A DNA stretch of 64,000 nucleotides from Thermococcus radiotolerans (GTDB lineage Archaea > Methanobacteriota_B > Thermococci > Thermococcales > Thermococcaceae). How positions within the stretch are numbered: the first letter of the stretch is position 1; each line of letters begins with the position of its first letter. The notes below the pieces were generated by a model. That model ran no database searches. It was not told where the DNA came from and worked only from the letters and a program-made list of their open reading frames with translations. The stretch spans positions 682,001-746,000 of the forward strand of contig NZ_CP015106.1 of the NCBI RefSeq assembly GCF_002214565.1, written 5' to 3'. Of the stretch, positions 1 through 64,000 are shown one piece after another. The position numbers and the translations under genes were made by a program.

Positions 1-1985
1 GCTACGAGAGGGAGCTGGACATAGAAAAAGGAACCCTAACAACGTGGGTGGAGCTTGAAACCAAAAAAGGAGCCAGAATTAACTACGAGAGCACGCGAAT
101 AGTCCACGGAAAGAGAAAAAACCTCGTTATTATGAGGTTCAGGTTTAGGGCCAGTCAGGACGGCCTCCTCACGATACTGAACCCGATAGAACTCGACACA
201 GCCAATCCATCCTACAGGGAAGAGATACTCGTCAGGCACTATTCCGTGGAGGAGCTGGACTGCGATGGGGAGGCGGTATATGCCCACGTCAGGACGCTGG
301 ACGGGAGGTACCACGTGGGCATAGCGAGCTCAATTTTCACCCCCTGGAACCACGAGAGAAACACCGTAAAGAGCACCAGGCTCCTAGGAGAAGTCCTGAC
401 ACTGAACGTTGAGAGCGGGAAGGAGTACGAGTTTGTGAAATACGTTGTAGTGTCCTCAAGCGGCGGAAGCGACATGAAAAGTGCCGTTCTTGAGGAACTC
501 CGGGAGAACAAAAGGACGGGGTTTGAGGGGCTGTACGAGGAACACGTGGAGCACTGGGAGAAAATCTGGGAGAGGGCAGGGATAGAAATAGAAGGCGACG
601 AAGACGCCGAGAGGGGACTTGCATTCAGCCTCTTCCATCTGGTGCAGTCACTTCCCCACGACAGTCGCATATCCCTAACCGCGAGGGGGATACACGGCTT
701 TGGCTACCGCGGGCACGTCTTCTGGGACACAGAAATCTATGCACTCCCGTTCTTCATGGCAACGATGCCGGAGGAAGCCCGCAGAATGCTAGTTTACAGG
801 TACAATAACCTCAACGCGGCCAGAGAAAATGCGAGGCTCAACGGCTACGAGGGCGCACAGTTCCCATGGGAATCGGCCGACGATGGCAGAGAAGCAACGC
901 CTCCCCTTGTGCCGCTCGACATGAGGGGGGAGAAGATGGTCAGGATATACACCGGCGAGGAGGAGCACCACATAACGGCCGACATAGCCTACACCGTTGA
1001 CCTATACTACCGCCTTACGGGGGATGAGGAGTTCATAATTCGCCACGGCCTCGAGATTATCCTGGAAACGGCGCGCTTCTGGGCGAGCCGGGTGAGGTAC
1101 GACGATAAGAAGGGCTACGTGATAGAAAAGGTGATCGGACCGGACGAGTACCACGAGCACGTTAACAACAGCTTCTTCACCAACCTGATGGCCAGGCACA
1201 ACCTGCTCCTCGGGGTCTCATATTTCAGAGAAGGCCTTGGGAAGAGCCAGTGGAGGGAGGTCATTGAGAGAACCGGGGTGACCGAAAGGGAGGCCCAGAG
1301 ATGGCTTGAGATAGCCGAGGGCCTGTACCTTCCACCGCAGAGGGATAACGGAGTTTACGAGGAGTTCGACGGATATTTCGAGCTGATGGACTACACAGTT
1401 GACCCTTACGGCCTAGGCGAGGGGAGACTGCCGGAGGAGATAAGGGAAAACCTCGGAAAAACCCGGCTCATCAAGCAGGCGGACGTTATAGCCGCCCAGT
1501 ACCTCCTGAAGGACTGGTTTGACCTGGATACCATCAGAAGGAACTTCGAGTACTATATCGTCAGAACCACCCACGCATCCTCACTCTCAATGCCAACCTA
1601 CGCCATAGTCGCATCGTGGCTCGGGGACCTGGAACTCGCGTACGACTACTTCATGAAATGCGCCTACATAGACCTGAAGAACATTTACGGAAACACCGCG
1701 GAGGGATTTCACCTGGCAACCGCCGGCGGTCTGTGGCAGATACTCTTCAGGGGCTTTTGCGGTGTTGATTTCAAGGGAAATGAGCTGGAAATCAAGCCGA
1801 ACCTCCCGGAAAAATGGAAGTCGGTGAGGCTGAGGTTCTTCTTCAGAGGGTCGCGGCTTGAGCTGAGGGTGAAGCACGGCGAAGTTCACATAAAGATGCT
1901 GGAGGGCACGAAACCGATAGGTGTGGAAGCCTTCGGAAGTGAGGCGATTCTTCAGCCGGGGGGAGAGGTCGTACTCCGGCCTTAG
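1..1985 (+). CDS. Glycoside hydrolase family 65 disaccharide phosphorylase (kojibiose/trehalose/maltose phosphorylase type), 5' end missing
   Basis: The reading frame is open from base 3, so the N-terminus lies upstream of the window. GH65 enzymes cleave alpha-linked glucose disaccharides with inorganic phosphate, inverting the anomeric centre. The core holds the family hallmarks: GPDEYHEH, whose second acidic residue (codon 1146-1148) is the expected general acid, then LIKQADV, and the phosphate-binding stretch THASSLS. An all-beta C-terminal domain follows. The visible beginning (YERELDIEKG) matches the N-terminal super-sandwich domain typical of the family. Substrate preference among kojibiose, trehalose and maltose cannot be read from the sequence. 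A TATA-like stretch directly after the stop belongs to the next gene, so this gene probably ends its own transcript. Confidence 0.9.
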   Translation, partial: YERELDIEKGTLTTWVELETKKGARINYESTRIVHGKRKNLVIMRFRFRASQDGLLTILNPIELDTANPSYREEILVRHYSVEELDCDGEAVYAHVRTLDGRYHVGIASSIFTPWNHERNTVKSTRLLGEVLTLNVESGKEYEFVKYVVVSSSGGSDMKSAVLEELRENKRTGFEGLYEEHVEHWEKIWERAGIEIEGDEDAERGLAFSLFHLVQSLPHDSRISLTARGIHGFGYRGHVFWDTEIYALPFFMATMPEEARRMLVYRYNNLNAARENARLNGYEGAQFPWESADDGREATPPLVPLDMRGEKMVRIYTGEEEHHITADIAYTVDLYYRLTGDEEFIIRHGLEIILETARFWASRVRYDDKKGYVIEKVIGPDEYHEHVNNSFFTNLMARHNLLLGVSYFREGLGKSQWREVIERTGVTEREAQRWLEIAEGLYLPPQRDNGVYEEFDGYFELMDYTVDPYGLGEGRLPEEIRENLGKTRLIKQADVIAAQYLLKDWFDLDTIRRNFEYYIVRTTHASSLSMPTYAIVASWLGDLELAYDYFMKCAYIDLKNIYGNTAEGFHLATAGGLWQILFRGFCGVDFKGNELEIKPNLPEKWKSVRLRFFFRGSRLELRVKHGEVHIKMLEGTKPIGVEAFGSEAILQPGGEVVLRP

Positions 1986-2036
1986 CCCCCACAAAGGTTT
2001 TTAATCGTGCCCTCAGAAATCTCCTCGGTGGGAGAG

Positions 2037-2903
2037 ATGGACTTCCTGTACACCTACGAGACACTCAAGCTGGAGTTTCCCCTCATTGAACCGGAGGAGG
2101 CAAGGTTTGCAATCATGGGCGTCCCCTTCGATGGAACGACCAGCTTCAAGCCCGGCGCGAGGTTCGGCCCGACGCTCATCAGGCACGCGACGCTCAACCT
2201 CGAGAGCTACATCATTGACTACGACGTTGACATAGCGGAACTTCCCATAGCGGACATTGGGGACGTCGCCGTTGTAGCTGGCGATCCCCGTAAGACCGCT
2301 GACCGGGTTAGGGAGACCGTTGAGGAGCTCAAGCGCGCCAATCCCAACGTTATCCCGATACTCCTCGGCGGCGAGCACTCCCAGACCCTTGGAGCCGTTG
2401 AGGCGCTTAAGCCTGCCAGCTACGTCGTCTTCGATGCCCACCTCGACCTGCGCGAGAGTTACGAGGACAACCCATACAACCACGCCTGTGTGGCGAGGAG
2501 AATACACGAGCTGGGAGTCAGGGAAGCCATGTTCGGGATAAGGAGCGGCACGAGGGAGGAGGTCGAGTACGCGGAGAGGGAAGGTATAGCGTGGGTGCAC
2601 GCGAGGGACTACGACTTTGATGCATTCGTCGAGCTGGTGAAGCCCCTCCCTGAGCCGGTCTACCTCTCGGTTGACATAGACGCGTTTGACCTCTCACTGG
2701 TTCCGTCAACGGGAACCCCTGAAGCCGGTGGTTTGAGGTTCTGGGAAGTCGTCGAAGCCATGGAGTGGCTCGTGGAGAACAAGAGAATAGCCGGCTTTGA
2801 CATAATGGAGGTTGCGGGGAGTGAACTCGGCGACGTAACGGCTCTAACGGCGGCAAAGCTGCTGTTCCATTTCATAGGGGCGATGGGAAAAGAGAAACCA
2901 TGA
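2037..2903 (+). CDS. speB: Agmatinase / N1-aminopropylagmatine ureohydrolase family protein
   Basis: Ureohydrolase of 288 residues expected to release urea from agmatine or N1-aminopropylagmatine in polyamine synthesis. The Mn-binding signatures of the arginase/agmatinase family are present in order: GGEHS, DAHLD and DIDAFD followed by the PGTG-like stretch PSTGTPEAGG. The start ATG at 2037 is preferred because the TATA-like TTTTTAAT near 1998 and the GGTGGGAG site at about 2028 both fit it; a GTG at 2007 would extend the protein by 10 residues. In T. kodakarensis the homologue prefers N1-aminopropylagmatine (family knowledge). The substrate here is inferred. The next gene is convergent, only five bases away. 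Confidence 0.92.
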   Translation: MDFLYTYETLKLEFPLIEPEEARFAIMGVPFDGTTSFKPGARFGPTLIRHATLNLESYIIDYDVDIAELPIADIGDVAVVAGDPRKTADRVRETVEELKRANPNVIPILLGGEHSQTLGAVEALKPASYVVFDAHLDLRESYEDNPYNHACVARRIHELGVREAMFGIRSGTREEVEYAEREGIAWVHARDYDFDAFVELVKPLPEPVYLSVDIDAFDLSLVPSTGTPEAGGLRFWEVVEAMEWLVENKRIAGFDIMEVAGSELGDVTALTAAKLLFHFIGAMGKEKP

Positions 2904-2908
2904 ACATT

Positions 2909-3598
2909 TCATTCTTTCACATGCTCCGGCGGGGGAAGTATGTCAACGGACGTGGCCCCAAACCGCACGGGGGCGTTTTCTAAGGGCTTCTTCATGGAGT
3001 ACGGGTACTCCCACTTGAGGACCATTGCTATTCCCGTCCCGAAACCGAGCAGCTCCATAACGACGTCCTGGATCTTGTTCCTCATGCTCTCGTGGAGCCA
3101 GGGCATGTTCGGCTGAAGAACAACCTCGAAGAACTCCCAGGCGACTCCAACGAGGACGAGGGCAAAAAGGCTTATGGAGATTATTTTCAAGGGGCTCCAG
3201 TGGAGGTTGTAGGTTCTCGACGACTCCAGAACGACCTCGTTGAATATGACCCACGTCACGAGGCCACCAAGGTAGTGGCTCGGTATGTCCGCACCCTTCC
3301 AGAACTGGTTGTACAGGTCGAGGTGGATGAAGGGGACGTTGAGAAACGTTATATGGGCCGCCATGAATATCGCAAAGAGGGCGTAGACGCTGTCGTTGTA
3401 GAACGGACTCACCCACGGCCAGATTTTTCGGCTTGGCTTGGGATAAATCCACCGGACGAAGCTGGGGACGAAGAGTGATACAAAGCCTGCGGCGGCTGCG
3501 TAGATTTGATCAAACTTTCCGTACATCAAAGCGCTGATAAGGCCCAGAAAAACGATAGCCCTGGCGCCCATTATCACTCCTTTCTCCCACGTCCGCAT
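2909..3598 (-). CDS. Multi-pass membrane protein of unknown function
   Basis: I do not recognise a characterised family with certainty. The 229-residue product has about five to six hydrophobic segments, near residues 10-28, 32-48, 70-90, 115-132 and 140-160, with a further one near 190. Polar positions sit within or beside them (SHYLGG near 107, WEFFE near 155, NKIQDVV near 175). These spaced H, E and D residues recall the YjdF/DUF2238 membrane family, a weak guess. The start follows an AGGTGGT ribosome site, and a TATA box (AGTATATAAAG on this strand, about 3646-3658) lies upstream. Transcription is away from the CBS gene at 3896, and the gene ends five bases from the agmatinase stop. Confidence 0.7.
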   Translation of the reverse strand: MRTWEKGVIMGARAIVFLGLISALMYGKFDQIYAAAAGFVSLFVPSFVRWIYPKPSRKIWPWVSPFYNDSVYALFAIFMAAHITFLNVPFIHLDLYNQFWKGADIPSHYLGGLVTWVIFNEVVLESSRTYNLHWSPLKIISISLFALVLVGVAWEFFEVVLQPNMPWLHESMRNKIQDVVMELLGFGTGIAMVLKWEYPYSMKKPLENAPVRFGATSVDILPPPEHVKE

Positions 3599-3895
3599 TC
3601 AAACCACCTAAGCTCCCTCCACGTGATTCCATAATCCGTCGGGCTTTATATACTTGTCGGCCAAAAATGGGCAATATCCGAACTGAAATGAGCCGAAACA
3701 AAAACCAAGTTGGTGATAAGGGTTGAAGGGAGAATTAGAAAGATACTTGTAAATGTCCTTGTCTCCCTTTTGATACCTCATCTCGAGCAGGCTCCTATCG
3801 CTGCCCTTTTGGTACAATGTTCTAAACGTTGCCCCAGTGTCGCGTTCAGCCCACAAAGCCTTAAATAGAACTTTTTTCATCAGTCAGAATTGGTG
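3599..3895. other. AT-rich divergent intergenic region
   Basis: This 297-base spacer lies between divergent genes. It holds a TATA box for the leftward membrane protein (about 3646-3658) and one for the rightward CBS protein (CCTTAAATA, about 3859-3867). A leftward open frame of 90 codons (3608-3880) crosses it, but it overlaps the rightward TATA box, has no ribosome site, contains two YQKG stretches and resembles no family I know. I treat it as non-coding or a decayed remnant. Confidence 0.5.
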
Positions 3896-4396
3896 ATGGC
3901 CGTGGAAGTCGAGTCCGCCCTCGAGAGATTCCACTCACTTAAACTGGCCGATATAATGCCGAGATTCGAAACGATGCCCGTGGTAACGGCCGATTCCGAC
4001 CTCCTCAACGTCCTCAAGATACTCAGAACCAGACACCACGTTTGGGTGGTTGACAGCAGGGAGAACATGAAGTTAGTGGGAGTCATCAGGTACATAGACG
4101 TCATAGACGTCCTCCTGCCGCCGGAGGCCCACAGATTCAAGCTGGGAATGACGAGCAAAACCATGCGCTCGATGCTCGGTGGTGCCACGAAGGCGGAGGA
4201 CGTTGCCGAGAGGCACGTGCTGACGGTGGAGGAAGACGCAACGGTTCTCGACGCACTGATGAAGATGCGCAAGTACAGGATTCAAGTGCTGGCGGTCGTA
4301 AAGGATGGCAAGCTGGTGGGAGAGGTGAGTCTCCGCATACTGATAGACGAGCTGCTTAGACTGCTGCGGGTGGGTGGTGCCCAATGGAGAGCGTAA
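3896..4396 (+). CDS. CBS-pair protein, probable ligand sensor for the adjacent antiporter
   Basis: A 166-residue soluble protein made almost entirely of two CBS motifs, about residues 18-75 (DIMPRF through VIRYIDVID) and 100-155 (HVLTVEEDATVLDAL through LVGEVSLRILID). CBS pairs usually bind adenosine nucleotides and regulate a partner. The gene overlaps the following antiporter by 13 bases, implying translational coupling and a role in sensing energy state for ion exchange (inference). The TATA box near 3861 puts the transcript start close to 3890, so the mRNA is nearly leaderless. In-frame TTG (3890) and GTG (3893) codons just upstream are alternative starts. Confidence 0.85.
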   Translation: MAVEVESALERFHSLKLADIMPRFETMPVVTADSDLLNVLKILRTRHHVWVVDSRENMKLVGVIRYIDVIDVLLPPEAHRFKLGMTSKTMRSMLGGATKAEDVAERHVLTVEEDATVLDALMKMRKYRIQVLAVVKDGKLVGEVSLRILIDELLRLLRVGGAQWRA

Positions 4397-5703
4397 CGTG
4401 GCTTCTCTTCGCCCTTGGACTCTCGCTAATCCTCGCGAAGATAGGGGACAGCATCATTGAACGCTACGAGCTCCCGGGAGTCCTCGGAGAGCTGCTGATG
4501 GGAATGATACTCGGGAACCTGGTCTACTTCGGCATAGTCGCGCCCCAGTACCTCCCGATAGTCAGCGGGGAGGCCTTCACCACGGACATGACGGTGGTGG
4601 CCAACTTCCTCGCCAAGCTGGGCATAATATTCCTCCTGTTTCTCGGTGCCCTCGATGCCGACCTTGAACAGCTCAAGAAGACGGGCCTCACGGCCACCGT
4701 CTCGACGGTTCTCGGTGTCTTCGTCCCCCTCGTCCTCGGCTGGTTTGCCCTTATGGAGATGGGCTATCCTAGCAGGGAGGCCTTCGCGGGCGGCGTTCTC
4801 CTCACCGCGACCAGCATCGGCCTGACCGTCAGGGTGATGATGGATCTGGGGGTTCTCAAAAGTGAGGTTGGCGCGGCCTCCCTGAGTGCGAGCGTTATGG
4901 ACGACTTTCTGGGCATAGCCCTCGTCATCTTCGCCGTCGGAAGCGGCGGCCTTCTGGAGCTCTCGGTTAAAATCGTGGCGTTCTTCATTCTCACCGGTGT
5001 CATCTGGTGGTTCCTCGTCGATTATTATATAAAGTTCGCCGAGAGGCTTCACGTGGAGAAGGGAATCCTCGGAGCGGTTCTCGGGATGATGTTCCTCTTC
5101 GCGGCTTTGGCTGAAGGCTGGTTCGCTGCGGCCATCGAGGGTGCGTTCATGATGGGCCTCGTCCTCTCGAAGCTCCCCGAAGGAAAGCGTATCATGGAGG
5201 ACGTGAAGGCCATCGGTTACGGCCTGCTTATACCGTTCTTCTTCGTCCACACGGGGGCGATGCTAAACCTCACGGTCTTCGAGAACGCCAACGCCCTGAT
5301 CCTCGCTGCCGTCCTCACCGCTGTCGCCGTTTTCGGAAAGGTCCTTGGAAGGGGATTTGGAGCATGGATAACCGCCTGGGGACGTGGAAGGGACTTCCTC
5401 TTCACAAAGAAGAACTTCCAGATGTCGCTCCAGATGGGCATCGGTTCGGTTCCGAGGACTGAAGTTGCGCTCGTTGACCTGATGGTGGCAATCCACGGGG
5501 GCGCGATAAGTCCCGAGCACGCCCCGGAGTTCATAGCGGCGACCCTGATATTCATAACAATCTCGGTGCTGATAACCCCACCGCTCCTCAAGTGGGCGTT
5601 CAGGGAAGAGATAGAGGCAACAAGGGCGCAGAGGACCAGTGCAAAGGTCGAGAGGATAGAGAGCACGAAGAAGAGGATAAAAGAACTAAAGGAAGCCCAA
5701 TAG
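4384..5703 (+). CDS. Cation:proton antiporter, CPA2/NapA-Kef type
   Basis: A 439-residue membrane protein with about 12-13 hydrophobic helices, expected to exchange Na+ (or K+) for H+ across the membrane. The core contains the paired acidic motif SVMDDFLGI (near residue 173), which in CPA2 antiporters forms the ion-binding site and usually marks electrogenic exchange. The unwound-helix region GVLLTATSIGLT precedes it. The tail (about residues 405-439) is charged and probably a cytoplasmic helix. The start lies inside the preceding CBS gene. Ion specificity is not readable from sequence. Confidence 0.88.
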   Translation: MESVTWLLFALGLSLILAKIGDSIIERYELPGVLGELLMGMILGNLVYFGIVAPQYLPIVSGEAFTTDMTVVANFLAKLGIIFLLFLGALDADLEQLKKTGLTATVSTVLGVFVPLVLGWFALMEMGYPSREAFAGGVLLTATSIGLTVRVMMDLGVLKSEVGAASLSASVMDDFLGIALVIFAVGSGGLLELSVKIVAFFILTGVIWWFLVDYYIKFAERLHVEKGILGAVLGMMFLFAALAEGWFAAAIEGAFMMGLVLSKLPEGKRIMEDVKAIGYGLLIPFFFVHTGAMLNLTVFENANALILAAVLTAVAVFGKVLGRGFGAWITAWGRGRDFLFTKKNFQMSLQMGIGSVPRTEVALVDLMVAIHGGAISPEHAPEFIAATLIFITISVLITPPLLKWAFREEIEATRAQRTSAKVERIESTKKRIKELKEAQ

Positions 5704-5757
5704 CCCACTTTTCACTTTCCCTAGCATTTTAGCAACACTTGGCCATTTTTATCGGGA

Positions 5758-5771
5758 AACATTTATACACT
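5758..5771 (+). promoter_or_regulatory. TATA box of the beta-helix surface protein gene
   Basis: The stretch AACATTTATACACT lies about 35 bases before the ribosome site GGTGAG and 45 before the chosen ATG at 5806, predicting a short leader. It separates this gene from the antiporter operon. Confidence 0.55.
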
Positions 5772-5805
5772 TTTGTAGACATAGTGCAACACAGTGGTGA
5801 GCTTT

Positions 5806-7389
5806 ATGAGGGCAAAGCTCGGAATTGCGATCATGATGACGGTTCTGGTTTTGATATCTTTTCCAGACTTTTTGGAGGCAAACTCCGCGGGCACTGTTAC
5901 CCCAATCCCCGTGAACTCATGCATCATCATAAACCAGTCCGGATACTACATCCTCACAGAGGACATAACCGAAAGCGGGGATATGACGTGTATTCTGATA
6001 ACCGCCAGCAACGTTGTTTTTGACGGCATGGGCCATAGAGTCGGCGGATTGGGAAACTATCACACGGTCGGTGTTTATGCTCAAGGTTCAGACACCTTGG
6101 TCAACGTCACCGTTAGGAACTTGGTAGTCTCCGAATGGTTCCATGGAATATACTACAAAAACGTCAGGACTGGGAAAATCGAGAACAACACAGTAACATC
6201 GACCTATGGGGTGGGGATATTCCTGTGGGACTCCACCGGACTAACAGTGAGGAATAACACCGTAAGCTCAAACTATGCCGAGGGTATATTTCTCCACAAT
6301 TCCAGCCACAGCGTTGTGGTAAACAACAGTGCGAGCTTCGATTACGATGGGATAATCCTCAGCGCCCTGAGTAACTTCAACATCGTTTCGGGAAACAACG
6401 CAAGCTCAAACACCAACAAAGGCATCTCCATAGACGGTTCAAGCAACAACACCTTAACCCGCAACTATGTGGGTGGAAATGGATACGTGGGCATATTCCT
6501 CCAGAGGGCAATGGGGAACAGGATAGCTGAGAACAAGATAATCTCCAACCGCGATCACGGGATTCAGCTCACATCCAGCCGGAACAACTCAATCGTCGGC
6601 AACGACGTGAGGCTGAACGGTAGGGACGGAATTTGTCTCGAGTTATCCACCCACAATTCAATCTCGGAGAACAGAGTTACCGAGAACCTCTTCCGTGGAG
6701 TCTCCCTCTGGAGGTCCAGTGGGTACAACACGGTGGCCAACAACACGATAAGAACTAACAATGAGGCGGGAATATCGATTGATTCATCCAATGGAAACAC
6801 TATTGTGCACAACAACGTGAGCTCCAACAAATACGGGATTAACATCATCTTCTCCGAAGATAATCTAATCTACGACAACTACTTCAACAACCCAAAGAAC
6901 GCACAAGCGGATAGACAAAACCGGTGGAACATAGAAAAGACAGCCGGCACAAATATAATCGGCGGCCCCTGCCTTGGAGGCAATTACTGGAGCGACTACT
7001 CCGGTAGGGATACTGACGGGGATGGCTTTGGGGACACCATGCTGCCGTACACCTCCGGGGGAAACATTCTGCGCGGTGGAGACTACCTGCCCCTTGTTCC
7101 GGTGACTGGAACCGCATCCTGCACCCCTGCCACGACCACATCAACAACCTCTCCTTCATCAACGGCTTCATCCACGACTACCACCTCCTCTACGAGCACA
7201 GTTAGTCCCTCGACCACAACACCACCAACGTCAACCCCCCCAATTAGCAGTTCAACGACGACTTCGGAGGAAAGTGGAAGCACAACCCAGAGCACCAGTG
7301 GAAAAGCGCCGACCATATGCGGTCCCGTCTTACTGTCGGGATTGGCACTAATCCCCATCATCTTCGGAAAACTGAAACAGAAGAAGTAA
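5806..7389 (+). CDS. Secreted right-handed beta-helix (NosD-like) protein with CGP-CTERM anchor
   Basis: A 527-residue exported protein. It begins with a signal peptide (charged start, then GIAIMMTVLVLISF). Residues about 60-370 are a run of short degenerate repeats rich in N-N-x-(I/V) and G-I, each ending in a turn such as NNTV or GNxIxxN, the pattern of parallel beta-helix proteins of the NosD/CASH type. A Ser/Thr-rich linker of about 70 residues follows, a likely O-glycosylated stalk. The end is ICGPVLL, a hydrophobic segment and basic KLKQKK, fitting the CGP-CTERM sorting signal of Thermococcales. ATG 5806 is chosen over GTG 5794 because GGTGAG lies at the right distance. A polysaccharide-binding or -cleaving role is possible but unproven. 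Confidence 0.85.
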   Translation: MRAKLGIAIMMTVLVLISFPDFLEANSAGTVTPIPVNSCIIINQSGYYILTEDITESGDMTCILITASNVVFDGMGHRVGGLGNYHTVGVYAQGSDTLVNVTVRNLVVSEWFHGIYYKNVRTGKIENNTVTSTYGVGIFLWDSTGLTVRNNTVSSNYAEGIFLHNSSHSVVVNNSASFDYDGIILSALSNFNIVSGNNASSNTNKGISIDGSSNNTLTRNYVGGNGYVGIFLQRAMGNRIAENKIISNRDHGIQLTSSRNNSIVGNDVRLNGRDGICLELSTHNSISENRVTENLFRGVSLWRSSGYNTVANNTIRTNNEAGISIDSSNGNTIVHNNVSSNKYGINIIFSEDNLIYDNYFNNPKNAQADRQNRWNIEKTAGTNIIGGPCLGGNYWSDYSGRDTDGDGFGDTMLPYTSGGNILRGGDYLPLVPVTGTASCTPATTTSTTSPSSTASSTTTTSSTSTVSPSTTTPPTSTPPISSSTTTSEESGSTTQSTSGKAPTICGPVLLSGLALIPIIFGKLKQKK

Positions 7390-7405
7390 AAATAGAGGCC
7401 AGGCC

Positions 7406-7876
7406 TCAGCCGAAGAAGGCGCCCATCATGTCCATCTGCTCCTCGCTCATGGACTTTATTTTGAACTCGGGCATCTCGGGGAGCAGTTTCTCGTATTCTT
7501 CCTTTGTAATCTCCTCGGCCTGCCCGTTCTTGACGTGGTAGAATATGCCGTAATCCGGGTCGCGGTATGCAACGAGGAACTCATCGACCTCGATGTCGTC
7601 GAAGTCCACGAAGATGACGTTTCCGCCGGTGTAGGGGCGCTTGCACTTGAAGGGGAAGCTTGAGGAGTTGAGCATCGCATCGCCGAGGGCCTGGTTGGCC
7701 TTCTCGCCGTTTATCTCGGTCCAGAACTTCCTGCCCTCAAAGTCACCCTCAACGACGATGAGAAACCTCTTCCCATCGAGCTCGGCGACCGGGGCGCCTT
7801 TTTCCGCGAGTATCTTGAACAGCCCGCCGATCGTCTCGGCGTTCCTGAGGGAAGCAACGAATCCTTCAACCTTCAT
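7406..7876 (-). CDS. Conserved hypothetical protein, acidic, 156 aa
   Basis: I do not recognise a named family. It is a small soluble acidic protein with no membrane segment. The first 35 residues look helical (VASLRNAETIGGLFKILAEKG), the middle is beta-rich (KRFLIVVEGD, GNVIFVDFDDIEVDEFLVAY), and the end is helical with a Met-rich tail (EEQMDMMGAFFG). The ATG follows GGTGGGA. The promoter lies in the divergent region shared with the ClC gene. It converges on the beta-helix gene, with 16 bases between the stops. Confidence 0.75.
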   Translation of the reverse strand: MKVEGFVASLRNAETIGGLFKILAEKGAPVAELDGKRFLIVVEGDFEGRKFWTEINGEKANQALGDAMLNSSSFPFKCKRPYTGGNVIFVDFDDIEVDEFLVAYRDPDYGIFYHVKNGQAEEITKEEYEKLLPEMPEFKIKSMSEEQMDMMGAFFG

Positions 7877-7906
7877 GGTCCCACCAGAATCCCTTCTCGC
7901 GGAGGA

Positions 7907-7930
7907 CTATAAAAGCTTAAGCTTTTTATT
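7907..7930. promoter_or_regulatory. Divergent promoter with a central palindrome
   Basis: A perfect 12-base palindrome AAGCTTAAGCTT (7913-7924) is flanked by a leftward TATA box (7908-7916, for the gene starting at 7876) and a rightward TATA box (GCTTTTTATT, 7921-7930, for the ClC gene at 7952). Both elements share bases with the palindrome, so a protein bound there could block both promoters. The operator function is inferred. Confidence 0.5.
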
Positions 7931-7951
7931 GGTGACATCAAACCTCCCTTG

Positions 7952-9670
7952 ATGGTGTCGAAACGGCAGTACCTCAAAAAGTGGGGAATTGTCATAGCTT
8001 TTTCAATTCTGGCCGGCCTAGTTGGCGGCTTGGGGGCGATAGTCTTCAGGCTGGCCATAGGCCTAGTTCACGGCTTCTTCTTCGGATGGCTCCTTCCGAA
8101 CGTTTCCTACGAGGTGGGCGGCGTCAACCTCGGCTACATACTCCTGCCAACGCTCGGTGCGCTGGTGGTTACGCTCTTCGTTATCGAGTGCCCCGAGATT
8201 AAGGGAAACGGCATCCCCGAGGTTATAGAGGCGGTTATATTCAAGGGCGGCAACATACCTGGGAGGTTCGCGGTTTTGAAGACGATAGCCACCGCGATAA
8301 CCATAGGCTCCGGCGGCAGCGTGGGACGTGAGGGGCCGATAGGATTCATCGGGGCTTCCCTGACCTCCATTCTGGCACGCTGGTTCAACCTATCGAGGGA
8401 GATGAAAAAACTCCTGGTCACCTGCGGTCTGGCGGCAGGCATAGCCGGCACCTTCAACACCCCGCTCGCGGGGGCGATGTTTGCCCTGGAGGTCGTCTAC
8501 ATGGGGGCTTTCTCGATAAACCTCGTGCCCATATTCATCGCCGCCGTCACAGGAAACGCCCTGACGCTCGCCGTCCTCAACAGGGCGGTGGAGATAGACA
8601 TCCCCGGAAACATCGGACATACACTCCCAGAACTCCCCCTCTTCTTTCTCCTTGGGCTGGGTCTCGGCCTTCTGGCGGCGTTCTACGCGCGGTTCCTCTA
8701 CCGCATGGTTGACGGTTTCTCCGAGTCCAAGATACCCGAAACCCTGAAGCCCGCGATAGGCGGCTTCGGAGTCGGCGTTCTTGGAATGCTGTTCCCCATC
8801 TACGGTATATTCGGGATAGGCTACGAAGGCATGAGGATGGCGTTCTACGGTGAGCTGGCGATTGGACTGCTCGTGACCCTCGGGCTGGTTAAGATGCTGG
8901 CCACCGCCCTGACGATAGGCTCAGGCCAGAGCGGCGGTGTCTTCGCCCCGAGCCTCTACATAGGAACGATGTTTGGAGCTGCCTTTGGGGAGGTCGTGAG
9001 GTTCCTTTTCCCCGGCCTCGGCTCGAACCCTGCCGTCTACGCCCTGGCTGGAATGGCGGCCTTCTTCAGCGGCATGACGCAGGCCCCAATCACCCAGATA
9101 CTCATGGTAACGGAACTCACTAGGAGCTACGCCGTTCTCCCCCCGGTGATGACCTCCGCCACTATAGGCTTTCTAACGGCCAGGTTCTTCCTCAAGGGGG
9201 AGTCCATCTACACCCTCAAGCTCATCAGAAAGGGCTACCACGTGAAAACCGGAAAGCCCGTCATCCTCGAAACCATATCCGTCGGCGAGATAATGAGCCG
9301 CGAGCCGGTTTACGTCACCGAGAACCAGACGCTCTTTGACGTGGAGCATCTGATAGGCGAAACCGGCCATGACTGCTTCCCTGTGGTCAACGAGAAAATG
9401 GAGGTAGTGGGCATAGTCGGCATAAAGGACATCCTGAAAAAATCTCCGAGCGTTAAGCGGATGCCTGTGAAGCGGTTTATCCGCCGGCCCTACGGGGTTA
9501 CGTACCCGACGGAGACGGCCGAGGATGCCTTCGAGAAGCTCATGGCCTACGACCAGAACCTCCTCCCCGTGGTCGAGAGCCCCGAGAACAGGAGGCTCAT
9601 CGGAGTCGTGACCAAAAGGGACATATACCGCGCCTACTACCGCGGTCTGGAGGGAATGTACATCGAATGA
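7952..9670 (+). CDS. ClC-family chloride channel/transporter with C-terminal CBS pair
   Basis: A 572-residue membrane protein. The ClC ion-binding signatures appear in order: the GSGIP-equivalent KGNGIPE (near residue 90), SVGREGP with the gating glutamate at residue 127, a helix-rich middle, and GGVFAPSL (near 330). About 14 helical hydrophobic segments precede residue 430. Two CBS motifs follow (about 445-500 and 510-565), likely cytoplasmic nucleotide sensors. Whether it is a channel or a Cl-/H+ exchanger cannot be decided here. The TATA box places the transcript start at the ATG, so the mRNA is leaderless. EndoQ follows nine bases after the stop, probably in the same transcript. Confidence 0.93.
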   Translation: MVSKRQYLKKWGIVIAFSILAGLVGGLGAIVFRLAIGLVHGFFFGWLLPNVSYEVGGVNLGYILLPTLGALVVTLFVIECPEIKGNGIPEVIEAVIFKGGNIPGRFAVLKTIATAITIGSGGSVGREGPIGFIGASLTSILARWFNLSREMKKLLVTCGLAAGIAGTFNTPLAGAMFALEVVYMGAFSINLVPIFIAAVTGNALTLAVLNRAVEIDIPGNIGHTLPELPLFFLLGLGLGLLAAFYARFLYRMVDGFSESKIPETLKPAIGGFGVGVLGMLFPIYGIFGIGYEGMRMAFYGELAIGLLVTLGLVKMLATALTIGSGQSGGVFAPSLYIGTMFGAAFGEVVRFLFPGLGSNPAVYALAGMAAFFSGMTQAPITQILMVTELTRSYAVLPPVMTSATIGFLTARFFLKGESIYTLKLIRKGYHVKTGKPVILETISVGEIMSREPVYVTENQTLFDVEHLIGETGHDCFPVVNEKMEVVGIVGIKDILKKSPSVKRMPVKRFIRRPYGVTYPTETAEDAFEKLMAYDQNLLPVVESPENRRLIGVVTKRDIYRAYYRGLEGMYIE

Positions 9671-9679
9671 GGTGATCCC

Positions 9680-10954
9680 ATGCAGGTTGATGCCGACCTC
9701 CACATACACTCGCGCTACTCGAAGGCGGTCTCAAAAGCCATGACGATACCGAACCTCGCCGAGAACGCGAGATTCAAGGGGCTCGGGATAGTCGGAACGG
9801 GCGATATACTCAACCCGAAGTGGGAGGAGGAGCTGCTTAGGTACACCGAGAAGGTGGACGAGGGGACCTACGAGAGAAACGGAATCCGCTTTCTTCTCAC
9901 CGCAGAGGTTGAGGATAATCGGCGCATTCACCACGTCCTGATTTTTCCGAGCATCTCCACCGTCCGGGAGATGAGGGAGGAGCTGAGGAAGTACTCGGGG
10001 GATATAGACACCGAAGGAAGGCCGAGGGTTAACCTTCCCGCGTCGGAGATAGCTGACATAGCGAACGAGCTCGGCGTCTTGATAGGACCGGCACACGCCT
10101 TCACACCCTGGACGGCCCTTTACAAAGAGTACAACAGCCTCAGAGAAGCCTACCAGGGGGCAAAGGTCCAGTTCCTTGAGCTCGGTCTTTCGGCGGATTC
10201 GGAGATGGCCGACAGAATCAAGGCCCACCACTCGCTGACCTACCTCAGCAACAGCGATGCCCATTCCCCGATGCCCCACCGCCTCGGAAGGGAGTTCAAT
10301 CGCTTTGAAGTGGAGGACGCGACATTCGAGGAGATACGGAAGGCCATTCTGAAGAGGGGAGGTAGAAAAATCGTCCTCAACGCCGGCCTAGACCCCAGAC
10401 TGGGCAAGTACCACCTCACGGCATGCTCACGCTGTTATGCAAAGTATTCGCCAGAGGAGGCGCGGGCATTCAAGTGGAAGTGCCCGAAGTGCGGCGGCAG
10501 GATAAAGAAGGGCGTTCACGACAGAATCCTCGAACTGGCCGACACGGAGGAGAGACCGAAGGACAGGCCGCCCTACCTCCGCCTAGCCCCCTTGGCGGAG
10601 ATAATCGCGATGGTGGTAGGGAAAGGAGTCGAGACGAAGGCAGTCCGCGTGATTTGGGAGCGCTTTTTGAAGGAGTTCGGGAGCGAGATAAGGGTTCTCG
10701 TCGACGTCCCGCTGGAGGGTCTGGCGGAGGTTCACGAGGAGGTTGCGAAGGCCATCTGGGCCTACAGGGAGGGCAAGCTGATAGTAATCCCCGGCGGTGG
10801 CGGAAAGTACGGCGAGATTAAGCTGCCGGAGGAGATAAGAAGGGCCAGAATAGAGGACCTCGAAGCCCTTGAGGTCGAAGTTCCAAAGGAGGAATACCGG
10901 CCGAAGCAGACGAGCCTCATGAAGTTCCTCGGGGGAAGCCCCGGGGCTAAGTGA
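9680..10954 (+). CDS. Endonuclease Q (PHP-domain DNA repair nuclease)
   Basis: A 424-residue protein matching EndoQ, which nicks DNA 5' of deaminated bases (uracil, hypoxanthine, xanthine) and abasic sites in Thermococcales. The N-terminal PHP domain carries metal ligands in DLHIHSRYS (residues 5-13), a Glu in LTAEVED, GPAHAF and SNSDAHS. A zinc-binding cluster follows near residues 250-276 (CSRCY then CPKCGG). The C-terminal region contains PGGGGKYG, probably contacting DNA. The ribosome site GAGGTGATCC is a near-perfect match to the 16S tail and sits just after the ClC stop. The last eight bases overlap the convergent galT gene. Confidence 0.9.
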   Translation: MQVDADLHIHSRYSKAVSKAMTIPNLAENARFKGLGIVGTGDILNPKWEEELLRYTEKVDEGTYERNGIRFLLTAEVEDNRRIHHVLIFPSISTVREMREELRKYSGDIDTEGRPRVNLPASEIADIANELGVLIGPAHAFTPWTALYKEYNSLREAYQGAKVQFLELGLSADSEMADRIKAHHSLTYLSNSDAHSPMPHRLGREFNRFEVEDATFEEIRKAILKRGGRKIVLNAGLDPRLGKYHLTACSRCYAKYSPEEARAFKWKCPKCGGRIKKGVHDRILELADTEERPKDRPPYLRLAPLAEIIAMVVGKGVETKAVRVIWERFLKEFGSEIRVLVDVPLEGLAEVHEEVAKAIWAYREGKLIVIPGGGGKYGEIKLPEEIRRARIEDLEALEVEVPKEEYRPKQTSLMKFLGGSPGAK

Positions 10955-11939
10955 AGCACCTTCCCCTCGCGCCAGTTCTTTTTATCACCTTTCTGCAGGC
11001 ATCCTTCAGCTTCTCTGCATTCTCCTCGGGAATTCCATCATAGGTAAAGTCCCAAGTTCCCATCTCTATCCCCGCGGCGTACTTGATTCTGCCGTTCTCC
11101 CGCAGGATTGGGTAGAACTCGATGTGGAGGTGGTAGAAATTGTAATTTCCCTTGAACGGCGCCTGGTAGAGCATCATGGTGTAGGGCATGTCCCTTCCCA
11201 GGACGGTGTTGAGGGTTCCGGTCGCAGTTCTGAGCGCGTCGGCCAAATCCTTGAGCTCTTCCTCCGTCAGCTGGGTGAGCCACTGAACGTGTCTTTTGGG
11301 GTAGATGTGAACCTCAAAGGGCCAGTTCGCGAAGAAGGGCAGGAAGATTGCAAAGCTTTCGTTCTCGTATATCGCCCTCTCACTTTCCAGCTCCTCGCGC
11401 AGAATCCTGCAGAAGAGGCACTCGCCGGTACGTTTGAAGTATCCCCTCGAGTTCTCGATTTTGAGGCGAACCTTGAGGGGTATGAAGGGTGTCGCGTAGA
11501 GCTGGCCATGGGGGTGGATCAGGCTAACGCCGATTTCTTTCCCCTTGTTTCGGAAGATTGAGACGTAGGCAACGCGGGGATTTTTCTTCAGTTCTGCGGT
11601 TATGTTTTTCCATAATTCAACAACCAGGGTCATGGCATCGAGGGACAGCTCGTCGAGGTCTCCAAGGTCGTGCTCAGGGGTTTCGACGATAACACTGCAC
11701 TGGCCGAGCGCCCTTGCCTTCCTGTAGAACCCATCTCGCTCGGGCCTGGGGGCATCGAAGGACAGCATCGGAAACCTGTTCGGGAGGAGGAGAACCTCCC
11801 AGCCGTAACCGGTTTCCTCGTTTCCGGGACAGAAGGGGCAGAAGTTCCTCGGCCTCCAGGGGCGTTTTCTCCTCACCGCCGAGACCATGACCCACTGACC
11901 GGTCAGGGGATTGTATCTCAGCTCCCGCATCTCCACCAC
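10947..11939 (-). CDS. galT: Galactose-1-phosphate uridylyltransferase
   Basis: A HIT-superfamily enzyme of 330 residues that exchanges UMP between UDP-glucose and galactose-1-phosphate in the Leloir pathway. It shows the nucleophile motif HPHGQ, zinc-ligand pairs CPFCPGNE near residue 34 and FCRIL in the middle, and a second HIT-like half with HxH (HLHIEF) near residue 270. Length is normal for the archaeal family. The start is GTG at 11939, consistent with a leftward TATA box about 25 bases upstream giving a leaderless transcript; ATG at 11930 is an alternative. No galactokinase or epimerase is adjacent. Confidence 0.92.
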   Translation of the reverse strand: MVEMRELRYNPLTGQWVMVSAVRRKRPWRPRNFCPFCPGNEETGYGWEVLLLPNRFPMLSFDAPRPERDGFYRKARALGQCSVIVETPEHDLGDLDELSLDAMTLVVELWKNITAELKKNPRVAYVSIFRNKGKEIGVSLIHPHGQLYATPFIPLKVRLKIENSRGYFKRTGECLFCRILREELESERAIYENESFAIFLPFFANWPFEVHIYPKRHVQWLTQLTEEELKDLADALRTATGTLNTVLGRDMPYTMMLYQAPFKGNYNFYHLHIEFYPILRENGRIKYAAGIEMGTWDFTYDGIPEENAEKLKDACRKVIKRTGARGRCFT

Positions 11940-11959
11940 TAACTTGGATTAGCGGAAGA

Positions 11960-11990
11960 ACATAAAAGCTTGGCGAAGGCTTTAAATCCC
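11960..11990. promoter_or_regulatory. Back-to-back TATA boxes for galT and thiL
   Basis: On the minus strand AAGCTTTTATG (about 11961-11971) lies 25-30 bases before galT. On the plus strand GGCTTTAAATCC (about 11978-11989) lies about 30 bases before thiL. Confidence 0.5.
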
Positions 11991-12018
11991 ATGACCCAAC
12001 TGGAAGTGAGGGATACGG

Positions 12019-12984
12019 GTGGAGAGGGAGATAATCGAGCTCTTCAAAAGGCACCTCAAGCTCCAGGGCGACCTGCCGCTGGGGGACGATGCAGGCGCGA
12101 TCCGACTCGGTGACGAATGGGTAGTCGCCACCAACGACATGCTAGTGAGAAAAACGGACGTGCCGGATATAATGACGCCCGAGCAGGTGGGCTTCAAGGT
12201 CGTCACCATGAACGTGAGCGACATCGCGGCTATGGGAGCGAGACCGGTGGGGTTTCTCTTCTCACTGGGCGTTCCGCAGGATATTGAGATGGAATATCTA
12301 GAGGGCGTTGCGGAGGGGATAGGAAAGGCCCTCGAGTTCTATGAAGTCCCCGTTCTCAGCGCCGATACGAACGAGGCGGACGATTTGATAATAGACGGAA
12401 TCGCCCTCGGAAGGACGAAGAGACTCCTCACCCGGAGCGGGGCAAAGCCTGGCGACCTGGTCTGCGTGACCGGTGATATCGGCAGAGCCCTAGCGGGGCT
12501 TCTCGTGTGGAGACGCGGCCTCGACGTGCCGGAAAAGATAAGGGAACCCATCTATGAGAAGCTCCTTGAACCGAGGGCGAGGGTTCAGGAGGGAATCGAA
12601 CTGAGCGGGGTTGCAAACGCGGCGATTGACATAAGCGACGGCCTGAGCAAGGAACTGCACCTCCTAGCCGAGATGAGCGGGGTGAGAATAGAGGTCGAAG
12701 CCCAGAAGCTGCCGATTCGGGATGAGGTGGGGGCGGTGGCCGAGGCCCTGGGGCTGGACCCGATTGAGATGGCCCTCGCGAGCGGGGAGGAGTTCGAGCT
12801 GATTTTCACCATCCCCGCAAGCCTGCTGGACGAATGCCCCGTGCGATGCACCGTCATTGGAAGGGTCCTTGAAGGGGCGGGAGTTTACATTACCATCGAT
12901 GGAAAAAGACAGGAGATGCCCGTTCTGGGCTGGGAACACCTTAACTGGGGTGTAAAAGGGACGTATAGAACGATGTTCCGATAA
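12019..12984 (+). CDS. thiL: Thiamine-monophosphate kinase
   Basis: A PurM/AIR-synthase-fold kinase of 321 residues that phosphorylates thiamine monophosphate to thiamine diphosphate. Motifs include GDLPLGDDAG near the N-terminus for Mg-ATP, VNVSDIAAMGA-like sequence (here MNVSDIAAMGA) at about residue 68, DTNEADD, GDIG and the C-terminal half with DISDGLSKEL. The start is GTG at 12019 with a purine-rich AGTGAGGG about 10 bases before. Other thiamine genes are not nearby. It precedes the envelope cluster with a separate promoter in between. Confidence 0.93.
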   Translation: MEREIIELFKRHLKLQGDLPLGDDAGAIRLGDEWVVATNDMLVRKTDVPDIMTPEQVGFKVVTMNVSDIAAMGARPVGFLFSLGVPQDIEMEYLEGVAEGIGKALEFYEVPVLSADTNEADDLIIDGIALGRTKRLLTRSGAKPGDLVCVTGDIGRALAGLLVWRRGLDVPEKIREPIYEKLLEPRARVQEGIELSGVANAAIDISDGLSKELHLLAEMSGVRIEVEAQKLPIRDEVGAVAEALGLDPIEMALASGEEFELIFTIPASLLDECPVRCTVIGRVLEGAGVYITIDGKRQEMPVLGWEHLNWGVKGTYRTMFR

Positions 12985-13018
12985 CGTTTTAAAATCCTAG
13001 GCAGACTTAGGTTAGGTT

Positions 13019-13906
13019 GTGACTATGCTAGAGAGCCTTGCGACGTCAGCACAGCAGTATTTTTCAGTGGTCGTTAGCGCGTCCCTCAAGTACCTCATCT
13101 TAGCCTTTCTCACGTACTACGTGAGCGTCGTTCTCTACGGCATCCGCTGGAAGCTCGTTCTGAGGGGCGTCGGTAGGGACGCACCCCTCCATGAGCTCGT
13201 CAAGGCCATACTCGCCTCGATTTTCATGAACAACGTCACCCCCATGAGCCGGAGTGGCGGGGAGCTGCTCAGGATGGCGTGGGTTTCCAAAAAGGCGAAC
13301 ATCCCCACTGGAGTTTCGGCGGTCAGCATAGTCTACGAGCGCATACTGGAGACCATTCCGATATTCGCCCTCTTCCTTGTTGGCATGATGTACTTCTCAT
13401 CCGGGGAGCCCCTCCCGTTCATAATCCTCGGCATAGCCGGCGTGATTCTGGTATGGATTAAGTGGGACGCCTTTGTGAGGCTCTCACTCCGCATCTTCAG
13501 AACCCCCGTGACCGATGAGGAGATGAAAAAGATAACCGCACTCCGGAGCATGCACAGCCTCAACATGGCGGCGGTGCTGCTCAGCTCCACAGTCTGGCTC
13601 CTCGACGTCGTCAGACTGAAGCTCATAGCCCTTGCATTCGGCCTTGACTTGGCATGGAGCTTCATAGCGGTGATTTCAATCGCGAACCTCCTCTTTGGCC
13701 TTGTCGCATTCACTCCAGGGGGCGTGGGAATAATCGAAGGGGGTCTTGTTGGAACACTCACGTACTTCGGTATTCCGATGGCGCTCGCGGTTTCAATAAC
13801 CCTCCTGGAGCGCTTTGTCTCGTACGTCGCCAGCAGTCTAGTGGGACTAGCGGTTCTCCTGACGTCCGGAGGGGTCGAGATATGGAAAGCCTTAAGATCG
13901 CAATAG
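13019..13906 (+). CDS. Flippase-like integral membrane protein (LPG synthase TM-region family)
   Basis: A 295-residue protein with about seven or eight membrane helices, belonging by pattern to the YbhN/UPF0104 family related to the membrane half of lysylphosphatidylglycerol synthase. The family signature region near residue 65 (NNVTPMSRSGGELLR) and the C-terminal FTPGGVGIIEGG motif are both present. Members are linked to lipid or lipid-linked sugar movement, but the substrate is unknown. The gene overlaps the glycosyltransferase by 25 bases, pointing to a role in making or flipping a glycolipid (inference). The start may be GTG 13019 or ATG 13025; a TATA box near 12987 favours a leaderless start. 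Confidence 0.85.
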   Translation: MTMLESLATSAQQYFSVVVSASLKYLILAFLTYYVSVVLYGIRWKLVLRGVGRDAPLHELVKAILASIFMNNVTPMSRSGGELLRMAWVSKKANIPTGVSAVSIVYERILETIPIFALFLVGMMYFSSGEPLPFIILGIAGVILVWIKWDAFVRLSLRIFRTPVTDEEMKKITALRSMHSLNMAAVLLSSTVWLLDVVRLKLIALAFGLDLAWSFIAVISIANLLFGLVAFTPGGVGIIEGGLVGTLTYFGIPMALAVSITLLERFVSYVASSLVGLAVLLTSGGVEIWKALRSQ

Positions 13907-15105
13907 CAAGCGACTGGTTCTACCCTAAAATCGGGGGAATAGAGTCCCACATCGATGAACTGGCCCGCAACCTCGTTCTCATGGGGCACGAGCCCTACGT
14001 CCTGACCCACGACTACAGGTACATGAAACCCTACGTTGACAGCTTCCCCTATCACGTTGTTAGGTTCCCCGCGACGCTTTACTTCAAGAAATACCACTCT
14101 AGCGTGGGATTTTCACAGTTCTGGAAGATAAACGAGTTCTATAAGGAGATTGGATTCGACATAACCCACGTTCACAGCATATACTCTCCCCTGGCAGTGG
14201 CGGTGTCAAAAATATCGAGGGGAATTCGAAACGTTCCAGTGGTCGCCACCAACCACTCCTTCTACGGCAGGCCTTCCCTGGACTTCCTGATCGGGCCGTT
14301 CATCAGACACCACCTCAAACGAATAGACACCTTCGTTGCCGTCAGCACGCCCGTCGCCGAGGATACCAGAAACCTGCTGGGGAATAAGCTCAACGGCCGT
14401 CCCGTCCTCGTGGTTCCGAACGGAATAGACGTTAAAAAATGGCGCCCGCCGGAGCCGGAGGAAAGGGAAAAGGCCAGAAGGGACCTCGGGGTGAGGGACG
14501 AGATAGTGGTTCTGTACCTCGGAAGGATGACCGAGCGCAAGCAGGCCCACAGGATACCGATGATGATGAGGGAAGCACTCAAATGGAGCGGGGTTCCGAA
14601 AAACAAGGTGAGGCTCGTAATGATAGGGAACGGCCCGATGCGCCCGGTGCTGGAGAGAAACCTCAGGGAAACCGGCATCGGAGAGATAACCGAGCTGTAC
14701 GACTTCATGGAGAGGGGAAGACTTCTCCCACTGTATTGGGCGGCGGACCTGGTTCTCATGCCCGGTATCCTTGAGGCCTTTCCCGTTGTGGGGCTTGAGG
14801 CCATGGCCACCGGGAATCCCGTAATAGGACGGAACGAGAGTGGACTATCGGACATGGTTCTCAATGGAATCACGGGGCTCCTCGCGGTGAGTGAGGAGGG
14901 AATGGCAAAGAACCTCGCTGAAGCCTTTCAGAACAGGGAAAAACTAATAGCTATGGGAGTTGAGGCCAGAAGAAGGGCCGAGAAAGAATTCTCATGGGAC
15001 GTTGTGCTGCGGCGGCTTATGCGGGTGTACCGCTGCACCATGGAGATGGGGGAGAGTGTTGACAGGCTGTACCTGCTGTACAAGGCGATGAGGAGGCTGG
15101 GATGA
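13882..15105 (+). CDS. GT4-family glycosyltransferase
   Basis: A GT-B fold transferase of 407 residues. The N-terminal half begins with IAIASDWFYPKIGGIESH, the usual acceptor-side loop, and contains HVHSIYSPL. The C-terminal half has the donor-binding motif YLGRMTERKQ and the E-x7-E region in GILEAFPVVGLEAMATGNP, typical of retaining GT4 enzymes. The frame stays open upstream, but ATG 13882, preceded by GGAGGGG, gives the canonical N-terminus. Its position between a flippase-like protein and a deacetylase suggests synthesis of a membrane-linked glycan or glycolipid (inference). The sugar donor is unknown. Confidence 0.92.
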   Translation: MESLKIAIASDWFYPKIGGIESHIDELARNLVLMGHEPYVLTHDYRYMKPYVDSFPYHVVRFPATLYFKKYHSSVGFSQFWKINEFYKEIGFDITHVHSIYSPLAVAVSKISRGIRNVPVVATNHSFYGRPSLDFLIGPFIRHHLKRIDTFVAVSTPVAEDTRNLLGNKLNGRPVLVVPNGIDVKKWRPPEPEEREKARRDLGVRDEIVVLYLGRMTERKQAHRIPMMMREALKWSGVPKNKVRLVMIGNGPMRPVLERNLRETGIGEITELYDFMERGRLLPLYWAADLVLMPGILEAFPVVGLEAMATGNPVIGRNESGLSDMVLNGITGLLAVSEEGMAKNLAEAFQNREKLIAMGVEARRRAEKEFSWDVVLRRLMRVYRCTMEMGESVDRLYLLYKAMRRLG

Positions 15106-15827
15106 TGCTCGTTTCAATAACGTTTGACGTTGAACACGACTGCCCGCCGTACCTCACGACGACGCGAGGGATGGAGGAGGGGCTTCCGAAGCTGCTGGAC
15201 CTGATGGCCGAGAAGAAGGTGAGAGCGACGTTCTTCTTCACGGCGGAGATGGCGAAGCGCTTTCCGGAGCTTGTTAAACGGGTCATCGATGAGGGGCACG
15301 AGCTGGGAAGCCACAACTACAACCACGAGCGGCTGGATAAGCTCACCAAGGACGAGGGCGAGAGGGCCATCGTGAAGTCCCTTGAGGTACTGCGGGAGTT
15401 CGGAGATGTAGTTTCATTCCGCGCCCCAAACCTGCAGTTCCCTAGTTACTATTATGATATACTGGCAAAAAACGGAATCCTCGTTGACTCATCCAAGGCA
15501 ACCTACAAGGGCTACCGTGAGGGCGTGAGGTTTTTCGGCGATGTTCTTGAGGTTCCGGCCTCGACGACCTCGTCCGTTATAAGGCTGCCATGGAAGGTAC
15601 AGAAGCTCGTCCATGCCCGCCTGAAGGAGCCCCGCGTCTACTTCGCCCACCCCTGGGAGTTCGTTCCCATGCAGAGGGAAAAAATCCGATGGGACTGCAA
15701 GTTCAACACCGGGGACAAGGCCATTGAGCTGCTCGAAATGCTGATAGACCACTACCGGCGCCAAGGGGCGGAGTTCCTGACGATGCGTGATTACTACGAA
15801 GTATACCAAAAACTTAAACGGGAGTGA
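15102..15827 (+). CDS. Polysaccharide deacetylase (NodB domain)
   Basis: A carbohydrate esterase family 4-like protein of 241 residues. Motif 1 is TFDVEHD rather than TFDDG, as in PuuE-type members; motif 2 is SHNYNHE with the metal-binding H-x3-H; motif 3 is FRAPN. A late conserved HPWE is also present. It probably removes acetyl groups from a glycan made by the preceding transferase (inference). Its ATG overlaps the preceding stop as ATGA, showing translational coupling. No signal peptide is visible, so it should act in the cytoplasm. Confidence 0.88.
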   Translation: MMLVSITFDVEHDCPPYLTTTRGMEEGLPKLLDLMAEKKVRATFFFTAEMAKRFPELVKRVIDEGHELGSHNYNHERLDKLTKDEGERAIVKSLEVLREFGDVVSFRAPNLQFPSYYYDILAKNGILVDSSKATYKGYREGVRFFGDVLEVPASTTSSVIRLPWKVQKLVHARLKEPRVYFAHPWEFVPMQREKIRWDCKFNTGDKAIELLEMLIDHYRRQGAEFLTMRDYYEVYQKLKRE

Positions 15828-15851
15828 GCCTACTACAATGCGGTGAGAAGC

Positions 15852-16898
15852 ATGCGCGAGGCTATGTACTGGGAGCCGCTAGAGGGCGGAAAGGTGAGGT
15901 GCAGACTGTGTCCCCTCAACTGCATAATAAACGAAGGGCAGCGCGGCTCCTGCAGGGTGAGAAAGAACATCAATGGAAAGCTCTACACGTTCAACTACGG
16001 TAAGGTCTCGGCGATAGGAACGGACCCCGTTGAGAAAAAACCGCTCTTCCATTTCTGGCCGGGCTCCTGTGCGCTCTCGATAAGCACCGTTGGCTGCAAC
16101 ATGCACTGCAAGCACTGCCAGAACTGGGAGATAAGCCAGGCCGACGAGAACTTTCCGTACCTCCACGACGCGACCCCGGAGGGAATAGTGGCCCTGGCGA
16201 GAAAGTACGACTGCGAGAGCATAGCCTACACGTATAACGAGCCCGTGATATGGTACGAGTTCGTTCTCGATACCGCGAAGCTCGCCAAGGAGGTAGGTAT
16301 ATACAACCTCCTCATAACCAACGGCTACATAAACGAGGAGCCGTTCAGGGAGCTGGCACCGTACATAGACGCCATGAACATAGACATCAAGGCGTTCGAT
16401 GACACCTTCTACATGAAAATAGCAGGCGTTCCGAGCGGTGAGCCGAGCAGAAGGACGGCGGAGATAGCCAAAAAGGAGTTCGGAATCCACGTCGAGCTGA
16501 CGTACTTAATCATCCCGACGCTCAACGACAAAGAGGAGGAGATTAGAACCTTCGCCAGATGGGTGGTCGAGAACCTCGGAGACGACACACCGGTTCACTT
16601 CTCACGCTTCTTCCCGCACTACAAGATGACCCACCTCCCCCCAACGCCGGTTGAGACCGTCGAAATGGCCTACCGCGTTGCCAGGGAGGAGGGACTCAAA
16701 TTCGTCTACGTCGGCAACGTGCCCGGACACGAGGGGGAGAACACCTACTGCCCCAACTGCGGCAAACCTTTAATAGTGCGCTGGGGATTCAAAATCACCG
16801 AGTACCACATCAAGGATGGGAAGTGCGAGTACTGCGGCGAACCCATCCCCGTAGTGGGCACGTACAAGAAAAAGCGATATAACTGGATGTGGTGGTGA
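15852..16898 (+). CDS. Radical SAM protein, AmmeMemoRadiSam system type
   Basis: A 348-residue radical SAM enzyme of the PflA-like group often genomically linked with AMMECR1 and Memo proteins. The [4Fe-4S] motif is GCNMHCKHCQNWE (C-x3-C-x2-C). An N-terminal pair CRLCPLNC with further Cys (GSCRV) precedes the core, and a C-terminal zinc ribbon (CPNCGK and CEYCGE) follows. The start ATG 15852 is preferred because GGTGAG lies six bases before it. AMMECR1 and Memo are not in this window, so the functional partners must be elsewhere. The substrate is unknown. The end overlaps the next gene. Confidence 0.88.
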   Translation: MREAMYWEPLEGGKVRCRLCPLNCIINEGQRGSCRVRKNINGKLYTFNYGKVSAIGTDPVEKKPLFHFWPGSCALSISTVGCNMHCKHCQNWEISQADENFPYLHDATPEGIVALARKYDCESIAYTYNEPVIWYEFVLDTAKLAKEVGIYNLLITNGYINEEPFRELAPYIDAMNIDIKAFDDTFYMKIAGVPSGEPSRRTAEIAKKEFGIHVELTYLIIPTLNDKEEEIRTFARWVVENLGDDTPVHFSRFFPHYKMTHLPPTPVETVEMAYRVAREEGLKFVYVGNVPGHEGENTYCPNCGKPLIVRWGFKITEYHIKDGKCEYCGEPIPVVGTYKKKRYNWMWW

Positions 16899-17725
16899 AA
16901 TTGGCCGAAATCGAGGTTATTTTTTACATCGAAGGCATAGGGAACGACAAGAAAGTTTTAGAAAGGGCCCTGAAGGAGACCGCGAAGAACCTCCGAGAGG
17001 AGAAGGGCGTCAAAATCAAGTACGTAAAACTGGAAGATGTCATAGAGAGCCCAGAGGAAGAGCTGCTCAAGTATTCCGGGGTCATAGAGGCCCAGGTAGC
17101 CGGAGAACTCGGGGATATAGTTCGCCTAACCCTCAGATATTCCCCCGCGGTGGTCGAGGTTCTCAAGCCGGGGAAACTGGAGATAGAGGCCAAGGACCTC
17201 ATGAAAACCCTAGGGGAGGTATCCCTCTTCATGGGGAAGCTCATGAAGCAGTTTGGCGGCCTGGCAGTTTACCCAAAGCTCGATGACCTCCCCGAGCCCA
17301 CGATGGGATATTCCAGGGAAGAGATAGAGGAGCTGATCGTGGAGGACAGAAACATCCTGTATCGCTTCGTTATAGAGGTTTTCGGGGAGAGTGAGGAGGC
17401 TATCAAAACCACCATGGGGAAGGCCCTCAGCCTTGAGGGGTGCCGGATAAACAAGCTCGTCGTCCAGGGACAGATGGAGGGGGAGAACTTCAAGGGACTC
17501 CTCGCTGCGGAGCTCCTTTCCCCGTTCGAGACGCTCTTCCAGCTTACGGCCAAGTACGCGCCGGTTGCGATCTCAATCCTGGAGCCAGAGATTATAGACA
17601 TAACCGCCAACGAACTTCAGAATACACTGACGGACCTCGGTGGCTTCGTCAACGAGCTGGTTACAAGGCCTGTGAAAAGGCAGCTCATGGAGAAGAAGAA
17701 CACGGAGTTCAAATTGAACCCTTGA
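16895..17725 (+). CDS. Unknown protein with internal duplication
   Basis: No known family recognised. The 276-residue soluble protein consists of two similar halves. The first (about residues 4-116) runs from VIFYIEGIGNDKKVLERAL to LGEVSLFMGKLM. The second (about 147-262) runs from YRFVIEVFGESEEAIKTTM to LGGFVNELV. Each half has an N-terminal beta strand, a helix, a strand, then a LRYSPAVVEVLKP / AKYAPVAISILEP segment and a D-L-x2-TL helix. This suggests an ancient duplication of a ferredoxin-like alpha/beta unit. GTG 16895 overlaps the previous stop as GTGA; TTG 16901 and two earlier GTG codons are alternatives. It may work with the radical SAM protein. Confidence 0.75.
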   Translation: MKLAEIEVIFYIEGIGNDKKVLERALKETAKNLREEKGVKIKYVKLEDVIESPEEELLKYSGVIEAQVAGELGDIVRLTLRYSPAVVEVLKPGKLEIEAKDLMKTLGEVSLFMGKLMKQFGGLAVYPKLDDLPEPTMGYSREEIEELIVEDRNILYRFVIEVFGESEEAIKTTMGKALSLEGCRINKLVVQGQMEGENFKGLLAAELLSPFETLFQLTAKYAPVAISILEPEIIDITANELQNTLTDLGGFVNELVTRPVKRQLMEKKNTEFKLNP

Positions 17726-17738
17726 TATTATCGGCAAA

Positions 17739-17785
17739 AGGCGAAAAGCCTATAGGCATTTAATTAAGCTTCCTTTCATTTTTAC
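17739..17785 (+). terminator. Possible terminator before the S-layer gene
   Basis: A short hairpin AGGC-GAAAA-GCCT (17739-17751) follows the previous stop and is followed by the T-rich CCTTTCATTTTTA (17771-17783). This fits an archaeal terminator made mainly of a T-run, but it is short. Confidence 0.35.
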
Positions 17786-17830
17786 GGCAATGAGCGAGCT
17801 TCTTTTAAGCGGAGAAAGGGTCTGAAAGCG

Positions 17831-17925
17831 AAAAGTATATATACCCTAACCGGGTAGAAAGTCATTGACAATACATATTAGACCATCCCAGGGCGTAAGC
17901 CCAAGATTAAGGAGGTGTTGGGAAA
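17831..17925 (+). promoter_or_regulatory. Strong promoter and structured 5' leader of the S-layer gene
   Basis: The TATA element AAAAGTATATATACC (17831-17845) is the best in the window. Directly downstream lies an inverted repeat TACCC-TAACC-GGGTA (17842-17856), placed like an operator between TATA box and predicted start (about 17865). The leader is about 60 bases, unusual where most transcripts look leaderless. It holds a hairpin GGGC-GTAA-GCCC with a GNRA-type loop (17891-17902), seven bases before the full ribosome site AAGGAGGTG (17909-17917). Confidence 0.65.
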
Positions 17926-19797
17926 ATGAAAGTGAAGAAGATCGCGGCCCTTGCAATTGGTGCCGCAATGGTTGGAGCCACCATGGGCTTTGCCAGCGCT
18001 CAGCCGACCGTTCCGAACATACCGAAGGACTTCTTCGTTAACGCCGATGGAACCCCGAACGTTAAAATCGTCGTTGGAAGTACCGCTGCTGCTATGGACG
18101 TTGCCAGCGCTGCTGACATCGCCGTTGCCCTCGGCAGCATGCTCTACACTACCGAGCAGGCCGAGGTTCAGAACGGCTACGTCAAGGTCAAGGCCGAGTA
18201 CGAGCCCGAAGATGTTCAGGGTTCTCCGTGGACCATTTACAAGTACAACTATGACACCATAAGGAACCAAACCGCCTGGGCCACTAGCTACGACGACCTT
18301 CCGGGCGACTACTGGTGGAACGGTGCCGGTGGTTACGACGCCACTTACGGCGGATGGAAGAGCGTGTTTGAAGTTACCCCAGAGATACCCGACATGGATA
18401 AGATCGTGTTTGAAGTTACCCCAGAGATACCCGACATGGATAAGATCGGTGATGAGCAGCTTATTGACTGGGCTATAACCATCAAGAACATCGAACTCAA
18501 GTCCAAGGATCCAAGTGACTGGGACCAGAGCCACCCACCCAAGGACGCTGACCTCGTTATCACCCAAGGCAACGTCACCGTCTTCGTTGACTACAAGCTC
18601 TACAACTACACTTACACAGAGACCTCCACGGTCAGGGACGCCTACCCCGAGTGGGGCGTTCCTTCAGAGGATGAGACTGTAACCAAGTGGGTAATTGGAG
18701 ACGCCGACGACGTTCCTGCCAACCTCGTCAGCAGCGAGGTTTACAGCGAGGGAGTCGGCGAAGGTGACACCTTCACCGTGTTCGGACAGACCTTCTACGT
18801 CCTCAGCGTTGGAAACGACACCTTCACCGCGGGTCTCGACAAGGGCGAGGCCTGGTACCAGGTCGGCCAGCCGCAGGCCATCGAGGGCACCGACTGGATA
18901 GTCACCGTCCTCGATATAAGCATCATCGACCAGAGGGCCCTTGTCGTCGTTAAGAACGCCGTCACCGGCCAGGAGAGCGACCAGAAGATCCTCGAGGAAG
19001 GCCAGGATGTTGACATATTCGAGGATGGAAGCGTCGTCCTCACCCTGCTCGACACCTTCGTCGGTATCGACGGCCACCTCATAGCCAGCATCGCTGCCAG
19101 GGTCGACGTCGTTGACTGGTCCAGCGGAAAGACCATCACCTACGACGGCAAGGAGTGGGAGATGACTATCAACACAGCCAACATCAGCAACAAGTGGTAC
19201 ATAACCAACATAACCCTCACCAACAAGGACACCCTCGAGGGCAACCCGGTCGACATCTTCGGCACCTACAACCTGTTCTACAAGTTCGAGATGAAGAAGC
19301 TCAACGAGAAGTGGCTCAGCGACCAGGGCTACTCAGACACCCACGCCGACATCGACGGTGACGGCACCATCGAGGACAAGGACTTCATCGTCGCCTACGC
19401 CTACATCTGCCTCAAGGAGAAGGAGGGCAAGGTTGTCGAGAAGGAGCTCAAGGTCGGCGACGACGTCCTCGACACCGACTACAAGGTCGCGGGCATCTAC
19501 GGTGACGTGGTCACCCTCAAGCCGATCACCAGCCCGATAACCGTTATGGACTACGAGGTCGACATGGAGGACCCCGGAGCGAACCTCATCCTCATCGGCG
19601 GTCCTGTTGCCAACAGCCTCACCAAGTACCTCGTCGAGCAGAACATCAGCCAGGTCGACTGGTACAACAGCCCAGGCGACATCGAGTACATCCAGGACGC
19701 CCTTGGCGGCTACGACGTCGTCATCGTCGCTGGTGCCACCAGGGACGAGACCAAGGTCGCCGCTGAGGCCCTTATGGAGTACCTCGCTGGCCTCTGA
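17926..19797 (+). CDS. S-layer protein
   Basis: The major cell-wall protein by homology: 623 residues with signal peptide KKIAALAIGAAMVGATMGFASA and predicted cleavage before QPTVP. After the N-terminal S-layer domain comes a long beta-rich, acidic, Thr/Asn-rich middle with several N-x-S/T sequons. The C-terminal domain (about 545-623) contains LILIGGPVANSLT and VVIVAGATRDETKVAAEAL, the conserved S-layer C-terminal region seen in Thermococcales and Methanococcales. Codons are strongly C-ending, as expected for high expression. A perfect 42-bp tandem repeat (18364-18447) duplicates 14 residues in frame. The promoter and ribosome site are exceptionally strong. Confidence 0.9.
   Translation: MKVKKIAALAIGAAMVGATMGFASAQPTVPNIPKDFFVNADGTPNVKIVVGSTAAAMDVASAADIAVALGSMLYTTEQAEVQNGYVKVKAEYEPEDVQGSPWTIYKYNYDTIRNQTAWATSYDDLPGDYWWNGAGGYDATYGGWKSVFEVTPEIPDMDKIVFEVTPEIPDMDKIGDEQLIDWAITIKNIELKSKDPSDWDQSHPPKDADLVITQGNVTVFVDYKLYNYTYTETSTVRDAYPEWGVPSEDETVTKWVIGDADDVPANLVSSEVYSEGVGEGDTFTVFGQTFYVLSVGNDTFTAGLDKGEAWYQVGQPQAIEGTDWIVTVLDISIIDQRALVVVKNAVTGQESDQKILEEGQDVDIFEDGSVVLTLLDTFVGIDGHLIASIAARVDVVDWSSGKTITYDGKEWEMTINTANISNKWYITNITLTNKDTLEGNPVDIFGTYNLFYKFEMKKLNEKWLSDQGYSDTHADIDGDGTIEDKDFIVAYAYICLKEKEGKVVEKELKVGDDVLDTDYKVAGIYGDVVTLKPITSPITVMDYEVDMEDPGANLILIGGPVANSLTKYLVEQNISQVDWYNSPGDIEYIQDALGGYDVVIVAGATRDETKVAAEALMEYLAGL
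18364..18447 (+). repeat. Perfect 42-bp tandem duplication inside the S-layer gene
   Basis: Two identical 42-base units (18364-18405 and 18406-18447) each encode VFEVTPEIPDMDKI. There are no mismatches, including third codon positions, which points to a recent duplication or an assembly artefact. The reading frame is kept. Confidence 0.97.
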
Positions 19798-19799
19798 AG

Positions 19800-19829
19800 G
19801 CCTTTCATTCTCTTTTAATTCCCTTTTCT
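19800..19829 (+). terminator. T-rich terminator after the S-layer gene
   Basis: After the stop the sequence contains CCTTTCATTCTCTTTTAATTCCCTTTT in pieces, a run of T-tracts typical of archaeal termination. The TTTTAATT part may also serve as the TATA box of the next gene. Confidence 0.4.
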
Positions 19830-19842
19830 GGGGGTTTTGGCC

Positions 19843-20622
19843 TTGGATCAAAAGAGACTCGCAGTGGTTCTTGTAGTTCTCTTGGTGGTCGTTGCTCCAA
19901 TCAGCTACGTACTCTACTTGTATCATGGCTTTGGCGCAGTGATAAATCCAGGGGCCCCCAAGGCATCCACGCAGTATGTCATGATTTACACACCCTCGGG
20001 ACAGTTCTACGCCCTTACCGCAGAGCAGTACCAGAAGCTAATTGAAGAGGGTACAAGACCTCCCGCTGGCTCAAAACTCTTCAACGTCACGATAGACAGC
20101 TACATAACGGGAAGCCCCGAGGTTGACCTCAACCTGACGGTCAGGAGCTTCTACGAATACTTCACCATAGTGATGGGCAACCCCTCGGTCACCAACTGCA
20201 AAGACGCGCCCCAGCTGTACATCGGGGACTGCAAGTACAGAACACTGGCCGTCTCGGAGATATCGGGGGTTGTCTCCAACATATTCACGACCAACTACTA
20301 CATAAAAGGGCTACAGATGGGCTACGATAATGCCACGGCCAAGCAGTACGCCTTCAACCAGACGTGGCTCAGATACAGAAAGGTCTACCTGAACTTCTGG
20401 ACAAAGGTGGACATAGGCCGCGGCAAACTCGGAAACGAGAATCATCTAGCAGTAATACTCATCGGACCGGCGGAGGGTGCAACGGAGAACAGAATATTCG
20501 CCCCCCGGAAGGGCACGCTGGTGATAGAGGGAACCACCGACGAAACACTGAGGGCAGAGGTTGTGCTGATAGAGAACATCATAGGGTTCTCCTGGCCGGA
20601 GAACAGCACGGCTACACGGTGA
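19843..20622 (+). CDS. Membrane-anchored extracellular protein of unknown function
   Basis: No family recognised. The product of about 259 residues has one N-terminal hydrophobic helix (LAVVLVVLLVVVAPISYVLYLY) after a KR, making it a signal anchor with an outside C-terminal domain. That domain is beta-rich, has several N-x-S/T sequons and two Cys near the middle that could pair (TNCKDA and GDCKY). There is no ATG; TTG 19843 (preceded by GGGGG) or TTG 19837 is the start. Its place just after the S-layer gene suggests a cell-envelope role, possibly under S-layer read-through (inference). The end overlaps the convergent radical SAM gene by 11 bases. Confidence 0.7.
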   Translation: MDQKRLAVVLVVLLVVVAPISYVLYLYHGFGAVINPGAPKASTQYVMIYTPSGQFYALTAEQYQKLIEEGTRPPAGSKLFNVTIDSYITGSPEVDLNLTVRSFYEYFTIVMGNPSVTNCKDAPQLYIGDCKYRTLAVSEISGVVSNIFTTNYYIKGLQMGYDNATAKQYAFNQTWLRYRKVYLNFWTKVDIGRGKLGNENHLAVILIGPAEGATENRIFAPRKGTLVIEGTTDETLRAEVVLIENIIGFSWPENSTATR

Positions 20623-22357
20623 TCAGTCCGTCCAGCATCTCTCTTTTATCTTCCCCCACCGTGAGGAAGAACTCGTTCTTGTCCCTGAAGGGCCGCTTTG
20701 AAAGGATCCTCACCACGTTCTTCTTCCCGATGCCCGGCAGGTACTGAAGGACCTTGGGCGTCTCGGTGTTCACGTTTATAGGAACCGGAACGCCAGTGAT
20801 GCTCCTGAAGCCGTGTCCAACGATGAGAACGTTGTAGAACCTGTTAAGCTCGATTTCCTTTGGGATACCCACGATGAGCGGATAACTCCCTATCTGCCTT
20901 CCGTAGGTGAGACCGTTCTCGAAGACCTCGGCACGAACGTCCCTGAGAACGGTCCCCACCGGAACGAGGCGTTTCAGCATTGGAAGGTCAATCTCGTGCC
21001 GTATCTTGTACTTGTAGTGCTGGATGAGCTTCTTGTGCTTCTCGGTCTTGACCCTGTCCCTCATGTGCCATAGCGGCGTGCCCGGGAATACGACAACCTG
21101 ACGGATGTTTATCCTGCGAACCATCAGCCCGTCATCCAGAAGGCGCTTAAGAAACTGAAACGTCAGCTCGTAGCTCTTCTTGGTCTCCCCCGGCAGGCCA
21201 AAGATGATGTTGATTCCAGGAAGGAGCCACGGCATGCCGTTTGGGCCTCTCTTCCCCCCAACCTCGTTGAGGAGCCTAACGGCTTCATAGGTTTCTTCCG
21301 CTGTAGCGTTCAGGTTGTTCAGCTTGGCAACCTTCGGATCGGCACTTTCGAGGCCGAAAGCAACGACGTTTCCGGACGTTCCGTATTTTATGAGGGCCTT
21401 TGCGATCCTGGTGCTCTCATTGGGATAGTTGGCTATCACGGCGGGATTGGCGTTGTCAACGTGGAGAGTCCTCAGATCAGGAGCCAGGGAACGGATTCCG
21501 GCAAAGAGTTTCTCGATGGCCTCTGGATTGGGAACTGGAACGCGGCCGTCCGGCCTTGCCATGTATGAGAAGATGCAGCTCTGTCTCCCAACGCGAAAGT
21601 GCCTGACGCCGAGCCGGTAGAGAGCCCCTACTTCCTCAATGATGTCCCCCACCGGCCGGTTCTCCACCACCCTATAGCGCACGGGCTCGGTGCAGAAAGA
21701 GCAACCCCCAATCCCCATGGCCTTTGGACAACCTCGCTGGGTTTCAATCTCCACTATAACAAAATCCGGATAATCCGGGAACTGTCTGACTACCTCCGCC
21801 CCGAGAATCGCATAGTCCCTGAGTTCATCGTACCTCCTGAAGCGGAAGGGATCAGCATCATGGGGATTCTTCAGGAAATCGTGGAGAAACGCCTCAAGAT
21901 CGCCGTAAACTATGTGATCAAAAACCGTCTCGGCCATCATCAGTTCACGGGAGCTTATCCTTGTACCCCCTGCATGGGCTGACCCCATGAAAGCAGGTCC
22001 GCCGAGGATTTTAATTCCCAGGAGGGGCTTCAGAAACTTGGCCACCTCCTCAACCTGGGAGGGCACGGCCGAGAGGTACTTGCCGGGTGTGTGCAGACCG
22101 CCGATGTAGACGATGAGGTCGGCCTTTTGAAGGATTTCCCGCGCTTTTGGAAAGTTTGGAGTCTTGTTTTTGGTGGCTATCCCTTTCTCACCCTCAAAAG
22201 TGGCCCGAAGGTCGTCTATAGTTAGGTAAAAAATTGCGGCATCCTTGCGCGCTTTTTTTATGGCTCCGTAGGCGTAGCGGGGGTATATCCCCAGGTAAGG
22301 GGGAACACCGAGTCCCGCGGGTTCATCGGTGTAGCCGTCAATGATGGCGATTATCAT
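20612..22357 (-). CDS. Radical SAM protein with C-terminal helix-hairpin-helix
   Basis: A 581-residue archaeal radical SAM protein. Residues about 1-180 form a cobalamin-binding-like or unknown N-terminal domain. The cluster motif has unusual spacing, RGCPKAMGIGGCSFC (C-x8-C-x2-C), near residue 212. The barrel then contains GLESADPKV, and INIIFGLPGET. The tail carries a helix-hairpin-helix (LQYLPGIGKKNVVRIL), suggesting contact with nucleic acid, and a TRAM-like beta region just before it is possible. The start is ATG 22357, matching a TATA box at about 22378-22388; the frame extends upstream without a better start. The substrate is unknown; RNA modification is a reasonable guess. Confidence 0.8.
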   Translation of the reverse strand: MIIAIIDGYTDEPAGLGVPPYLGIYPRYAYGAIKKARKDAAIFYLTIDDLRATFEGEKGIATKNKTPNFPKAREILQKADLIVYIGGLHTPGKYLSAVPSQVEEVAKFLKPLLGIKILGGPAFMGSAHAGGTRISSRELMMAETVFDHIVYGDLEAFLHDFLKNPHDADPFRFRRYDELRDYAILGAEVVRQFPDYPDFVIVEIETQRGCPKAMGIGGCSFCTEPVRYRVVENRPVGDIIEEVGALYRLGVRHFRVGRQSCIFSYMARPDGRVPVPNPEAIEKLFAGIRSLAPDLRTLHVDNANPAVIANYPNESTRIAKALIKYGTSGNVVAFGLESADPKVAKLNNLNATAEETYEAVRLLNEVGGKRGPNGMPWLLPGINIIFGLPGETKKSYELTFQFLKRLLDDGLMVRRINIRQVVVFPGTPLWHMRDRVKTEKHKKLIQHYKYKIRHEIDLPMLKRLVPVGTVLRDVRAEVFENGLTYGRQIGSYPLIVGIPKEIELNRFYNVLIVGHGFRSITGVPVPINVNTETPKVLQYLPGIGKKNVVRILSKRPFRDKNEFFLTVGEDKREMLDGLITV

Positions 22358-22437
22358 GTTCTGGAGTTCGTGGGGCCTTTTAAAAATCAATCGCCGGCGA
22401 AAAGTATAAACACGAGAAACCCGTAACATACCCGGGG

Positions 22438-22986
22438 ATGGTTATGAATGCATCTCGATACAAGACCGAAGAGGAGAAGGCCAAATTTAGGGAGATATTG
22501 GCGGCCATCTCCAAACTGAACCACAAGGAGCTGCTAGCCTACTGGATGGATCAGGAAGTGAAGGAAGCGGAGATGTACCACAAACTCCACCAGCTCAGCA
22601 GAGACGTCAACTGGGACGAGCGTGTATCCAAGCTGTTCCTCCAGCTCTACAAGGAGAGCCTGGGACACGCGGAGGCCCTGCTAAAGATGTTCAAGGAAAT
22701 GTTTCCAAATGAAAGTCCACCGAAGGTCAACCTGCCCGCCCTGGAGGTGGAGCTCTCCGAGGAGCGGCTGAGGGACATGGTCTACCACGGTGACCTGAAG
22801 GACATTCTGGAGTACCTGATGGGAACCGAGAAGCTGGCCCACGACGTTTACCAGTACCTGGCAGAGAGGACCGAGGACGAGAACTCCAAGGCAACGCTGA
22901 TATGGCTCGCCAACATAGAGAACGGCCACTACCAGAAACTGAGAAACCTGTACGTTACCCTGTTTGGAACCGAGCCGGAGGAGTGA
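22438..22986 (+). CDS. Ferritin-like / rubrerythrin-family diiron protein
   Basis: A 182-residue all-helical protein. It has four-helix-bundle ligand candidates: EVKEAEMYHKL, KESLGHAEALL, TEKLAHDVYQYL and NIENGHYQKL. These paired E and E-x2-H/H positions fit a ferritin-like diiron site, probably used in peroxide or oxygen defence or iron handling. No C-terminal rubredoxin domain is present, so it is shorter than classical rubrerythrin. The TATA box AAAGTATAAAC (about 22400-22410) sits about 30 bases before ATG 22438, making the mRNA leaderless; ATG 22444 is an alternative start. Confidence 0.8.
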   Translation: MVMNASRYKTEEEKAKFREILAAISKLNHKELLAYWMDQEVKEAEMYHKLHQLSRDVNWDERVSKLFLQLYKESLGHAEALLKMFKEMFPNESPPKVNLPALEVELSEERLRDMVYHGDLKDILEYLMGTEKLAHDVYQYLAERTEDENSKATLIWLANIENGHYQKLRNLYVTLFGTEPEE

Positions 22987-24425
<1,439 letters not shown>

Positions 24426-24494
24426 TGTCTCTCCCCCAGAAATTATACCCTCCCGGAGTTTTTATACTTTGTCTAGGAAAAGGAAAAGAAGAGG

Positions 24495-24863
24495 TCACTC
24501 CCTGTAGTCGTCGAGGAGCTTTATTATTTCCTCTGCTTCCTCTTTGGTGGGCATGTAGTCCTCCTTGCTGAAGATCACCCGTATGTCGAAGTAGTCCTCG
24601 GGCATCAGGTCGACGAGCTTCGCGGCGAGCCTCTCGTCCATCCAATCGAAGAGCTCCATGAGCCTCCCCTTCAGCTCGACCGCCTGCTCGGGCTTGAGCT
24701 TCGCAAAGCGCTCGGCATGCTCAAGGCTAACCCTAGCCTCGTAGAACATCGGCTCCTCGGGGTTCTCCTCCATCCCCTCTGCCTTGCGCCTCTCGAGGAG
24801 CTCCTTGGTTTCGGCTATCGTAAGGTACCGCTCCTCGAGCTTCTTTCTCCCGATCATGCTCAT
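24495..24863 (-). CDS. rpo4: DNA-directed RNA polymerase subunit Rpo4 (RpoF)
   Basis: A 122-residue counterpart of eukaryotic Rpb4. With Rpo7 it forms the polymerase stalk that helps open the promoter and binds RNA. The central helices ([15 protein letters not shown]) and the C-terminal HRDC-like end ([16 protein letters not shown]) match the family. ATG 24863 overlaps the L21e stop as ATGA; ATG 24857 is a possible alternative. The L21e-Rpo4 pairing is widespread in euryarchaea. Confidence 0.95.
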
Positions 24864-25156
24864 CCCTTCTGGGCCCTGAGGTGAACCGGGTGAATGAAGA
24901 AGGTCTTAACCTTGCCACCGTCCTTAATCTGGACGACGTAGGCGTCGCCGCGCTTACCAACGACGGTTCCGGTTCTTCCGTGGAACCTCGGGTCGGGCAT
25001 TCCCCTGTGGTAGCTCGGCTCGATGACTATGTGTACCCTCTGCCCGGTCTCAAACTCCTGAAGGAACCTGGTGAGAGGCGGAAGCCCCCTCCTCCTGGGG
25101 CTCTTGCTGAGCTTCCCGCGGGTCTTCCTCCTAAAGCTGTGGGCCTTTTTGACCAT
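24860..25156 (-). CDS. rpl21e: 50S ribosomal protein L21e
   Basis: A 98-residue basic protein of the large subunit. The N-terminus [16 protein letters not shown] and the SH3-like core with [13 protein letters not shown] are characteristic. The frame extends upstream, but ATG 25156 is preceded by GAGGTGAT, an excellent ribosome site, and gives the conserved N-terminus. It heads the L21e-Rpo4 pair. A TATA box (about 25286-25297, minus strand) would give a leader of roughly 100 bases, longer than usual here. Confidence 0.96.
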
Positions 25157-25299
25157 TCCTATCACCTCACGGATTTTTATCCATCGCGCAACGGACGCAA
25201 AGGCGTATCCAGTTTTCAGGAAATTCCAGCCTTTTCGGCATATCAACTAAGCCTGTTATGGCTTCGCTATCCAATCGGCGAGAACCGTTTATAAAGTTT
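25157..25299 (-). promoter_or_regulatory. Promoter and long leader of the L21e operon
   Basis: On the minus strand ACTTTATAAACGG near 25286-25298 is a good TATA box. About 100 bases then precede the L21e ATG. Long leaders on ribosomal protein genes can bind their product, but no clear stem or L21e site is visible. Confidence 0.4.
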
Positions 25300-26460
25300 T
25301 CAGTCATCGAGGATGTTCAGCACGTCCAGCCTTTCACACCAGGCGGACTTTCCAAGGAGGTGGCTCACCGAGGGCTTCGTGCGGCCTTTGTCCCCCGATA
25401 CAAGCTCCTTGATGTACAGGCCCCCATCGGTAACGAGGCGAAGCTCGAAGTGCTTTTCATCGAGCCACCTTGCCTCCGCCTCGTGAACCCTCTTGACCCT
25501 GACCCTGTCAGCCCTCGCATTCCTCACGCGCCAGGGGGTTCTCTGGTGAATCTCAAGTCCCTTGAGCTTCCTGGCAACATCCTCTGCCTCCTCCGGCGTT
25601 ACCCCATCGTCAACACGGACGAGGGCGAGGTATTCCTTCCGGTGATTCCGCGTGAGGACTTCTTCGGCCTCCTTCGGTGAAACGAAGCGCAGGTTCAGAA
25701 CCTCTACCTTTCCGCTCGCGTTTATCTCCCTCGCTATCGCGTCGAGGTCGAGTCTCCTCCGTTTAGGACGTTTGATTTCAACTATGAACGGCCGCCCGTT
25801 GCCGAGCATCCGAACGTCAACGTCCTCCCTTCCAGCTCCCTTAAAAACGCACTTTCCGCCGAATGCCCTCGAAAACGCGCGGCAGATTATCGAGGCGATG
25901 CTGTCCTCAAAGTCAGGCAGCGGTGTCTGCGGAATGCCACGCAAAAGCTTCCGGTAACGGCCGTAGACGTAGAGGGGGTTTATCTGGACCTCAATTTTAC
26001 CGGAATACGGTTCGACGATGAAAACCACGTCTGGGTTCTTGGCTGTATCCTTTCCCGTTGCCCTTCCAAAGGCCTTTCCAAGCTCGCGGTTGAACTCACG
26101 GTTTATCGGCTCAGCGGTATCGATTCCAAATTCCTTCCAGATGGCCTCTTCCTTTTCGCGTATCTCCCCCGGAAAGCGAGAACCGACGAGAAACGTCTCG
26201 AACTCGATGCCTGAAGCGGCACTTTTCATGCCCTCAATGAGTTCGGGGATTCTTTCAAAGACGTTGCCGCACAGCTCGCACGTTTCGGGCTCTTCAATCG
26301 GCGGCAGGCCTCGCTTGGAGCGCTCCATGTTGAGAACGAACCTTATCGCTCTTCCGCGCTCCTCGTTCGTCCCCCTGCCGAGCTTCGCGAATAGCCTCCC
26401 CAGGCAATGGTCACAGAGCCTGTGAGACTCAAGCACCCTTTCGGCGTTCTCAATTATCAT
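25300..26460 (-). CDS. pus10: tRNA pseudouridine(54/55) synthase Pus10
   Basis: A 386-residue enzyme forming pseudouridine at positions 54 and 55 of archaeal tRNAs. The N-terminal accessory domain binds zinc through CDHC (residues 16-19) and CELC (about 61-64) and includes a THUMP-like part. The catalytic domain has the Asp-containing GAGREDVDVRML, followed by PFIVEIKRPKRR and the C-terminal motif GGLYIKELVSGD. A ribosome site GGTGGGAG lies just before the ATG. It points into the L21e operon but is separated by 143 bases containing a promoter. Confidence 0.96.
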   Translation of the reverse strand: MIIENAERVLESHRLCDHCLGRLFAKLGRGTNEERGRAIRFVLNMERSKRGLPPIEEPETCELCGNVFERIPELIEGMKSAASGIEFETFLVGSRFPGEIREKEEAIWKEFGIDTAEPINREFNRELGKAFGRATGKDTAKNPDVVFIVEPYSGKIEVQINPLYVYGRYRKLLRGIPQTPLPDFEDSIASIICRAFSRAFGGKCVFKGAGREDVDVRMLGNGRPFIVEIKRPKRRRLDLDAIAREINASGKVEVLNLRFVSPKEAEEVLTRNHRKEYLALVRVDDGVTPEEAEDVARKLKGLEIHQRTPWRVRNARADRVRVKRVHEAEARWLDEKHFELRLVTDGGLYIKELVSGDKGRTKPSVSHLLGKSAWCERLDVLNILDD

Positions 26461-26505
26461 GCTCCCACCCTAAGATTTATATCTCGCCAGTCAGAGCTTC
26501 TCGCG

Positions 26506-26799
26506 ATGATGACTCGTAGGCAGCGCATAATAAAGCTTTTGGAGGAGAGGGACTACTCGCCGGGAGAGCTCGCACTGGCCCTTGAGCTGAGGGGCAGGGG
26601 GGCGAAGAAGGTCATCATCGAGGATCTGAAGGCCATCCAGAAAACCCTCAAGCGCGAGGGGAAAGTGCTCCTCATAAAGCCCGCCGAGTGCAGGAAGTGC
26701 GGCTTCGTCTTCCGGCCAGAAATCCACGTTCCCTCCCGCTGTCCCCGGTGCAAGTCCGAGTGGATAGAGGAGCCGAGGTTTAAGATCGAGGCCAGGTAG
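26506..26799 (+). CDS. HTH and zinc-ribbon transcription regulator
   Basis: A 97-residue protein. The first 60 residues form a winged-helix-like HTH (QRIIKLLEERDYSPGELALAL), and the rest is a zinc ribbon with CRKCGF and CPRCKS. This architecture occurs in small archaeal predicted regulators (COG3357-like). The TATA box AAGATTTATATCTC (26473-26486) lies 25-30 bases before ATG 26506, so the mRNA is leaderless. The frame extends upstream to 26407 into pus10, but that part lacks support. The DNA target is unknown; it is divergent from pus10. Confidence 0.82.
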   Translation: MMTRRQRIIKLLEERDYSPGELALALELRGRGAKKVIIEDLKAIQKTLKREGKVLLIKPAECRKCGFVFRPEIHVPSRCPRCKSEWIEEPRFKIEAR

Positions 26800-26903
26800 T
26801 TGTCACTTCGACGAAATTTATAGGGAATTCCGGCTGATTTTTGCCACTTGTCCAGCCCGAAGGTTTATATTGGATTGAGCGCACTATCCCCGGAGGGAGA
26901 GCT

Positions 26904-28223
26904 ATGCGCAAAGTTGAGAGGTTTATGAAGGATAAGAATCTAGAAGTCGGAGATTACGTTCGGATAATCGAAAAGGAGAACGGAAACACGAGCGTCTATG
27001 AGGGCATCGTGATGAACCCCTACGAGCTCTCCAGCGGCGAAACCCTCACGCTGAAGCTCGACAACGGCTACAACATAGGAATACTGGTTGATCAGATAGT
27101 ATCCGTTGAAATCATAGAGAAGGCAGCCCCCGGGGAAGAGCTGAAGTTTGAAGAGGTCTTCCCCAAGAAGCCGGGCCTTCCAAGCGTTGCGATAATAGGA
27201 ACCGGCGGAACCATAGCGAGCAGGATCGACTACAAGACCGGTGCCGTTCACGCGGCCTTCACCGCCGAGGAGCTCGCCAAGGCCGTTCCCGAGATATTCG
27301 ACATAGCGAACATAACGCCGAAGCTGCTCTTCAACATAATGAGCGAGGACATGCGCCCCGAGTACTGGATCAGGATAGCCCACGAGGTCGCTGGAATGCT
27401 GAACAACGGCGAAGACGGTGTCGTTATCGCCCACGGAACGGACACGATGGCCTACACCGCCTCGGCGCTCAGCTTCATGCTCCGCGATCTTGGAAAACCG
27501 GTCATCCTCGTAGGCTCCCAGAGGAGCTCCGACAGGCCGAGCAGCGACGCGGCGATGAACCTCATCTGCTCCGTCCGGATGGCGACTGCAGACTTCGGAG
27601 AGGTCGCCATCGTCATGCATGGCGAGACCGGCGACACCTACTGCCTGGCCCATCGCGGAACCAAGGCCAGGAAGATGCACACGAGCAGAAGGGACGCCTT
27701 CAGGAGCATAAACGATGTTCCACTTGCAAAGATATGGCCGACGGGCAAAATCGAGTTCCTCAGGGACGACTACAGGGGGAGAACCGAGAGCGAGGTCTGG
27801 GTGGACGACGAGATGGAGGAGCGCGTAGCCCTCGTCAAAGCGTTCCCCGGAATCCAGCCAGAGGTCATAGACTTCTTCGTTGATAAGGGCTACAAGGGAC
27901 TCGTCATCGAGGGGACGGGCCTCGGACACGTGCCAACGTACCTCATCGACTCGATAAAGCGCGCCACGGAGGAAGGCCTCACCGTCTGCATGACCAGCCA
28001 GTGCCTCTACGGCAGGGTGAACCTCAACGTCTACTCAACCGGAAGGAGACTCCTAAAGGCCGGCGTCATACCGTGCGAGGACATGCTTCCGGAGACGGCA
28101 TACGTCAAGCTCATGTGGGTTCTCGGCCACACCGACGACCCGAAGGAAGTGCGCGAGATGATGCTGACCAACTACGCCGGGGAAATAACGCCGTACACGA
28201 GGTTTGACACTTTCCTGAGGTGA
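26904..28223 (+). CDS. gatD: Glutamyl-tRNA(Gln) amidotransferase subunit D
   Basis: The glutaminase subunit (439 residues) of the archaeal GatDE complex, which releases ammonia from glutamine to convert Glu-tRNA(Gln) to Gln-tRNA(Gln). A short N-terminal SH3-like domain (residues 10-80) precedes a type I asparaginase fold. The active-site motifs GTGGTIAS (first Thr) and HGTDTMAYT (second Thr/Asp) are intact. ATG 26904 follows GGAGGGAG; the TATA box AGGTTTATATTGG (26860-26872) is in register. gatE begins six bases after the stop. Confidence 0.97.
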
Positions 28224-28228
28224 TAACG

Positions 28229-30112
28229 ATGGCGTACGATTACGAAAAGCTCGGTCTCAAGGTCGGTCTTGAAATCCACAGGCAGCTGGACACCAAAAAG
28301 CTGTTCTCACCCGTCCCGAGTGAGCTCAGCGACGAGGTTGAGTTCACCTTCCAGCGGAGGCTCAGGCCCACGATAAGTGAGCTGGGCGAGATAGACCCGG
28401 CTGCGCTGGAGGAGTTCAAGAAGGGTAAGAGCTACATCTACGAGGGCAACCACCTGCTGGCGGACCTTGTCTACATAGACGAAGAGCCGCCCCACATGCC
28501 CGACGAGGAGGCGCTCAGGGTTTCCCTCCAGATAAGCTACCTCTCCAACGCCACCCCTGTTGACGAGGTTCACTTCATGCGCAAGATAGTCATAGACGGC
28601 TCCAACGTCTCCGGCTTCCAGAGGACCGCGATAATTGCTATGAACGGAAAGGTCGACACCCCCTGGGGGAGCGTCGGCATTCCGACGATCTGTCTGGAGG
28701 AGGACGCGTGCCGTATCGTCGAGAGGAGGGAGAAGGAGGTAATCTACCGCCTCGACCGCCTGGGAATCCCGCTCGTTGAGATAGCAACAACGCCGGACAT
28801 ACACCACCCGGAGCAGGCGAAGGTCGTGGCCAAGTACATAGGCGACGCGCTGAGAGCCACGAGAAAGGTCAAGCGCGGTCTCGGAACCATCAGGCAGGAC
28901 CTCAACGTCTCCATCAGAGGGGGAGCGAGGGTCGAGATCAAAGGTGTGCAGGAGCTGGACATGATACCGGTCATCATCGAACGCGAGATTGAGAGGCAAC
29001 TGAGTCTGCTCGAAATCAGGGACGAGCTCAAAAGGAGGGGAGTCAACCCCGAGGACATAAAGGAAGAGTTCCACGACGTTACGGATATATTCGAGAACAC
29101 CGGCTCGAAGATAATAGCGAGGACGATAAAGAGGGGCGGAAAGGTTCTGGCCGTTAAGCTCCCCAAGTTCCGTGGGCTTATAGGGAAGGAGATACAGCCC
29201 GGAAGAAGGCTCGGCACCGAGATGGCCGACAGGGCCAAAAAGTACGTGAAGGGCATCTTCCACATCGATGAATTACCGAACTATGGAATTAGGGAAGAAG
29301 AGGTCAAGGCCGTCGTCGAGAGACTCGGCCTCGGAGAGGAGGATGCCTTCGTTCTCGTTGCCGCGGAGGAGGCGACCGCGAAGAACGCTCTCCGGGAGGT
29401 TCTTCAGCGCGCGAGGGAGGCCATCGAGGGAGTGCCAGAAGAGACTAGAAGGGCCCTGCCGGACGGAAACACCCAGTACATGCGCCCGCTCCCGGGCAAG
29501 GCCAGGATGTATCCGGAAACAGACATACCGCCGATATTGATAACCAACGAGATGAAGGACGAGATACTAGCGAATCTGCCGGAGCTGCCGCAGGAACGCG
29601 TTGAGCGCTACGTGAAGGAGTACGGAATAGACAGAAGCCTTGCCGAGACCCTCGTCAACGACGAGCGCGATGAGCTCTTCGAGGAGCTGATAACCAAGGG
29701 CGTCAAGCCGTCCCTGGCGGCCTCGATACTCGTGGTGGTCCTCAAGGGGCTCAAGAAAGAAGTTCCCATCGAGAACATCACCGATGAGCACATCAAGGAA
29801 ACCTTCGACCTCTACCTGAAAGGGAAGATAGCCAAAGAGGCCTTCGAGGAGATATTCAAGGAGCTGGCAAAGAACCCGAAGAAGAGCGCCGCCCAAGTGG
29901 CGGAGGAGAAGGGCCTGACACTCCTGAGCGAGGAAGAGGTCGAGAGGATAATAGACGAGGTCGTTCAGGCGAACATCGAGGTCATCAAGGCCAAGGGAAT
30001 GGGCGCAATGGGCATGATCATGGGCAGGGCAATGGCGAAGCTCCGTGGAAGGGCGGACGGGAAGCTCGTCAGCTCACTCGTGAGGAAGAAGATTCAGGAG
30101 GCCGCTTCCTGA
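28229..30112 (+). CDS. gatE: Glutamyl-tRNA(Gln) amidotransferase subunit E
   Basis: The kinase/transamidase subunit (627 residues), which phosphorylates the tRNA-bound glutamate and amidates it. It begins with the cradle domain motif [10 protein letters not shown], then VYIDEEPPH and [11 protein letters not shown]. GatE has an AspRS-like insertion domain (about residues 265-400), present here. The C-terminal helical and YqeY-like tail binds the tRNA outer corner. GAGGTGAT at the end of gatD is the ribosome site, so both are co-translated. Length is normal. Confidence 0.97.
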
Positions 30113-30127
30113 GCCCCTCTTTTTTCA

Positions 30128-30811
30128 TTAAACTCCCAGGAACTTGCGGACTTTGAATTTTAGATAACCAAAAAACGCACTATTGAGGTAGGAGTCCGTC
30201 GAATGGGTGTAGAGCGTTCTTGCTATCCTGTGATCTTTGAAGTGGAGAAACGCCAGCTCCCGGAGATCCTTTTTATCAAACAGCAGAATCGTGTTGGCAA
30301 GCACCCGGGCCCCAAAAGCGTCCAGCGGGTCATAACGTATCCTAGCGAGCTTCCGCGGGGTTCCTATTTTAATCCGCCTGTAGTTTCTGGCGATTATCTC
30401 GTCGATAAGTGTGAAAGTCCCCTTTCTAAATCCTGCAGGATGGTCTTTGATCTCGATCTTTGTTGGCTGAACCACCTTATCGAGCACGTAATACTCCGGG
30501 AACAGCTTTTCGCGGATTTTAACCAGCTCAAGAAGATTGAAAAGTGCGGTCAGATACGTCTCGATAACGGTTTCGGGGATTATATCCAGGTAGTAGAACT
30601 CGTCCAGCAGGGCCCCCTTTCCCTCCGGACATTCCATTCGCAGAAGCTTTGTTCCGTGGGAATCCACGATGTAAAGACCGCTATCGAGGAGAAAGCTCTT
30701 GTAGGTAGGGAACTGGATAACCGCGTCCGCGAACAGTAGCTCAAACAGCTTCGAAGTCGAACTTACGAGCATCGATTTGCACTTATGTCCCCCTATTTCA
30801 ACCGGGATCAT
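30128..30811 (-). CDS. Unknown protein, AT-richer than surroundings
   Basis: No family recognised. The 227-residue frame starting at ATG 30811 (MIPVEIGGHKCKSM) has the composition of a soluble protein with alternating beta and helix. It contains VIETYLTALFNLLELVKIREKLF, a likely amphipathic helix, and a basic C-terminus (KFKVRKFLGV). The frame is open to 31060, but the upstream part contains low-complexity sequence and crosses the promoter of the divergent gene, so a shorter start is chosen. Base composition and codons are more AT-rich than gatE and hmgA, suggesting acquisition or fast decay. It may form a divergent pair with the gene at 31025. Confidence 0.6.
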   Translation of the reverse strand: MIPVEIGGHKCKSMLVSSTSKLFELLFADAVIQFPTYKSFLLDSGLYIVDSHGTKLLRMECPEGKGALLDEFYYLDIIPETVIETYLTALFNLLELVKIREKLFPEYYVLDKVVQPTKIEIKDHPAGFRKGTFTLIDEIIARNYRRIKIGTPRKLARIRYDPLDAFGARVLANTILLFDKKDLRELAFLHFKDHRIARTLYTHSTDSYLNSAFFGYLKFKVRKFLGV

Positions 30812-31024
30812 TGGAGACTCCCCAACGTGTATTGGAAAATCCCCTAAATTAACCTTTCTTCGACCCAATGTCGAAAAATCAGTAGAAATGCCAACAAAAG
30901 TGGGCAACTGAAAATTCAAAACCCAAAAATGGTTACAGAGGGAACCCGCTAAAATAGGGGTTTCGGAATCACGGGACCGTTGAACCAAGGTGAAAGTTTT
31001 AAACTCTGAAGAGTATTCAGTACG
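30812..31024. other. AT-rich divergent intergenic region
   Basis: This 213-base spacer separates two unknown genes. A rightward TATA box AGTTTTAAACTC (about 30990-31001) lies 25-30 bases before ATG 31025. A leftward TATA-like TTAATTTA (about 30843-30850) could serve the gene at 30811. I see no RNA gene. Confidence 0.45.
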
Positions 31025-31678
31025 ATGGGCACCGCGGGGAGATTCCAGTCGATTCTCCATGGGTGGATGGGATCGAAGAAGTCCCTCAAGTACATGAGGG
31101 TTAGGTGTGATATTCTATCCGAATGCATAAAGCGGACTGAGGGACTTCTCAACTCAGAGGGAATACGCTACTCGCGGCTGATCGATCCGGACTCGTACAT
31201 GATAACGGCCATGGCAGAGCCTTTTTACGAGAGGGGCAAATTTTTAGGGGTACTAGAGCTGGGGGATGAGCTGAGCCGTGCGTTCTACCTGATCGAGTCG
31301 GACATCCCGATAAACCTCAAAAACATTCCCGGACTGGAGTTCACCATAGCCTTTAGGGTGCGGAAAAAGGAGGGACTGACCGCGCTTCTAAGGATCATAC
31401 ATGAAGGAAAGGTCGGCGGGGCGAGACATAAACACCGCTCCACGCTGAACTTCCTCACCAGCTTCTTGGGAAGCCTCTTCCTGTCCACGGTAATGGACTT
31501 CGAGAGCTATTGGGCCCAGCTCCTCATCATGCTAATTCTGACGGTCCTTCTGTTCCTGGTACTCGACTACCCCTTCTCGCTGCTCTACTTCAAGGGCGTT
31601 GAAGTCGTCTCAGAGGCAGAAACATCAACGAATGTCTTCGTTCTCAAGATTAAGCTGGAGGAAAAGAAAAGGAGCTAA
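31025..31678 (+). CDS. Unknown protein with C-terminal membrane helices
   Basis: No family recognised. A 217-residue protein with a soluble N-terminal domain (about residues 1-135, mixed beta/alpha, containing YSRLIDPDSYMIT and FYLIESDIPINLK), then two hydrophobic segments (about 140-160 and 164-188) forming a hairpin, and a short C-terminal tail rich in Lys. The mRNA is leaderless (TATA box near 30995). It is slightly AT-richer than neighbours, like the divergent gene at 30811. The last four bases overlap the convergent hmgA stop. Confidence 0.68.
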   Translation: MGTAGRFQSILHGWMGSKKSLKYMRVRCDILSECIKRTEGLLNSEGIRYSRLIDPDSYMITAMAEPFYERGKFLGVLELGDELSRAFYLIESDIPINLKNIPGLEFTIAFRVRKKEGLTALLRIIHEGKVGGARHKHRSTLNFLTSFLGSLFLSTVMDFESYWAQLLIMLILTVLLFLVLDYPFSLLYFKGVEVVSEAETSTNVFVLKIKLEEKKRS

Positions 31679-32901
31679 CGCCCCAGCTCGGCGTGGGCCT
31701 TTGCCAGGTGCTTTGCCGCTATCGCGGCCAGGAGGGAGAGCTCTCCGGCGAGAACCGCGCCAGCTATTATCTCCGCGAACTTCTTGGCGTTGGTTCCAGG
31801 CGGATCTCCTCCGCCGGCAACGCCCATTATGCTCAGCGCCTCCCTCTGGGTCGGGACGCGGGTTCCTCCGCCGACCGTTCCAATCTCAAGGCTCGGCATG
31901 GTGACGCTTACGTAGAGGTCGCCCTCCGGGGTAACCTCCGCGAGGGTTATGCCGTGTGAGCCCTCGGTAATCTGGGCCTCGTCCTGTCCGGTGGCGAGGA
32001 AGATGGCCCCGACTATGTTTCCAAAGTGGGCGTTAAAGCCGTAGGAGCCGGCCTGGGCCGAACCGACGAGGTTCTTCCGGTAGTTGACCTCGGCTATGAG
32101 CTCTGGCGTCGTCTTCAGCTTCTTCTCAACTATCTCACGCGGGATTACCGCTTCCGCTATTACCGTCTTTCCGCGGCCGTTGATGAAGTTCATTGCGTTC
32201 GGCTTCTTATCAACGCACACGTTGCCCGAAAGCGCGAGGTACCTAACGTCCGGGAAGTGCTCCTCGATGACCTTCATTATCTCCTCGCTCGAGATGGTTA
32301 CCATGTTCATTCCCATGGCATCGCCGGTCTCGAACTCGAAGCGCAGGTAGAGGTTGTTGCCGACGATGTAGGGCTTAACGTCCCTCAGCTTCCCGTGTCT
32401 GGTGACCTTGCTCACGGCCTTCTCCTGGAGGTACTCGATGTTGCCCTTAACCCACTCGGCAACTTCCCTGGCGCGCCTCGCGTCCGGGCATTTGAGGAGC
32501 GGCGCGCGGGTCATCTTGTCGTCGATTATGGTCGTCTTGACGCCCCCCGCGGCGGTGAGGGCGGAACAGCCACGGTTGACGCTCGCAACGAGTGCTCCCT
32601 CCGTGGTGGCAAGCGGAATGTAGAACTCACCCTTGGCGTATTCCCCGTTGATTTTAAGCGGACCGGCAACGCCCATCGGTATCTGGACGACGCCTATCAT
32701 GTTCTCGATGTTCTTTCCTATGACCCTCTCGGGGTCTATCGAGTAGTGCCCTATGTTCTCAAGGCTGACGCCGAGCTTCTTCTCCAGGGCACGGCGCCTT
32801 ACCTCGGTGGCGAGCCTCTTGTCGCCGTTCGTGTACCTCTCAACCTGGTGGAGCTTCACCTCTCCGCTGGCTACCTTATCCACAAGCTCTTCCACGTTCA
32901 T
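31675..32901 (-). CDS. hmgA: 3-hydroxy-3-methylglutaryl-CoA reductase
   Basis: The class I HMG-CoA reductase (408 residues), reducing HMG-CoA to mevalonate for archaeal isoprenoid lipids. Motifs: ENMIGVVQIPMGVAGPL for substrate, ATTEGALVAS with the catalytic Glu, DAMGMNMVT for NADP(H), DKKPNAMN with Lys, GQDEAQ with Asp, GTVGGGT, and a C-terminal AKAH His. There is no membrane anchor, as expected in archaea. ATG 32901 follows GGAGGTG. It lies 17 bases after a MinD-like ATPase gene and is probably co-transcribed with it. Confidence 0.97.
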   Translation of the reverse strand: MNVEELVDKVASGEVKLHQVERYTNGDKRLATEVRRRALEKKLGVSLENIGHYSIDPERVIGKNIENMIGVVQIPMGVAGPLKINGEYAKGEFYIPLATTEGALVASVNRGCSALTAAGGVKTTIIDDKMTRAPLLKCPDARRAREVAEWVKGNIEYLQEKAVSKVTRHGKLRDVKPYIVGNNLYLRFEFETGDAMGMNMVTISSEEIMKVIEEHFPDVRYLALSGNVCVDKKPNAMNFINGRGKTVIAEAVIPREIVEKKLKTTPELIAEVNYRKNLVGSAQAGSYGFNAHFGNIVGAIFLATGQDEAQITEGSHGITLAEVTPEGDLYVSVTMPSLEIGTVGGGTRVPTQREALSIMGVAGGGDPPGTNAKKFAEIIAGAVLAGELSLLAAIAAKHLAKAHAELGR

Positions 32902-32918
32902 ACCAACACCTCCAGAAA

Positions 32919-33662
32919 TCAGCCGAATATCCACTCCTCAAGTATCTCCCCCGTTTCCCTCAGGGCTATGGCAGCATCGCTTTCGGGGAAGTACTTAACG
33001 ATTGGAATACCCTCGTTGATGGATTCCGGAACGTTGTAGTCGAATGGAATCCATCCAATGACTGGAACGTCGAGGTCGCTCTCAACCGCCTCAACGATCT
33101 TCTCAACGACATCGGCGGACTCCCTCACCTTGTTCAGGATGACGCCGATGTTGAGGTTGTACCTCTCGCCCAAAACCTTGAGCTTCTCAATCTCGTTCTT
33201 CACCATGGTCTCGAAGGAGTAGATGGGTGAGCGCTCGATTTCAACAACTATCAGCTGATAGTTGGCCACCTCAAAGGTCGGGAGGGTGTCAAAGGGGATA
33301 CCCGTTGGGGAGTCCACGAATACGACCCCAAACTTGTATTTGACCTTCTCAAGTATCTCCACCAGCCTCCTCGGCGAGATTCCAAGAACGTCCTGGAGCT
33401 GCGTGCTGCCGGGCATAACGTGGACCCCCGTCTGGGGGTGCTTGTATATCGCCCATTCCGGGTCAATATCCGGGTTCCTCAGAAGGGAGTGAAGGGTATA
33501 CTTGACGGTGTCGAGGGAGAAGTGAAAGCCGAGGTTGGGGAGGTACAGATCACCATCAATGGCCAGTACACGGTACTCCCGCATGGCCAGGTAAGTGCTA
33601 AGGTTGGCGGTCATCGTGGTCTTTCCAGCGCCGCCCCTCCCCGTCACGACTATCAGCGCCAT
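32919..33662 (-). CDS. MinD/ParA-like ATPase
   Basis: A 247-residue P-loop ATPase of the MinD/ParA/Mrp class. The deviant Walker A reads GRGGAGKTT: the signature lysine of MinD-type motifs (KGGxGKT) is replaced by Arg at that position, while the ordinary P-loop Lys remains. Switch I/II regions follow as DGDLYLPNLG and VFVDSPTG. No C-terminal amphipathic membrane helix is clear. It sits in front of hmgA, an uncommon link whose meaning is unknown. A TATA box CCTTATATCC (about 33704-33713, minus strand) and a GGGGGT ribosome site support ATG 33662. Confidence 0.88.
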   Translation of the reverse strand: MALIVVTGRGGAGKTTMTANLSTYLAMREYRVLAIDGDLYLPNLGFHFSLDTVKYTLHSLLRNPDIDPEWAIYKHPQTGVHVMPGSTQLQDVLGISPRRLVEILEKVKYKFGVVFVDSPTGIPFDTLPTFEVANYQLIVVEIERSPIYSFETMVKNEIEKLKVLGERYNLNIGVILNKVRESADVVEKIVEAVESDLDVPVIGWIPFDYNVPESINEGIPIVKYFPESDAAIALRETGEILEEWIFG

Positions 33663-33815
33663 CTTTAAACCCCCTTTATCAAGTGGAAAATACTCAAAAG
33701 AGGATATAAGGTTTCCGATGGGCATGGAAAACATCTCACCTCCTATCGTCGGCCGCAAAAGGTTTATATCATCCCCCGTTCAGATAGGCATTGTAAGGTT
33801 AAGGAGATGATTGCC

Positions 33816-34868
33816 ATGGCCGAGAAGATGCCCGCGATTGTAAAAACCAAGCCCGCTTACGGTGCCGAGCTCGTCGAGGTCGACGTTCCAAAGCCCGGGC
33901 CGGGCGAGGTTCTCATCAAGGTTCTCGCCACCAGCATATGCGGAACCGACCTCCACATCTACGAGTGGAACGAGTGGGCCCAGAGCAGGATCAAGCCACC
34001 CCAGATTATGGGCCACGAGGTGGCCGGTGAGGTCATCGAGGTCGGCCCCGGCGTCGACACCCTCGAGGTCGGCGACTACATAAGTGCCGAGACCCACATC
34101 GTCTGCGGCAAGTGCTACGCCTGCAGGCACAACCGCTACCACGTCTGCCAGAACACGAAGATCTTTGGCGTCGATATGGACGGTGTTTTCGCGGAATACG
34201 CGATAGTTCCGGCCCAGAACGCCTGGAAGAACCCGAAGGGCATGAAGCCCGAGTACGCCACCCTCCAGGAGCCGCTCGGTAACGCGGTTGACACCGTCTT
34301 GGCGGGACCGATAGCCGGAAGGAGCACGCTCATAACCGGCGCTGGACCCCTTGGGCTGCTCGGCATAGCGGTTGCCAAGGCTTCGGGAGCTTACCCGGTC
34401 ATCGTGAGCGAACCGAGCGAGTTCAGGCGCGAGCTGGCCAAAAAGGTCGGCGCCGACTACGTGGTTAACCCCTTCGAGGAGGACCCGGTTAAGTTCGTGA
34501 TGGATGTAACCGACGGGGCCGGAGTTGAGGTGTTCCTTGAGTTCAGCGGTGCTCCCAAGGCTCTCGAACAGGGTCTCAAGGCCACCACACCCGGTGGAAG
34601 GGTCTCCCTGCTCGGTCTGTTCCCGCGCGACGTCACGCTGGACTTCAACAACCTGATAATCTTCAAGGCCCTCGAGGTTCACGGCATAACCGGAAGGCAC
34701 CTCTGGGAGACCTGGTACACGGTGTCCAGCCTGATCCAGAGCGGCAAGCTCAACCTCGACCCTGTTATCACCCACAAATACAAGGGCTTCGATGATTTCG
34801 AGGAAGCCTTCGAGCTCATGCGCGCCGGCAAGACCGGAAAGGTCGTCTTCTTCCCGCACAAGGGCTGA
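33816..34868 (+). CDS. tdh: L-threonine 3-dehydrogenase
   Basis: A zinc medium-chain dehydrogenase (350 residues) oxidising threonine to 2-amino-3-ketobutyrate with NAD. Catalytic-zinc ligands lie in SICGTDLH and MGHEVAGE. The structural-zinc loop is [15 protein letters not shown] (four Cys). The nucleotide-binding [12 protein letters not shown] is intact. The N-terminus [12 protein letters not shown] matches the Thermococcus/Pyrococcus enzymes, supporting ATG 33816 with AAGGAGATGATT upstream. The promoter is GGTTTATATCATCC (about 33760-33773). It is monocistronic between hmgA/MinD (divergent) and pheST. Confidence 0.96.
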
Positions 34869-34939
34869 CCCATTTTCCCTTTTCCTCCACCGCAATTCTT
34901 AAGTAACTCCTCTCAAACTCAACCCAAGGAGGTGGCCCT

Positions 34940-36445
34940 ATGGAGCTAAGCTACCAGGAAAAACTCACGCTCATAAAGCTCAACGAGGTTAAAAGGGTCA
35001 AATTCGACGAGCTCGTCGAGAAAACCGGCCTCGACCAGGTCGCGGTCATGCGCTCCGTCCTTGGACTCCAGAGCAAGGGACTGGCGAGGCTCGAGGAGAG
35101 AAGCGAAAGGATAGCGAAGCTAACCGAGACCGGGAGAAAGTACGCGGAGATAGGCCTCCCCGAGTGGAGGGCGCTGGCCGTTCTGAGGGAGAGGGGAAAG
35201 ATAACCCTGGACGACCTGAGGGACGTTCTCAGCGAGGATGAGCTGAAACCGATAGTGGGCCTTCTGAGGAAGGAAGGCTGGGCATCCGTGCGGAAAGAGG
35301 ACGGGAAGCTCGTTCTTGAAATCACCGAGAAGGGCATGGAAGCCGGGGAGAGACCCATTGATAAAGCCCTCAAGCTCCTCGCCGAGAGGAAAGTCGTACC
35401 CCTGGGTGAAGTTGAGAAACTGGTTCCGGCCAAGGAGCTTAAGAGGAGAAAGATAGCCGAGGAGGACACGGCAACCGAGAGGTTCGTGGAGATAACTCCC
35501 GAGGGAGAAGAGCTCGTGAGGAAGGGCCTTGAGCTGAAAGAGGAGGTCTCGACCCTCACCCCCGAGCTGATAAAGTCCGGCAAGTGGAGGGAAGTCGAGT
35601 TCAAGCGCTTCAACATCCAGGCCCCGGTAAGGAGATTCTACCCAGGCAAGAAGCAGCCATACAGGGCTTTCCTCGACAAACTGAGGAGAAGGCTAATCGA
35701 GATGGGCTTCATAGAGATGACCGTTGACAGCCTTATAGAAACTCAGTTCTGGAACTTCGACGCCCTCTTCCAGCCCCAGAACCACCCTGCCAGGGACTGG
35801 ACGGACACGTACCAGCTCAAATACCCGAAGAGCGGCCACCTGCCCGGGGAAGAGCTGGTTGAAAGGGTGAGGGCTTCCCACGAGCACGGAGGAGACACAG
35901 GCTCCAGGGGCTGGGGCTACGTCTGGTCGCCGGAGAGGGCGATGCTGCTTATGCCGAGGGCGCACGGAACGGCGCTCAGCGGCAGACAGCTCGCTAAAGG
36001 CGTCGAGATTCCGGGGAAGTACTTCACAATCCAACGCGTCTTCCGTCCGGACGTCCTCGACAGGACACACCTCATAGAGTTCAACCAGGTTGACGGCTTC
36101 GTCGTCGGCGAAGACCTGACCTTCAAGCACCTCCTCGGAATACTCAAGCGCTTCGCGGTGGAGATAGCTGGAGCGAAGAAAGTCAAGTTCCTGCCCGACT
36201 ACTACCCGTTCACGGAGCCGAGCGTCCAGATGAGCGCCTACCACCCGGAGCTCGGCTGGGTCGAGTTCGGTGGGGCTGGAATATTCCGCGAGGAGATGAC
36301 CAAAGCCCTGGGCATAGACGTTCCGGTCATAGCTTGGGGAATAGGAATAGACAGGCTTGCTATGTTCAAGCTCGGAATAGACGACATACGCTACCTGTTC
36401 AGCTACGACCTGCGCTGGCTTAGGGAGGCGAGGCTCGTCTGGTGA
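34940..36445 (+). CDS. pheS: Phenylalanyl-tRNA synthetase alpha subunit
   Basis: The catalytic subunit (501 residues) of the heterotetrameric PheRS. The N-terminal 200 residues hold two or three winged-helix DNA/tRNA-binding-like domains typical of archaeal and eukaryotic PheS. The class II core includes motif 2 ([19 protein letters not shown]) and motif 3 (GWGI-like [12 protein letters not shown]). AAGGAGGTGG precedes the ATG. pheT follows with 10 bases between stop and start, in the same operon. Confidence 0.97.
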
Positions 36446-36455
36446 GGTGATGGGG

Positions 36456-38261
36456 ATGCCAAAGTTCGACGTTTCCAAGGCTGATCTCGAGAGGCTGGTA
36501 GGAAAGACCTTCACCGTGGAGGAGTGGGAGGACCTCTTCCTCTACGCGAAGTGTGAGCTGGACGACGTCTGGGAGGAGAACGGTGAAATCTACTTCAAGG
36601 CAGACTCAAAGGACACCAACCGGCCCGACCTATGGAGCGCCGAAGGTATAGCGAGGCAGATACGCTGGGCGCTCGGCTTCGAGAGCGGTCTTCCAAAATA
36701 TGATGTTGAGGAGAGCGGCGTAACCGTTTACGTTGACGAGAAGCTGAAGAACATCCGTCCCTACGGTGTCTACGCGATAGTTGAGGGGCTGAGCCTCGAC
36801 GAAGAGGCACTCAAGCAGATGATAAACCTCCAGGAGAAGGTCGCCCTGACCTTTGGAAGGAGGAGGAGAGAGGTAGCGATAGGAATCTTCGACTTCGACA
36901 AGGTGAAGCCTCCAATCTACTACCGCGCCGCTGAGAAGAGCGAGAAGTTTGTTCCCCTCGGCTTCGAGGAGGAGCTTACGCTGGAGGAAATCCTCGAGAA
37001 GCACGAGAAGGGGAAGGAGTACGGCCACCTGATCAAGGACAAGCCCTACTACCCGCTCCTCGTGGACAGCGAGGGCAAAGTTCTCTCGATGCCCCCGATC
37101 ATAAACTCCGAGATAACCGGCAGGGTGACCACCGAGACCAGGAACGTCTTCGTTGACGTGACCGGCTGGGATTTGAAGAAGATAATGCTGGCTTTAAACG
37201 TCGTTGTTACAGCACTGGCCGAGCGCGGCGGGAGGATAAAGAGCGTTAGGGTAGTCTATCCTGAAGATGCGGATGTCTATCTTGCCCCTACTATCATTGC
37301 TCAATTTTTTGATGATTTCAAGTCTCATGAAGATGTGTGGCATGCCGTGAGAAATCTTTTGGGTTGGAAGGTAATCGAGAGCCCCGACTTAACCCCGAAG
37401 TCCTTCGAGGTCGAACTGGACTACATCAAGAGACTGACGGGGCTCGAGTTAAGCGATGGGGACGTGAGGAACCTTCTGGAGCGCATGATGTACGATGTCG
37501 AGTTGGTTGACGGGAAGGCGAGGCTACTCTACCCGGCCTTCCGCGACGACATAATGCACGCCCGCGACGTTCTGGAGGATGTCCTCATAGCCTATGGCTA
37601 CAACGAGATTGAACCCGAGGAGCCGAAGCTTGCCGTCCAGGGCAGGGGCGACAAGTTCATTGAATTCGAGGACGCCGTCAGGGAGCTTATGGTCGGTTTC
37701 GGCCTGCAGGAGGTCATGACCTTCAACCTCACCAACAGGGATAACCAGTACACGAGGATGAATCTCCCCTGCGGGGACTACTCCAACCATCCACCCGCTG
37801 AGCTCGTCGAGATAGAGAACCCGATAAGCCCCAAGTGGTCGGCGCTGAGGGGATGGCTCACCCCGAGCCTGCTCGACTTCCTGAGCCAGAACACCCACGA
37901 GGAGTACCCGCAGAGAATCTTCGAGGTCGGAAAGGTCACGCTGATAGACGAAGGCAGAGAAACGAAGACCGTGAGCGAGAGCAAGCTGGCCGTTGCCCTG
38001 GCCCACCCGCGCGTAACCTTCACCGAAGCCAAGGAGATACTGGAAAGCGCCATGCGTCACCTCGGCTTCGAGTACGGGCTTGAAGAAATAGAGCATCCAA
38101 GCTTCATTCCTGGCAGGGTGGGGAGAATCATCGTGAACGGGAAAGAAATCGGCATCATCGGGGAAATCCATCCGGCAGTCCTAGAAAACTGGGGAATAGA
38201 AATGCCAGTGGCGGCCTTTGAGCTGTTCCTGCGGCCGCTCTACAGGGAACCCTACCTCTAA
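36456..38261 (+). CDS. pheT: Phenylalanyl-tRNA synthetase beta subunit, with an insertion
   Basis: The beta subunit of 601 residues, carrying the B3/4 editing domain (around KDTNRPDLWSAEG and GRRRREVAIG), the B5 domain and an inactive class II core. It appears about 45 residues longer than Pyrococcus homologues as I remember them. Most of the excess is at about residues 269-305 (bases about 37254-37373), just before the B5 domain, where the expected short link between RVVY and PDLTPKSFEVEL is replaced by about 38 codons. That segment is visibly AT-richer and uses T-ending codons unlike the rest of the gene. A second small excess lies near 37765 (CGDYSNHPPA). The ATG at 36456 is chosen over GTG 36447 because GGTGAGGTGAT fits it. 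Confidence 0.93.
   Translation: MPKFDVSKADLERLVGKTFTVEEWEDLFLYAKCELDDVWEENGEIYFKADSKDTNRPDLWSAEGIARQIRWALGFESGLPKYDVEESGVTVYVDEKLKNIRPYGVYAIVEGLSLDEEALKQMINLQEKVALTFGRRRREVAIGIFDFDKVKPPIYYRAAEKSEKFVPLGFEEELTLEEILEKHEKGKEYGHLIKDKPYYPLLVDSEGKVLSMPPIINSEITGRVTTETRNVFVDVTGWDLKKIMLALNVVVTALAERGGRIKSVRVVYPEDADVYLAPTIIAQFFDDFKSHEDVWHAVRNLLGWKVIESPDLTPKSFEVELDYIKRLTGLELSDGDVRNLLERMMYDVELVDGKARLLYPAFRDDIMHARDVLEDVLIAYGYNEIEPEEPKLAVQGRGDKFIEFEDAVRELMVGFGLQEVMTFNLTNRDNQYTRMNLPCGDYSNHPPAELVEIENPISPKWSALRGWLTPSLLDFLSQNTHEEYPQRIFEVGKVTLIDEGRETKTVSESKLAVALAHPRVTFTEAKEILESAMRHLGFEYGLEEIEHPSFIPGRVGRIIVNGKEIGIIGEIHPAVLENWGIEMPVAAFELFLRPLYREPYL
37254..37373 (+). other. AT-rich in-frame insertion within pheT
   Basis: Bases 37261-37370 have about 42% G+C by hand count against clearly higher values on both sides. 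The codons (TAT, CTT, ATT, GCT, CAA, TTT, GAT, TCT, CAT) contrast with the C/G-ending codons of the gene. A 7-base direct repeat GTCTATC (37254-37260 and 37275-37281) lies at its left edge. The segment keeps the frame and encodes a peptide including APTIIAQFFDDF. Confidence 0.7.
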
Positions 38262-38353
38262 TCCCCCTTTTTTAAGCCCTTCTGAAGCAGCGTGCACATT
38301 ATTTCAAAGTTCGTGACGTTCGTGAGTATCTCCATGTCAAATATCTCAGCCAT
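38258..38353 (-). CDS. Candidate 31-residue protein antisense to the pheT end
   Basis: A short open frame begins at ATG 38353 with an exceptional ribosome site GGAGGTGGGG two bases before it, and stops at 38258, overlapping the pheT stop by four bases. The predicted peptide starts MAEIFDMEILTNVT, has one Cys and ends in KGLKKGD; it looks like one amphipathic helix. A weak TATA-like stretch (ATTCAATAAACC) lies about 55 bases upstream. The ribosome site is the main evidence; no homologue is known to me. Confidence 0.5.
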   Translation of the reverse strand: MAEIFDMEILTNVTNFEIMCTLLQKGLKKGD

Positions 38354-38504
38354 GACCCCACCTCCAATTAGAGCTGGAAGGCGCCCTTTATCAACCTTTC
38401 CGGTGGTTTATTGAATCTCGTCCAAAATCAGGGTTTGTATTTGTAAAATAACCCGTCGTTCCGTCGGGAAAAGGCATTTATACCCTCCGCCGGATTCACC
38501 AACC
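38354..38504. promoter_or_regulatory. Divergent region before truA
   Basis: A rightward TATA box GGCATTTATACCC (38473-38485) lies about 25 bases before the truA ATG, giving a leaderless transcript. The left part holds the leader of the candidate small gene. No RNA gene is apparent. Confidence 0.5.
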
Positions 38505-39308
38505 ATGAGGATGGCCCTCAGGATAGCGTACGACGGCACGACATTCTACGGCTTTCAGAGACAGCCAGACGTTAGAACCGTCGAGGGTGAGCTAATCAGG
38601 GTTCTCTCAAAGCTCGGGGTAATAAGGGACGCCGAGAGCTCGAACTTCAAAGGGGCCTCCAGAACCGACAGAGGTGTCTCTGCGTTCTTCAACGTCGTGG
38701 CCTTTGACGTTGAGGGCCGACCAGACCTGGTTAGGGGGGAGGTTCTCAACCACCATCTCCGCGATGCCTGGGTTCTCGGCGTTGCCGAGGTGCCGGAAGA
38801 CTTCCACCCGCGTTTCTGGGCAAAATCGAAGACCTACAGGTACTACTTGGTTGATGAAGGGTTCGACGAGGAAGCCATGAGAAACTGCGCCTCCCTATTC
38901 ATCGGAACGCACGATTTCTCCGCCTTCGCTAGACTGGAGCCGGGAAAAGACCCCGTGAGAGAGCTGACGCGCCTTGAGGTGAGCCGGCGCCACGGCTACT
39001 ACGTCATAGAGATTGAGGGCAAGAGCTTCCTCTGGGAGATGGCGAGGAGAATAGTCAACGCCGTCCGCCTCTGCGGGCTGAGCCTGATGGAGCCCGAGGA
39101 AGTTGAGAGGATGCTCGCGGGAGACTACGAGAAAAAGGTACCCCCCGCGAGACCGGAGGGCCTGATACTGTGGCACATATCCTACGAGGGAATAGAGTTC
39201 GAGGGGGATGAGCGGGGCCTCAACAAGGCAAAGAGAGACCTGTTTGAGCGCTACTCACGAGCGCTTACGAGAGCGGCCCTTCTTGGGGACGTTCTCATCG
39301 AGCTTTGA
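38505..39308 (+). CDS. truA: tRNA pseudouridine synthase A
   Basis: The 267-residue enzyme that makes pseudouridine at positions 38-40 of the tRNA anticodon arm. It shows the RIAYDGTTFYGFQRQP start, the catalytic Asp in ASRTDRGVSA (about residue 58), KTYRYYL and the late WEMARRIV motif. Length is normal for archaea. The leaderless ATG fits the TATA box. The last 54 bases overlap the convergent helicase gene, a large overlap for conserved genes. Confidence 0.96.
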   Translation: MRMALRIAYDGTTFYGFQRQPDVRTVEGELIRVLSKLGVIRDAESSNFKGASRTDRGVSAFFNVVAFDVEGRPDLVRGEVLNHHLRDAWVLGVAEVPEDFHPRFWAKSKTYRYYLVDEGFDEEAMRNCASLFIGTHDFSAFARLEPGKDPVRELTRLEVSRRHGYYVIEIEGKSFLWEMARRIVNAVRLCGLSLMEPEEVERMLAGDYEKKVPPARPEGLILWHISYEGIEFEGDERGLNKAKRDLFERYSRALTRAALLGDVLIEL

Positions 39309-40655
39309 GTCCATCTCCCTGTCGTAGTACATGCCGTAGTACTGCTTGAGCGCCTTCTGCCTCTCGATGAAGTGGGTGAAGAGCAGGGGGTCGTCGTCCT
39401 GAACATCAACGATGACGGCCTTCATTCCCTTCTTCGGCCTTAGTGCGCGGCCTATCGTCTGAATCGTCATGATGTCGCTCTTTCCGCCGCCGGCGAGGAT
39501 TATCGCCGAAATCTCGGGTATGTCAACGCCCTCCTTCAGGAGGGTGGAAACCAGGACCGGGATCTCGCCCTCCTTAAACGCCTCCAGTATCTCCCACCTG
39601 TTTGGGCTCTGGGAGCTGAGGAACTCGGCCTTTATCCCCTCCGCCTCAAGCATCTCCTTCAGAATCCTACCGTGCTCTATGCGCTTCACGTCAATGAGGA
39701 TGCGGTGTCCTTTCCTGGCGAGCTCAACGGCCTTCTTGACTATCGCCCTGTTCCTCTCGTCGTTGTTCATTATCATGTCCTCGTACAGCTCCTTGTAGCG
39801 CTCGCTGAAGGACGGCATGGTCGATTCGTAGGTTATTATCTCGAAACGAGGCTTTGCAAGGAACCTCTCCTTTATCAGGTCCTCGGCCTTGACCTCAAAT
39901 ATGGTCGGGCCAACGACGGCCTCGATCTTTATCTCCTCCCCGCGAACGCGGCGCCAGGGGGTCGCCGAGAGGCCGAACCGATAAACTTGAGGGAGGCTGA
40001 GTCCAAGCAGGTAGAACTTCTCGGCAGCGGATGTTCTGTGGCACTCGTCGAACATCACTATCGCGTACTCGTTCTGGAGCTTCTCCGCGCCCCTCGAGAG
40101 GAGGGTCTGTATCATGGCAACGGTAACGCCGCGCTCCTCCCACTTGTTGTCCCCGACTATGCCGGGCTCAACGCCCAAAACTTCCCTAACCTTGTCCGCC
40201 CACTGGTAGAGGAGTTCCTTCGTGTGGACGACTATCAACGCAGACAGGTCGAGCTCGTGGATTATCCTGAGACCGACAACGGTTTTACCGCTCCCAACCG
40301 GGAGGGAAAGAACGCCCATCTTCTCCTTGAGGGCCTTTTTTATCGCCCTCGCCTGGTATCTGCGCATGACGTAGTTCTCGTTCCAGGTGGAGTTGAGCTT
40401 TACCCCACTGACCTGCCTCTCGTCCTTAATCCTCACCCGATAACCCTTGCAGTTGAGGAACTTCTTAACCCTCGGAAGAACACCCACGGGAAACGTTCTC
40501 TCGTAGGGGTCGTAGAGGCTCTCCGGCTTCTCCCATTTCCCGAAGTCCTTCTTGTAGCTCAGCAGCTCGTATATCTTGAAGTAAACCTGGGGGTCAGCCT
40601 TCTCGATTTTCACCAATGCCGAACCGTCCGGGATGCGAAGGACTACCATAGGCAT
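39255..40655 (-). CDS. XPB/Rad25-like SF2 helicase
   Basis: A 466-residue superfamily 2 helicase resembling archaeal XPB, which unwinds DNA in repair or at promoters. The N-terminal damage-recognition-like domain (residues 1-90) is followed by motif I PVGSGKT, motif II DECH, motif III SATP, a short thumb-like insert, and motif VI QTIGRALRP. The C-terminus is a basic tail (KKGRSRKRS). Archaeal XPB is often paired with the nuclease Bax1, which I do not see here. ATG 40655 fits the leftward TATA box (40682-40690). It is divergent from the UbiD-like gene and overlaps truA. Confidence 0.88.
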   Translation of the reverse strand: MPMVVLRIPDGSALVKIEKADPQVYFKIYELLSYKKDFGKWEKPESLYDPYERTFPVGVLPRVKKFLNCKGYRVRIKDERQVSGVKLNSTWNENYVMRRYQARAIKKALKEKMGVLSLPVGSGKTVVGLRIIHELDLSALIVVHTKELLYQWADKVREVLGVEPGIVGDNKWEERGVTVAMIQTLLSRGAEKLQNEYAIVMFDECHRTSAAEKFYLLGLSLPQVYRFGLSATPWRRVRGEEIKIEAVVGPTIFEVKAEDLIKERFLAKPRFEIITYESTMPSFSERYKELYEDMIMNNDERNRAIVKKAVELARKGHRILIDVKRIEHGRILKEMLEAEGIKAEFLSSQSPNRWEILEAFKEGEIPVLVSTLLKEGVDIPEISAIILAGGGKSDIMTIQTIGRALRPKKGMKAVIVDVQDDDPLLFTHFIERQKALKQYYGMYYDREMDSKLDENVPKKGRSRKRS

Positions 40656-40676
40656 GGCCAATCATCGGGGGTTTGG

Positions 40677-40694
40677 AAAAAGGCTTTATAGACC
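40677..40694. promoter_or_regulatory. Bidirectional TATA region of the helicase and ubiD genes
   Basis: The single element GGCTTTATAG reads as a TATA box in both directions (CTATAAAGCC on the minus strand). It is 25-30 bases from the helicase ATG 40655 and about 35-40 from the UbiD-like ATG 40723, so one site may serve both genes. Confidence 0.45.
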
Positions 40695-40722
40695 TTTTGG
40701 AACACCCATCTAAGGTGATAGA

Positions 40723-41988
40723 ATGCTGAGGGAAATCATCGAGCGTTTTGAGGATACCGTCATCGTGGAAGAGCCCGTGAGCAAGGAGCTTGAGATAACC
40801 AGGCATCTCGTGAAATACCGCGATAGACCGGTCCTCTTCAGAAACGTGGACGGCTGGACCGTTGCGGGCAACATATGGAGCACGAGGGAGAGGATAGCGG
40901 GCTATCTGGGGACCGAGAAGGAGAAACTCCTCCACTTCATAGCGGATGCCATGGAAAACCCCGAACCCTACAGGACGGTTGACGGTGCACCCTTCATGGC
41001 GAACTCCACGGCCGACTTCTCACTCCGCGAGCTTCCAATTCCAAAGTACTACCCCAAGGACGGCGGCCAGTACTTCACATCAGCCATGGTCATAGCCAAG
41101 GACGAAAACGGCTTCGTCAACACCTCTTTCCACAGGATGATGGTCATTGATGAGAAGAGGGCCGCCATAAGACTCGTCCCAAGGCACCTCTACGCCATGT
41201 GGAAGGAAAAGGCCGAAGCCGGGGAGGAGTTGGACGTCAGGATAGTCGTCGGGAACCCGGTTCACCTCCTAATCGCCGGCGCCACGAGCGTGGCCTACGG
41301 TGTAAGCGAACTTGAGATAGCCTCGGCGATGAGCCGGAGGGCCTTCGGAAAGCCCCTCGAGGTCTTCAACCTCAGGGGAATACCCGTTCCGGTTGAGACG
41401 GAGTTCGTCTTCGAGGCGAAGATACTTCCTGAGCTGACCGATGAAGGGCCCTTCGTTGACATAACCGGAACCTACGACTACGTGAGGAAACAGCCGGTGG
41501 TGGTCTTCGAGCGCATGCACCACGTGGACGAGCCCGTTTTCCACGCCCTCCTGCCAGGCGGCTACGAGCACTACATGCTGATGGGACTTCCAAAGGAGCC
41601 GCAGATCTATGCCAGCGTTAAGAGGGTCGTTCCAAAGGTTCACGGTGTAAGGCTGACCGAGGGAGGTGCGATGTGGCTCCACGCCGTCGTCAGCATAACC
41701 AAACAGCACGACGGAGACGGAAAGAACGCGATTCTTGCTGCTTTCGCTGGACACCCCAGCCTGAAGCACGTGGTCGTTGTGGATGAGGACGTGAACATAT
41801 ACGATGACAGAGAAGTGGAGTGGGCGATAGCGACGCGCTTCCAGGCCGATAGGGATCTGGTGGTCATCTCCAACGCCCGCGGCAGTTCCCTCGACCCATC
41901 CGCCGAGAAGAGCCTCACCGCGAAGTGGGGAATAGACGCGACCAAGCCCCTGGATAGAAAGGAAGAATTCGAGAGGGCCAGGCTCTAG
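40723..41988 (+). CDS. UbiD-family decarboxylase, candidate anhydromevalonate phosphate decarboxylase
   Basis: A 421-residue UbiD-like enzyme, expected to use prenylated FMN for reversible decarboxylation of an unsaturated acid. Family features: [43 protein letters not shown]-like (here [10 protein letters not shown]), and [12 protein letters not shown]. In archaea one UbiD branch decarboxylates trans-anhydromevalonate 5-phosphate in the modified mevalonate pathway; the nearby hmgA and cis-prenyltransferase make that role attractive, but it is inferred. The needed flavin prenyltransferase UbiX is not in this window. GGTGAT lies five bases before the ATG. Confidence 0.85.
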
Positions 41989-41991
41989 CCC

Positions 41992-42909
41992 TCACTCCAC
42001 CATTTTGAGGAATATCTCCTCAAGGCTAGGGGCCTTGATCTGCATGGTGAGAATCTTAGCCCCCTGTGCGGCAACGAAATCGTGAATCTGCTCCCTGATG
42101 TCCTCCGAGGCCACTATGCGGTACTTCTTCTCGCCCAGCGGCGTGACCTTCCACTCGACCCCCGTGAAGTCCACCGGAACGTTGGTCTCCACCACGATCG
42201 TGTAGCCCGCCTTCTTCAGGAACTCCCTCTTGATGTTGTCAAGGTTGTCCTCAACGCGGAGCTTACCCTTGACTATTACGCCGACGGTATCGCATATCTC
42301 CTCGACGTGAGCCAGGATGTGGCTCGAGAAGAAAACAGTCTTTCCCGCCTTCTTCTGCTCTTTGATGATGTCCTTGAACTCCGCTATTCCCGTCGGGTCG
42401 AGGCCGGTCATCGGCTCGTCAAGGATCAGGAGCTCCGGGTCGTTGATGAGCGCCTGGGCAAGCAGAAGGCGCTGCCTCATTCCCTTAGAGAACTTACCGA
42501 CCTTCCTATCACGTTCCTCCCACAGGTTGACCAGTTCAAGGAGCTCCCTGATGTTCTTCTCCCTCTCGGCCTTCGGGATTCCGAACGCGTCGGCTATTAT
42601 CTCAAGGGTCTGAACCGGGGTGAGGAAGTCCCAGAGGGTGGCGTGCTCCGGCATGTAGCCTATGCGTTTTTTGGCCTCAACAAGCCGGTTCTCGTTGAAC
42701 TTTCCATCGGCGAAAACCTCAAGGTCGAAGAGCTGAATCCTTCCCTCCTGAGGGAATATCAAACCAAGAGTGCTGAGGATGGTGGTGCTCTTTCCGGCGC
42801 CGTTGGGGCCGAGGAAGCCGTATATCTGGCCGGGCCTGACCTCAAGGTTCAGGCCATCGAGGGCGCGAACGTCCTTGTAAACTTTAACGAGATTCTCGAT
42901 TCGTATCAT
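41992..42909 (-). CDS. ABC transporter ATP-binding protein (ABC-2 exporter)
   Basis: A 305-residue ATPase. Walker A is GPNGAGKST, the Q-loop region is YMPEHATL, the signature is FSKGMRQR, Walker B LLILDEPMTGLD, and the switch His lies in FFSSHIL. A C-terminal extension of about 80 residues is typical of the ABC-2 (drug/lipid/polysaccharide exporter) class. It pairs with the permease upstream, five bases away, whose stop it nearly touches. ATG 42909 follows GAGGTGATG. The substrate is unknown. Confidence 0.93.
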   Translation of the reverse strand: MIRIENLVKVYKDVRALDGLNLEVRPGQIYGFLGPNGAGKSTTILSTLGLIFPQEGRIQLFDLEVFADGKFNENRLVEAKKRIGYMPEHATLWDFLTPVQTLEIIADAFGIPKAEREKNIRELLELVNLWEERDRKVGKFSKGMRQRLLLAQALINDPELLILDEPMTGLDPTGIAEFKDIIKEQKKAGKTVFFSSHILAHVEEICDTVGVIVKGKLRVEDNLDNIKREFLKKAGYTIVVETNVPVDFTGVEWKVTPLGEKKYRIVASEDIREQIHDFVAAQGAKILTMQIKAPSLEEIFLKMVE

Positions 42910-42914
42910 CGTCA

Positions 42915-43793
42915 TCACCTCAGATCCATGCGGAGGAAGCGGTAGAAGCCGATTCCAAGGTACACCAGCGTGAGCCCCACGAGTATTCCGAAGTTCGTGA
43001 GGTTGTTCCTGATGGCATAGGCCATACCGCGGTACTCGGCGGTGGCACTGTTGATGTTACCCTGGGTGTCCGATAGCATCCCAACGTCCCCCGTGATAAC
43101 GCCAACCTGGGAAGTAGGGACGTAGAACAGGTACTTGGTGGTGTACTCCTTCTGGAGCGCCTTGATATCCTTATATCCCATGTTGGGGTTGTTAAGACTG
43201 TCCCTGATGGCTAGATATCCAACGATGTTCGGCATTATGAGGAAGAGCACGAATGCCAGCACGAGGGCCGCCCCAAGGGCCGAGCTGGAGGACTTGATGA
43301 CGGTTGAGAGAATGTAGCCCAATGCAACGAGCTGAACCATCGCCAGGAGGAGCAGCATGTTGAGCAGCAGAACGTCAACGACGAGCTGACCGCTCAACGG
43401 TGCTCCCAGATAGACCACGCCGAGTATTCCGACGAGCGTGGATATCAGAAGCGCCATCAGCAGGACGGCGGAGTGTGCGAGGAACTTGCCGCCGATGTAG
43501 CCCAGCCTCTTCACAGGCTTGCTCATGGCAACGCGTAGCGTTCCCTTCTCAATCTCGCTGTTTATCGCTGTGGCGCCCATCAGGAGGGCGAGGATTCCGA
43601 TGAAGAAGCCCGCCATTCCGGTGACGAACTGTATGAGGAACGTCATTGCACCCTCGACGGTGAGGTCCTCAACCCCCGCGCTCTTCATTATGTAGAAGAC
43701 CGGGATGTAGAGGAGTACCATGATCCCTAGAATCAGCCAGAGCTTCTTAGTTCGAAGGCTCTGCTTAAACTCAAGCTGAAATCCCCAAAGCAT
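42915..43793 (-). CDS. ABC-2 type transporter permease
   Basis: A 292-residue membrane protein with six hydrophobic helices (first near residue 20, last near 265) and the ABC-2 hallmark EIEKGTLRVAMSKPVKR in the loop after helix 2, which contacts the ATPase. Between helices 5 and 6 lies a longer outside segment (about residues 190-255). With the downstream ATPase it should form a homodimeric or heteromeric exporter. ATG 43793 is spaced correctly from AAGGGGGT; ATG 43799 lies too close to it. A TATA box on the minus strand (about 43857-43868) gives a leader of about 45 bases. Confidence 0.9.
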   Translation of the reverse strand: MLWGFQLEFKQSLRTKKLWLILGIMVLLYIPVFYIMKSAGVEDLTVEGAMTFLIQFVTGMAGFFIGILALLMGATAINSEIEKGTLRVAMSKPVKRLGYIGGKFLAHSAVLLMALLISTLVGILGVVYLGAPLSGQLVVDVLLLNMLLLLAMVQLVALGYILSTVIKSSSSALGAALVLAFVLFLIMPNIVGYLAIRDSLNNPNMGYKDIKALQKEYTTKYLFYVPTSQVGVITGDVGMLSDTQGNINSATAEYRGMAYAIRNNLTNFGILVGLTLVYLGIGFYRFLRMDLR

Positions 43794-44031
43794 GCACATA
43801 CCCCCTTATTGCGATGTTGGAGTGAATCCCCCTCACTCGACTACAACTAACACAAGGAGTATAAAAATTTTGCCTATCGAGTTGAAGCGATGACGCCCCT
43901 CCAAGGTTGCCAATCGAAGTCACATCTCCAGTTATAAGGTTCCCAAACATACCTTCCACCCCGATGCATCGAACTTCGAGGTATTGTTGGCGTCAAGATA
44001 TTTAAGGCTTTGGGCTTGACGAGACAGGAAG
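43794..44031. other. Intergenic region upstream of the ABC operon
   Basis: This 238-base spacer contains the permease promoter (TATA AATTTTTATACT, about 43857-43868, minus strand). A second leftward TATA-like box CCTTAAATATC lies at about 44003-44013. A leftward frame from about 43950 (MFGNLITGDVTSIG) is preceded by GGTGG but runs across the real promoter and into the permease gene out of frame, so it is not called as a gene. Confidence 0.45.
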
Positions 44032-44823
44032 TTAGAGGTTTGCGAGCCTCAAAACATCCTCCCACTTCGTGCAGTGTTCTTTCAGCCGCCTGAGAACCTC
44101 GGCACTTCCTCCCAGAACCGGCCAGAGTATCGAATCTATGTGGAGCGGCGGAATTCCAGTTTCCTCTCCAATTCTTCCCCAGAAGCTCACCGGCGGCTCG
44201 TTCGTGAACCTCTTAGTGTAGGCGTTTATCCTCACGTCGTCGGGTATCTCGATGACCATTGGGTAAGGCACGAACTCCCCAAAGGCTATCCTGCCCGCGT
44301 AGCCGAACATCTTGACGGCGAAGACTATCGTCTTGGCGCTTCTCTTCGAGCCGAGAGCCTTTGCAAGCTCGTCGCGAAGGCGTTCCATGCCGTTGAAGTA
44401 GTAGTCCCTCAAGCCACTTAGGGAGAACGAATCGAGAAAAGGCTCGAGCCTTTCCAGCCTTCTCACCTTCCCGGCGACCAGCCTTCTGTTGGTCATCGAA
44501 TTCGGCAGAAAGGAAGAGTACGCCTCGGCTATGCTTCCCGCCGGCGGGTTCTCGGAAAAGTACCTGGAGAACTCCCACCACCACCGCTCGCCCTTCGCCG
44601 TCAGCTGATAGCTCACAATGGAATTCGCTATGACCAGCTTGATAAAGAGCTCGTCGTCCCCAAGGTTCGCATGGAGGTTTTTGAGGGCATCGAACTGGAG
44701 GTCAACCCTCTCCTCGATGGTTCGAGCGCAGTCGAGGCCAAGTTCGCTTAGGATCTCTCTGAGAACCTCCACCTTTTTCTCGTTGGCCTTATATTTTACC
44801 CTGATGAACCTATCCAGCGTCAC
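44032..44823 (-). CDS. AGOG 8-oxoguanine DNA glycosylase/lyase
   Basis: A 263-residue protein matching archaeal GO glycosylase (AGOG), a helix-hairpin-helix glycosylase/lyase that removes 8-oxoguanine. The catalytic Lys is expected in VFAVKMFGYAGRI and the catalytic Asp in EIPDDVRINAYT, both in conserved context. The N-terminal start is GTG; 44823 (with GGTGGTTGAG before it) is preferred over GTG 44832, which overlaps the upstream gene by eight bases. It is translationally coupled to the beta-RFAP synthase gene, a curious pairing of DNA repair with pterin synthesis. Confidence 0.88.
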   Translation of the reverse strand: MTLDRFIRVKYKANEKKVEVLREILSELGLDCARTIEERVDLQFDALKNLHANLGDDELFIKLVIANSIVSYQLTAKGERWWWEFSRYFSENPPAGSIAEAYSSFLPNSMTNRRLVAGKVRRLERLEPFLDSFSLSGLRDYYFNGMERLRDELAKALGSKRSAKTIVFAVKMFGYAGRIAFGEFVPYPMVIEIPDDVRINAYTKRFTNEPPVSFWGRIGEETGIPPLHIDSILWPVLGGSAEVLRRLKEHCTKWEDVLRLANL

Positions 44824-44824
44824 C

Positions 44825-45793
44825 TCAACCACCCACGGATTTTATCAGCCTCTCAAGGAACGCGCTGTCACCTATTACCTCCGCACCGGCGTTGTTGGGC
44901 AGACCGAGCTCGACCTTTGCCCTTATCCCGTGCTCCCGCAGGTAGTCGTGGGCCTCAGCGTTGAGCCTCTGAAAGTCATTCCTGAGTATCAGCCCGTAAA
45001 CCGTAGGTCCCCAGGAGCTCTGACCGCAGCCGTAGGTTTTCTCCGCCAGAAAGTCGAGTATAAGCTTAACGTCCTCCCTGAACTCGCCACCCTGATACGG
45101 CTCGAAGTGCTTTCCAACGAGCCGCTGTATCGCGGAGAGGTGCTCGCCAAAGGTCTCAACGTCCCTCTCCTTCAACGCGGGCAAAAGGCCGAGCAGAACC
45201 CGGTGGCTTATCTCCATGGCAACGTCGGCCCTTCCAACAACGCCCGCCATCACGGGCTTTTCCTCCTCCTCGTCGAGGCCGGGCTTGAGCTCGGGAATAA
45301 CCAGCAGAAAAGCCCACTCCTCCGGGAAGTCCTCGCGGAATATAAGCGGGGGAAGGCTATCCCTGACGCCGCCATCTATCACAAAACCACCGTAGGCGAA
45401 GGAGTAGATTCCGGCACCGCCGTTCTTGCCCCTTCCAAGAATCCTCGCCAGCTCCTCTACCGAGACGTTCAGGTTCTTCAGCCTCACTATCCCTGTCGCA
45501 ACGGCCAGGCTGAGCTGGGTCGTGGAGCCCAGGCCCACGTGCCGGGGGATGGCCTTTCTAATCTCGACGATGTAGTTGACCCCTGTCTCATAGGCTGAGT
45601 TCATGCGCTTTATGGCGAATTCGATGGTTTTTCTGTCCTCGCCCTCAGCCGCTATCTCCATGGCCTCGCCCTCAATGATTCTAACTTCGTAGCCGCCTTC
45701 GAGAGCAACGCCGAGGCTCCCGAATCGCCTCCCAAATGTGGCGGCGGGGTCTATGAGACCGAGATGAAGCCTCCTGGGAGTGCGGATTATCAT
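44825..45793 (-). CDS. Beta-ribofuranosylaminobenzene 5'-phosphate synthase
   Basis: A GHMP-fold enzyme of 322 residues that joins 4-hydroxybenzoate or p-aminobenzoate to PRPP, starting the aryl-ribose part of methanopterin-type C1 carriers. It begins IIRTPRRLHLGLID and carries the GHMP glycine-rich stretch in PRHVGLGSTTQL. The late motif TYGCGQSSWGPTVYG is also present. The family occurs in Thermococcales, which make modified pterins. ATG 45793 follows GGTGATCC; a leftward TATA box (45824-45834) shares bases with that of the divergent DHPS gene. The next gene in the operon is AGOG. Confidence 0.93.
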   Translation of the reverse strand: MIIRTPRRLHLGLIDPAATFGRRFGSLGVALEGGYEVRIIEGEAMEIAAEGEDRKTIEFAIKRMNSAYETGVNYIVEIRKAIPRHVGLGSTTQLSLAVATGIVRLKNLNVSVEELARILGRGKNGGAGIYSFAYGGFVIDGGVRDSLPPLIFREDFPEEWAFLLVIPELKPGLDEEEEKPVMAGVVGRADVAMEISHRVLLGLLPALKERDVETFGEHLSAIQRLVGKHFEPYQGGEFREDVKLILDFLAEKTYGCGQSSWGPTVYGLILRNDFQRLNAEAHDYLREHGIRAKVELGLPNNAGAEVIGDSAFLERLIKSVGG

Positions 45794-45823
45794 GAGGATC
45801 ACCAGAACTTGAAGGGCGAAAGT

Positions 45824-45834
45824 CCTTTTATACC
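45824..45834. promoter_or_regulatory. Bidirectional TATA element of the pterin gene pair
   Basis: CCTTTTATACC on the plus strand reads GGTATAAAAGG on the minus strand, and it lies 30-40 bases from each start (45793 and 45866). One TATA element therefore appears to serve two divergent genes of the same pathway. Confidence 0.5.
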
Positions 45835-45865
45835 CAGCGGCCATTTCAATGTGGAGGGTGAAACC

Positions 45866-46684
45866 ATGAAGTTCGCGGGGATTGATTTAAGTGAGCCCAG
45901 GATAATGGGCGTCATTAACGTTTCACCGGAGAGCTTCTACAAGGGGAGCGTCAGGAACGACGAGGACCGGCTGATCGAGACCGCGGTAAAGATGGTCGAG
46001 GATGGGGCGTCTTTCATCGACATCGGCGCCAAATCGACCGCTCCCTACCTTGAGACCCAGATTCCGGTCGAGGAAGAGGTAAGGAGAGCCGTTTGGGCGA
46101 TTAAGACCATTCGCGACCACGTTGATGTTCCCATAAGCATAGACACCACCAGCGCGAGGGTAGCAGAGGAAGCGCTCAAAGCAGGGGCGGATATTATAAA
46201 CGACGTCACCGGCCTGAAGGGAGACCCGAGGATGGCAGAGGTGGCCAGGGACTACGGGGCTCCTGCAATAGTCTGCGCCCATGGAGAAGTGAGGAACCTC
46301 AGCGACCCTATCCACACCGTGATAGACTTCCTGGAGGAGAGTCTCATCATAGCCGAGAGGCACGGTATCGAGGAAATAGCCATAGACCCGGCGATAGGCT
46401 TCCTCCGTCCGGAGTGGCCGCCCTGGTACGAGTGGGACTCGAAGGTCATAGCCAACCTCGACATCCTTAAAATCTTCGGAAGACCAATCCTCGTCGGGAT
46501 ATCCAGGAAGTCCTTCATAGGGGCGATAACCGGAAGAAAAGACCCGGCGGAGAGATTGCCTGGAAGTTTATCGGCAACGGCAATAGCCGTCCTAAAGGGA
46601 GCGCACATCGTTAGAACGCACGACGTCAAAGAAACCCTCGATGCGGTCAGGGTGGCCGCATTCATCCGGCGCTTTTCACCTTGA
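45866..46684 (+). CDS. folP: Dihydropteroate synthase-family protein
   Basis: A TIM-barrel pterin enzyme of 272 residues. Motifs include MGVINVSPESFY near the N-terminus, the pterin/phosphate loop GAKSTAPYLE, DTTSARVAEEAL, NDVTGLKGD and the late GISRKSFIGAI with the conserved Lys/Arg/Ser. In archaea lacking standard folate it could link the pterin to a ribofuranosylaniline compound rather than to free p-aminobenzoate, which suits the divergent beta-RFAP synthase gene (inference). The ATG at 45866 follows GGAGGGTGA. It overlaps the convergent AI-2E family gene by 23 bases. Confidence 0.92.
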   Translation: MKFAGIDLSEPRIMGVINVSPESFYKGSVRNDEDRLIETAVKMVEDGASFIDIGAKSTAPYLETQIPVEEEVRRAVWAIKTIRDHVDVPISIDTTSARVAEEALKAGADIINDVTGLKGDPRMAEVARDYGAPAIVCAHGEVRNLSDPIHTVIDFLEESLIIAERHGIEEIAIDPAIGFLRPEWPPWYEWDSKVIANLDILKIFGRPILVGISRKSFIGAITGRKDPAERLPGSLSATAIAVLKGAHIVRTHDVKETLDAVRVAAFIRRFSP

Positions 46685-47657
46685 CTTCCTTCCATTCTTC
46701 GACGAGCGTCGCCAGCAACGAGAGGGCCACGGGTCCGATTATTATTCCAACGAAGCCGAAGGCTAGATAGCCTCCAAAGATTCCAACGAGTGAGATGAGA
46801 GCGTTGACGCCTTTCTCCCTTGTTCCGAGCCTGGGCCTCAGGAGTATATCGGGGAGAGGTGAGATGAAGACGATTCCGTAAAGGGCAAACACAATGGCAC
46901 CGGCAACGTTGCCGCTGTTGAGCATGTAGACCGCCCCGGCAAGCCAGACAACCCAGCCTCCGAAAACGGGGAGGAGCTCAAAGATAACGGTGAAGATTCC
47001 TGCGGCTATGGCTCCTCCGGGCTTGGCGAGTTCAAAGAGAATGAAACCACCGGCGGTGAAGACACCCTTGAGGATGCTGATGGCCAGCCAGCCGCGGAGG
47101 AGGCTGTGGAGTGTCTCACCGGCCTTCTCGAGGAGTTTTATCGCCAGCTCCCTATTCTCGGGCGGTAGGAGCGAGTAGACCTCTCTCCGAATGGCCCGGG
47201 CGTTTATGAGCATGCCATAAAAGGCAAAGACCATAACTATGGCCTGGAGGGAGAGCTTGGGAAGGGAGTAGGTGTAGCCGAGAACGTACTCCTCAAAGCG
47301 ATTCGGGATGTCCTCTGCGAGCTTCTGGAGGAGTTCGTAGACGGCAGCCGGAAGGTTCCAGGTGAGGAGCCACTCGAAGAAGGCGTTGATGTAGTACGCT
47401 AGCGAGCTCTTGACGTCGTTTATCCAGAGGGCGAATCCGATTATGAAGAGGAAGGTGATCAGGGTGAGAATGGCCGTCATGGTGAATGCCGAGACCCTGT
47501 TGCCGGTTTTCTTCGCCAGTCTCTCGTGGAGGGGGTAGAGGATGTAGGCGAGCGTCACCGCCAGGATGATGGGAGAAAGGATGGGACTAACCGTTTCCCA
47601 TACGAGGTAGAGGACTATGAGCGAAACCGCTATCCAGATTCCCGCCTCAAGCTCCAT
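46662..47657 (-). CDS. AI-2E family transporter
   Basis: A 331-residue membrane protein of the TqsA/PerM (AI-2E) family with about seven or eight membrane helices. Hydrophobic segments run near residues 8-45 and 60-85, then 140-160, and a cluster from 200 onwards (LLPVFGGWVVWLAGAVY, GVNALISLVGIFGGYLAFG). Members include Na+/H+ antiporters and exporters, but the substrate is unknown here and quorum-sensing export is unlikely in this organism. It overlaps the preceding unknown gene by 11 bases, so the two are likely co-expressed. Confidence 0.87.
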   Translation of the reverse strand: MELEAGIWIAVSLIVLYLVWETVSPILSPIILAVTLAYILYPLHERLAKKTGNRVSAFTMTAILTLITFLFIIGFALWINDVKSSLAYYINAFFEWLLTWNLPAAVYELLQKLAEDIPNRFEEYVLGYTYSLPKLSLQAIVMVFAFYGMLINARAIRREVYSLLPPENRELAIKLLEKAGETLHSLLRGWLAISILKGVFTAGGFILFELAKPGGAIAAGIFTVIFELLPVFGGWVVWLAGAVYMLNSGNVAGAIVFALYGIVFISPLPDILLRPRLGTREKGVNALISLVGIFGGYLAFGFVGIIIGPVALSLLATLVEEWKEVKVKSAG

Positions 47658-48129
47658 CCAGCATCCCCAGGTACTTCAGTATAAGTTCCCTCGCGCTCGG
47701 CTTGTTGAAGACTATGAGGGTCTTGGTACCCTCGTCAAGGATGAAATTCTTCCCAAGGGCTAATAAACCTTTCTTGAGCTTGTGAATCTCCGCCTTCTCG
47801 AAGTCTACGCTTTCCCTGACTTCCTCAGGCGCACCCGTCTCCTCTAATGCCTTCTCCAGCCTGTTGAGAACGCTCTGGTTGAGGAACTTTACCGGGCTCG
47901 GCCTGAACTCCTCGGCAACTACATCACTTCCGTCCATGTAGATTCCCCAGAACTCCTTGGCGCACTCGAAGGGATAGACGTAGTCCTCCCCGTAGTCGGG
48001 GAGGTACAGCTCCCTGATGACGGCAAGGAGAAGCCTCCTGGCGTCGCCGCCGTAGAACTCCACCTCAAGGTGAAACTTCCCATCGGCGAAGCCGTTCTCA
48101 AACACCTCGAGCTTCTCCTCGCAGAGCAT
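47647..48129 (-). CDS. Conserved hypothetical protein, 160 aa
   Basis: Function unknown. A soluble acidic protein with an N-terminal beta-rich part (KLEVFENG, KFHLEVEFYGGDARRLLLAVI) and a long predicted helical middle (LNRLEKALEETGAPEEVRESVDFEKAEIHKLKKG in pieces), then a beta hairpin (NFILDEGTKTLIVFNK) before the end. It may belong to a Thermococcales-specific family. ATG 48129 is chosen; it lies just after the sppA stop (TGA 48135-48137) with GGGGTGATG as ribosome site. Position between SppA and AI-2E suggests one operon of membrane-linked genes. Confidence 0.75.
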   Translation of the reverse strand: MLCEEKLEVFENGFADGKFHLEVEFYGGDARRLLLAVIRELYLPDYGEDYVYPFECAKEFWGIYMDGSDVVAEEFRPSPVKFLNQSVLNRLEKALEETGAPEEVRESVDFEKAEIHKLKKGLLALGKNFILDEGTKTLIVFNKPSARELILKYLGMLDGA

Positions 48130-48134
48130 GGCCA

Positions 48135-49139
48135 TCACCCCGTTTTTATGTAAGCGCTAACGTACCTAGGATCGAGGAGCAGGGCGGTGCTCCCGAATAT
48201 CCCAAAATCTGACGGGGACGAGCCTTTGTAGATGACTATCCTCGGGTTGGTGACGTTGAGAATCCCCTCAAGTACGCTAACTGCGTAGTCCAGGTCGCCG
48301 GTCTCGTCAACCAAGCTTCCGGTAACGTTCATTGCGAACCACGTCCTTCCGGTCGCGTATTTCTTCGTCTCGTTGATGCTCATGCCCCTGCCGCTGCTCA
48401 CCGCCTGGAGGAAGCCCTGGAAGTACGTATCAACCATCTCGGTTATCATGGCCTTCTCCTCGTCGGTGAGGCCGCGCCATTCGGCGCCCATGTCCTTGTA
48501 GGGACCGGTCTTGAAGACCTCGACCTTTATTCCGTTCGTCTCGTAGTTCTGCTGGAGGTTGTAGTGAACGTAGATAACGCCTATACTCCCCACCTCTGCC
48601 AGGGGGTCGGCTATTATCTCATCGGCTCCGACGGCTATGTAATAACCTCCCGAAGCCGCTATGCCGCCCGTGTAGACCACGACGGGCTTCACGAGGTTGA
48701 GCTTCCTGACGGTTGAGTATATCTCCCTGACGGGTCCAACGTAGCCGCCGGGGCTCTCTATCCACAGAACAACGCCCGCGATGGAATCGTTCTTGGCGAT
48801 TTCCCTCAGGGTGGGAATCACGCTGAGGGCCGTGTAGTCGTCTATGAGGCCGAAGATGGGAACTATGGCTATCGTCGCGTTGCCCTCGGGCATGTTCTGC
48901 TCCCTCAACTGGGCCTTCAGAAAGTCAATCTGCCTCTGGAGTTCGTCTATCTGGAGCTGGTACGAGGTGGTGTTGCACGTGACGTTGGGCCCCTGGACGA
49001 GAACGGTGGTCGTGACATTGGATGGATGATAGCCCTTCAATTCCGAGTTCTGCATGTAGAGCAGGAGGACCGCTACACTCGACGCCGCGAGAAGGAGTAT
49101 GAGAACCGCAGCAATGTACTTCCAGATGTTTTCCCTCAT
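48135..49139 (-). CDS. sppA: Signal peptide peptidase SppA
   Basis: A membrane-anchored serine protease (334 residues) that degrades signal peptides left after protein export. One N-terminal helix (YIAAVLILLLAASSVAVLLLY) is followed by a short coiled region and the protease domain. The Ser nucleophile lies in YTGGIAASGGYY and the Lys base in FKTGPYKDMG, forming the SppA Ser/Lys dyad studied in Thermococcus kodakarensis. ATG 49139 (RENIWKY) follows GGTGGGTGAG; GTG 49151 is an alternative. The archaeal form is a single domain, as here. Confidence 0.94.
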   Translation of the reverse strand: MRENIWKYIAAVLILLLAASSVAVLLLYMQNSELKGYHPSNVTTTVLVQGPNVTCNTTSYQLQIDELQRQIDFLKAQLREQNMPEGNATIAIVPIFGLIDDYTALSVIPTLREIAKNDSIAGVVLWIESPGGYVGPVREIYSTVRKLNLVKPVVVYTGGIAASGGYYIAVGADEIIADPLAEVGSIGVIYVHYNLQQNYETNGIKVEVFKTGPYKDMGAEWRGLTDEEKAMITEMVDTYFQGFLQAVSSGRGMSINETKKYATGRTWFAMNVTGSLVDETGDLDYAVSVLEGILNVTNPRIVIYKGSSPSDFGIFGSTALLLDPRYVSAYIKTG

Positions 49140-49233
49140 TCGCTCACCCACCTATATCTCCAGCCCAAACTTTTAAACCCTGTCCCTCGGTAAGCTTTTA
49201 TATTCAGCGCTCAACTCTCTCGTAGGTGATAGT

Positions 49234-50040
49234 ATGGAGATAGGCGTAACGATTTATCCGCACTTCGTCACCAAGGACAAGACCCTTGCGTCGGTTTTGG
49301 CGGACGTTAAGATAAAGAACTACGACTTCGTCTCGATATTTCCGCACACGCTGGGGCTCATAATGAACGGCGTCGTCATCGAAAAGAAGCTCAGGAACAT
49401 AGAAACGACCCTCCGCGGCGTCGGCATTGACTACCTCGTTAGAATGCCCACCTCCGTCAACCTGCGCGACCACATCTACTACACGCGCCACTTCCGCGTC
49501 GCCAGGGCGATGGCAGACGTGGCGATAAAGCTCGGTGCCAAGGTTATCGTGATGCAGAGCGGAAGAACCGGAAGGCTCGATCTTGAGATAGAGGCGATAC
49601 AGCAGCTCGCCGACATGGTGGCGCCGTTTAACATAAAGATAGCCCTTGAGAACACCTTCAGCGTCAAGGACACTCTCTATGTGGTTGACAACGTTGAAAG
49701 GGAGAACGTTGGCTTTGCACTCGATGTTGCCCACGCCTTCCTCAGCGCCCAGGGCGACGCCGACAAGCTGCTGGAGGACGTCAAGCTCGGAACTGACAAG
49801 ACGGTAATACTCATGATACACGACAACTTCGGAAAGCTCTTCCCGCAGGTTGAGCCGGAAGATGCCCTCGCTTACGGCGTCGGCGACCTGCACCTGCTCC
49901 CGGGGGAGGGAAGCATACCCTTCGGAAAGGTTCTCAAGCTCTTCGGAGACGTTCCGCTCCTCCTGAAGGTCAAAGACCCGGAGAAGTTTGCGAAGGTTCC
50001 GACAAAGATGGGGCTCATAGAGCTGCTGACGAGCCTATAG
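49234..50040 (+). CDS. TIM-barrel sugar phosphate isomerase/epimerase-like protein
   Basis: A 268-residue protein of the xylose isomerase-like/AP endonuclease 2 superfamily. Likely metal ligands are in IALENTFS (Glu), FALDVAHAF (Asp/His) and MIHDNFG (His/Asp), arranged as in sugar isomerases or endonuclease IV. The sequence lacks enough of the endonuclease IV signature for a confident repair role. The substrate is unknown. The TATA box AAGCTTTTATATTC (49194-49207) and GGTGATAG precede ATG 49234. It overlaps the convergent RNase III-like gene by six bases. Confidence 0.8.
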
Positions 50041-50409
50041 CTCCAGCCTCTCCCCTATTACTTTGAAGACCTCGGCGAAAGCCCTTCCTATTGCCTCTTT
50101 TCTCCTTGAGAAGTGCGTAACGTCCTCGGTGAAGTTCTTCATCAGAATCTCGACCGCTTCCTCCACCGTTATCTTCCCCTCGAGCCACGCGTAGGCGAAT
50201 ATTGCCTCCGCTATGTCGCCCTTGCCGTGCTTGTCGGTTCTCGGAGGAATAACGTGCCTCAACCCGGCCAGCTCGAGGGCTATGCTCAGCGAGGCGTTCG
50301 GAACCCTCTCGCCGGTGGGCCTGTCCAGATACTCGCTCAAGGCGAGAGAGAAGACGAAGTTGACCAGCGAATCTCCGAACTTTGAAAGCCCCTTGTCGGT
50401 GAAGTCCAT
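50035..50409 (-). CDS. RNase III-like small protein
   Basis: A 124-residue helical protein resembling the catalytic fold of RNase III without a double-stranded RNA-binding domain. The signature-like [20 protein letters not shown] and [15 protein letters not shown] correspond to the family regions that normally hold the metal-binding acidic residues. It matches the archaeal RNase III-like group (PF11469, from memory). RNase activity is not established. ATG 50409 follows GAGGT; a GTG at 50433 would overlap the preceding transferase gene by 16 bases. Confidence 0.75.
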
Positions 50410-50417
50410 CTCGTACC

Positions 50418-51791
50418 TCAAGCTCTCACCCACTCCCTCTCCGAGAGCCAGGCTTTAAGGTTTTTGAGGTGTGGAACCGTGGCGGTGAGTATCACCGCGT
50501 AGAGGAGAAGCGTCAGCCCGATGCTGTAGGCAACGTACGGCTCATCGGAGAAAACCCTGAACGTCACCGCGTCAACGAAGTGGACGAGCGCCCAGTTGGG
50601 GTTCTCCATGTGGACGTGGAACCAGAACGCCGAGGGCTGCATTATGGGCCAGATTCCTGCGTACACCGCGGTAAACAGTGAGAGGATTGTCACCGCGCCC
50701 TCATCAAGCGCGGCAAGGATGACTAGGAACGCCACCAGCGGGACTAGGTACTGTGGGTTGACGCGCCAGTACGTGGCCGTGAAGACGGCGTACGCAAGGG
50801 CGGCCGAAGCGGCCAGGTTTCGGTTAAACGTATGCCTGATGAGAACCAGCGAGAGAAGAACGAGGGTCGGAACGTACCAGTGCCGGAGAACGGGGAGGGT
50901 GTCACTTCCCCCGGTCATGTGGAGGTAAGTCGCGAGGCTCGAGACCCCGTTCATGCTGTAGGAGAGCGGAACGGTGTACGAGACTTTCAGTCCCCTCATC
51001 AAGTCCGGTAACCCCCTCAGACTCGATGGACAGAGGAGTATCATGGGAAGGAACGGAAGAAGACCGCCGAGCAGGAAGAAGGCAATGCGCTGGACGGCCC
51101 TCTTCCCCCTCAGCACCGCATCCCAGAGGGAGAGAAGCGCCGGAAATACGAGCGTGTGCTTGACAGCGAGGGAAAATCCGTAGAGGATATAGGAAGAGCG
51201 TTCCCTGCTCGAGAGATAAAGGCCGAGGAGGAAAAATGCGAGCGCAAGTCCGTCGAACATCCCGTAAACGGCGGAGACGTGTATCGTGATAGGGTTAAGG
51301 TAGTAGAGTGCAGCGCCGAGGATGGCGAGCTTTTCGCTTTTCTCCCGCAGGAGAAGGTACAGGAGAAAGGCCACGGCAGTGTCGGCGAGGATGAAAACCA
51401 GCTTGACGGAGAACGCCCACGTTGGGTCAACGTAGACGTAGTAGTTCCCACCGCTCCAGAAAGCCCTGACGGAACCCCCGACAACGTACCTGATGAGGGC
51501 AAGGACGTATGCCATGACCGGGCCGTAGACGTAGGGCCAAGGATATGGCCATCCCTTATTCCAGAAGCCGACTACGTCGGCGTAAGCGTAGAAACAGGCC
51601 TTCTTTTCCAGCATGGTTCCGGCAAAGCCGTAGAACTGGGCTAAATCGCTGCCGGCTGAATACGGTGCAAGGGCAAGCCTCAGGGACAGGCCGGACACTA
51701 TGATGAGGAGCAGGAGGTATCTCGGACGTTCCAAGCATTCCACCCCAGAGGGGGTCGTTGATTTCAACTTAGAGTTAGAAGAGTTCGGCAT
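50418..51791 (-). CDS. GT-C fold glycosyltransferase-like membrane protein
   Basis: A 457-residue protein with about 10-12 membrane helices. The first outside loop ([18 protein letters not shown]) carries the Asp expected of GT-C transferases, and a further loop has [11 protein letters not shown]. It resembles DUF2029/GT87 or ArnT-like mannosyltransferases that use polyprenyl-phosphate sugars, so it may glycosylate lipids or proteins outside the cell (inference). The start is uncertain: ATG 51791 gives the longest form, but a TATA-like CCCTTAAATG overlaps it, and TTG 51767 or GTG 51743 are plausible shorter starts. Confidence 0.8.
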
Positions 51792-51834
51792 TTAAGGGTT
51801 TTGGACGGAGGGATGGAAAGGGAGAAGAAGAAAC

Positions 51835-52122
51835 TCACTCACTTATGGCAGCCTTCCATGCGTCGAGAACGGCCCTGGCCCTGTCGAATATCTTCTGGGC
51901 AGCCTCCTCCAGGGCCTTCTCTGGAGTTACCTTGCCGTCGGTGACGATCCTGAACTTCGGCTTCCTGGCCATAAGGACCGGGTGCTCGATGGTGTAGCCT
52001 GCAAAGGTCACGTGCTTGTTCTCGTGGAGCACCTCGTTGAGCAGGTTGGCGAAGGTGTGATCCTCCCCCTCAAGGTAGAACTCGAGGACGTTTTCCTCAC
52101 GCTTGATGACCTCAATCTTCAT
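51835..52122 (-). CDS. rpo11: DNA-directed RNA polymerase subunit Rpo11 (RpoL)
   Basis: The 95-residue assembly subunit that pairs with Rpo3, equivalent to eukaryotic Rpb11 and the N-terminal part of bacterial alpha. It shows the [28 protein letters not shown] core. ATG 52122 is selected over GTG 52131 because GAGGGTGAG lies before it. The gene overlaps the DUF2067 stop, so both are translated from one transcript with csl4. Confidence 0.96.
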
Positions 52123-52744
52123 TTTCCTCACCCTCTAAGTGTTTGAGCAGTATCTCCAGCGCCTGCTCCTTGTTCTTCACCAGTTCGTATTTAAACTTAT
52201 CCTCCTTCCACTCGGCGAGGCCAAGTTCAACGAGCAGGTCAATGACCTCCATCGGGTCGATGCCCTTGAGAACCGCCACAGGAAGGATAACCTCCCGTAT
52301 CTGCCTGGTGGTCTGAAGGGAGATGTCCGAGAGGTACTCGCCGAGCGTCCCCGTCAGGGCAACCAGCTCCTCCCAGGGCATGGACGTTATCAGCTCGCCC
52401 TCCCTCAGTTCAACGGTTTCGCCCAGGAGTTCCAGGGTCTTTAGGAGTATCGGGGTCGAGACGCTCGCCCCGGATTCCCTGAGAAGGTCGTCTATTGTGT
52501 AGCGGTAGAGGCCGCGTCTGTCGGGGTACAGCTTGGCCCTGACGCGGTTGTGTATCTCCCTTATCCTGCGGATGGCTTCCCTGATGTCCTCCTTGGTTCC
52601 CTGAACGTTTATCTTGAGGTCGTTGAGCTTGGCGTGGACGTAGATGAACGCGGGAAGGCGAAGCCTCTGGAGCTCCCTGAGGAACTCCTCCTTCTCCCTG
52701 TCGTCCCGGACGTGAATCGTTATTACCTTCTTTGCCCTCGCCAT
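52112..52744 (-). CDS. DUF2067 family protein
   Basis: A 210-residue archaeal protein of the DUF2067 family. The N-terminal part is an alpha/beta unit ([35 protein letters not shown]) similar to small RNA-binding folds. The remainder is helical ([22 protein letters not shown]) and may be winged-helix-like. It is constantly near Csl4 and Rpo11, suggesting RNA metabolism, but no activity is known. The ATG at 52744 follows AGGTGTGAG; the frame extends upstream into csl4 without a credible start. Confidence 0.88.
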
Positions 52745-52746
52745 GC

Positions 52747-53334
52747 TCACACCTTCAGCTTCCTGTAGAGGGAGGACAGCTTTCTGGTCTCGACGTGGCC
52801 GCAGCGCGGGCATACCAGCTTGTCGCCGCGCCTCACGAGGGGCGCCCTGCACCGGGAGCAGAGGGCGTAGATAACACCCAGGTCGTGGCCCTTGGTGGAC
52901 AGCTGGATTGGGCTCTTCTCGTTTGCTATGACCCTCGCCCTGATGATGTCGCCTATCTTGAACTCGCTGCTCATGCCTTCCACGTAGCCCTCCCTGACCT
53001 GGGAGATGTGGATTCCGGCGAGTTTCGATGTCGCTATCTCCCTGTCGTTCCTCCCCTCGATTTTAATGAGCTGAACTATCGCCGCCTGGGGCTTGACCTC
53101 AAGTATCTTTGCGATAACGATGTCGCCCGGCTGCGGAAGCGGGGGTGTGTCCGTTACGGGCTCAACGCTTATCTCCATTTTATCCTGGTCTATCCTTACC
53201 TTACCTGCCCTTATTGCATAGAGCTCACCGTTCTCCTCCTTAACGCCCTCGCCGGGAAAGTACTCCTCGATGACGCCGAGGTAGTCCCCAGGAAGAACCA
53301 GGTCACCGTTCCTTGCACTCCTCTTTTCATCCAT
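52747..53334 (-). CDS. csl4: Exosome RNA-binding protein Csl4
   Basis: A cap subunit of the archaeal exosome (195 residues) that binds RNA and recruits DnaG. Domains in order: N-terminal barrel (VLPGDYLGVIEEY), an S1 RNA-binding domain (PGDIVIAKILEVKPQAAIVQL to GIHISQVREGYV) and a C-terminal zinc ribbon with CSRCRA and CPRCGH. The Rrp4/Rrp41/Rrp42 genes are not in this window. Three bases separate the stop from the DUF2067 ATG. GGTGTGGGAG precedes the start. Confidence 0.95.
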   Translation of the reverse strand: MDEKRSARNGDLVLPGDYLGVIEEYFPGEGVKEENGELYAIRAGKVRIDQDKMEISVEPVTDTPPLPQPGDIVIAKILEVKPQAAIVQLIKIEGRNDREIATSKLAGIHISQVREGYVEGMSSEFKIGDIIRARVIANEKSPIQLSTKGHDLGVIYALCSRCRAPLVRRGDKLVCPRCGHVETRKLSSLYRKLKV

Positions 53335-53457
53335 TCTCCCACACCTCCATGAAAGTTCCAGCCCGGATTTTTTAAGCCTTTGCCATCTGGGGAGAATTTA
53401 TAAAGGCCGGGGGAAAAGTTTTAGTAATTCCAATTGAGCCTATGGTGGTGGTTAAGG

Positions 53458-55338
53458 ATGAGAATGCTTCTGATACACAGCGACTATTTGGAATACGAGG
53501 TAAAAGACAAGGCCCTTAAGAGCCCCGAGCCGATAAGCGAGGAGCAGAAGAAGGGCAGGCTTGAGGAGGTTCTGGCGGTTTTCATGAGCGTTGAGAAGGC
53601 CGACGAGACCAACCCGGAGGAGGTCGTTGAGAAGGCCGTTGCCGAGATTAAGGACGTTGCATCGCAGGTTAAGGCCGACAGGATATTCGTTTACCCATTC
53701 GCACACCTCAGCAGCGAACTTGCGAAACCTGACGTGGCGCTGAAGGTTCTCCAGAGGATCGAGGAGAGGCTGAGGGAGGAGGGCTTCGAAGTCAAGCGCG
53801 CCCCCTTCGGCTACTACAAGGCCTTCAGGCTGAGCTGCAAGGGACACCCCCTGGCCGAGCTCAGCAGGACGATAGTCCCAAGCGGCGAGGCGGTCAGCAA
53901 GGAGGAGCGCAACATAGCCCTCGAGAAGGAGGAGGAGCTCAAGAGCTACTGGTACATACTCACACCCGAGGGAGAGCTCGTTGAGGTCGAGAAGTTCGAT
54001 TTCACAGGGCACGAAAACCTCAGGAAGTTCGCCAACTACGAGATAAGCAAGAGCAGGGTGGCGGAGAGGGAGCCGCCGCACGTCAGGATAATGCTCGACC
54101 AGGAGCTGGTTGACTACGAGCCGGGAAGCGACCCCGGAAACCTCAGGTACTACCCGAAGGGCAGGCTCATCAAGGGTCTCCTTGAGCAGTACGTCACCGA
54201 GAAGGTCATAGAGTACGGCGCCATGGAGGTCGAGACCCCGATTATGTACGACTTCGAACACCCGGCGCTCGAGAAGTACCTGAACAGGTTCCCGGCGAGA
54301 CAGTACGTGGTTAAAAGCGGCGACAAGAAGTTCTTCCTCAGGTTTGCGGCCTGCTTCGGCCAGTTCCTCATCAAGAAGGACGCCACGATAAGCTACCGCA
54401 ACCTGCCGCTCAGAATGTACGAGCTGACGAGATACTCGTTCAGGCGCGAGAAGAGCGGAGAGCTCTCCGGCCTCAGGAGGCTCAGGGCCTTCACGATGCC
54501 GGATATGCACACCGTGGCTAAAGACCTCAAGCAGGCCATGGACGAGTTCAAGAAACAGTACAAGCTCAGCATGGAGGTTCTCAGGGGAGTTGGCCTCACC
54601 CCAGACGACTACGAGGTTGCCATAAGGTTCACCGAGGACTTCTGGAAGGAGAACAGGGACTTCATCATCGAGCTGGCGAACATAATAGGTAAGCCGGTCC
54701 TCATCGAGATGTGGAAGCAGAGGTTCTTCTACTTCATACTCAAGTTCGAGTTCAACTTCGTGGACAACCTCGACAAGGCTGCAGCCCTGAGCACCGTCCA
54801 GATCGACGTCGAGAACGCAGAGCGCTTCAGCATAACGTACTACGACGAGGAAGGAAAGGAGCGCTACCCGCTCATCCTCCACTGCTCGCCCAGCGGTGCA
54901 ATCGAGCGCGTTATGTACGCAATCCTCGAGAAGCAGGCCAAGCTCCAGGCGAAGGGCGTAAAGCCGATGTTCCCGCTCTGGCTCAGCCCGATACAGGTCA
55001 GGGTAATCCCGGTCAGCGACGAGGTTCTCGACTACGCGCTCTACGTTGCAGGAAAGCTGGAGGGTGCGAGGATACGTGTCGACGTTGACGACACAGGAGA
55101 TAGGCTCAACAAGAAGATAAGGAAGGCGGAGAAGGAGTGGATACCGTACGTCATCGTCGTCGGCAGGAACGAGAAGGAGCAGGGCACCGTAACCGTCAGG
55201 AGGAGGAGCGACGGAACGCAGGTAGAGATGCAGCTCGAGGACCTCATCCGGGAGATAAAGGGCCAGACCGAGGGCTTCCCCTACAGGCCGAGACCCCTGC
55301 CGTTACTCCTCAGCAGGCGCCCCAAGTTCAGGGGCTGA
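53458..55338 (+). CDS. thrS: Threonyl-tRNA synthetase, archaeal type
   Basis: A 626-residue class II synthetase. The N-terminal 140 residues ([19 protein letters not shown]) form the D-aminoacyl-tRNA deacylase-like editing domain found only in archaeal ThrRS, which removes serine. The catalytic core has motif 2 (around [17 protein letters not shown]) and zinc ligands in AACFGQF, MPDMHT and [13 protein letters not shown]. The C-terminal anticodon domain starts near [16 protein letters not shown] 53458 follows GGTGGTGG, and the TATA box GAATTTATAAAGG (53395-53407) is in place. Eleven bases overlap the convergent gene. Confidence 0.97.
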
Positions 55339-56062
55339 TTTTTCTTACCCTCAACTTTTCCATTCCCTTCCTCTTTGTAACACGGAAGGAATACATCTCA
55401 GGTTCAAAATCCTCGTAAGGTGCGGATATAAGGTACAACGCTTCTTTGAGTCCCTTTTCTTCCAGCCACGATTTGGCGAGGATCACGTAGTCACTTATCC
55501 CGGAAACCCACGCCACAAAGCGGGTTGAGACGACGTCTCTGTTCAGGGCCAATACCAAGATGGAGTCCGGGAGCTGGCGGGTTCTGGACGCTAGGGTCTG
55601 GTTCAGGAGTTTTAGAGTGTTTTCCTCGCCAAGGAGCAATGAGACCCCATCTAGTGTGTAAACCAAGCGGAAAACAGGCCTATATCTAACCAGTTCCCGA
55701 AGGTAAACGTCATATATCCTGTCGATTTTGGGGTTGAGGGTCTCGGGCTCAACTTTGTCCAAGTAGAAGACGTTCGGGAGTGACTCCTTTGAACCGTATC
55801 TCGTGCCGAATAGGTCTATTACAGCGACATTTCCGTCGTGAAGTGCCTTCTCCATATCAAAACCAACGGTACCGGTCTTTCGTATTAACGACCTGATGGG
55901 TCCCGCATAGTTGGATACAATGCCTACACTACCATTCTCAACCGCGTGCTTGAGAAGAAGGAGCGGTATCCTCCATGCGGAAGAATAAGCGTCGTAGATA
56001 ATGCTGACGGTAGAACCGGGGAGGTATTCCTCCCGGAAGAGGTCTATGACGTTCATCTCCAT
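55328..56062 (-). CDS. Degenerate RecA/KaiC-fold protein without Walker A
   Basis: A 244-residue protein with the layout of archaeal KaiC/RadA-like ATPases. The start resembles a RecA core ([34 protein letters not shown]), then [10 protein letters not shown] as an apparent Walker B-like strand, and LRELVRYRP with [14 protein letters not shown]. However, the glycine-lysine P-loop is replaced by [10 protein letters not shown], so ATP hydrolysis is unlikely. It may act as a structural or regulatory partner of a full ATPase (inference). ATG 56062 follows GGGGGGAAGG; ATG 56056 is an alternative. It lies 45 bases after the TBP-interacting protein gene. Confidence 0.68.
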
Positions 56063-56107
56063 TCGCCTTCCCCCCATAAAGTTGAGGGGAAGTCATCACA
56101 AAGTACG

Positions 56108-56785
56108 TCATGCCCCTCTCATACCAGCCATTATCTCGTTGAGGAAGTCCCTGCCTTCATCGCTGAACTCCTTCATGGGAACCTCCTTGCCGTACTTGTC
56201 GTAGACCTTGCCGTCCCTGAAGTTTATCTCAAAGACCTCGTAGCGCTCCTCGCTCTTCTCGTGGTGCTTTATGCCGTGCCCCTTGAGGTGCCTCTCGAGG
56301 CTCTCGACGTCAACGTACTTCCCGCACTTCTCGCATTTGTAGAACTGCCAGAAGATGTAATCCTGGCCGGCGAGCATGTTGTTCTTGATGTGGTTGATGA
56401 AGGCCCCTCCGAGGTACTCGTAGAAGTCCTCCTGGATGAGGTTATCCCCGTCCTCGACGACCTTGAAGCCGCTCCAGACTATGTGGTCGTTTATGTCCGC
56501 GAGGGTCGCCTTAAGGTAGCGGTAGGTCAGTATGAAGACGCCATTGTGGACGAAGAAAACGCTCTTGTCGGGTATGGCGATTATCCTGATTCCCTCGCCG
56601 CTCCCGTTTTCGGCCATCTTCTCGGCATGCTCCCTGTTGTCAGCGACCTCTATCGTGACCCGGACGTTGCTCTTCTTGTGAAGTCCGATTATCTTTCCAC
56701 CGTTTATCTCCCAGTGATAGTCATCCAGATATCTCACCTGGGCATAGACCTTCTTGATTCTCGGGCTCAGCTCACCGTAGGCCAT
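56108..56785 (-). CDS. Probable TBP-interacting protein (TIP26-like)
   Basis: A 225-residue protein (about 26 kDa) resembling, from memory, the Thermococcus TBP-interacting protein TIP26, which binds TATA-binding protein and blocks DNA binding. The first half is alpha/beta with [17 protein letters not shown]. Near residue 150 a C2H2-like segment appears ([20 protein letters not shown]), and the end is helical. The identification rests on the N-terminus ([14 protein letters not shown]) and size, so treat it as probable. A GGTGGTG ribosome site precedes the ATG; TATA boxes lie at about 56817-56827 on the minus strand. Confidence 0.62.
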
Positions 56786-56885
56786 TAATCACCACCGTGA
56801 GAAAATCGCCCCCAACGTTAATAAGCTTTAGCGGAAAATTTTAAAAAGGGTCGTTCCGGCAGTGGCTGGCTCCGATGATGGAAAG

Positions 56886-57686
56886 CTACCTTCCAAAGCG
56901 CCTCTGCCTCTTCTGGTACTCGCGAATGATTCTGAGGAAGTCTATCTTCCTGAACTCGGGGAAGTAAACGTCAACGAAGAAAAGCTCGCTGTAGGCGATT
57001 TGATACAGGAGGAAGTTGCTTATCCTCTCCTCCCCACCGGTTCTTATAACGATGTCCGGGTCGGGCATGTTCGGATAGTACAGGTACTCCTTTATGAGGT
57101 CCTCATCAACGTCCTCAGGCTTTACCTTTCCGGCCAAGGCGTCCCTCACTATGTCCCTCACGGCGTCGGCTATCTCGCTCCTCCCCCCGTAGGCGAGGGC
57201 TATGTTGAGGGTGTAGTTGCTGTACTTCCTCGTGGCTTTCTCGGCCTCCTCAGCGGCTTTCCTGACGTTTTCGGGCAGGAGCTCCCTCCTCCCCAGGACG
57301 TTCACCCGGATCCCGTACTTGTGAACCCTCTCGTCCTCGAGGAGCTCCTTGAACTTCTCCTCGAAGAGGTTCATGAGGGCGTTTACCTCCTCGGGGGTTC
57401 TCTTGAAGTTCTCGGTGGAGAAGGCGTAAACGGTGAGCGTCCTTATGCCGAGCTCGCGGCACCACTCGAGTATCTCCTCAAGCTTCTGGGAGCCGAAGAG
57501 GTGCCCGTACCACGGGGGTTTCTCCAGCTTCCGCGCCCATCTCCTGTTCCCGTCCATTATGATGGCCACATGCTTTGGGATGCGGCCCCCCTTAACCTTG
57601 TCCAGAAGGTAGCCTTCGTAGACATCGTAAACGGGCTTGAATAAAATGTGGGGAACGTGGGAAAGGAGACGGGAAATCATGACCAT
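56886..57686 (-). CDS. uppS: Cis-prenyltransferase (undecaprenyl/polyprenyl diphosphate synthase type)
   Basis: A 266-residue Z-type prenyltransferase that adds isopentenyl units to make the long polyprenyl carrier used for glycan transfer (in archaea, dolichol-type). The catalytic stretch HVAIIMDGNRRWAR with the essential Asp, TVYAFSTENFKR, and the late RTGGEERISNFLLYQ and ELFF motifs are all present. It begins one base inside the stop of the preceding gene (TGATG); ATG 57680 is an alternative. The product could serve the glycosyltransferases in this window (inference). Confidence 0.95.
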   Translation of the reverse strand: MVMISRLLSHVPHILFKPVYDVYEGYLLDKVKGGRIPKHVAIIMDGNRRWARKLEKPPWYGHLFGSQKLEEILEWCRELGIRTLTVYAFSTENFKRTPEEVNALMNLFEEKFKELLEDERVHKYGIRVNVLGRRELLPENVRKAAEEAEKATRKYSNYTLNIALAYGGRSEIADAVRDIVRDALAGKVKPEDVDEDLIKEYLYYPNMPDPDIVIRTGGEERISNFLLYQIAYSELFFVDVYFPEFRKIDFLRIIREYQKRQRRFGR

Positions 57687-58210
57687 CACTCAATCTTCTT
57701 CCTGCTGGAGAGGTGCATCTCGGCAAGCTCTATGTAAATCTCGGCGTTCTTCTTGGTCCACTCGATTTCCTCCTCGCTGAGCTGCCTGACGACCTTGCCG
57801 GGAACGCCGACGACTAGGCTGTAGTCCGGTATCTCCTTGCCGGGCGGAACGAGCGCCCCAGCGCCGATTACGACGTGCTTGCCTATCTTGGCCCCGTCGA
57901 GTATGACGGCACCCATTCCGATGATGGTGTAGTCGCCTATCTCCGCACCGTGAACGACGGCGTTGTGACCGATGGTGACGTACTTGCCTATTACCGTGGG
58001 CTGTCCGTGGGAGGTGTGTATGCTGACGTTATCCTGGACGTTCGAACCTTCGCCCACGTAAATCTGCTCTATGTCCCCCCTCAGAACCGCCGACGGCCAG
58101 ACACTTGTCTTCGCCTCGAGGACGACATCGCCTATGACCGAGGCGGTCTCATCGATGAAAGCGGTCTCGTGAATTTTAGGCTTCTTTCCGGCCAACTCAT
58201 AAATCGCCAT
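57686..58210 (-). CDS. Gamma-carbonic anhydrase-like hexapeptide protein
   Basis: A 174-residue left-handed beta-helix protein with hexapeptide repeats (SVIGDV, SVWPSA, VLRGDI, VTIGHN, TIIGMG) and metal-binding His in IHTSHGQPT and IGHNAVVHG. It resembles gamma carbonic anhydrases and related acyltransferases (PaaY/YrdA). Pyrococcus members bind zinc, but catalysis is not certain here. ATG 58210 follows GGTGAT; the TATA box AGGTTTATAAGC (minus strand, about 58243-58254) is close to that of the divergent hjc gene. Confidence 0.9.
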   Translation of the reverse strand: MAIYELAGKKPKIHETAFIDETASVIGDVVLEAKTSVWPSAVLRGDIEQIYVGEGSNVQDNVSIHTSHGQPTVIGKYVTIGHNAVVHGAEIGDYTIIGMGAVILDGAKIGKHVVIGAGALVPPGKEIPDYSLVVGVPGKVVRQLSEEEIEWTKKNAEIYIELAEMHLSSRKKIE

Positions 58211-58281
58211 GTCCATCACCGGCCTTAACTCCTCGACATAGCTTATAAACCTAACCGGACAATATAGGATGAGGGAGTGCA

Positions 58282-58683
58282 ATGAAGTACAGAAGGGGTG
58301 CCAGCGCTGAAAGGGAGCTTATAAAGATGCTCGAAAAGGCCGGTTTCGCGGTGGTGCGCTCCGCTGGGAGCAAGAAGGTTGACATCGTGGCCGGCAACGG
58401 AAAGGTCCACCTCTGCATAGAGGTGAAGAGCACCAGGAGCGAGAGGCTATACTTCAGCAGTGAGGATTACGAGAAGCTCGTCTCCTTTGCCGGAAAGTTC
58501 GGGGCAAAGCCTGTTATAGCGGTCAAGTTCGTGAACAACGGCTGGCGCTTCTTCCTCCCGGAGAGCCTCGAAAAAAGTGGCAAAAACTATAAGGTGGGCC
58601 TGCAAACAAAGAACTATCTTACCTTCGACGAAGTTATCGGGAGGCAGAGGTCCCTCGAAGGGGTGGTAAAGGGTGAAGTTTAA
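58282..58683 (+). CDS. hjc: Holliday junction resolvase Hjc
   Basis: A 133-residue endonuclease that cuts four-way DNA junctions during recombinational repair. The fold is of the PD-(D/E)xK type: RRGASAERELIKMLEKAG (Glu), SKKVDIVAGNG (Asp) and CIEVKSTRS (Glu and Lys), in the order expected. GAGGGAG precedes ATG 58282. Its 3' end overlaps the start of the following surface protein gene by 11 bases. Confidence 0.96.
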   Translation: MKYRRGASAERELIKMLEKAGFAVVRSAGSKKVDIVAGNGKVHLCIEVKSTRSERLYFSSEDYEKLVSFAGKFGAKPVIAVKFVNNGWRFFLPESLEKSGKNYKVGLQTKNYLTFDEVIGRQRSLEGVVKGEV

Positions 58684-60199
58684 GGGCATGCTGCTGATAA
58701 TCCTGCTGGTTCCGATTCTTCTTCCGCACGTGAGCGCCCAGTCACCGCTCGTAATAGTCCCGCTCAACGATGAGTTCACGGGTGTTCCAGGGGACACTAT
58801 AATAATCCCGTTCCAGCTCAGAAACCTGGGGAATCAGACTGTGTCGAACGTCACGGTGTACGTTACTGGCCCAACTGAGGGCTTTCTCTACGGGAGCAAG
58901 GTAATAAGGGAACCCATAGGCCCAAACGAAACGATTCAGGACACAATCTCCGTCAAAATACTCAACCTTGACCCCGGAAGGTACAACCTGACCCTCGTGG
59001 CGAGGGTCGGCTCCAGCTACTCCGAGGCCCAGATAACTGTCAGCGTTAAAACCCTCGTGGACTACGCACTCAGCATTGACGTCAACGACGAGTACACCTA
59101 CGGCAGCAACGTCACTGTGAGACTGAAGATGACCTCCCAGGCGAACGGCGTTATCATAGGCCGGCTTGGGTACACGCTCACCCGCGATGGCAACGTTCTG
59201 GAAACGTTCGTCACCACGATATACCTCCGGCCGGGTGAGAGCTGGATAAAGGACGTAAAGCTCACGACGCCCAGGGTCGGCGATTACTCCGTGTACTTCT
59301 GGGCAAACTTCAGCGGGAGGTTCAAGAGCAAGACGACAACGTTCCGGGTGTACCAGAGAAACCTGAGGTACGATGCATACTTCAAGGACGGGGCCATATA
59401 CGTCCACGTTTACGACGAGAACGGTCAGGGCGTTCCGGACATCTCCGTGAAGATAAACGGGATACCCTTCAAAACCGACGACGAAGGAACCGTTTCGTAC
59501 CTCGTGGACAAGCCGGGAACCTACGAGGTCATCCTGAACCTCGACGGAAAGATAGTGACGACCTTCGTTGAGGTTAGAAAGCTATTCCTAAGCGCCGCCC
59601 AGGAGAACGAGACGCTCCTCGTGAGGGTCGTGGATTCCACAGGAAAACCCGTCTCCAACATAACGGTCACCGCCTCTGGGCCCCTCGGCAAGGACTACTC
59701 GACCACGAACGCCTCCGGCCTGGCTGAGGTTGACCTCAAAAAGATCGGCTACGGGACGATAATGCTCCGCGCGGAGAGCAGCAGGTACATAGGCGGCGAG
59801 GCCAGCGTGAAGGTAACGCAGCCGGTCACTCCAACCCCGACACCAACGACGACCACGACGCCCCCACTGACCACTACCACCACCCCGACAAAGCCTCCGA
59901 GGAACTACGGCCCGCTGGCGGCCATACTCCTGATTGCTGGCGTAATCCTGGCCGGAACCTCGTATGTGGCATTCTTCAGACCGATAGTCCAGGAGGAGAT
60001 GCTCGACAGGTACTACTTCGTCAAGGTGAAGGCGCCCAGGCTGAAGGGCGTTGATAACTTCAGGTTCGAGAAGGGCGTCAACGCAATAGAGGTCAAGGCA
60101 ACCAAGGGCAAGGCCGAGATAGGTGACGGAACCGTTGTGTGGGAGATCGACCATCTGGAGCCGGAGGAGGAGGCCTACCTGCAGGTCATCCTCGGCTGA
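58673..60199 (+). CDS. Cell-surface protein with Ig-like domains, membrane helix and cytoplasmic tail
   Basis: A 508-residue envelope protein. The N-terminal signal (MLLIILLVPILLPHVSA) is followed by beta-sandwich repeats (QNxGN-type NEW3/CARDB-like stretches LRNLGNQTVSNVTV, then Ig-like domains such as VHVYDENGQGVPDISVKINGI and VVDSTGKPVSNITV), with several sequons. A short Pro/Thr linker (about 388-412) precedes a single helix (LAAILLIAGVILAGTSYVAFF) and about 75 residues inside the cell. The start is GTG 58673 within hjc; ATG 58688 is an alternative. Its role, adhesion or signalling, is unknown. Co-transcription with hjc is probable. Confidence 0.82.
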   Translation: MKFKGMLLIILLVPILLPHVSAQSPLVIVPLNDEFTGVPGDTIIIPFQLRNLGNQTVSNVTVYVTGPTEGFLYGSKVIREPIGPNETIQDTISVKILNLDPGRYNLTLVARVGSSYSEAQITVSVKTLVDYALSIDVNDEYTYGSNVTVRLKMTSQANGVIIGRLGYTLTRDGNVLETFVTTIYLRPGESWIKDVKLTTPRVGDYSVYFWANFSGRFKSKTTTFRVYQRNLRYDAYFKDGAIYVHVYDENGQGVPDISVKINGIPFKTDDEGTVSYLVDKPGTYEVILNLDGKIVTTFVEVRKLFLSAAQENETLLVRVVDSTGKPVSNITVTASGPLGKDYSTTNASGLAEVDLKKIGYGTIMLRAESSRYIGGEASVKVTQPVTPTPTPTTTTTPPLTTTTTPTKPPRNYGPLAAILLIAGVILAGTSYVAFFRPIVQEEMLDRYYFVKVKAPRLKGVDNFRFEKGVNAIEVKATKGKAEIGDGTVVWEIDHLEPEEEAYLQVILG

Positions 60200-60272
60200 A
60201 TCCCTTTTCTTTCGTAAACCTTATTAACACGGGCGGATACATTCAGATGGAAATCTAAAGGAGGCGAAAGCC

Positions 60273-61310
60273 ATGGTGGACATTGAACTGCTCAGGAAAA
60301 TTGTGGAGGCGCCGGGAGTTTCCGGCTACGAGTTCCTTGGAATAAGGGACGTCGTTTTTGAGGCCCTGAAGGACCACGTGGACGAGATATACGTTGACAA
60401 GCTCGGCAACGTCATCGCCCACAAGAAGGGCAACGGGCCGAGGATAATGATCGCGGCCCACATGGACAAGATAGGCGTCATGGTCAACCACATAGACAAG
60501 GAGGGCTACCTCCACGTAGTCTCCGTTGGAGGCGTTGACCCCAGAACCCTAGTCGCCCAGAGGATAAGGTTCTTCACCGAGAAGGGCGAGCGCTACGGCG
60601 TCGTCGGCCACATACCGCCGCACCTCCAGAAGCCGGAGGACAGGAAGAAGGCCGCCGACTGGGACACCATCGTTGTGGACGTCGGCGCTGACAGCAAGGA
60701 GGAAGCCGAAGAGATGGGCTTCCGCGTTGGAACCGTCGGTGAGTTCGCTCCAGCGTTCGTCCAGCTCAACGAGAACAGGATTGCGACGCCATACCTCGAC
60801 GACCGCGTTTGCCTCTACGCCATGATAGAGGCCGCTAGGGCCATTGAGAGCCACGAGGCGGACATCTACTTCGTTGCCTCCGTGCAGGAGGAGGTCGGCC
60901 TGAGGGGCGCTAGAGTTGCCAGCTACGCCATAGACCCCGAGATAGGCATAGCCATGGACGTCACCTTCGCCAAGCAGGTCGGCGACAAGGGCAAGATAGT
61001 TCCGAAGCTCGGCGGCGGCCCGGTCATGGACGTCGGTCCAAACATCAACCCCAAGGTTCGCGCCTTTGCCGACGAGGTTGCCAGGAAGTACGGCATAGAG
61101 CTCCAAGTCGAGGCCAGCCCGAGGCCGACCGGAACCGACGCCAACATAATGCAGATCAACCGCGAGGGCGTTGCGACGGCCGTTCTCAGCATACCGATAC
61201 GCTACATGCACAGCCAGGTCGAGACCGCCGACTTGAGGGACATAGACAAGACCATCGAGTTCGCCAAGCACTTCCTCGAGGAGCTTCGCGAGATGGATCT
61301 CACCCCGTGA
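60273..61310 (+). CDS. M42 family aminopeptidase (TET-type)
   Basis: A 345-residue metallo-aminopeptidase of the tetrahedral TET family, a dodecamer with dinuclear Zn or Co that trims peptides released by proteolysis. Metal and catalytic residues lie in [25 protein letters not shown] (catalytic Glu pair) and AMDVTFAK, with a final HSQVE. A PDZ-like insertion domain sits near residues 75-165. Whether it prefers leucine, glutamate or lysine ends is not readable. GGAGGCG precedes the ATG. Confidence 0.95.
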
Positions 61311-61333
61311 GGTCTCTTCTCTTCTTCCTTTGG

Positions 61334-61480
61334 AAAGGTTTATCTCCCCCAAGGCGAATTAGATAACGGTGGAAGGCGTGAGGGCAGAGCCTATACCGGG
61401 CCGATTCCCGCCTTCGATTGGGGGTTCCCGCAGTCCGTACACGCGCCGGGTGAAGCCCGAGCTTAGGAGGGGAGCCGGGG
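61334..61480 (+). promoter_or_regulatory. Promoter and GC-rich structured leader of the archaemetzincin gene
   Basis: A TATA box AAAGGTTTATCTCC (61334-61347) predicts a transcript start near 61370, leaving about 110 leader bases. These can fold: GGCGTG (61375-61380) with CGCGCC (61442-61447), CGGG (61397-61400) with CCCG (61427-61430), and ATTCCC (61404-61409) with GGGGGT (61420-61425) around a 10-base loop. A competing hairpin CGGG-TGAAG-CCCG lies at 61447-61459. The ribosome site AGGAGGGG (about 61466-61473) follows. It may be a regulatory leader or a small RNA. Confidence 0.45.
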
Positions 61481-62035
61481 ATGATACTCCTCGTACCCAT
61501 CGGAAGGATTGATGGGCGGGTGATTGAGGCGGTGAGGGAGTTCGTCGGTTCTTACTACACCTCCCTAGGCCTCCCCGTCGCGGTGAGTGATGCCCTTCCC
61601 GAGGACCTGTTCTCCGACGCTTACAACCCCCTGAGACGCCAGTACCTTGGGAGGAGGTTCCTGCCCGCGCTCTCCGAAGTGGGAAGGAAGAGGAGAGCGC
61701 GCGCCGTCCTCGGGATAACCAATCTCGACCTCTACGAGGAGGGATTGAACTTCATTTTTGGACTCGCACATTCTGGACTCGGGGCGGCGGTTATCTCGAC
61801 GTTCAGGCTCAGGCCAGAATTCTACGGAGAGGCCCCGGACGAGAGGCTCTTCGTCGAGAGGACAATCAAGGAAGCCATGCACGAGCTGGGGCACGTTTTT
61901 GGCCTGGGACACTGCCCTGATGAGCGGTGCGTCATGCACTTCTCAAACTCCATAGTTGACACGGACATCAAGGAACCCGTTTACTGTCCCCCCTGTCTCA
62001 GGAGGCTTAAGAAAAACTTGGAGGTTGGGTTATGA
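61481..62035 (+). CDS. amzA: Archaemetzincin
   Basis: A 184-residue zinc metalloprotease of the archaemetzincin family. The extended zinc motif HELGHVFGLGHC is followed by a second Cys in DERCVMHFSNS (with the Met-turn) and a final CPPC, all diagnostic for the family and its structural second zinc. The physiological substrate is unknown. The ATG overlaps the leader end directly; the stop overlaps the next gene's start as ATGA. Confidence 0.95.
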   Translation: MILLVPIGRIDGRVIEAVREFVGSYYTSLGLPVAVSDALPEDLFSDAYNPLRRQYLGRRFLPALSEVGRKRRARAVLGITNLDLYEEGLNFIFGLAHSGLGAAVISTFRLRPEFYGEAPDERLFVERTIKEAMHELGHVFGLGHCPDERCVMHFSNSIVDTDIKEPVYCPPCLRRLKKNLEVGL

Positions 62036-62586
62036 TAGAGATTGAGGTTAAGGGGTACGCGAACGAGGCAGTGTTTGAGCGCGTTAGGGAGAACTTCAAG
62101 CTGATACGAAAGGAGTATCACGAGGACACCTACTTCAGGCATCCGTGCAGGGATTTCGCCGAAACCGATGAGGCCCTCAGGATAAGGATAAGACGCTTCA
62201 ACGGGCACTTCGAGGCGTTCCTCACTTACAAGGGGCCAAAGATAGACCAGAACTCGAAAACCCGAATGGAGATAGAGGTCCCGATAAGCGACCCCGACAA
62301 GCACACGGAGATACTCAGAAACCTGGGTTTCGAGGAGGTTCTCACCATAGAGAAGACCCGGGAAAAGTACTACGTGGACAAGGGTATCATAATAGACCTC
62401 GACGAGGTGAACGGTCTCGGAAAGTTCATTGAGATCGAGGCCCTAGCCGAGGGAGAAGAGGTCGTCGAGGAAACGGTAAAGATACTCCGTGAGATTCTGG
62501 AGTCCCTGGGAGTCGAGAGGTTCGAGAGACGCTCTTACCTGGAGCTAATGCTCGAAAGGGAGGTGGAGCATGGGGAGGCTGGATGA
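62032..62586 (+). CDS. CYTH-domain protein (class IV adenylate cyclase/triphosphatase-like)
   Basis: A 184-residue triphosphate tunnel protein. It begins IEIEVKGYAN with the E-x-E-x-K motif that gives the family name, and continues with RIRIRRFNG, LTYKGPK, RMEIEVPI and IDLDEVNGLGKFIEIE, the alternating charged strands forming the tunnel. Related proteins are CyaB adenylate cyclases and thiamine or inorganic triphosphatases. In archaea the activity is usually not known. It is coupled to amzA by an ATGA overlap and overlaps the next gene by 17 bases. Confidence 0.93.
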   Translation: MIEIEVKGYANEAVFERVRENFKLIRKEYHEDTYFRHPCRDFAETDEALRIRIRRFNGHFEAFLTYKGPKIDQNSKTRMEIEVPISDPDKHTEILRNLGFEEVLTIEKTREKYYVDKGIIIDLDEVNGLGKFIEIEALAEGEEVVEETVKILREILESLGVERFERRSYLELMLEREVEHGEAG

Positions 62587-63400
62587 GTTCTTCAAGTCAC
62601 TGGGCGAGAAAAGGAGAAAGAGGTCAGAGCTGGATGTTCTCGAGGAGATAGAGGGCCTCATCGGGATAGGAGAAATCGAGCAGGCGGTTGAATTAGTCGG
62701 GGAGATTGAGGGCGAATCCAACAGGTTTCTGGCCCTGAGGATGATTCTGCGCTCGATTATGGAAAGATTAACTGAGTTGAAGCGCTCAGAGGGCGAAGCG
62801 GATACGGGATTCGAAAACATGAGGGAAACGGTCAAGACCCTGATACCCCTCGTTAATTCCCTCATCAATCCTCGCTACAGGGCCATACTCCTCGGAGACC
62901 TGGCGGTTCTATTCTACCACCTCAACGATGAACTCAACGGCGACATAGCCCTTCGAACCGCGATAAACCTTGCCAAGGAGAGTGCCGACATAATTCGGGA
63001 CATTCTCATGGGACTCGTGAACGCGGGCCTGCTGAGGAAGGCGGGCTACGCCATGAAGATGGTCCGCGAGCCGGAGAAGCTCGACGTCGTGCTCGTGCAC
63101 CTGGCGGAGATGTTCTACCGCGCTGGCGACGTCCAGAGGGCAAAGTTGATAATCGAGCACATCTCCAACCCGTTCCACAGGGCAATGGCGCTCTACTACC
63201 TCGCCGAGGTGGAGGGGGAGCGGAACAGGGAGGGGGCACTGAAGATACTGGACGCGGCATTCAAGATTGCAGATAAGGTGGAAGACCCCGACGCCAGATT
63301 CGAGCTCATGCTCAAGCTCTACGACCTCAAATACGCTCTCCTTGGGAAGGCGCTCACACTGGAGGATATCCTATCCCGGAGAGAAGCTCCTCCTCAGTGA
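62570..63400 (+). CDS. Helical-repeat protein of unknown function
   Basis: A 276-residue all-helical protein. From about residue 90 onwards helices repeat with a TPR-like spacing (RYRAILLGDLAVLFYHLND, ALRTAINLAKESAD, KLDVVLVHLAEMFYRAGDV, HRAMALYYLAEVEGE in pieces), forming a solenoid likely to bind peptides or proteins. There is no signal or membrane segment. It is the third gene of the amzA operon. The last 47 bases overlap the convergent ABC transporter gene. Function is unknown. Confidence 0.78.
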   Translation: MGRLDEFFKSLGEKRRKRSELDVLEEIEGLIGIGEIEQAVELVGEIEGESNRFLALRMILRSIMERLTELKRSEGEADTGFENMRETVKTLIPLVNSLINPRYRAILLGDLAVLFYHLNDELNGDIALRTAINLAKESADIIRDILMGLVNAGLLRKAGYAMKMVREPEKLDVVLVHLAEMFYRAGDVQRAKLIIEHISNPFHRAMALYYLAEVEGERNREGALKILDAAFKIADKVEDPDARFELMLKLYDLKYALLGKALTLEDILSRREAPPQ

Positions 63401-64000
63401 TGGCCGGTCCCTTCAACATACCCCTCTTCCTGAGCTCGTGGGATATCTCGAGGCTTGGAGGGAGCTTCACACCTAGTCTCTTCAGCGTCTCGGCCTCCTC
63501 GGCTATCTCCCTGGGGGTTCCCTCCAGGACAATTTCTCCGCCCGCCATGACCAGCACCCGGTCGGCGAAACGGAGGATGTAGTCGGTGTGATGCTCGACC
63601 AGAACCACCGTGATGCCGTGCTCCTTCCGGAGGAGGGAAACGAGTCCCAGGACTTCCTTCCGTCCGACGGGGTCAAGCTGGGACGTCGGTTCGTCCAGAA
63701 CAAGCACGGCCGGCTCCATGGCCAGAACCGCCGCTATGGCCAGCCTCTGCTGCTGTCCCCCGCTCAGGTTGGGCGGAAACTCGTTCTCAAGTCCCCTCAG
63801 TCCGGTTACCTCCAGCGCCCACCGGAGTCTTCTGAGTATCTCGTTTCTATCGAATCCCAGATTTTCAAGACCGAAGGCTATCTCCTCCTCGACGGTCATG
63901 TTGAAGAGTTGGCTCTCGGGATTCTGGAGGACAAGGCCGACGAGCGTTGAGAGCTTCGCCACGGGTGTTTCCTTGGTGTTGTACTTCTCCCCGGTCTCCG
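63354..64000 (-). CDS. ECF-type ABC transporter ATP-binding protein, 5' end missing
   Basis: The visible part is the C-terminal two-thirds of an ATPase of the CbiO/EcfA type. The Q-loop region GLVLQNPESQLFNMTVEEEIAFGLENLG, signature LSGGQQQRLAIA, Walker B AVLVLDEPTSQLD and switch His VEHHTDY are intact; Walker A lies beyond 64000. The frame stays open to the window end, so a GTG at 63962 is not the start. ECF transporters import vitamins or metals with a separate substrate-binding membrane protein. The substrate is unknown from this part. Confidence 0.92.
   Translation of the reverse strand, partial: ETGEKYNTKETPVAKLSTLVGLVLQNPESQLFNMTVEEEIAFGLENLGFDRNEILRRLRWALEVTGLRGLENEFPPNLSGGQQQRLAIAAVLAMEPAVLVLDEPTSQLDPVGRKEVLGLVSLLRKEHGITVVLVEHHTDYILRFADRVLVMAGGEIVLEGTPREIAEEAETLKRLGVKLPPSLEISHELRKRGMLKGPAITEEELLSGIGYPPV

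Follow-up and report, generated by a model that had tools for sequence, protein, structure and literature searches.

A short AT-rich in-frame insert in the B3/4-B5 linker of Thermococcus PheT that may have moved between species by short-patch homologous recombination

The pheT gene of Thermococcus radiotolerans, which encodes the PheRS beta subunit, carries an AT-rich in-frame insert in the short linker joining the B3/4 and B5 domains, and related inserts are found at the same site in two non-sister genomes of the family. Our preferred explanation, to which we assign a probability of roughly 0.55, is that the insert represents an alternative PheT linker allele that has been moved between species by homologous recombination of short patches. 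For core translation genes, vertical inheritance and constant length are the expectation; here, related inserts seem to have been gained independently in at least three lineages of an essential synthetase, apparently via very short recombination patches. Throughout, the window refers to the whole stretch of DNA analysed, 64,000 nucleotides of contig NZ_CP015106.1, and positions are counted from its first letter.

Results

In the window, pheT lies at 36456..38261 on the plus strand, and its product scores above the Pfam cut-offs for PhetRS_B1, B3_4, B5 and tRNA_synthFbeta, giving the expected content of B1, B3/4, B5 and catalytic-like domains, and matches P. horikoshii 2CXI with an E-value of 2.1e-187. 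Read from its ATG (MPKFDV), the protein has 601 amino acids, 34 more than a typical Thermococcus PheT, and an in-frame GTG is located upstream of the ATG at 36447. The partner gene pheS (34940..36445, plus strand), identified in the list of open reading frames by translation and position, is ordinary. DNA alignment with the closest relative found, G067, ends at 37264 and restarts at 37377. The insert at 37265..37376 (plus strand), supported by these BLAST break-points, nucleotide alignment, composition and an AlphaFold model, encodes EDADVYLAPTIIAQFFDDFKSHEDVWHAVRNLLGWKV and is followed immediately by the B5 domain (37407..37601, plus strand; Pfam B5, residues 319-383). The unaligned stretch measures 112 bp in the window versus 10 bp in G067, a net gain of 102 bp, or 34 codons, in frame. 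In relatives the linker reads RGGKIKSVKVVYPDFEIETPDLTPK, including YPDFEIETPDL, and in the window RGGRIKSVRVVYP-EDADVYLAPTIIAQFFDDFKSHEDVWHAVRNLLGWKVIES-PDLTPK. The original prediction, made from the sequence alone, had placed the insert and its frame correctly to within a few bases, and the short Pyrococcus linker that it described was also accurate, with P. horikoshii 2CXI aligning across the site and about two residues replacing the insert.

The 40-codon stretch containing the insert has a G+C content of 42.5% versus 56.9% in the rest of pheT and a GC3 of 0.375 versus 0.768, and this stretch overlaps the part of pheT where G+C is lowest. The original prediction had noted low G+C and T-ending codons here, against C/G-ending codons in the surrounding pheT. 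Because 16 of the 3456 40-codon stretches within the 64-kb window have a G+C of 0.425 or less, this composition is by itself uncommon, not unique. An imperfect 10-nt direct repeat, GTCTATCCTG/GTCTATCTTG, is present at the left edge of the insert (37254..37284, plus strand; 9 of 10 identical, spacing 21), and a second direct repeat, TCCTGAAGATG/TCATGAAGATG, is identical at 10 of 11 positions with a spacing of 66. The 7-base repeat that had been predicted at this edge does exist, as part of the 10-nt repeat, but the direct-repeat count is only mildly above chance, being reached in 3 of 100 mononucleotide shuffles. No target-site duplication brackets the insert, the direct repeats sitting inside it or at one edge, and the left-edge repeat is probably incidental.

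Elsewhere in the window, the open reading frames starting at 30130 (minus strand), 5784 (plus strand) and 52114 (minus strand) contain stretches with an AT content close to that of the pheT insert, and the DNA alignment with G067 breaks from about 30100 to 31271, suggesting a variable gene there. A gene at 17910-19794 (plus strand; G+C 0.57) contains a 14-residue in-frame segment, VFEVTPEIPDMDKI, with a G+C of 0.45, which is missing from G001, G014 and G053.

A search across the family detected the pheT region in 87 of the 94 Thermococcaceae genomes, and only three of these carry an insert at the linker site: the window genome (G000), G001 and G073, the last being a MAG, apparently WAKU01000080.1. 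In the remaining 84, including G067, the genome closest to the window genome, the linker is nearly invariant and the match resumes directly after it; the segment is not one that most Thermococcus PheT proteins carry with normal composition, which would have refuted the original prediction, and this outcome is in its favour. The genomes with no region match, such as G071, hold only fragments of pheT in draft assemblies, which look like missing data and not like a pheT interrupted by an insertion. All three inserts are open multiples of three, with net lengths of 102 bp (34 codons) in G000, 81 bp (27 codons) in G001 and 105 bp (35 codons) in G073, and with their edges they read PEDADVYLAPTIIAQFFDDFKSHEDVWHAVRNLLGWKVIE, PDMDINELVSYLAPDVEDKLRTIEKLTDWLVIE and PESTDVYEASVIIKDLLDTHRSSPETVWLLVKEMLGWPVWE, respectively. 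The corresponding insert GC3 values are 0.375, 0.18 and 0.49, compared with 0.77, 0.78 and 0.70 in the remainder of each pheT.

On the pheT contig of G073 (C80), a pair of genes for DUF4258 (toxin-like, with weak BrnT similarity) and DUF2283 is located between pheS and pheT (L177:9270-9780); by DNA alignment this pair is absent from the sister genome G076, and in the window pheS and pheT adjoin. A further segment of about 600 bp on the same contig (L177:490-1140) has no counterpart at the corresponding position of G076 and, by eye, looks like a VapBC-type toxin-antitoxin pair.

At the sequence level, the inserts of G000 and G073 are clearly homologous, with 46% identity over 41 amino acids (BLASTP E=1e-10) and an alignment z of 10.7. 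The G001 insert is probably homologous to both, an assignment that rests on few residues, with an alignment z of 4.0 against G000 when the shared tail is left out and no detection against the other two by BLASTP alone. The resulting family comprises inserts of 27-35 net residues, likely helical hairpins, with a W.V.E motif at the end. Base identity between G000 and G073 is 53% in the inserts versus about 83% in the pheT genes, as expected if the alleles were separately sourced, and a codon-position test for protein-level constraint on these two inserts gave a weak signal (p 0.07).

In the AlphaFold model of the window PheT, the insert is predicted as a helix-turn-helix-strand hairpin, with helices at 278-288 and 292-302 and a strand at 305-309, at low to moderate confidence (pLDDT of 55-63 rising to 80). 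The rest of the N-terminal half of the model superposes on 2CXI with an rmsd of 1.4 and a TM of 0.97 by target length, leaving the insert as an extra segment, and the G001 insert is modelled as two short helices with a pLDDT of 45-60. We interpret the insert as a small helical hairpin that is placed on a surface linker and that PheRS would tolerate. A comparison of five syntenic regions, each of about 60 kb and together holding about 95,500 codons of sister-matched genes, showed the two pheT inserts as the only lineage-specific in-frame insertions of at least 15 residues; since no other insertion of that size occurs there, the recurrent related inserts in pheT are not background.

In a pheT codon tree computed without the insert columns, the partner of G000 is G067, that of G001 is the group of G013, G004, G054, G058 and G069, and G073 stands with G080 and G076. 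An EF-2 tree gives the same partners for G000 and G001 and places G073 with G076, and all sisters of the three carriers are insert-free in both trees. AU tests rejected a clade of all three carriers (p 1.8e-72) as well as a grouping of G000 with G073 (p 1.1e-6), so that a lineage-specific signature indel was discarded. Three gains compare with 14 Dollo losses if the insert is ancestral. Each of these losses would have to recreate the outgroup linker; about three independent gains are the simpler account. Related inserts at one site in non-sisters point to repeated sideways transfer over a one-off accident.

A DNA search of the window genome recovered no further copies of the insert, and an insert-profile search of 94-115 genomes of the family and class found only the pheT copies above chance, a phylum-wide run covering the same 115 genomes as the class. 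The weak extra hits (E about 0.01-0.06) span 16-18 residues or read across a stop codon and resemble chance matches. Phage, plasmid and viral-contig collections contained no match to the insert, and no terminal inverted repeats were found at it. A Pfam scan of all three inserts, intein included, and an Rfam scan of the insert gave no match, the RNA fold of the insert was no better than that of shuffled sequence (z 0.46), and the intein hallmarks of a Cys or Ser at the insert start and a His-Asn before the junction were not observed. We accordingly set aside a transposon or MITE scar, given neither inverted repeats nor a target-site duplication; a mini-element of the Rickettsia palindromic kind, given no copies in other genes and no palindrome or strong hairpin; and an intein, given no splicing or endonuclease domain and no terminal residues. 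With nothing similar elsewhere in these genomes or in the phage, plasmid and viral collections, a dispersed mini-element, an intein or an intron is unlikely, and the mini-element remnant of the original prediction, of which neither the genome nor the family holds a second copy, was not borne out. An archaeal mRNA intron is disfavoured indirectly by the sequences themselves, as the three inserts are open and in frame and two are conserved as protein.

Divergence between carrier and sister along pheT reaches its maximum, or comes close to it, in the 45 bp adjoining the insert (0.22, 0.44 and 0.38 in the three carriers). When the 48 bp on each side of the insert were compared with the rest of the gene, using 20 insert-free control pairs as reference, the flank excess was about 3x (2.5-3.0) in both G001 (p 7e-7) and G073 (p 2.5e-6), exceeding all 20 control pairs (maximum 2.2x), and 1.6-1.9 in the window genome (p 0.016 for the ratio of 1.9), which is within the control range. 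The kilobases around the pheT patch display ordinary divergence. The raised flank divergence in G001 and G073 is expected if recombination replaced a short pheT patch with a diverged, insert-bearing copy; in the window, the possible imported patch, comprising the insert and about 48 bp on each side, spans 37216..37424 (plus strand), with a flank excess that is weak here and significant in the other two carriers. Among the sampled genomes, no pheT matches the flanks of the three patches above 0.80-0.88, and the flanks do not cluster with each other; a missing donor is nevertheless compatible with import.

Discussion

The related inserts in two further non-sisters, together with the signs of imported flanks, lead us to favour the exchange, by homologous recombination, of a pheT allele that bears the insert. 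This allele of the B3/4-B5 surface linker would have been acquired independently in at least three Thermococcus species, homologous recombination each time replacing about 100-200 bp of pheT, insert included, from an AT-richer, unsampled, insert-bearing donor pheT. The recombination route, for the window genome as for the others, and the reservoir of insert-bearing donors are what we infer from these patterns. PheRS would tolerate the insert because of its position in a surface linker that leaves the B1-B5 core unchanged, and its role may be near-neutral or a mild surface or interaction role, and not a catalytic one. The recent acquisition of DNA proposed in the original prediction fits a segment that is AT-rich, absent from nearly all relatives and located inside an otherwise vertically inherited gene. 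Natural competence and the release of vesicles carrying DNA have been reported for members of the Thermococcales (PMC3543421).

Site-specific mobile DNA, in which a small element, an integrase or a homing nuclease acts on this pheT site time after time, leaving an in-frame insert as a scar or a cut-resistant allele, is the less likely account to which we give most weight after exchange by recombination. Three independent hits in a short linker of otherwise constant length would be natural for such an agent, and the repair of breaks also predicts flank divergence resembling that of recombination; however, neither dispersed copies nor inverted repeats, target duplication or any viral, phage or plasmid match accompany the insert, and in the window pheS and pheT lie next to each other and the site has no neighbouring element. 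An insert that was ancestral in Thermococcus PheT, lost often, perhaps by recombination with insert-free alleles, and fast-evolving where kept would explain why distant carriers have homologous inserts of low mutual identity. We consider it improbable, because the 14 losses would each have restored the same length and a near-identical outgroup DFEIET linker, and because it leaves by itself the AT-richness and the raised flank divergence unexplained.

Slightly less credible still is selected variation, in which the insert alters a surface seen by some antagonist or partner, such as a toxin, a viral factor or another protein, and arriving alleles are favoured. The recurrence at one surface site against a background of about 95,500 codons with no other such insertion and the sequence pattern shared by the G000 and G073 inserts agree with selection, but a site that is merely tolerant of insertions could also be hit repeatedly, and the constraint test is weak. 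As for an archaeal mRNA intron, an intein remnant or an assembly artefact, a clean AT-rich insertion in a core gene is what each might look like; the probability is very small, given three inserts that keep the frame without stops, shared protein sequence in two of them, the negative Pfam, Rfam and folding results, and occurrence in three independent assemblies. A more speculative extension of the exchange reading is that a family of short coding inserts is exchanged between Thermococcus species at this one pheT site as a long-lived presence/absence polymorphism, under an agent acting on the site or the surface (a nuclease, integrase, virus or toxin) or by a homing-like process. If true, this would be an exchanged module confined to one site in one gene and smaller than any intein.

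The pheT insert offers a small, tractable example in which to ask why exchange recurs within essential genes of hyperthermophiles, and it carries a warning that such indels can mislead as lineage markers. Conserved signature indels have been discussed as lineage markers (PMC3417386); like them, the insert occupies a fixed position in a conserved protein and is flanked by conserved sequence, whereas its scatter over three clades with insert-free sisters means that it defines no clade. The insert also resembles the inteins of Thermococcales core genes in being recurrent, site-specific and in frame within an essential gene, and differs in its 27-35 net codons, in having no intein or endonuclease domain and in residing in a linker instead of an active-site motif. 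Rickettsia palindromic elements are selfish palindromic repeats dispersed across many genes. An in-frame Rickettsia palindromic element has been noted (PMC5656822). The pheT insert, like these, adds tens of codons in frame within a protein gene, but it occurs at one site in one gene, with no second copy and no palindrome. A further likeness is to mosaic genes produced by intragenic homologous recombination after natural transformation, with which pheT shares a foreign-like, divergent patch within a vertically inherited gene; unlike those, the pheT patch adds an extra segment and was apparently imported at least three times at the same site.
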